From contig JALWQC010000475.1 of the NCBI GenBank assembly GCA_027080755.1, positions 316-10,696 of the forward strand: a stretch of DNA of 10,381 nt, given 5' to 3'. This document shows positions 1-10,381 of this stretch, piece by piece. The notes beneath the pieces are model-generated. The model was not told where the DNA came from, did not search any database, and saw only the letters and a program-made list of their open reading frames with translations. Position 1 is the first letter of the stretch. The number at the start of each line of letters is the position of its first letter. The translations under genes were made by a program, and so were the position numbers. The stretch comes from Paracoccaceae bacterium (GTDB lineage Bacteria > Pseudomonadota > Alphaproteobacteria > Rhodobacterales > Rhodobacteraceae).

Positions 1-333
1 GTGCTGGACGGGGTGCTGGCGATGGGTGGCACCGGTGATCTGGCGGATCAACTGGCCTCGGCAGTGGCCGAAATGCGCAAGGCGCTGGACTGGATGGCGG
101 GGGCGGATCTGAACGACCGTTTCGCCGGCGCCACCCCGTTTTTGCGCGCCTTTGCCCTGACGCTGGGCGGGGGCTATCTGCTGAAGGCAGGGCAGACGGA
201 TGCGGCGCGGATGCCCTTGGCCCGCTTCCATATCACGCAGCTGATGCAGCAGGTCGCGCCCCTGTGCCGCATGGCCTGCGCGGGGGCGGCGGACCTGTAT
301 GCGATGGACGCGGCGGCGCTGGGCGCGGAATGA
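1..333 (+). CDS. Acyl-CoA dehydrogenase, C-terminal fragment (5' truncated by window)
   Basis: This is the last 110 codons of a gene that starts before the window; the GTG at base 1 is probably an internal Val codon and not a start. The piece is helical and Ala-rich. It resembles the extra C-terminal domain of the larger acyl-CoA dehydrogenases (the acetyl-CoA-dehydrogenase-like C-terminal family), with the characteristic stretch FLRAFALTLGGGYLLKAG at about residues 48-65. Full-length members are FAD enzymes of about 590 residues that oxidise acyl-CoA thioesters to enoyl-CoA in the cytoplasm. The catalytic base and FAD-binding parts lie outside the window, so substrate cannot be judged. The TGA stop (331-333) overlaps the ATG of the next gene (330-332), so the two are probably co-translated. 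The family call rests on recognition of the C-terminal domain only. Confidence 0.8.
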   Translation: MLDGVLAMGGTGDLADQLASAVAEMRKALDWMAGADLNDRFAGATPFLRAFALTLGGGYLLKAGQTDAARMPLARFHITQLMQQVAPLCRMACAGAADLYAMDAAALGAE

Positions 334-1364
334 AAAACCCGCTCCACTTTCCCTTCCCCGAGCCACCGGCCGAGGGGGCGGCAACCGAAATCGCCCCCGG
401 CGTTTTGTGGATGCGCCTGCCGCTGCCGATGAAGCTGGATCACGTCAATGTTTATGCGCTGGACGACGGCGACGGCTGGACCATTATCGACACCGGTTTC
501 CATTCGAAACGCGGGCGCGCCCTTTGGGAAAGCCTGCTGGCGGGGCCGTTGGCGGGCAAGCCGGTGAAACGGGTGTTGGTCACGCATCACCACCCCGATC
601 ATGTGGGCATGGCCGGCTGGTTCCAGTCCCGCCACGGGGTTGAGTTGTGGACCAGCCGCACCGCCTGGCTGTTTGCGCGGATGCTGACGCTGGACGTGCA
701 GGAAGAATGGCCCGCCGAGACGCTGGCCTTCTATCGGGCGGCGGGGATGGACAAGGCCTTTTACGACAAGCGCCGCGCCGAACGCCCGTTCAATTTTGCC
801 GATGTGGTGGCGCCGATGCCGCTGGGCTTTCACCGTATCAAACAGGACGACATTCTGGACATCGGCGGGCGGCGCTGGGTGGTGCATATGGGCAACGGGC
901 ATGCGCCGGAACATGTGACGCTGTGGTCGCTCGACGATGATCTGGTGATCTCGGGCGACCAGATTATCGCTTCGATTTCCTCCAACCTCGGGGTTTACGC
1001 GACCGAGCCGGGGGCCGATCCCGTCGGTGACTGGCTGGAAAGCTGCGAGCGCCTGTCCCATCTGGCCAGCGCGCGGCATCTGGTTCTGCCCGGGCACAAG
1101 CTGCCCTTTACCGGCCTGCCGCACCGCATGCGCCAGCTGATCGACAACCACTACAGCGCGCTGGAACGGCTGCGAGGGTTTCTGGACTCTCCAAAAACCG
1201 CGGCCGAGTGTTTCCAGCCCCTGTTCAAACGCCGGATCGGGGACGGGGAATACGGTCTGGCGCTGGTGGAATCGGTGGGGCATCTGAACCATTTGCTGAA
1301 AATTGGCGACGTCACACGGGAACGACGGGCGGACGGGGCGTGGCTCTGGCGGGCGGTGGAATAA
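330..1364 (+). CDS. Metallo-beta-lactamase-fold hydrolase (glyoxalase II / LACTB2-like)
   Basis: This 344-residue protein has the full metal-binding set of the metallo-beta-lactamase superfamily: H86-x-H88-x-D90-H91 in VTHHHPDHVG, then H191 in GNGHAPEH, D210 in ISGDQI, and H256 in LPGHKLPF. This should give a two-metal hydrolase. Two beta strands before the motif (about 25-55, with TIIDTGF) fit the fold. The C-terminal 60-70 residues (HLNHLLKIGDV) look like the small winged-helix tail of LACTB2-type members. No signal peptide is seen, so it is probably cytoplasmic. I chose the ATG at 330, not the upstream in-frame ATG at 264, because 330 forms an ATGA overlap with the acyl-CoA dehydrogenase stop and gives the usual N-terminus. 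Pairing with an acyl-CoA dehydrogenase suggests a thioester or ester substrate, but this is inference; the substrate is unknown. Confidence 0.88.
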   Translation: MKNPLHFPFPEPPAEGAATEIAPGVLWMRLPLPMKLDHVNVYALDDGDGWTIIDTGFHSKRGRALWESLLAGPLAGKPVKRVLVTHHHPDHVGMAGWFQSRHGVELWTSRTAWLFARMLTLDVQEEWPAETLAFYRAAGMDKAFYDKRRAERPFNFADVVAPMPLGFHRIKQDDILDIGGRRWVVHMGNGHAPEHVTLWSLDDDLVISGDQIIASISSNLGVYATEPGADPVGDWLESCERLSHLASARHLVLPGHKLPFTGLPHRMRQLIDNHYSALERLRGFLDSPKTAAECFQPLFKRRIGDGEYGLALVESVGHLNHLLKIGDVTRERRADGAWLWRAVE

Positions 1365-1377
1365 ACAGGCTTCCAAT

Positions 1378-1406
1378 TTGCGGCTTTTCATGGCAAACCG
1401 TAAAAA
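1378..1406 (+). promoter_or_regulatory. Weak candidate sigma70-type promoter for the oxidase subunit IV gene
   Basis: A TTGCGG hexamer (1378-1383) is followed after 17 bases by TAAAAA (1401-1406). The match is only three of six and four of six to the consensus. It lies in the 66-base gap before the small oxidase gene. No clear terminator separates that gene from the hydrolase upstream, so read-through is equally possible. Confidence 0.25.
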
Positions 1407-1430
1407 ACACGAAAAAAAGGGAGAGTCACA

Positions 1431-1565
1431 ATGTCCGAACACGTCCATGGCAGCATGAGCACCTACGACCACGAAAAAACCTACAAGGGCTTTATCAAGC
1501 TGGGCAAGGTAACGGCGGGAATCGTTATTGCCATTCTGGTATTTCTGGCGATTTTCAACACATAA
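1431..1565 (+). CDS. aa3-type cytochrome c oxidase subunit IV (44 aa)
   Basis: This small gene encodes 44 residues: a charged polar N-terminus (MSEHVHGSMSTYDHEKTYKG) and one membrane helix at about residues 25-42 (VTAGIVIAILVFLAIF). The pattern HxxMSTYDHEKTYKGFIK matches the small bacterial aa3 oxidase subunit IV family of alphaproteobacteria, a single-helix accessory subunit of the proton-pumping terminal oxidase in the inner membrane. It is not needed for catalysis in the known examples. A good ribosome binding site, AAGGGAG (1417-1423), sits 7 bases before the ATG. An intrinsic terminator follows 23 bases after the stop, so this appears to end its transcript and may be monocistronic. The main oxidase subunits are not in the window, which is common for this gene. 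Confidence 0.9.
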   Translation: MSEHVHGSMSTYDHEKTYKGFIKLGKVTAGIVIAILVFLAIFNT

Positions 1566-1588
1566 GCCACAGTCGAAATAAATCGAAC

Positions 1589-1616
1589 AGGCGCCAATTG
1601 CGGCGCCTTTTCTTTT
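1589..1616 (+). terminator. Intrinsic terminator after oxidase subunit IV
   Basis: A perfect 7-bp stem, AGGCGCC (1589-1595) with GGCGCCT (1602-1608), has a six-base loop AATTGC and is followed by the T-rich run TTTTCTTTT (1608-1616). This is a textbook Rho-independent terminator and separates the oxidase gene from the lipoprotein genes. Confidence 0.85.
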
Positions 1617-1652
1617 GGGGCAACATAGCCGCAAACAGTTTACGAGGGACAG

Positions 1653-2237
1653 ATGTTGAATATTCGCACGATTTTTTCGGTTTTCACACTTTTTCTGGTC
1701 GCCGCCTGCGCCGACCTCAGTTCCGACCCGGTGGAGGTCATACAGGAACATGTCTACGTCAGCCCGGAACCGCCCTCTATCACCGTTCTGACCATGGTTA
1801 ACGAGGATGGCGACTTCGGCGAACATACGGGGCTGCTGATCAATGCCTCGCAACAGGTGCTGTATGATCCGGCGGGGACGTTCCGCTCGGTCAATCTGGC
1901 GCGGGCGCGGGATGTGCATTACGGCATGACCCCCTATATGGTAGAGTATTACAAATCCTACCACGCGCGTTTCGGCTATTACGTCGTGGCGCAAAAGCTG
2001 GAGGTCCCCGCCGAGGTCGCCGAGGAAGCCTTCCGCCGCGCCGTGGCGCAGGGGGCGACGGCAAAGCTGCATTGCGCTGTTTCCGCCTCTAGCGTGCTGA
2101 ACGGGATTCCGATGTTTTCCTTCATCCCGACCACCTATTTCCCCGGCAAGATCATGGAAGAATTCGCCACGATTCCCGGGGTCGTGACGACAATCACGCG
2201 CGAGAATGACAGGGGCAAAAACTATCGTAACGATTAG
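1653..2237 (+). CDS. Putative lipoprotein, possibly a permuted NlpC/P60-like (papain-fold) enzyme
   Basis: The 194-residue product starts with a lipoprotein signal: hydrophobic stretch at residues 7-17 and lipobox V16-A17-A18-C19. It should be lipid-anchored in the envelope with the rest in the periplasm. I do not recognise a named family. The body has a His in a beta-strand context (GEHTGLLINAS, H58) followed by YDPAGTF, and about 80 residues later a Cys at the start of a helix (KLHCAVSASSVL, C141). That order, His strand first and Cys helix later, with a 'cell-wall amidase' look, is what circularly permuted NlpC/P60 proteins (YaeF/YiiX type) show. This is my inference from motif order, not a demonstrated homology. 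GAGGG (1644-1648) lies 4 bases before the ATG. The next gene follows after 52 bases and also encodes a lipoprotein, so the two may share a transcript. Confidence 0.75.
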   Translation: MLNIRTIFSVFTLFLVAACADLSSDPVEVIQEHVYVSPEPPSITVLTMVNEDGDFGEHTGLLINASQQVLYDPAGTFRSVNLARARDVHYGMTPYMVEYYKSYHARFGYYVVAQKLEVPAEVAEEAFRRAVAQGATAKLHCAVSASSVLNGIPMFSFIPTTYFPGKIMEEFATIPGVVTTITRENDRGKNYRND

Positions 2238-2289
2238 GTAACCATTCTGGCATAGCCTGCGATTCCCTGAAAATGATCCGGAGTCGCCC

Positions 2290-2583
2290 ATGCGTGCCAT
2301 TGTCCTGATTCTTCTGCTGGCGGGGTGTTCCTCGGCGGGGTTGCAGTTTTCCGGCGTGGCACCGGTGCGGGTGGTGGTGGATGGCTCCACCTTCGATGTT
2401 TACGCGCGCGACGGCGATGTGCAGGCCATCCGCCTTAGCCACGAACTGTTCCCGAACAAGGCCGACACGCTGGCCCGGGCCATTGCCGCGATCGAACAGG
2501 CGACGGGCTGTCAGGTGCTGGCGAATTCGCTGGCGGGGGATACGGCGCTGGTCAAGGCGAAAATACGCTGTTCTCAGACATAA
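2290..2583 (+). CDS. Small putative lipoprotein, unknown function
   Basis: The 97-residue product begins MRAIVLILLLAGCSS, a compact type II signal with an ideal lipobox L10-A11-G12-C13, so the mature protein would be about 85 residues anchored by C13. The mature part reads as two or three beta strands (VRVVVDGSTFDVYARDGDVQAIRLS) followed by a helix (residues about 58-72). Two further Cys residues, C74 and C94, could form a disulfide in the periplasm. I know no family for it. The start is fixed by GGAG (2280-2283), six bases before the ATG, and by the signal peptide. It lies 52 bases after the other lipoprotein gene in the same direction, with no terminator between them, and its stop codon runs straight into a strong terminator. 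Confidence 0.75.
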   Translation: MRAIVLILLLAGCSSAGLQFSGVAPVRVVVDGSTFDVYARDGDVQAIRLSHELFPNKADTLARAIAAIEQATGCQVLANSLAGDTALVKAKIRCSQT

Positions 2584-2610
2584 AAAAACGGGCCGCAAAG
2601 CCCGTTTTTT
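2583..2610. terminator. Bidirectional intrinsic terminator between convergent genes
   Basis: CGGGC (2589-2593) pairs with GCCCG (2600-2604) around a six-base loop. Six A's (2583-2588) on the left and six T's (2605-2610) on the right extend the stem and supply the U run on either strand. It starts at the last base of the lipoprotein stop codon and lies 19 bases beyond the stop of the minus-strand gene, so it can serve both. Confidence 0.9.
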
Positions 2611-2628
2611 CATTGTATTTCAGGCCTT

Positions 2629-2934
2629 TCAGGCGGCGGCAGCCTGGCGTTCGCTTTCCTCGCGCGACAGCGCGACCGAGGTGCGCACACCGCGGCTTAC
2701 GAATTCCATCATGCCCTTGACGCAACGCTCGTTCGGGTCGATCCCGGCGCACATCAGAACTTCGCGACCATCGCGTGAACGGGCCCAGCGGGCAATGACC
2801 TCGGGGCCGTTGCCGTATTTCTTGTCATCGGCAATTGCATCGTCCAGTGCTGCCAGCACAACGGCGGCAAACAGTTTCTGGGCGCGCGCGCCCTGGTCGT
2901 TAGCAAAAGCTGTTGAATCAACGTAATCGAACAT
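2629..2934 (-). CDS. Conserved-looking 101-aa protein of unknown function
   Basis: The product is a soluble, mostly helical protein of 101 residues without a signal peptide or membrane segment. Visible features are an N-terminal MFDYVDSTAFANDQGARA, a helix LFAAVVLAALDDAIADDKK, a central ARWARSRDGREVL, two Cys (C62, C71), and a charged, Ala-ended tail. It recalls short Rhodobacterales proteins that I associate from memory with the label DUF6280; I cannot confirm this and no function is known to me. I chose the start at 2934 and not the in-frame ATG 13 codons upstream (2973), because GAGAGG sits at the right distance before it and the promoter found at 2953-2981 would place the transcript start between the two ATGs. 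It is divergent from leuA and convergent with the small lipoprotein gene. Confidence 0.8.
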   Translation of the reverse strand: MFDYVDSTAFANDQGARAQKLFAAVVLAALDDAIADDKKYGNGPEVIARWARSRDGREVLMCAGIDPNERCVKGMMEFVSRGVRTSVALSREESERQAAAA

Positions 2935-2952
2935 ACGCTGCCTCTCTCTCGT

Positions 2953-2981
2953 CTTATATGGTGTGCCGTGCAATATGACAG
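2953..2981 (-). promoter_or_regulatory. Candidate promoter of the minus-strand 101-aa gene
   Basis: Read on the minus strand, CTGTCA (2981-2976, four of six to TTGACA) is followed after exactly 17 bases by TATAAG (2958-2953, five of six to TATAAT). Transcription would begin near 2946, leaving a leader of about 12 bases that contains the GAGAGG ribosome binding site. This agrees with the chosen start codon at 2934. Confidence 0.55.
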
Positions 2982-3152
2982 TTTTCTAACACATAAGTAG
3001 TGCATTTACCGCATACCAGCCATGCAACAAATGAATACCTAAGCTATTAACCGCTTCCTTGCAAGGCCTCATTGCCTGTTCATGTAGGGGTTTCCCACAA
3101 TATTCCAACCAAATGGTTAAAAAAATATGGAGAAATATTCACAAATCGGCCC
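2982..3152. other. AT-rich divergent intergenic segment, no gene seen
   Basis: This stretch between the two divergent promoters is far richer in A and T than its surroundings and has no convincing reading frame. It contains a 10-base perfect palindrome CCTTGCAAGG (3057-3066) and a spaced AATAT/ATATT repeat (3124-3139). Either could be a regulator site for leuA or the divergent gene, but neither is beyond chance in a segment of this length and composition. Confidence 0.4.
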
Positions 3153-3180
3153 TTTATCTTTGATTTTGTGCCGTTATAGT
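3153..3180 (+). promoter_or_regulatory. Candidate promoter of the leuA leader
   Basis: TATAGT (3175-3180) matches the -10 consensus at five of six positions. The best -35 is weak: TTTATC (3153-3158, 16-base spacer). The stronger-looking TTGATT at 3160-3165 is only 9 bases from the -10 and cannot pair with it. A start 5-9 bases after the -10 would fall at 3185-3189, and the leader peptide ATG begins at 3189, so its mRNA would have almost no 5' untranslated region. Confidence 0.5.
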
Positions 3181-3188
3181 GCCGATCC

Positions 3189-3275
3189 ATGATTATAGAC
3201 GCGCATATCACCCCCTGCCTGACCGCTGCCTCGGCTGCCGGTCTGTCTGCGCTTCTACTTCTTAGCAGCCTCTGA
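3189..3275 (+). CDS. Leucine-rich leader peptide of leuA (attenuator, leuL-like)
   Basis: An ATG-to-TGA frame of 28 codons directly upstream of leuA. Seven codons are Leu (residues 11, 19, 22, 23, 24, 25, 28), including four in a row in the end sequence SALLLLSSL. The run uses CTT, CTA, CTT, CTT, whereas CTG dominates the neighbouring genes; slowly read codons would make the ribosome more sensitive to low charged tRNA-Leu. The stop TGA (3273-3275) lies in the 5' arm of the following hairpin. There is no Shine-Dalgarno sequence before the ATG, and the predicted transcript start is within a few bases of it, so it may be translated as a leaderless mRNA, as known for the trpL leader peptide of some rhizobia. 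Leader peptides rich in the end-product amino acid are established attenuation devices for leu operons; this example is inferred from sequence. Confidence 0.85.
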   Translation: MIIDAHITPCLTAASAAGLSALLLLSSL

Positions 3276-3344
3276 GCGTGCCGGGAATGACGGCGCGCGC
3301 GCTCAGAGGATAGTCCACGCGCCCAAAACCCCGATTGCTAAGGA
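3259..3344 (+). promoter_or_regulatory. Predicted Shine-Dalgarno sequestering stem of leuA
   Basis: Bases 3259-3268 (TTCTTAGCAG: the last two Leu codons of the run and what follows) pair with 3335-3344 (TTGCTAAGGA) over ten positions, eight Watson-Crick and two G-U. The right arm contains AAGGA (3340-3344), the leuA ribosome binding site, 6 bases before the ATG at 3351. The pairing encloses the 3269-3309 hairpin and abuts it without a gap on the 5' side, so the two helices could stack. A ribosome held on the Leu codons would cover the left arm and free the leuA site. The pairing is seen directly; the regulatory role is inference. Confidence 0.6.
3269..3309 (+). promoter_or_regulatory. Attenuator hairpin overlapping the leader stop codon
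   Basis: CCTCTGAGCG (3269-3278) is perfectly complementary to CGCTCAGAGG (3300-3309). The stem continues with a G-U pair, a two-base bulge and GCCG/CGGC around the loop GGAATGA, giving about 15 pairs. It begins inside the leader peptide frame and includes its stop codon, so a ribosome stalled at the Leu run would prevent it from forming. The bases after it (ATAGTCCACG) hold no T run, so it does not look like an intrinsic terminator. Its 3' arm has an alternative partner: GGCGCG (3292-3297) with CGCGCC (3318-3323). Confidence 0.8.
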
Positions 3345-3350
3345 AAACAC

Positions 3351-4913
3351 ATGACACAATCCGAAAAAACCGCGTCCGAAGAGGGCCGCGTAATTATATT
3401 CGACACCACCCTGCGCGACGGCGAGCAAAGCCCCGGTGCCACCATGTCCCATGATGAAAAGCTGGAGATCGCCGAGCTGCTCGACGATATGGGCGTGGAC
3501 ATCATAGAGGCCGGGTTTCCCATCGCCTCCGAAGGGGATTTCGAGGCGGTGCGCGACATTGCCAACCGTTCGAAAAACGCGGTGATCTGCGGGCTGGCCC
3601 GATCCTCTATCAAGGATATCGACCGCGCCGGCGAGGCCCTGAAAGGCGCGCGCCAGTCGCGGATCCACACCTTTATTTCCACCTCGCCGCTGCACATGAA
3701 ATACAAGCTGAAGATGGAGCCGGCCGCCGTGCTGGAGGCCATCGAAGCCTCGGTCAGCCGGGCGCGCAGCCACACCGACAACGTCCAGTGGAGCCCCGAG
3801 GACGGCACCCGCACGGAACATGATTTCCTGTGCCGCTCCGTGGAAACCGCGATCAAGGCCGGCGCGACCACCATCAACATTCCCGACACCGTCGGCTATA
3901 CCGTGCCTAACGAAAGCGCCGACCTGATCCGCATGTTGCTGGAACGGGTGCCCGGCGCCGACGAGGTGATTTTCGCCACCCATTGCCACAACGACCTGGG
4001 CATGGCGACCGCCAACGCGCTGGCCGCCGTGGCCGCCGGTGCGCGCCAGATCGAATGCACGATCAACGGTCTGGGCGAACGCGCCGGCAACGCCGCCCTG
4101 GAAGAGGTGGTGATGGCCATGCGCGTGCGCAACGATGTCATGCCCTGGCACACGGGGGTCGATTCCACAAAGATCATGAACCTCAGCCGGCGCGTGTCGG
4201 CCGTTACCGGTTTTCCGGTGCAATACAACAAGGCGATCGTGGGCAAGAACGCCTTTGCCCATGAAAGCGGCATCCATCAGGACGGGATGCTGAAGCATGC
4301 CGGCACCTACGAAATCATGCGCCCCGAGGACATCGGCCTGACCGAAACCAATCTGGTGATGGGCAAGCATTCGGGCCGTGCGGCGCTGCGCTCCAAACTG
4401 GAAAATCTGGGCTACGAGCTGGGGGAAAACCAGTTGAAGGACGTCTTTGTGCGTTTCAAGGAACTGGCCGACCGCAAGAAGGAAGTCTACGACGAGGACC
4501 TGATCGCCCTGATGAGCGCGGACTCCAGCGACACCGACCACATCCAGGTGAAATTCCTGCGGGTGATCTGCGGCACGGAGGCCCCGCAATCCGCCGATCT
4601 GACGCTGGTTGTCGATGGCGAAAGCCATCAGGTCACGGCCACGGGCGACGGTCCGGTGGACGCGGTTTTCAACGCCATCAAGATGGTTTTCCCGCACGAG
4701 GCGCGCCTGGCGCTCTATCAGGTGCATGCGGTGACCGGCGGCACGGATGCGCAGGCGACGGTATCGGTGCGCATGGAGGAAGACGGCAAAATCGTCACCG
4801 GCCAGTCCTCGGATACGGATACGGTTGTGGCCTCGGCCAAGGCCTATGTCAGCGCGCTGAACAACCTGATTGTGCGGCGCCAGAAGACCGCGCCGGGTGC
4901 CGCCAAACACTAG
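3351..4913 (+). CDS. leuA: 2-isopropylmalate synthase
   Basis: The 520-residue product is a full-length bacterial type LeuA, which condenses acetyl-CoA with 2-ketoisovalerate in the first committed step of leucine synthesis. The TIM-barrel domain opens with FDTTLRDGEQSPGA (D18, R22, D23), followed by HCHNDLG (H211, H213) and INGLGERAGNAALEE (N247). D18, H211, H213 and N247 match the divalent metal ligands of the family, with the expected spacing. After the linker comes the C-terminal regulatory domain (roughly residues 390-510, with TGDGPVDAVFNAI and GQSSDTDTVVASAKAYVSALN), which binds leucine for feedback inhibition in this family. AAGGA sits 6 bases before the ATG and is predicted to be masked by the leader RNA. 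It has its own terminator, so it is a single-gene unit behind the attenuator. The other leu genes are elsewhere. Confidence 0.97.
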   Translation: MTQSEKTASEEGRVIIFDTTLRDGEQSPGATMSHDEKLEIAELLDDMGVDIIEAGFPIASEGDFEAVRDIANRSKNAVICGLARSSIKDIDRAGEALKGARQSRIHTFISTSPLHMKYKLKMEPAAVLEAIEASVSRARSHTDNVQWSPEDGTRTEHDFLCRSVETAIKAGATTINIPDTVGYTVPNESADLIRMLLERVPGADEVIFATHCHNDLGMATANALAAVAAGARQIECTINGLGERAGNAALEEVVMAMRVRNDVMPWHTGVDSTKIMNLSRRVSAVTGFPVQYNKAIVGKNAFAHESGIHQDGMLKHAGTYEIMRPEDIGLTETNLVMGKHSGRAALRSKLENLGYELGENQLKDVFVRFKELADRKKEVYDEDLIALMSADSSDTDHIQVKFLRVICGTEAPQSADLTLVVDGESHQVTATGDGPVDAVFNAIKMVFPHEARLALYQVHAVTGGTDAQATVSVRMEEDGKIVTGQSSDTDTVVASAKAYVSALNNLIVRRQKTAPGAAKH

Positions 4914-4921
4914 AAAATTTC

Positions 4922-4958
4922 CCGCCCCCCTGTGTCCATCCCGCAGGGGGGCGGTTTT
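4922..4958 (+). terminator. Intrinsic terminator of leuA
   Basis: An 11-bp perfect stem, CCGCCCCCCTG (4922-4932) with CAGGGGGGCGG (4944-4954), has an 11-base loop and is followed by TTTTCGTTTC. It lies 9 bases after the leuA stop and isolates leuA from the mre operon. Confidence 0.88.
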
Positions 4959-5050
4959 CGTTTCGGGCAAACTTGCACTAATCATAGGCATGTTGCCGCC
5001 GGACCCCCGTTTTCTTGCACAAATCGAACCGGCTATCTTCGGCCGCCCTC

Positions 5051-5079
5051 TTTCCCCGCGCGTCAGGAAACCTTATAAC
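5051..5079 (+). promoter_or_regulatory. Candidate promoter of the mreB operon
   Basis: TATAAC (5074-5079) is a five-of-six -10 box. The hexamer 17 bases upstream, TTTCCC (5051-5056), is a poor -35. The start would be near 5086, giving about 40 bases of 5' untranslated RNA that contains a small GC stem, CGCCC (5095-5099) with GGGCG (5104-5108), just before the ribosome binding site. Confidence 0.4.
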
Positions 5080-5111
5080 AAGGCAGGCAGCAGTCGCCCG
5101 CAGGGGCGTGA

Positions 5112-6167
<1,056 letters not shown>

Positions 6168-6172
6168 GCTTT

Positions 6173-7060
6173 TTGGCAGGACCGGACACATCTGTTTCGC
6201 ATGCGTGGCGGTTGCTGCGCCGGCTGGTGCTGGGCGTTCTGGTGCTGGTGTTTCTGGGCTTGTTCCTGCTGTCGCGCATCGACAACCCGCGCGCGGAACA
6301 GTTCCGCATGGTGCTGGTGGACCGCTTCTATCCCGGCTTTGACTGGGTGCTGAAGCCGGTCACCTCGCTGACGCGGATGCTGTCGGACTTCCAGTCCTAT
6401 GCCAGCGTTTACGAACAGAACCAGCAGTTGCGCGGCGAATTGCAGCGCATGAAGGGCTGGCGCGAGGCGGCGCTGCAGCTGGAACAGAAAAACGCCCAGC
6501 TTCTGGCCCTGAACAACGTCAAGCTGAACCCGCGCCTGTCCTTTATCACCGGCGAGGTCACCACCGATTCCGGCGGGCCGTTCAGCCAGTCGGCGCTGGT
6601 CAATGTCGGGCGTCAGGACGGGGTGCTGGACGGCTCGGCCGCGGTGGACGGTCTGGGGCTGGTCGGGCGGATCGTCGGTGTGGGCGAGCGCACCTCGCGG
6701 GTGCTGTTCCTGTCGGATGTGAACTCGGCCGTGCCGGTGGTGATCGTGCCGGCGGGGCGCCGCGCGATCCTGCGCGGTGACAATACGGTTGTGCCGCCGC
6801 TGGATTTTCTGGACTCGCAGGCCGGCGTGCAGGCGGGCAGCCGGGTGATGACCTCGGGGGACGGGGGGGTGTTTCCCGCCGATATCCTGATCGGTCAGGT
6901 GGTGGTGGACCCGCAGGGGCGCTATCGGGTGCGGCTGGCGGCGGACTATGAAAACCTCGAATTCATCCGCATCCTGCAAACCACCCCGCGCGAGAAAATC
7001 GAGGGTCTGGGCGAGGTCGTCGGCACCCCCGTTCCCGCCGCGCCGGAGGCCTCGGAATGA
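6173..7060 (+). CDS. mreC: Rod shape-determining protein MreC (TTG start)
   Basis: The 295-residue product is a bitopic inner-membrane protein that links MreB filaments to periplasmic wall enzymes. It has one transmembrane helix at about residues 17-34, the RIDNPR turn common in alphaproteobacterial MreC, a coiled coil at about 72-115 (FQSYASVYEQNQQLRGEL onward), and the two beta-barrel domains from about 122 to 270 with GLGLVGRI and TSGDGGVFPADILIGQV. The tail is short and Pro/Ala/Glu-rich. There is no ATG before the membrane helix in this frame; the only start that keeps a normal cytoplasmic N-terminus is TTG at 6173, five bases after the mreB stop. A weak AGG lies at 6166-6168, so initiation probably depends on coupling to mreB termination. 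A TTG start could keep MreC below MreB in amount, which is inference. Confidence 0.93.
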   Translation: MAGPDTSVSHAWRLLRRLVLGVLVLVFLGLFLLSRIDNPRAEQFRMVLVDRFYPGFDWVLKPVTSLTRMLSDFQSYASVYEQNQQLRGELQRMKGWREAALQLEQKNAQLLALNNVKLNPRLSFITGEVTTDSGGPFSQSALVNVGRQDGVLDGSAAVDGLGLVGRIVGVGERTSRVLFLSDVNSAVPVVIVPAGRRAILRGDNTVVPPLDFLDSQAGVQAGSRVMTSGDGGVFPADILIGQVVVDPQGRYRVRLAADYENLEFIRILQTTPREKIEGLGEVVGTPVPAAPEASE

Positions 7061-7593
7061 GTCACCCCCTGCGTATATGGCTGGACCGGTTCCTGTTTTT
7101 GCTGGCCGGACTGGCGGCGATTGTCATCCCGATGATCCCGATGGGGCTGGCGGCCAACAGCCCCGCCTTTCCCGATCTGCTGTTTGCGGTGATGGTGGCC
7201 TGGACGATCCGCCAGCCGTCCGCCACACCGATGTTTCTGGTGGCGTTTCTGGCGTTGTTGGGGGATGCGCTGCTGCTGCGCCCGATCGGCCTGTGGGCCG
7301 TGATGCTGCTGCTGGGGGTAGAGGCCGTGCGCCTGGTCCAGCGCAGTTTCCGCGACATGCCGTTTCTGCTGGAATGGGCCTATGTGGCCGGCCTGTTCGT
7401 GGTGCTGAACCTGTTGCAAAGCCTTGTTATGCTGGTGACTTTCATGCCGCAGTATGGCCTTGCGACCCTGTTCTGGCATGTTCTGCGCACGGTGGCGATC
7501 TATCCGCTGGTGGTGCTGGTGCTGCGCTGGGGGCTGGGCGTTCGCCAGCAGCGCCGTGACACGCGCCCGAACCGCGTGGGGGTCGTGCTATGA
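7057..7593 (+). CDS. mreD: Rod shape-determining membrane protein MreD
   Basis: The 178-residue product is almost entirely hydrophobic, with about five to six membrane helices (roughly 11-33, 38-51, 58-75, 79-92, 107-128 and 136-160) and a positively charged C-terminal tail RQQRRDTRPNR on the presumed cytoplasmic side. The N-terminal PDLLFAVMVAWTIRQP segment and GDALLLRPIGLWAV are typical of MreD. MreD bridges MreC and the PBP2-RodA pair in the elongation machinery; its biochemical role is not defined. The ATG (7057-7059) overlaps the mreC TGA in an ATGA junction and has GGAGG (7045-7049) seven bases upstream inside mreC. Weak sequence conservation is normal for this family, and the call gains most from its position. 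Confidence 0.92.
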   Translation: MSHPLRIWLDRFLFLLAGLAAIVIPMIPMGLAANSPAFPDLLFAVMVAWTIRQPSATPMFLVAFLALLGDALLLRPIGLWAVMLLLGVEAVRLVQRSFRDMPFLLEWAYVAGLFVVLNLLQSLVMLVTFMPQYGLATLFWHVLRTVAIYPLVVLVLRWGLGVRQQRRDTRPNRVGVVL

Positions 7594-9527
7594 TTTCGCC
7601 GCGGCGCACGGAAAAGGGCACGCGCATTACCCGTCGCGGGCTGATGCTGATGGGGGCGCAGCTGGGCGTGATCGGGGTGCTGGGCTGGCGGATGCGCCAG
7701 TTGCAGGTGGAACAGTCGGACCAGTTCCGCCTGATGGCCGATGAAAACCGGATCAACATCCGCCTGATCCCCCCCGAGCGCGGCCTGATTTTCGACCGCA
7801 ACGGCGCGACGCTGGCGCAGAACCTGCAGAACTACCGCATCGTGATGGTGCGCGAGCAGGCCGGAAACGTGGAAGAGGTCCTCGGCCGGCTTGCCAGACT
7901 GATCAACCTGCCCGACGAGCGCCGCGAGCGGGTGCTCAAGGATATGTACCAGCGCAGCCCCTTCCTGCCCGTGACCGTCAAACAACATATGAGCTGGCAG
8001 GAATTCGCGCTGGTCTCGGCCAATGCGCCGGCGCTTCCGGGGGTGATCCCCGACGTCGGACTGGTGCGCAACTACCCGTTTGCGGAAAATTTCGCCCATA
8101 TCGTCGGCTATGTCGGCCCCGTCAGCGAATCCGATCTGGCCAAGATGGAGGACCCCGACCCCCTGTTCCAGATCCCGCGTTTCCCCATCGGCAAAACCGG
8201 CGTGGAACGCACGTTGGAGGACAAGCTGCGCGGCGTCGCCGGTATTTCCCGCATAGAGGTCAACGCCACCGGCCGCGTCATGCGCGAACTGGGCCGCGAC
8301 GAGGCCAAAAAAGGCCAGGACGTCCAGCTGACCATCGACACGCCCTTGCAGCAATACGCCCTGAAACGTCTGGACAACGAAAGCGCGGCGGCGGTGGTGA
8401 TCGATGTGAAAACCGGCGATCTGGTGGCGATGGCCTCTTCGCCCGGGTTCAATCCCAACAGTTTCGTTCTGGGGATTTCCACCAGCGAATGGAACGCGCT
8501 GCGCGACAATGAATACCGTCCACTGGCCGATAAAACCGTCTCCGGCGCCTATCCGCCCGGCTCTACCTTCAAGATGATGGTGGCGATGGCGGCCCTGAAG
8601 GAGGGCGTCATAGACGAGAAGGAAAAAATCTACTGCCCGGGCTATTACGAACTGGGCGGGCGGCGCTTTCACTGCTGGAAACGGGGCGGGCATGGCAATA
8701 TCGACCTGAAAAACAGCCTGAAACAATCCTGCGACGTGTATTATTACGAGGTCTCCAAACGGGTCGGGATCGAAAAAATCGCCGATATGGCGCGGGAAAT
8801 GGGGCTGGGGCGCAAATACGATATTCCGCTTTCGGCTATGGCTTCGGGGCTGGTGCCGAACAAGGCCTACAAGCAACGGGTTTTCGGGCAGGCGTGGTTG
8901 CAGGGCGATACGCTCAATGCGGGGATCGGGCAGGGGTTCGTGCTGACCTCGCCGATCCAGCTGGCGGTGATGACGGCGCGGATTGCCTCGGGCAAGGCGC
9001 TGGAGCCGAACCTGATCCATTCGCTCGACGGGGTGCCGCAACGGCGCGACCCGCCCGCGGCGCTGGACGATGTGGCCACCCATCTGGATCACGTGCGCGC
9101 CGGCATGTATGCGGTGGTCAACGAAAGCCGCGGCACCGCCTATAAATCGCGGATCGATGACAAAAACAACCGCATGGCGGGCAAGACCGGCACGGCGCAG
9201 GTGCGCGGCATTTCCACTGCCGAGCGCGAAAGCGGTGTCCTCAAGGATGATGAAAAACCCTGGAAATACCGCGACCACGCACTGTTTGTCGCCTTTGCCC
9301 CCTATGACAACCCGCGCTATGCCCTGTCGGTGGTGGTGGAACACGGGGGCAGCGGCTCGGGGACGGCGGCGCCGATTGCGCGCGACATCATGATGCGCGC
9401 CCTTTATGGTGGCGAGCCCCCCCTGACCGCCTATCCCCCCGCCGCCCGCAACAAGATCCGTGCCGAGCGGGAACGCGCAAGGGCCGCCGCCGCTGCTGCT
9501 GCCGCACAACAGGGGGCCGACGAATGA
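7590..9527 (+). CDS. mrdA: Penicillin-binding protein 2, elongasome transpeptidase
   Basis: The 645-residue class B PBP cross-links peptidoglycan in the lateral wall and works with RodA. A cationic cytoplasmic end is followed by one membrane anchor at about residues 17-33. The pedestal/dimerisation domain starts with RGLIFDRNG (R64-G72). The transpeptidase domain carries the three active-site motifs in order: S325-T-F-K328 (nucleophile S325) in YPPGSTFKMM, S380-C-D382, and K532-T-G-T535 in AGKTGTAQ. The second motif is SxD and not SxN, as is usual for PBP2. The C-terminus ends in a charged, then Ala-rich tail (RAERERARA followed by seven more Ala) after the fold is complete. The ATG overlaps the mreD stop (ATGA) and GGGGG (7578-7582) lies seven bases upstream. 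Confidence 0.96.
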   Translation: MISPRRTEKGTRITRRGLMLMGAQLGVIGVLGWRMRQLQVEQSDQFRLMADENRINIRLIPPERGLIFDRNGATLAQNLQNYRIVMVREQAGNVEEVLGRLARLINLPDERRERVLKDMYQRSPFLPVTVKQHMSWQEFALVSANAPALPGVIPDVGLVRNYPFAENFAHIVGYVGPVSESDLAKMEDPDPLFQIPRFPIGKTGVERTLEDKLRGVAGISRIEVNATGRVMRELGRDEAKKGQDVQLTIDTPLQQYALKRLDNESAAAVVIDVKTGDLVAMASSPGFNPNSFVLGISTSEWNALRDNEYRPLADKTVSGAYPPGSTFKMMVAMAALKEGVIDEKEKIYCPGYYELGGRRFHCWKRGGHGNIDLKNSLKQSCDVYYYEVSKRVGIEKIADMAREMGLGRKYDIPLSAMASGLVPNKAYKQRVFGQAWLQGDTLNAGIGQGFVLTSPIQLAVMTARIASGKALEPNLIHSLDGVPQRRDPPAALDDVATHLDHVRAGMYAVVNESRGTAYKSRIDDKNNRMAGKTGTAQVRGISTAERESGVLKDDEKPWKYRDHALFVAFAPYDNPRYALSVVVEHGGSGSGTAAPIARDIMMRALYGGEPPLTAYPPAARNKIRAERERARAAAAAAAAQQGADE

Positions 9528-10381
9528 GGCACTACACCGCCATCCCGGGCAAAATCCCGCGCGGCTTTTCCAAGCTGCTCTATTTCAACTGGCCGCTGCT
9601 TTTGTTGGTCATGGCCGTGGCCGCAACCGGTTTCATGATGCTCTATTCCGTCGCCGGCGGCAGTTTCGAGCCATGGGCCCGCATCCAGATGATCCGTTTC
9701 GGCGTCGGTCTGGCGGGCATGTTCATCATCGCCTTCACCCCGATCCGCATCTGGCGCCGGCTTAGCCCGATCGTCTATGTCGTGTCGCTTATCCTGTTGG
9801 TTTATGTGTATAAATTCGGCAGCACCGGCATGGGGGCGCAACGCTGGATCGACCTGAAATTCCTGCAGCTGCAGCCCTCGGAGGTGATGAAAGTGGCGCT
9901 GATCATGGCGCTGGCGATGTATTACGACTGGTTGGAGCCGGACAAGGTCTCGCGCCCGCTCTGGGTGTTGCTGCCGGTGCTGATGATCCTTGTGCCGATG
10001 GGGCTGGTGCTGCTGCAACCGGACCTCGGCACCGCGATTCTGCTGGCCGGGGGCGGGGGCGTGGTCATGTTTCTGGCCGGGGTCAGCCTGTGGTATTTCG
10101 GGGCGGTGATCCTGCTGGGGATCGGGCTGGTGACGGCGGTCTTCATGTCGCGCGGCACCAGCTGGCAATTGCTGAAAAACTACCAGTATAAACGTATCGA
10201 CACCTTTCTGGACCCCGCCATCGACCCGCTGGGTGCGGGCTATCACATCACGCAGTCCAAGATCGCGCTGGGCTCGGGCGGTCTGTCGGGGCGCGGCTTT
10301 ATGCAGGGGCCGCAAAGCCGGCTGAACTTCCTGCCCGAAAAGCACACCGACTTTATTTTCACCACCTTTGCCGAGGAATTC
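9524..10381 (+). CDS. rodA: SEDS peptidoglycan glycosyltransferase RodA (3' truncated by window)
   Basis: The first 286 codons of a RodA/FtsW-family polymerase, which joins lipid II units into glycan strands at the inner membrane and pairs with PBP2. Successive hydrophobic helices are visible (about 24-43, 58-70, 81-96, 117-134, 146-164, 167-186, 190-208), with family motifs QRWIDLKFLQLQPSE (about 106-120), LLQPDLGTA (163-171) and SGRGFMQGPQSRLNFLPEKHTDFIF. D276 in the last motif corresponds to the Asp known to be essential in SEDS polymerases. The window ends at FAEEF, before the last helices; typical RodA is about 380 residues. The start is ATG 9524, overlapping the mrdA stop (ATGA), with AGGGGG (9511-9516) seven bases before it. 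RodA and not FtsW is favoured because of the mre-mrdA context. Confidence 0.96.
   Translation, partial: MRHYTAIPGKIPRGFSKLLYFNWPLLLLVMAVAATGFMMLYSVAGGSFEPWARIQMIRFGVGLAGMFIIAFTPIRIWRRLSPIVYVVSLILLVYVYKFGSTGMGAQRWIDLKFLQLQPSEVMKVALIMALAMYYDWLEPDKVSRPLWVLLPVLMILVPMGLVLLQPDLGTAILLAGGGGVVMFLAGVSLWYFGAVILLGIGLVTAVFMSRGTSWQLLKNYQYKRIDTFLDPAIDPLGAGYHITQSKIALGSGGLSGRGFMQGPQSRLNFLPEKHTDFIFTTFAEEF

Follow-up and report, generated by a model that had tools for sequence, protein, structure and literature searches.

Leucine codons of a short leader reading frame pair with the leuA start region in Rhodobacterales and probably form a leucine-responsive attenuator of translation initiation

The DNA analysed here (the window; 10,381 nt of contig JALWQC010000475.1, assembly GCA_027080755.1, from a Paracoccaceae bacterium) carries a short leader ORF whose 3′ end reads CTT CTA CTT CTT AGC AGC CTC TGA, followed by an ORF that we take to be leuA, a name based on its sequence and also the one used in a first-pass annotation made from the DNA letters (Table 1). 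A Shine–Dalgarno sequence, AAGGA, lies at 3340–3344, six bases 5′ of the leuA ATG at 3351, and the leader region is single-copy in its own genome. An Rfam scan of the window, with E values up to 1, returned no leader family at the leader. Elsewhere in the window, a sub-threshold Rfam match to STnc370 (E 0.26) falls at 2554–2616, a segment at the end of the ORF 2290–2583 that resembles an intrinsic terminator, with its hairpin and T-run.

Table 1. Coordinates of the features discussed, numbered from the first base of the window
Feature	Position	Strand	Basis
Putative −35 element, CTTTAT	3152..3157	+	Inferred from the aligned place of a conserved T-rich element
Putative −10 element, TATAGT	3175..3180	+	17 bases 3′ of the −35 element; alignment of relatives
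Leader ORF, 28 aa, MIIDAHITPCLTAASAAGLSALLLLSSL, apparently leaderless	3189..3275	+	ORF; recurring ends in relatives
Sensor run of four Leu codons, CTT CTA CTT CTT	3252..3263	+	Sequence
Helix C, 5′ arm (Leu codons and AGCAG), TTCTTAGCAG	3259..3268	+	Fold; comparative tests
Helix A, 5′ arm, including the leader stop, CCTCTGAGCG	3269..3278	+	Fold; comparison
Helix B, 5′ arm, GGCGCG, in the loop/upper part of hairpin A	3292..3297	+	Covariation GGTGC:GCACC
Helix A, 3′ arm, CGCTCAGAGG	3300..3309	+	Fold; comparison
Helix B, 3′ arm, CGCGCC	3318..3323	+	Covariation
Helix C, 3′ arm, including the leuA Shine–Dalgarno AAGGA, TTGCTAAGGA	3335..3344	+	Sequence; fold
leuA (2-isopropylmalate synthase)	3351..4913	+	ORF; close relatives

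The leader is widespread among relatives of the source organism. By script, 72 of 80 named leuA loci yielded a leader with a Leu run, and a C-terminus like LLLL(S/T/I)(R/C/S)L recurs among these leaders together with an M..HI start. A covariance model built from the leader end and helix A of 54 rows, with helix C left unused in its building, hit all 390 genomes examined from the order (the genome under study included) and all 140 genera, with one match per genome; across the class it matched no more than 11 of 289 genomes, four of them from the family of the source organism. In 159 of 171 newly fetched loci leuA is the first gene 3′ of the leader; 11 (two of which are one locus) have a cupin-like gene there and in one the first gene is unassigned, these gene names resting on short motifs. 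The cupin-like gene (M..INLAEKL) lies between leader and leuA in L011, L141, L160, L170, L192, L195 (the same as L239), L237, L238, L240, L245 and L249, and in the three longer loci inspected (L170, L192 and L195) it is followed by leuA.

For the comparisons below, a set of 215 rows was assembled from 57 named loci, the window and 157 new loci, membership of the Rhodobacterales resting on database taxon labels or on an order-restricted search. Eight of the 80 named loci (L011, L022, L041, L053, L061, L064, L071 and L075) were dropped because they gave no usable leader/leuA pair, although leader and hairpin are nonetheless visible in L011, L022 and L041; a further 15 (L005 and 14 others) were set aside as odd or as not Rhodobacterales. 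From the 171 new loci, seven of other orders, six duplicates and L225 (the locus with the unassigned first gene) were removed. At the leuA genes of L053 and L061, labelled Rhodobacteraceae/Paracoccaceae, the script found no leader and a strict pattern found no stop hairpin within the available flank.

The leader is probably leaderless, with a predicted transcript start at about 3187–3189, roughly at its own AUG. A consensus promoter scanner run over 3000–3400 reported no promoter; the proposal rests on the alignment of relatives, in which a T-rich element holds a fixed place about 36 bases 5′ of the leader ATG (93% of 84 rows have T at −35) and in 78 of the 84 the best −10-like hexamer starts between −16 and −12 relative to the ATG. 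These are the rows, out of 121, with a recognizable M..HI start; 37 are without one and the start of L037 was not found, a few leader starts look wrong (L004 and L044), and L059 and L086 are one sequence.

The first-pass annotation had proposed that the last Leu codons and the bases after them pair with the leuA ribosome-binding site over ten positions, and this helix (helix C, 3259–3268 with 3335–3344) is confirmed by the sequence, with eight Watson–Crick and two G–U pairs; all ten appear in both the minimum-free-energy and the centroid folds. The 201-base fold exceeds its shuffles only moderately in stability (z −1.79, with 7 of 200 shuffles equally good), and barring 3335–3344 from pairing costs 7.7 kcal/mol. 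Dinucleotide shuffling of a 44-base stretch on the leuA side gave a run of ten standard pairs once in 2000 trials and a helix of equal score 12 times in 2000, but CTT and CTC codons are inherently complementary to a purine-rich Shine–Dalgarno sequence, so that the match is partly built in and it is the comparative tests that carry weight.

Since the place of the 3′ arm varies, a MAFFT alignment was not used for counting pairs; we relied instead on alignment-free swap tests, in which the 18 bases before the last leader codon were paired with the stretch from helix A to the start of the first gene, either their own or a foreign one. In the 157 new genomes, none of which had been used in spotting the pattern, the mean duplex energy was −13.84 kcal/mol with the own stretch against −10.95 kcal/mol with foreign ones, and 0 of 5000 permutations, which keep relatedness in, were as good. 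The same result (0 of 5000) was obtained with 63 rows having distinct cores and with the 58 named rows, while a control arm taken from an earlier part of the leader gave no signal (225 of 2000 permutations as good). The first-gene starts in these tests were picked by Shine–Dalgarno strength and some are wrong; 17 were revised for the later analysis of arm position. At least seven exact Watson–Crick pairs in a row are found in 100 of the 215 rows, against an expectation of 15.6 from shuffles and 13.6 from foreign windows, and in 58 rows there are not even six. Row by row, no more than 31 of 215 own arms rank in the top 5% against foreign arms, as is expected where many rows share one core.

The changes between the two arms are matched. 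GCTAAG occurs downstream in 57 of 109 rows with the core CTTAGC and in 1 of 88 rows with the other tabulated cores; CGTAAG accompanies the core CTTACG in 6 of 12 rows (0 of 185 otherwise), GCTTAG accompanies CTAAGC in 5 of 15 (3 of 182), and CAGCAG accompanies a CTGCTG in the leader in 7 of 28 (3 of 187). The synonymous choice between CTT and CTA agrees with the choice between TAAG and TTAG in 62 of 64 scorable rows (CTT with TAAG 47, CTA with TTAG 15, mixed 2). On a LeuA tree of 119 rows, of which 55 were excluded from the CTT/CTA comparison for having both 3′ motifs or none, the Leu codon changes six times; three independent pairs lie on supported branches, on average 2.9 of them changing in the same direction and none in the opposite, a number too small for a sign test to reach p 0.05. 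For the AGC trait, 11 tree pairs gave 5.1 in the same direction, none opposite and 5.9 without difference (median p 0.0625). On this comparative evidence helix C is under selection, its pairing being kept with matched compensatory changes. Such changes are what the first-pass annotation had named as the test of its proposal, and its view that the Leu codons serve both in coding and in pairing with the leuA start region is supported by the swap tests, the exact runs and the matched synonymous changes alike.

Its further point, that the arm covers the Shine–Dalgarno sequence itself, holds in the window and for a part of the relatives: in 136 strong helices, the last base of the 3′ arm lies at −14 or nearer to the gene start in 54, at −15 to −24 in 67 and further away in 15, so that 82 end upstream of −14. 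All 10 rows in which the cupin-like gene comes first place the end of their best helix between −4 and −17 relative to the cupin start, two of these helices being within the best 5% against foreign arms and the other eight not; in L011 the helix, judged by eye, is likewise 5′ of the cupin start. Helix C thus moves with the first gene, be it leuA or the cupin-like one, which speaks for control of translation.

Inside helix C the predicted fold of the window nests a hairpin, helix A, that is 10–12 positions long in 201 of the 215 rows. A second pairing, helix B, joins GGCGC in the loop of A to a GCGCC lying 4–11 bases 3′ of A in 207 of 215 rows, and its arms covary: GCACC is present in 12 of 18 rows with GGTGC and in 10 of 186 rows with GGCGC. 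In the swap test helix B reached z 10.6; the z of 15.7 for helix A carries a bias, since the 3′ arm entered the test as whichever stretch paired best with the 5′ arm of the same row. Judging by the sequences, helix B may be an alternative to the upper part of A, or may form an H-type pseudoknot with the lower part of A; the loop crossing such an A/B pseudoknot has at most five bases in 56 of 215 rows, which is short for ten pairs.

Together with the Leu-run leader, a hairpin overlapping the stop codon and an alternative helix resemble the pairing logic of a classical attenuator, and cysS of Rhodobacterales has a leader, uORFC-8-2, for which a terminator-type structure is predicted in the published text (PMC8632094). 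We have thus considered transcription attenuation, with A or B being or guiding an intrinsic or Rho-dependent terminator and helix C an antiterminator or by-product, and find it unlikely. Among the features of the classical trp/leu attenuators, the Leu-codon leader peptide is present, whereas a terminator hairpin with a U-tract before the structural gene is lacking in nearly all rows. At least five T in the eight bases after A are found in 2 of 215 rows, and after B in 1 of 215, and any eight-base stretch with at least six T before the first gene in only 7 of 215; the near absence of U-tracts in these 215 rows speaks against an intrinsic terminator before leuA. Moreover, helix C precedes the start of whichever gene comes first, for which a terminator would have no need.

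It is quite improbable that A, B and C together form the binding site of a protein, with the Leu codons belonging to the structure only. Helix A is indeed highly conserved, the ten pairs of the window recurring identically in 96 of 215 rows, and the text of the paper on the actinobacterial LEU element upstream of leuA (Seliverstov et al., 2005; PMC1262725) cites Streptomyces mutants as counter to codon-dependent control. Mutations in the leuA leader of Streptomyces had some effect according to that paper's background section, and mutations of the Leu codons had none according to its conclusion. Against a protein site in Rhodobacterales stands the conservation of leucine itself: codon −12, the last of the run, encodes Leu in 215 of 215 rows, and the last eight leader codons include four to six Leu in 159 of 164 new rows.

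Which leucine codon is used is likewise constrained. At the position of 3261–3263, that is, codon −12, CTT is found in 141 rows and CTA in 70 (211 of 215 together), CTC in three and CTG in one, while CTG is common at the remaining codons of the run in the position table of the 215 rows and makes up 133 of the 171 codons for Leu in five further ORFs of the window, where CTT (10 of 171) and CTA (1 of 171) are rare. The first-pass annotation had held that the match needs CTT and would be broken by CTG; the codon at the core is indeed CTG only once in 215 rows, but CTG is possible in principle, as the CTGCTG/CAGCAG rows indicate. Pairing alone does not explain why CTC is avoided as the run's final codon, and better sensing by rare codons and the demand for pairing may together account for the choice at the core. 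That the Leu codons are rare-codon sensors and nothing else, the match to leuA being the built-in likeness of CTT/CTC to an anti-Shine–Dalgarno sequence, would suit both the rarity of CTT and CTA and the leaders' avoidance of CTG as well as CTC at the last run codon, an avoidance not demanded by pairing alone, but is very hard to reconcile with the four matched motif combinations given above, with the pairing of the AGC after the run and with the swap tests.

We consider it likely that the leader is a leucine-responsive attenuator of leuA translation initiation, a reading in which we infer the stalling, the response to leucine, the effect on initiation and the transcript start. Transcription would start at the leader AUG itself, and a ribosome would translate the 28 codons. 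By default, the last Leu codons and AGC would pair with the leuA ribosome-binding region, enclosing hairpin A with the stop codon (and helix B), and leuA would be poorly initiated. When Leu-tRNA is short, the ribosome would stall in the Leu run and mask the 5′ arm of helix C, so that leuA would open; with leucine plentiful the run would be crossed fast, the ribosome would leave at the stop and helix C would re-form. Helix B may lock the inner part once the ribosome is at the stop.

A simple accessibility model, which folds only the RNA downstream of the ribosome and was applied to 195 rows, is consistent with the claim of the first-pass annotation that a stalled leader ribosome frees the leuA start: within the model, the start region opens as the A site nears and enters the Leu run. 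The openness of positions −22 to −5 before the first gene is 48–50% when the leader carries no ribosome or the A site is at least 33 bases before the stop, 52–56% once the A site reaches −30 and −27, and 60–65% from −24 on. With the A site at −21 the mean is 0.623, compared with 0.485 with no ribosome, and 111 of 195 rows are more open by over 0.1 while 9 are less so; in the window itself openness rises from 0.42 (A site at −27) to 0.64 (−21, the start of the Leu run). The model also bears out a caveat raised in that annotation, in that the start region is still open with a ribosome at the stop; since it stays so until the ribosome leaves, repression needs fast release and sparse ribosomes. 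Mutation in silico gave a mean opening of 0.074 when the run was changed to CTG (195 rows), 0.030 for the core codon alone (194 rows) and 0.008 for an upstream Leu codon (111 rows), although in the window changing the upstream Leu codon (0.37 to 0.64) does nearly as much as changing the core codon (0.69).

One feature of a translational attenuator, leader bases pairing with a downstream ribosome-binding region, is found by sequence comparison and by folding. In translational attenuation of the ermC/cat type, a stalled leader ribosome frees a sequestered Shine–Dalgarno sequence and the inducer is an antibiotic; the freeing by a stall is shared with the device proposed here, in which the trigger would instead be the charge state of the tRNA decoding the pairing codons.

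The first-pass annotation had regarded the arrangement as undescribed, and as a principle this does not hold. As described in the text of Seliverstov et al. (2005; PMC1262725), the LEU element likewise has a uORF with a Leu run directly before leuA (in some of the genomes studied here a cupin-like gene lies between) and a base stem in which the Leu run is paired to the leuA Shine–Dalgarno sequence, as in the window and as far as the 54 of 136 strong helices ending at −14 or nearer go. It has a pseudoknot or alternative hairpin inside the base stem, to which the covarying helix B, with its possible H-type pseudoknot, might correspond. The LEU element belongs to Actinobacteria and the present leader to Alphaproteobacteria; here the helix is mostly the last Leu codon with AGC, the arm often lies just upstream of the Shine–Dalgarno sequence and the stop codon is inside hairpin A. 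The text of that paper considers codon-dependent control unlikely, proposes a binding protein and leaves the mode of regulation open. In the open-access literature searched we recognized no account of this leader in Alphaproteobacteria. We regard the leader as an alphaproteobacterial variant of the LEU-type principle, and what we did not find in print is the taxon, the scale and the evidence from covariation.

Other systems share some elements with the leader. The cysS leader uORFC-8-2 (PMC8632094) is, by its published description, from the same order and has a short uORF with cognate codons for which ribosome-mediated attenuation is proposed, but it precedes cysS, not leuA, and has a predicted intrinsic terminator with a U-run; leuA does not occur in the main text of that paper. 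The leaderless trpL of Sinorhizobium meliloti, as portrayed in PMC7298713 and PMC10117765, is also a leader peptide at the transcript 5′ end in an alphaproteobacterium, but responds to Trp and is a transcription attenuator with a terminator. The polycysteine leaderless sORFs of mycobacteria (Canestrari et al., 2020), as summarized in a review (PMC9031893), are leaderless uORFs with codon-dependent attenuation of the downstream gene's translation, with Cys in place of Leu and in another phylum.

If the proposed attenuation of leuA initiation is correct, the first enzyme of leucine synthesis would stand under such a device across a whole order. The same bases would be under three constraints (to encode leucine, to be slow codons and to pair with the start of the next gene), through which synonymous codon choice becomes readable. 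A testable, codon-based answer would also be available to the question of regulation left open in the text on the LEU element (PMC1262725).

Beyond the order the helix C signal is weak. Applied to 56 loci of other alphaproteobacteria, the script gave a leader in 45, a few of these loci being Rhodobacterales-like; ends of the form (L/R)L..P and a stop hairpin like CCCCTGA...TCAGGGG recur among these leaders. The helix C swap test gave no signal in 14 named loci of other alphaproteobacteria (1856 of 5000 permutations as good) and a weaker one (z 3.7) in a wider set of 45 rows, which holds three genomes twice and shares L030, L039 and L074 with the 215 rows. We would suggest only tentatively, and regard as doubtful, that most or all Alphaproteobacteria have one ancient leaderless leader, its Leu codons being both sensor and lock at leuA initiation and its stop hairpin able to turn into a pseudoknot, and that this would be the same architecture as the LEU element, both being opened through their codons as the present covariation would imply. 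As a separate observation, leader ends of the LRL..P type, frequent in other alphaproteobacterial genomes, place an Arg codon (often CGA) between Leu codons, as if arginine might be sensed too; loci of this type upstream of leuA are L196, L200, L202, L262, L264, L266, L267, L269, L271–L273, L275, L280, L283 and L285.
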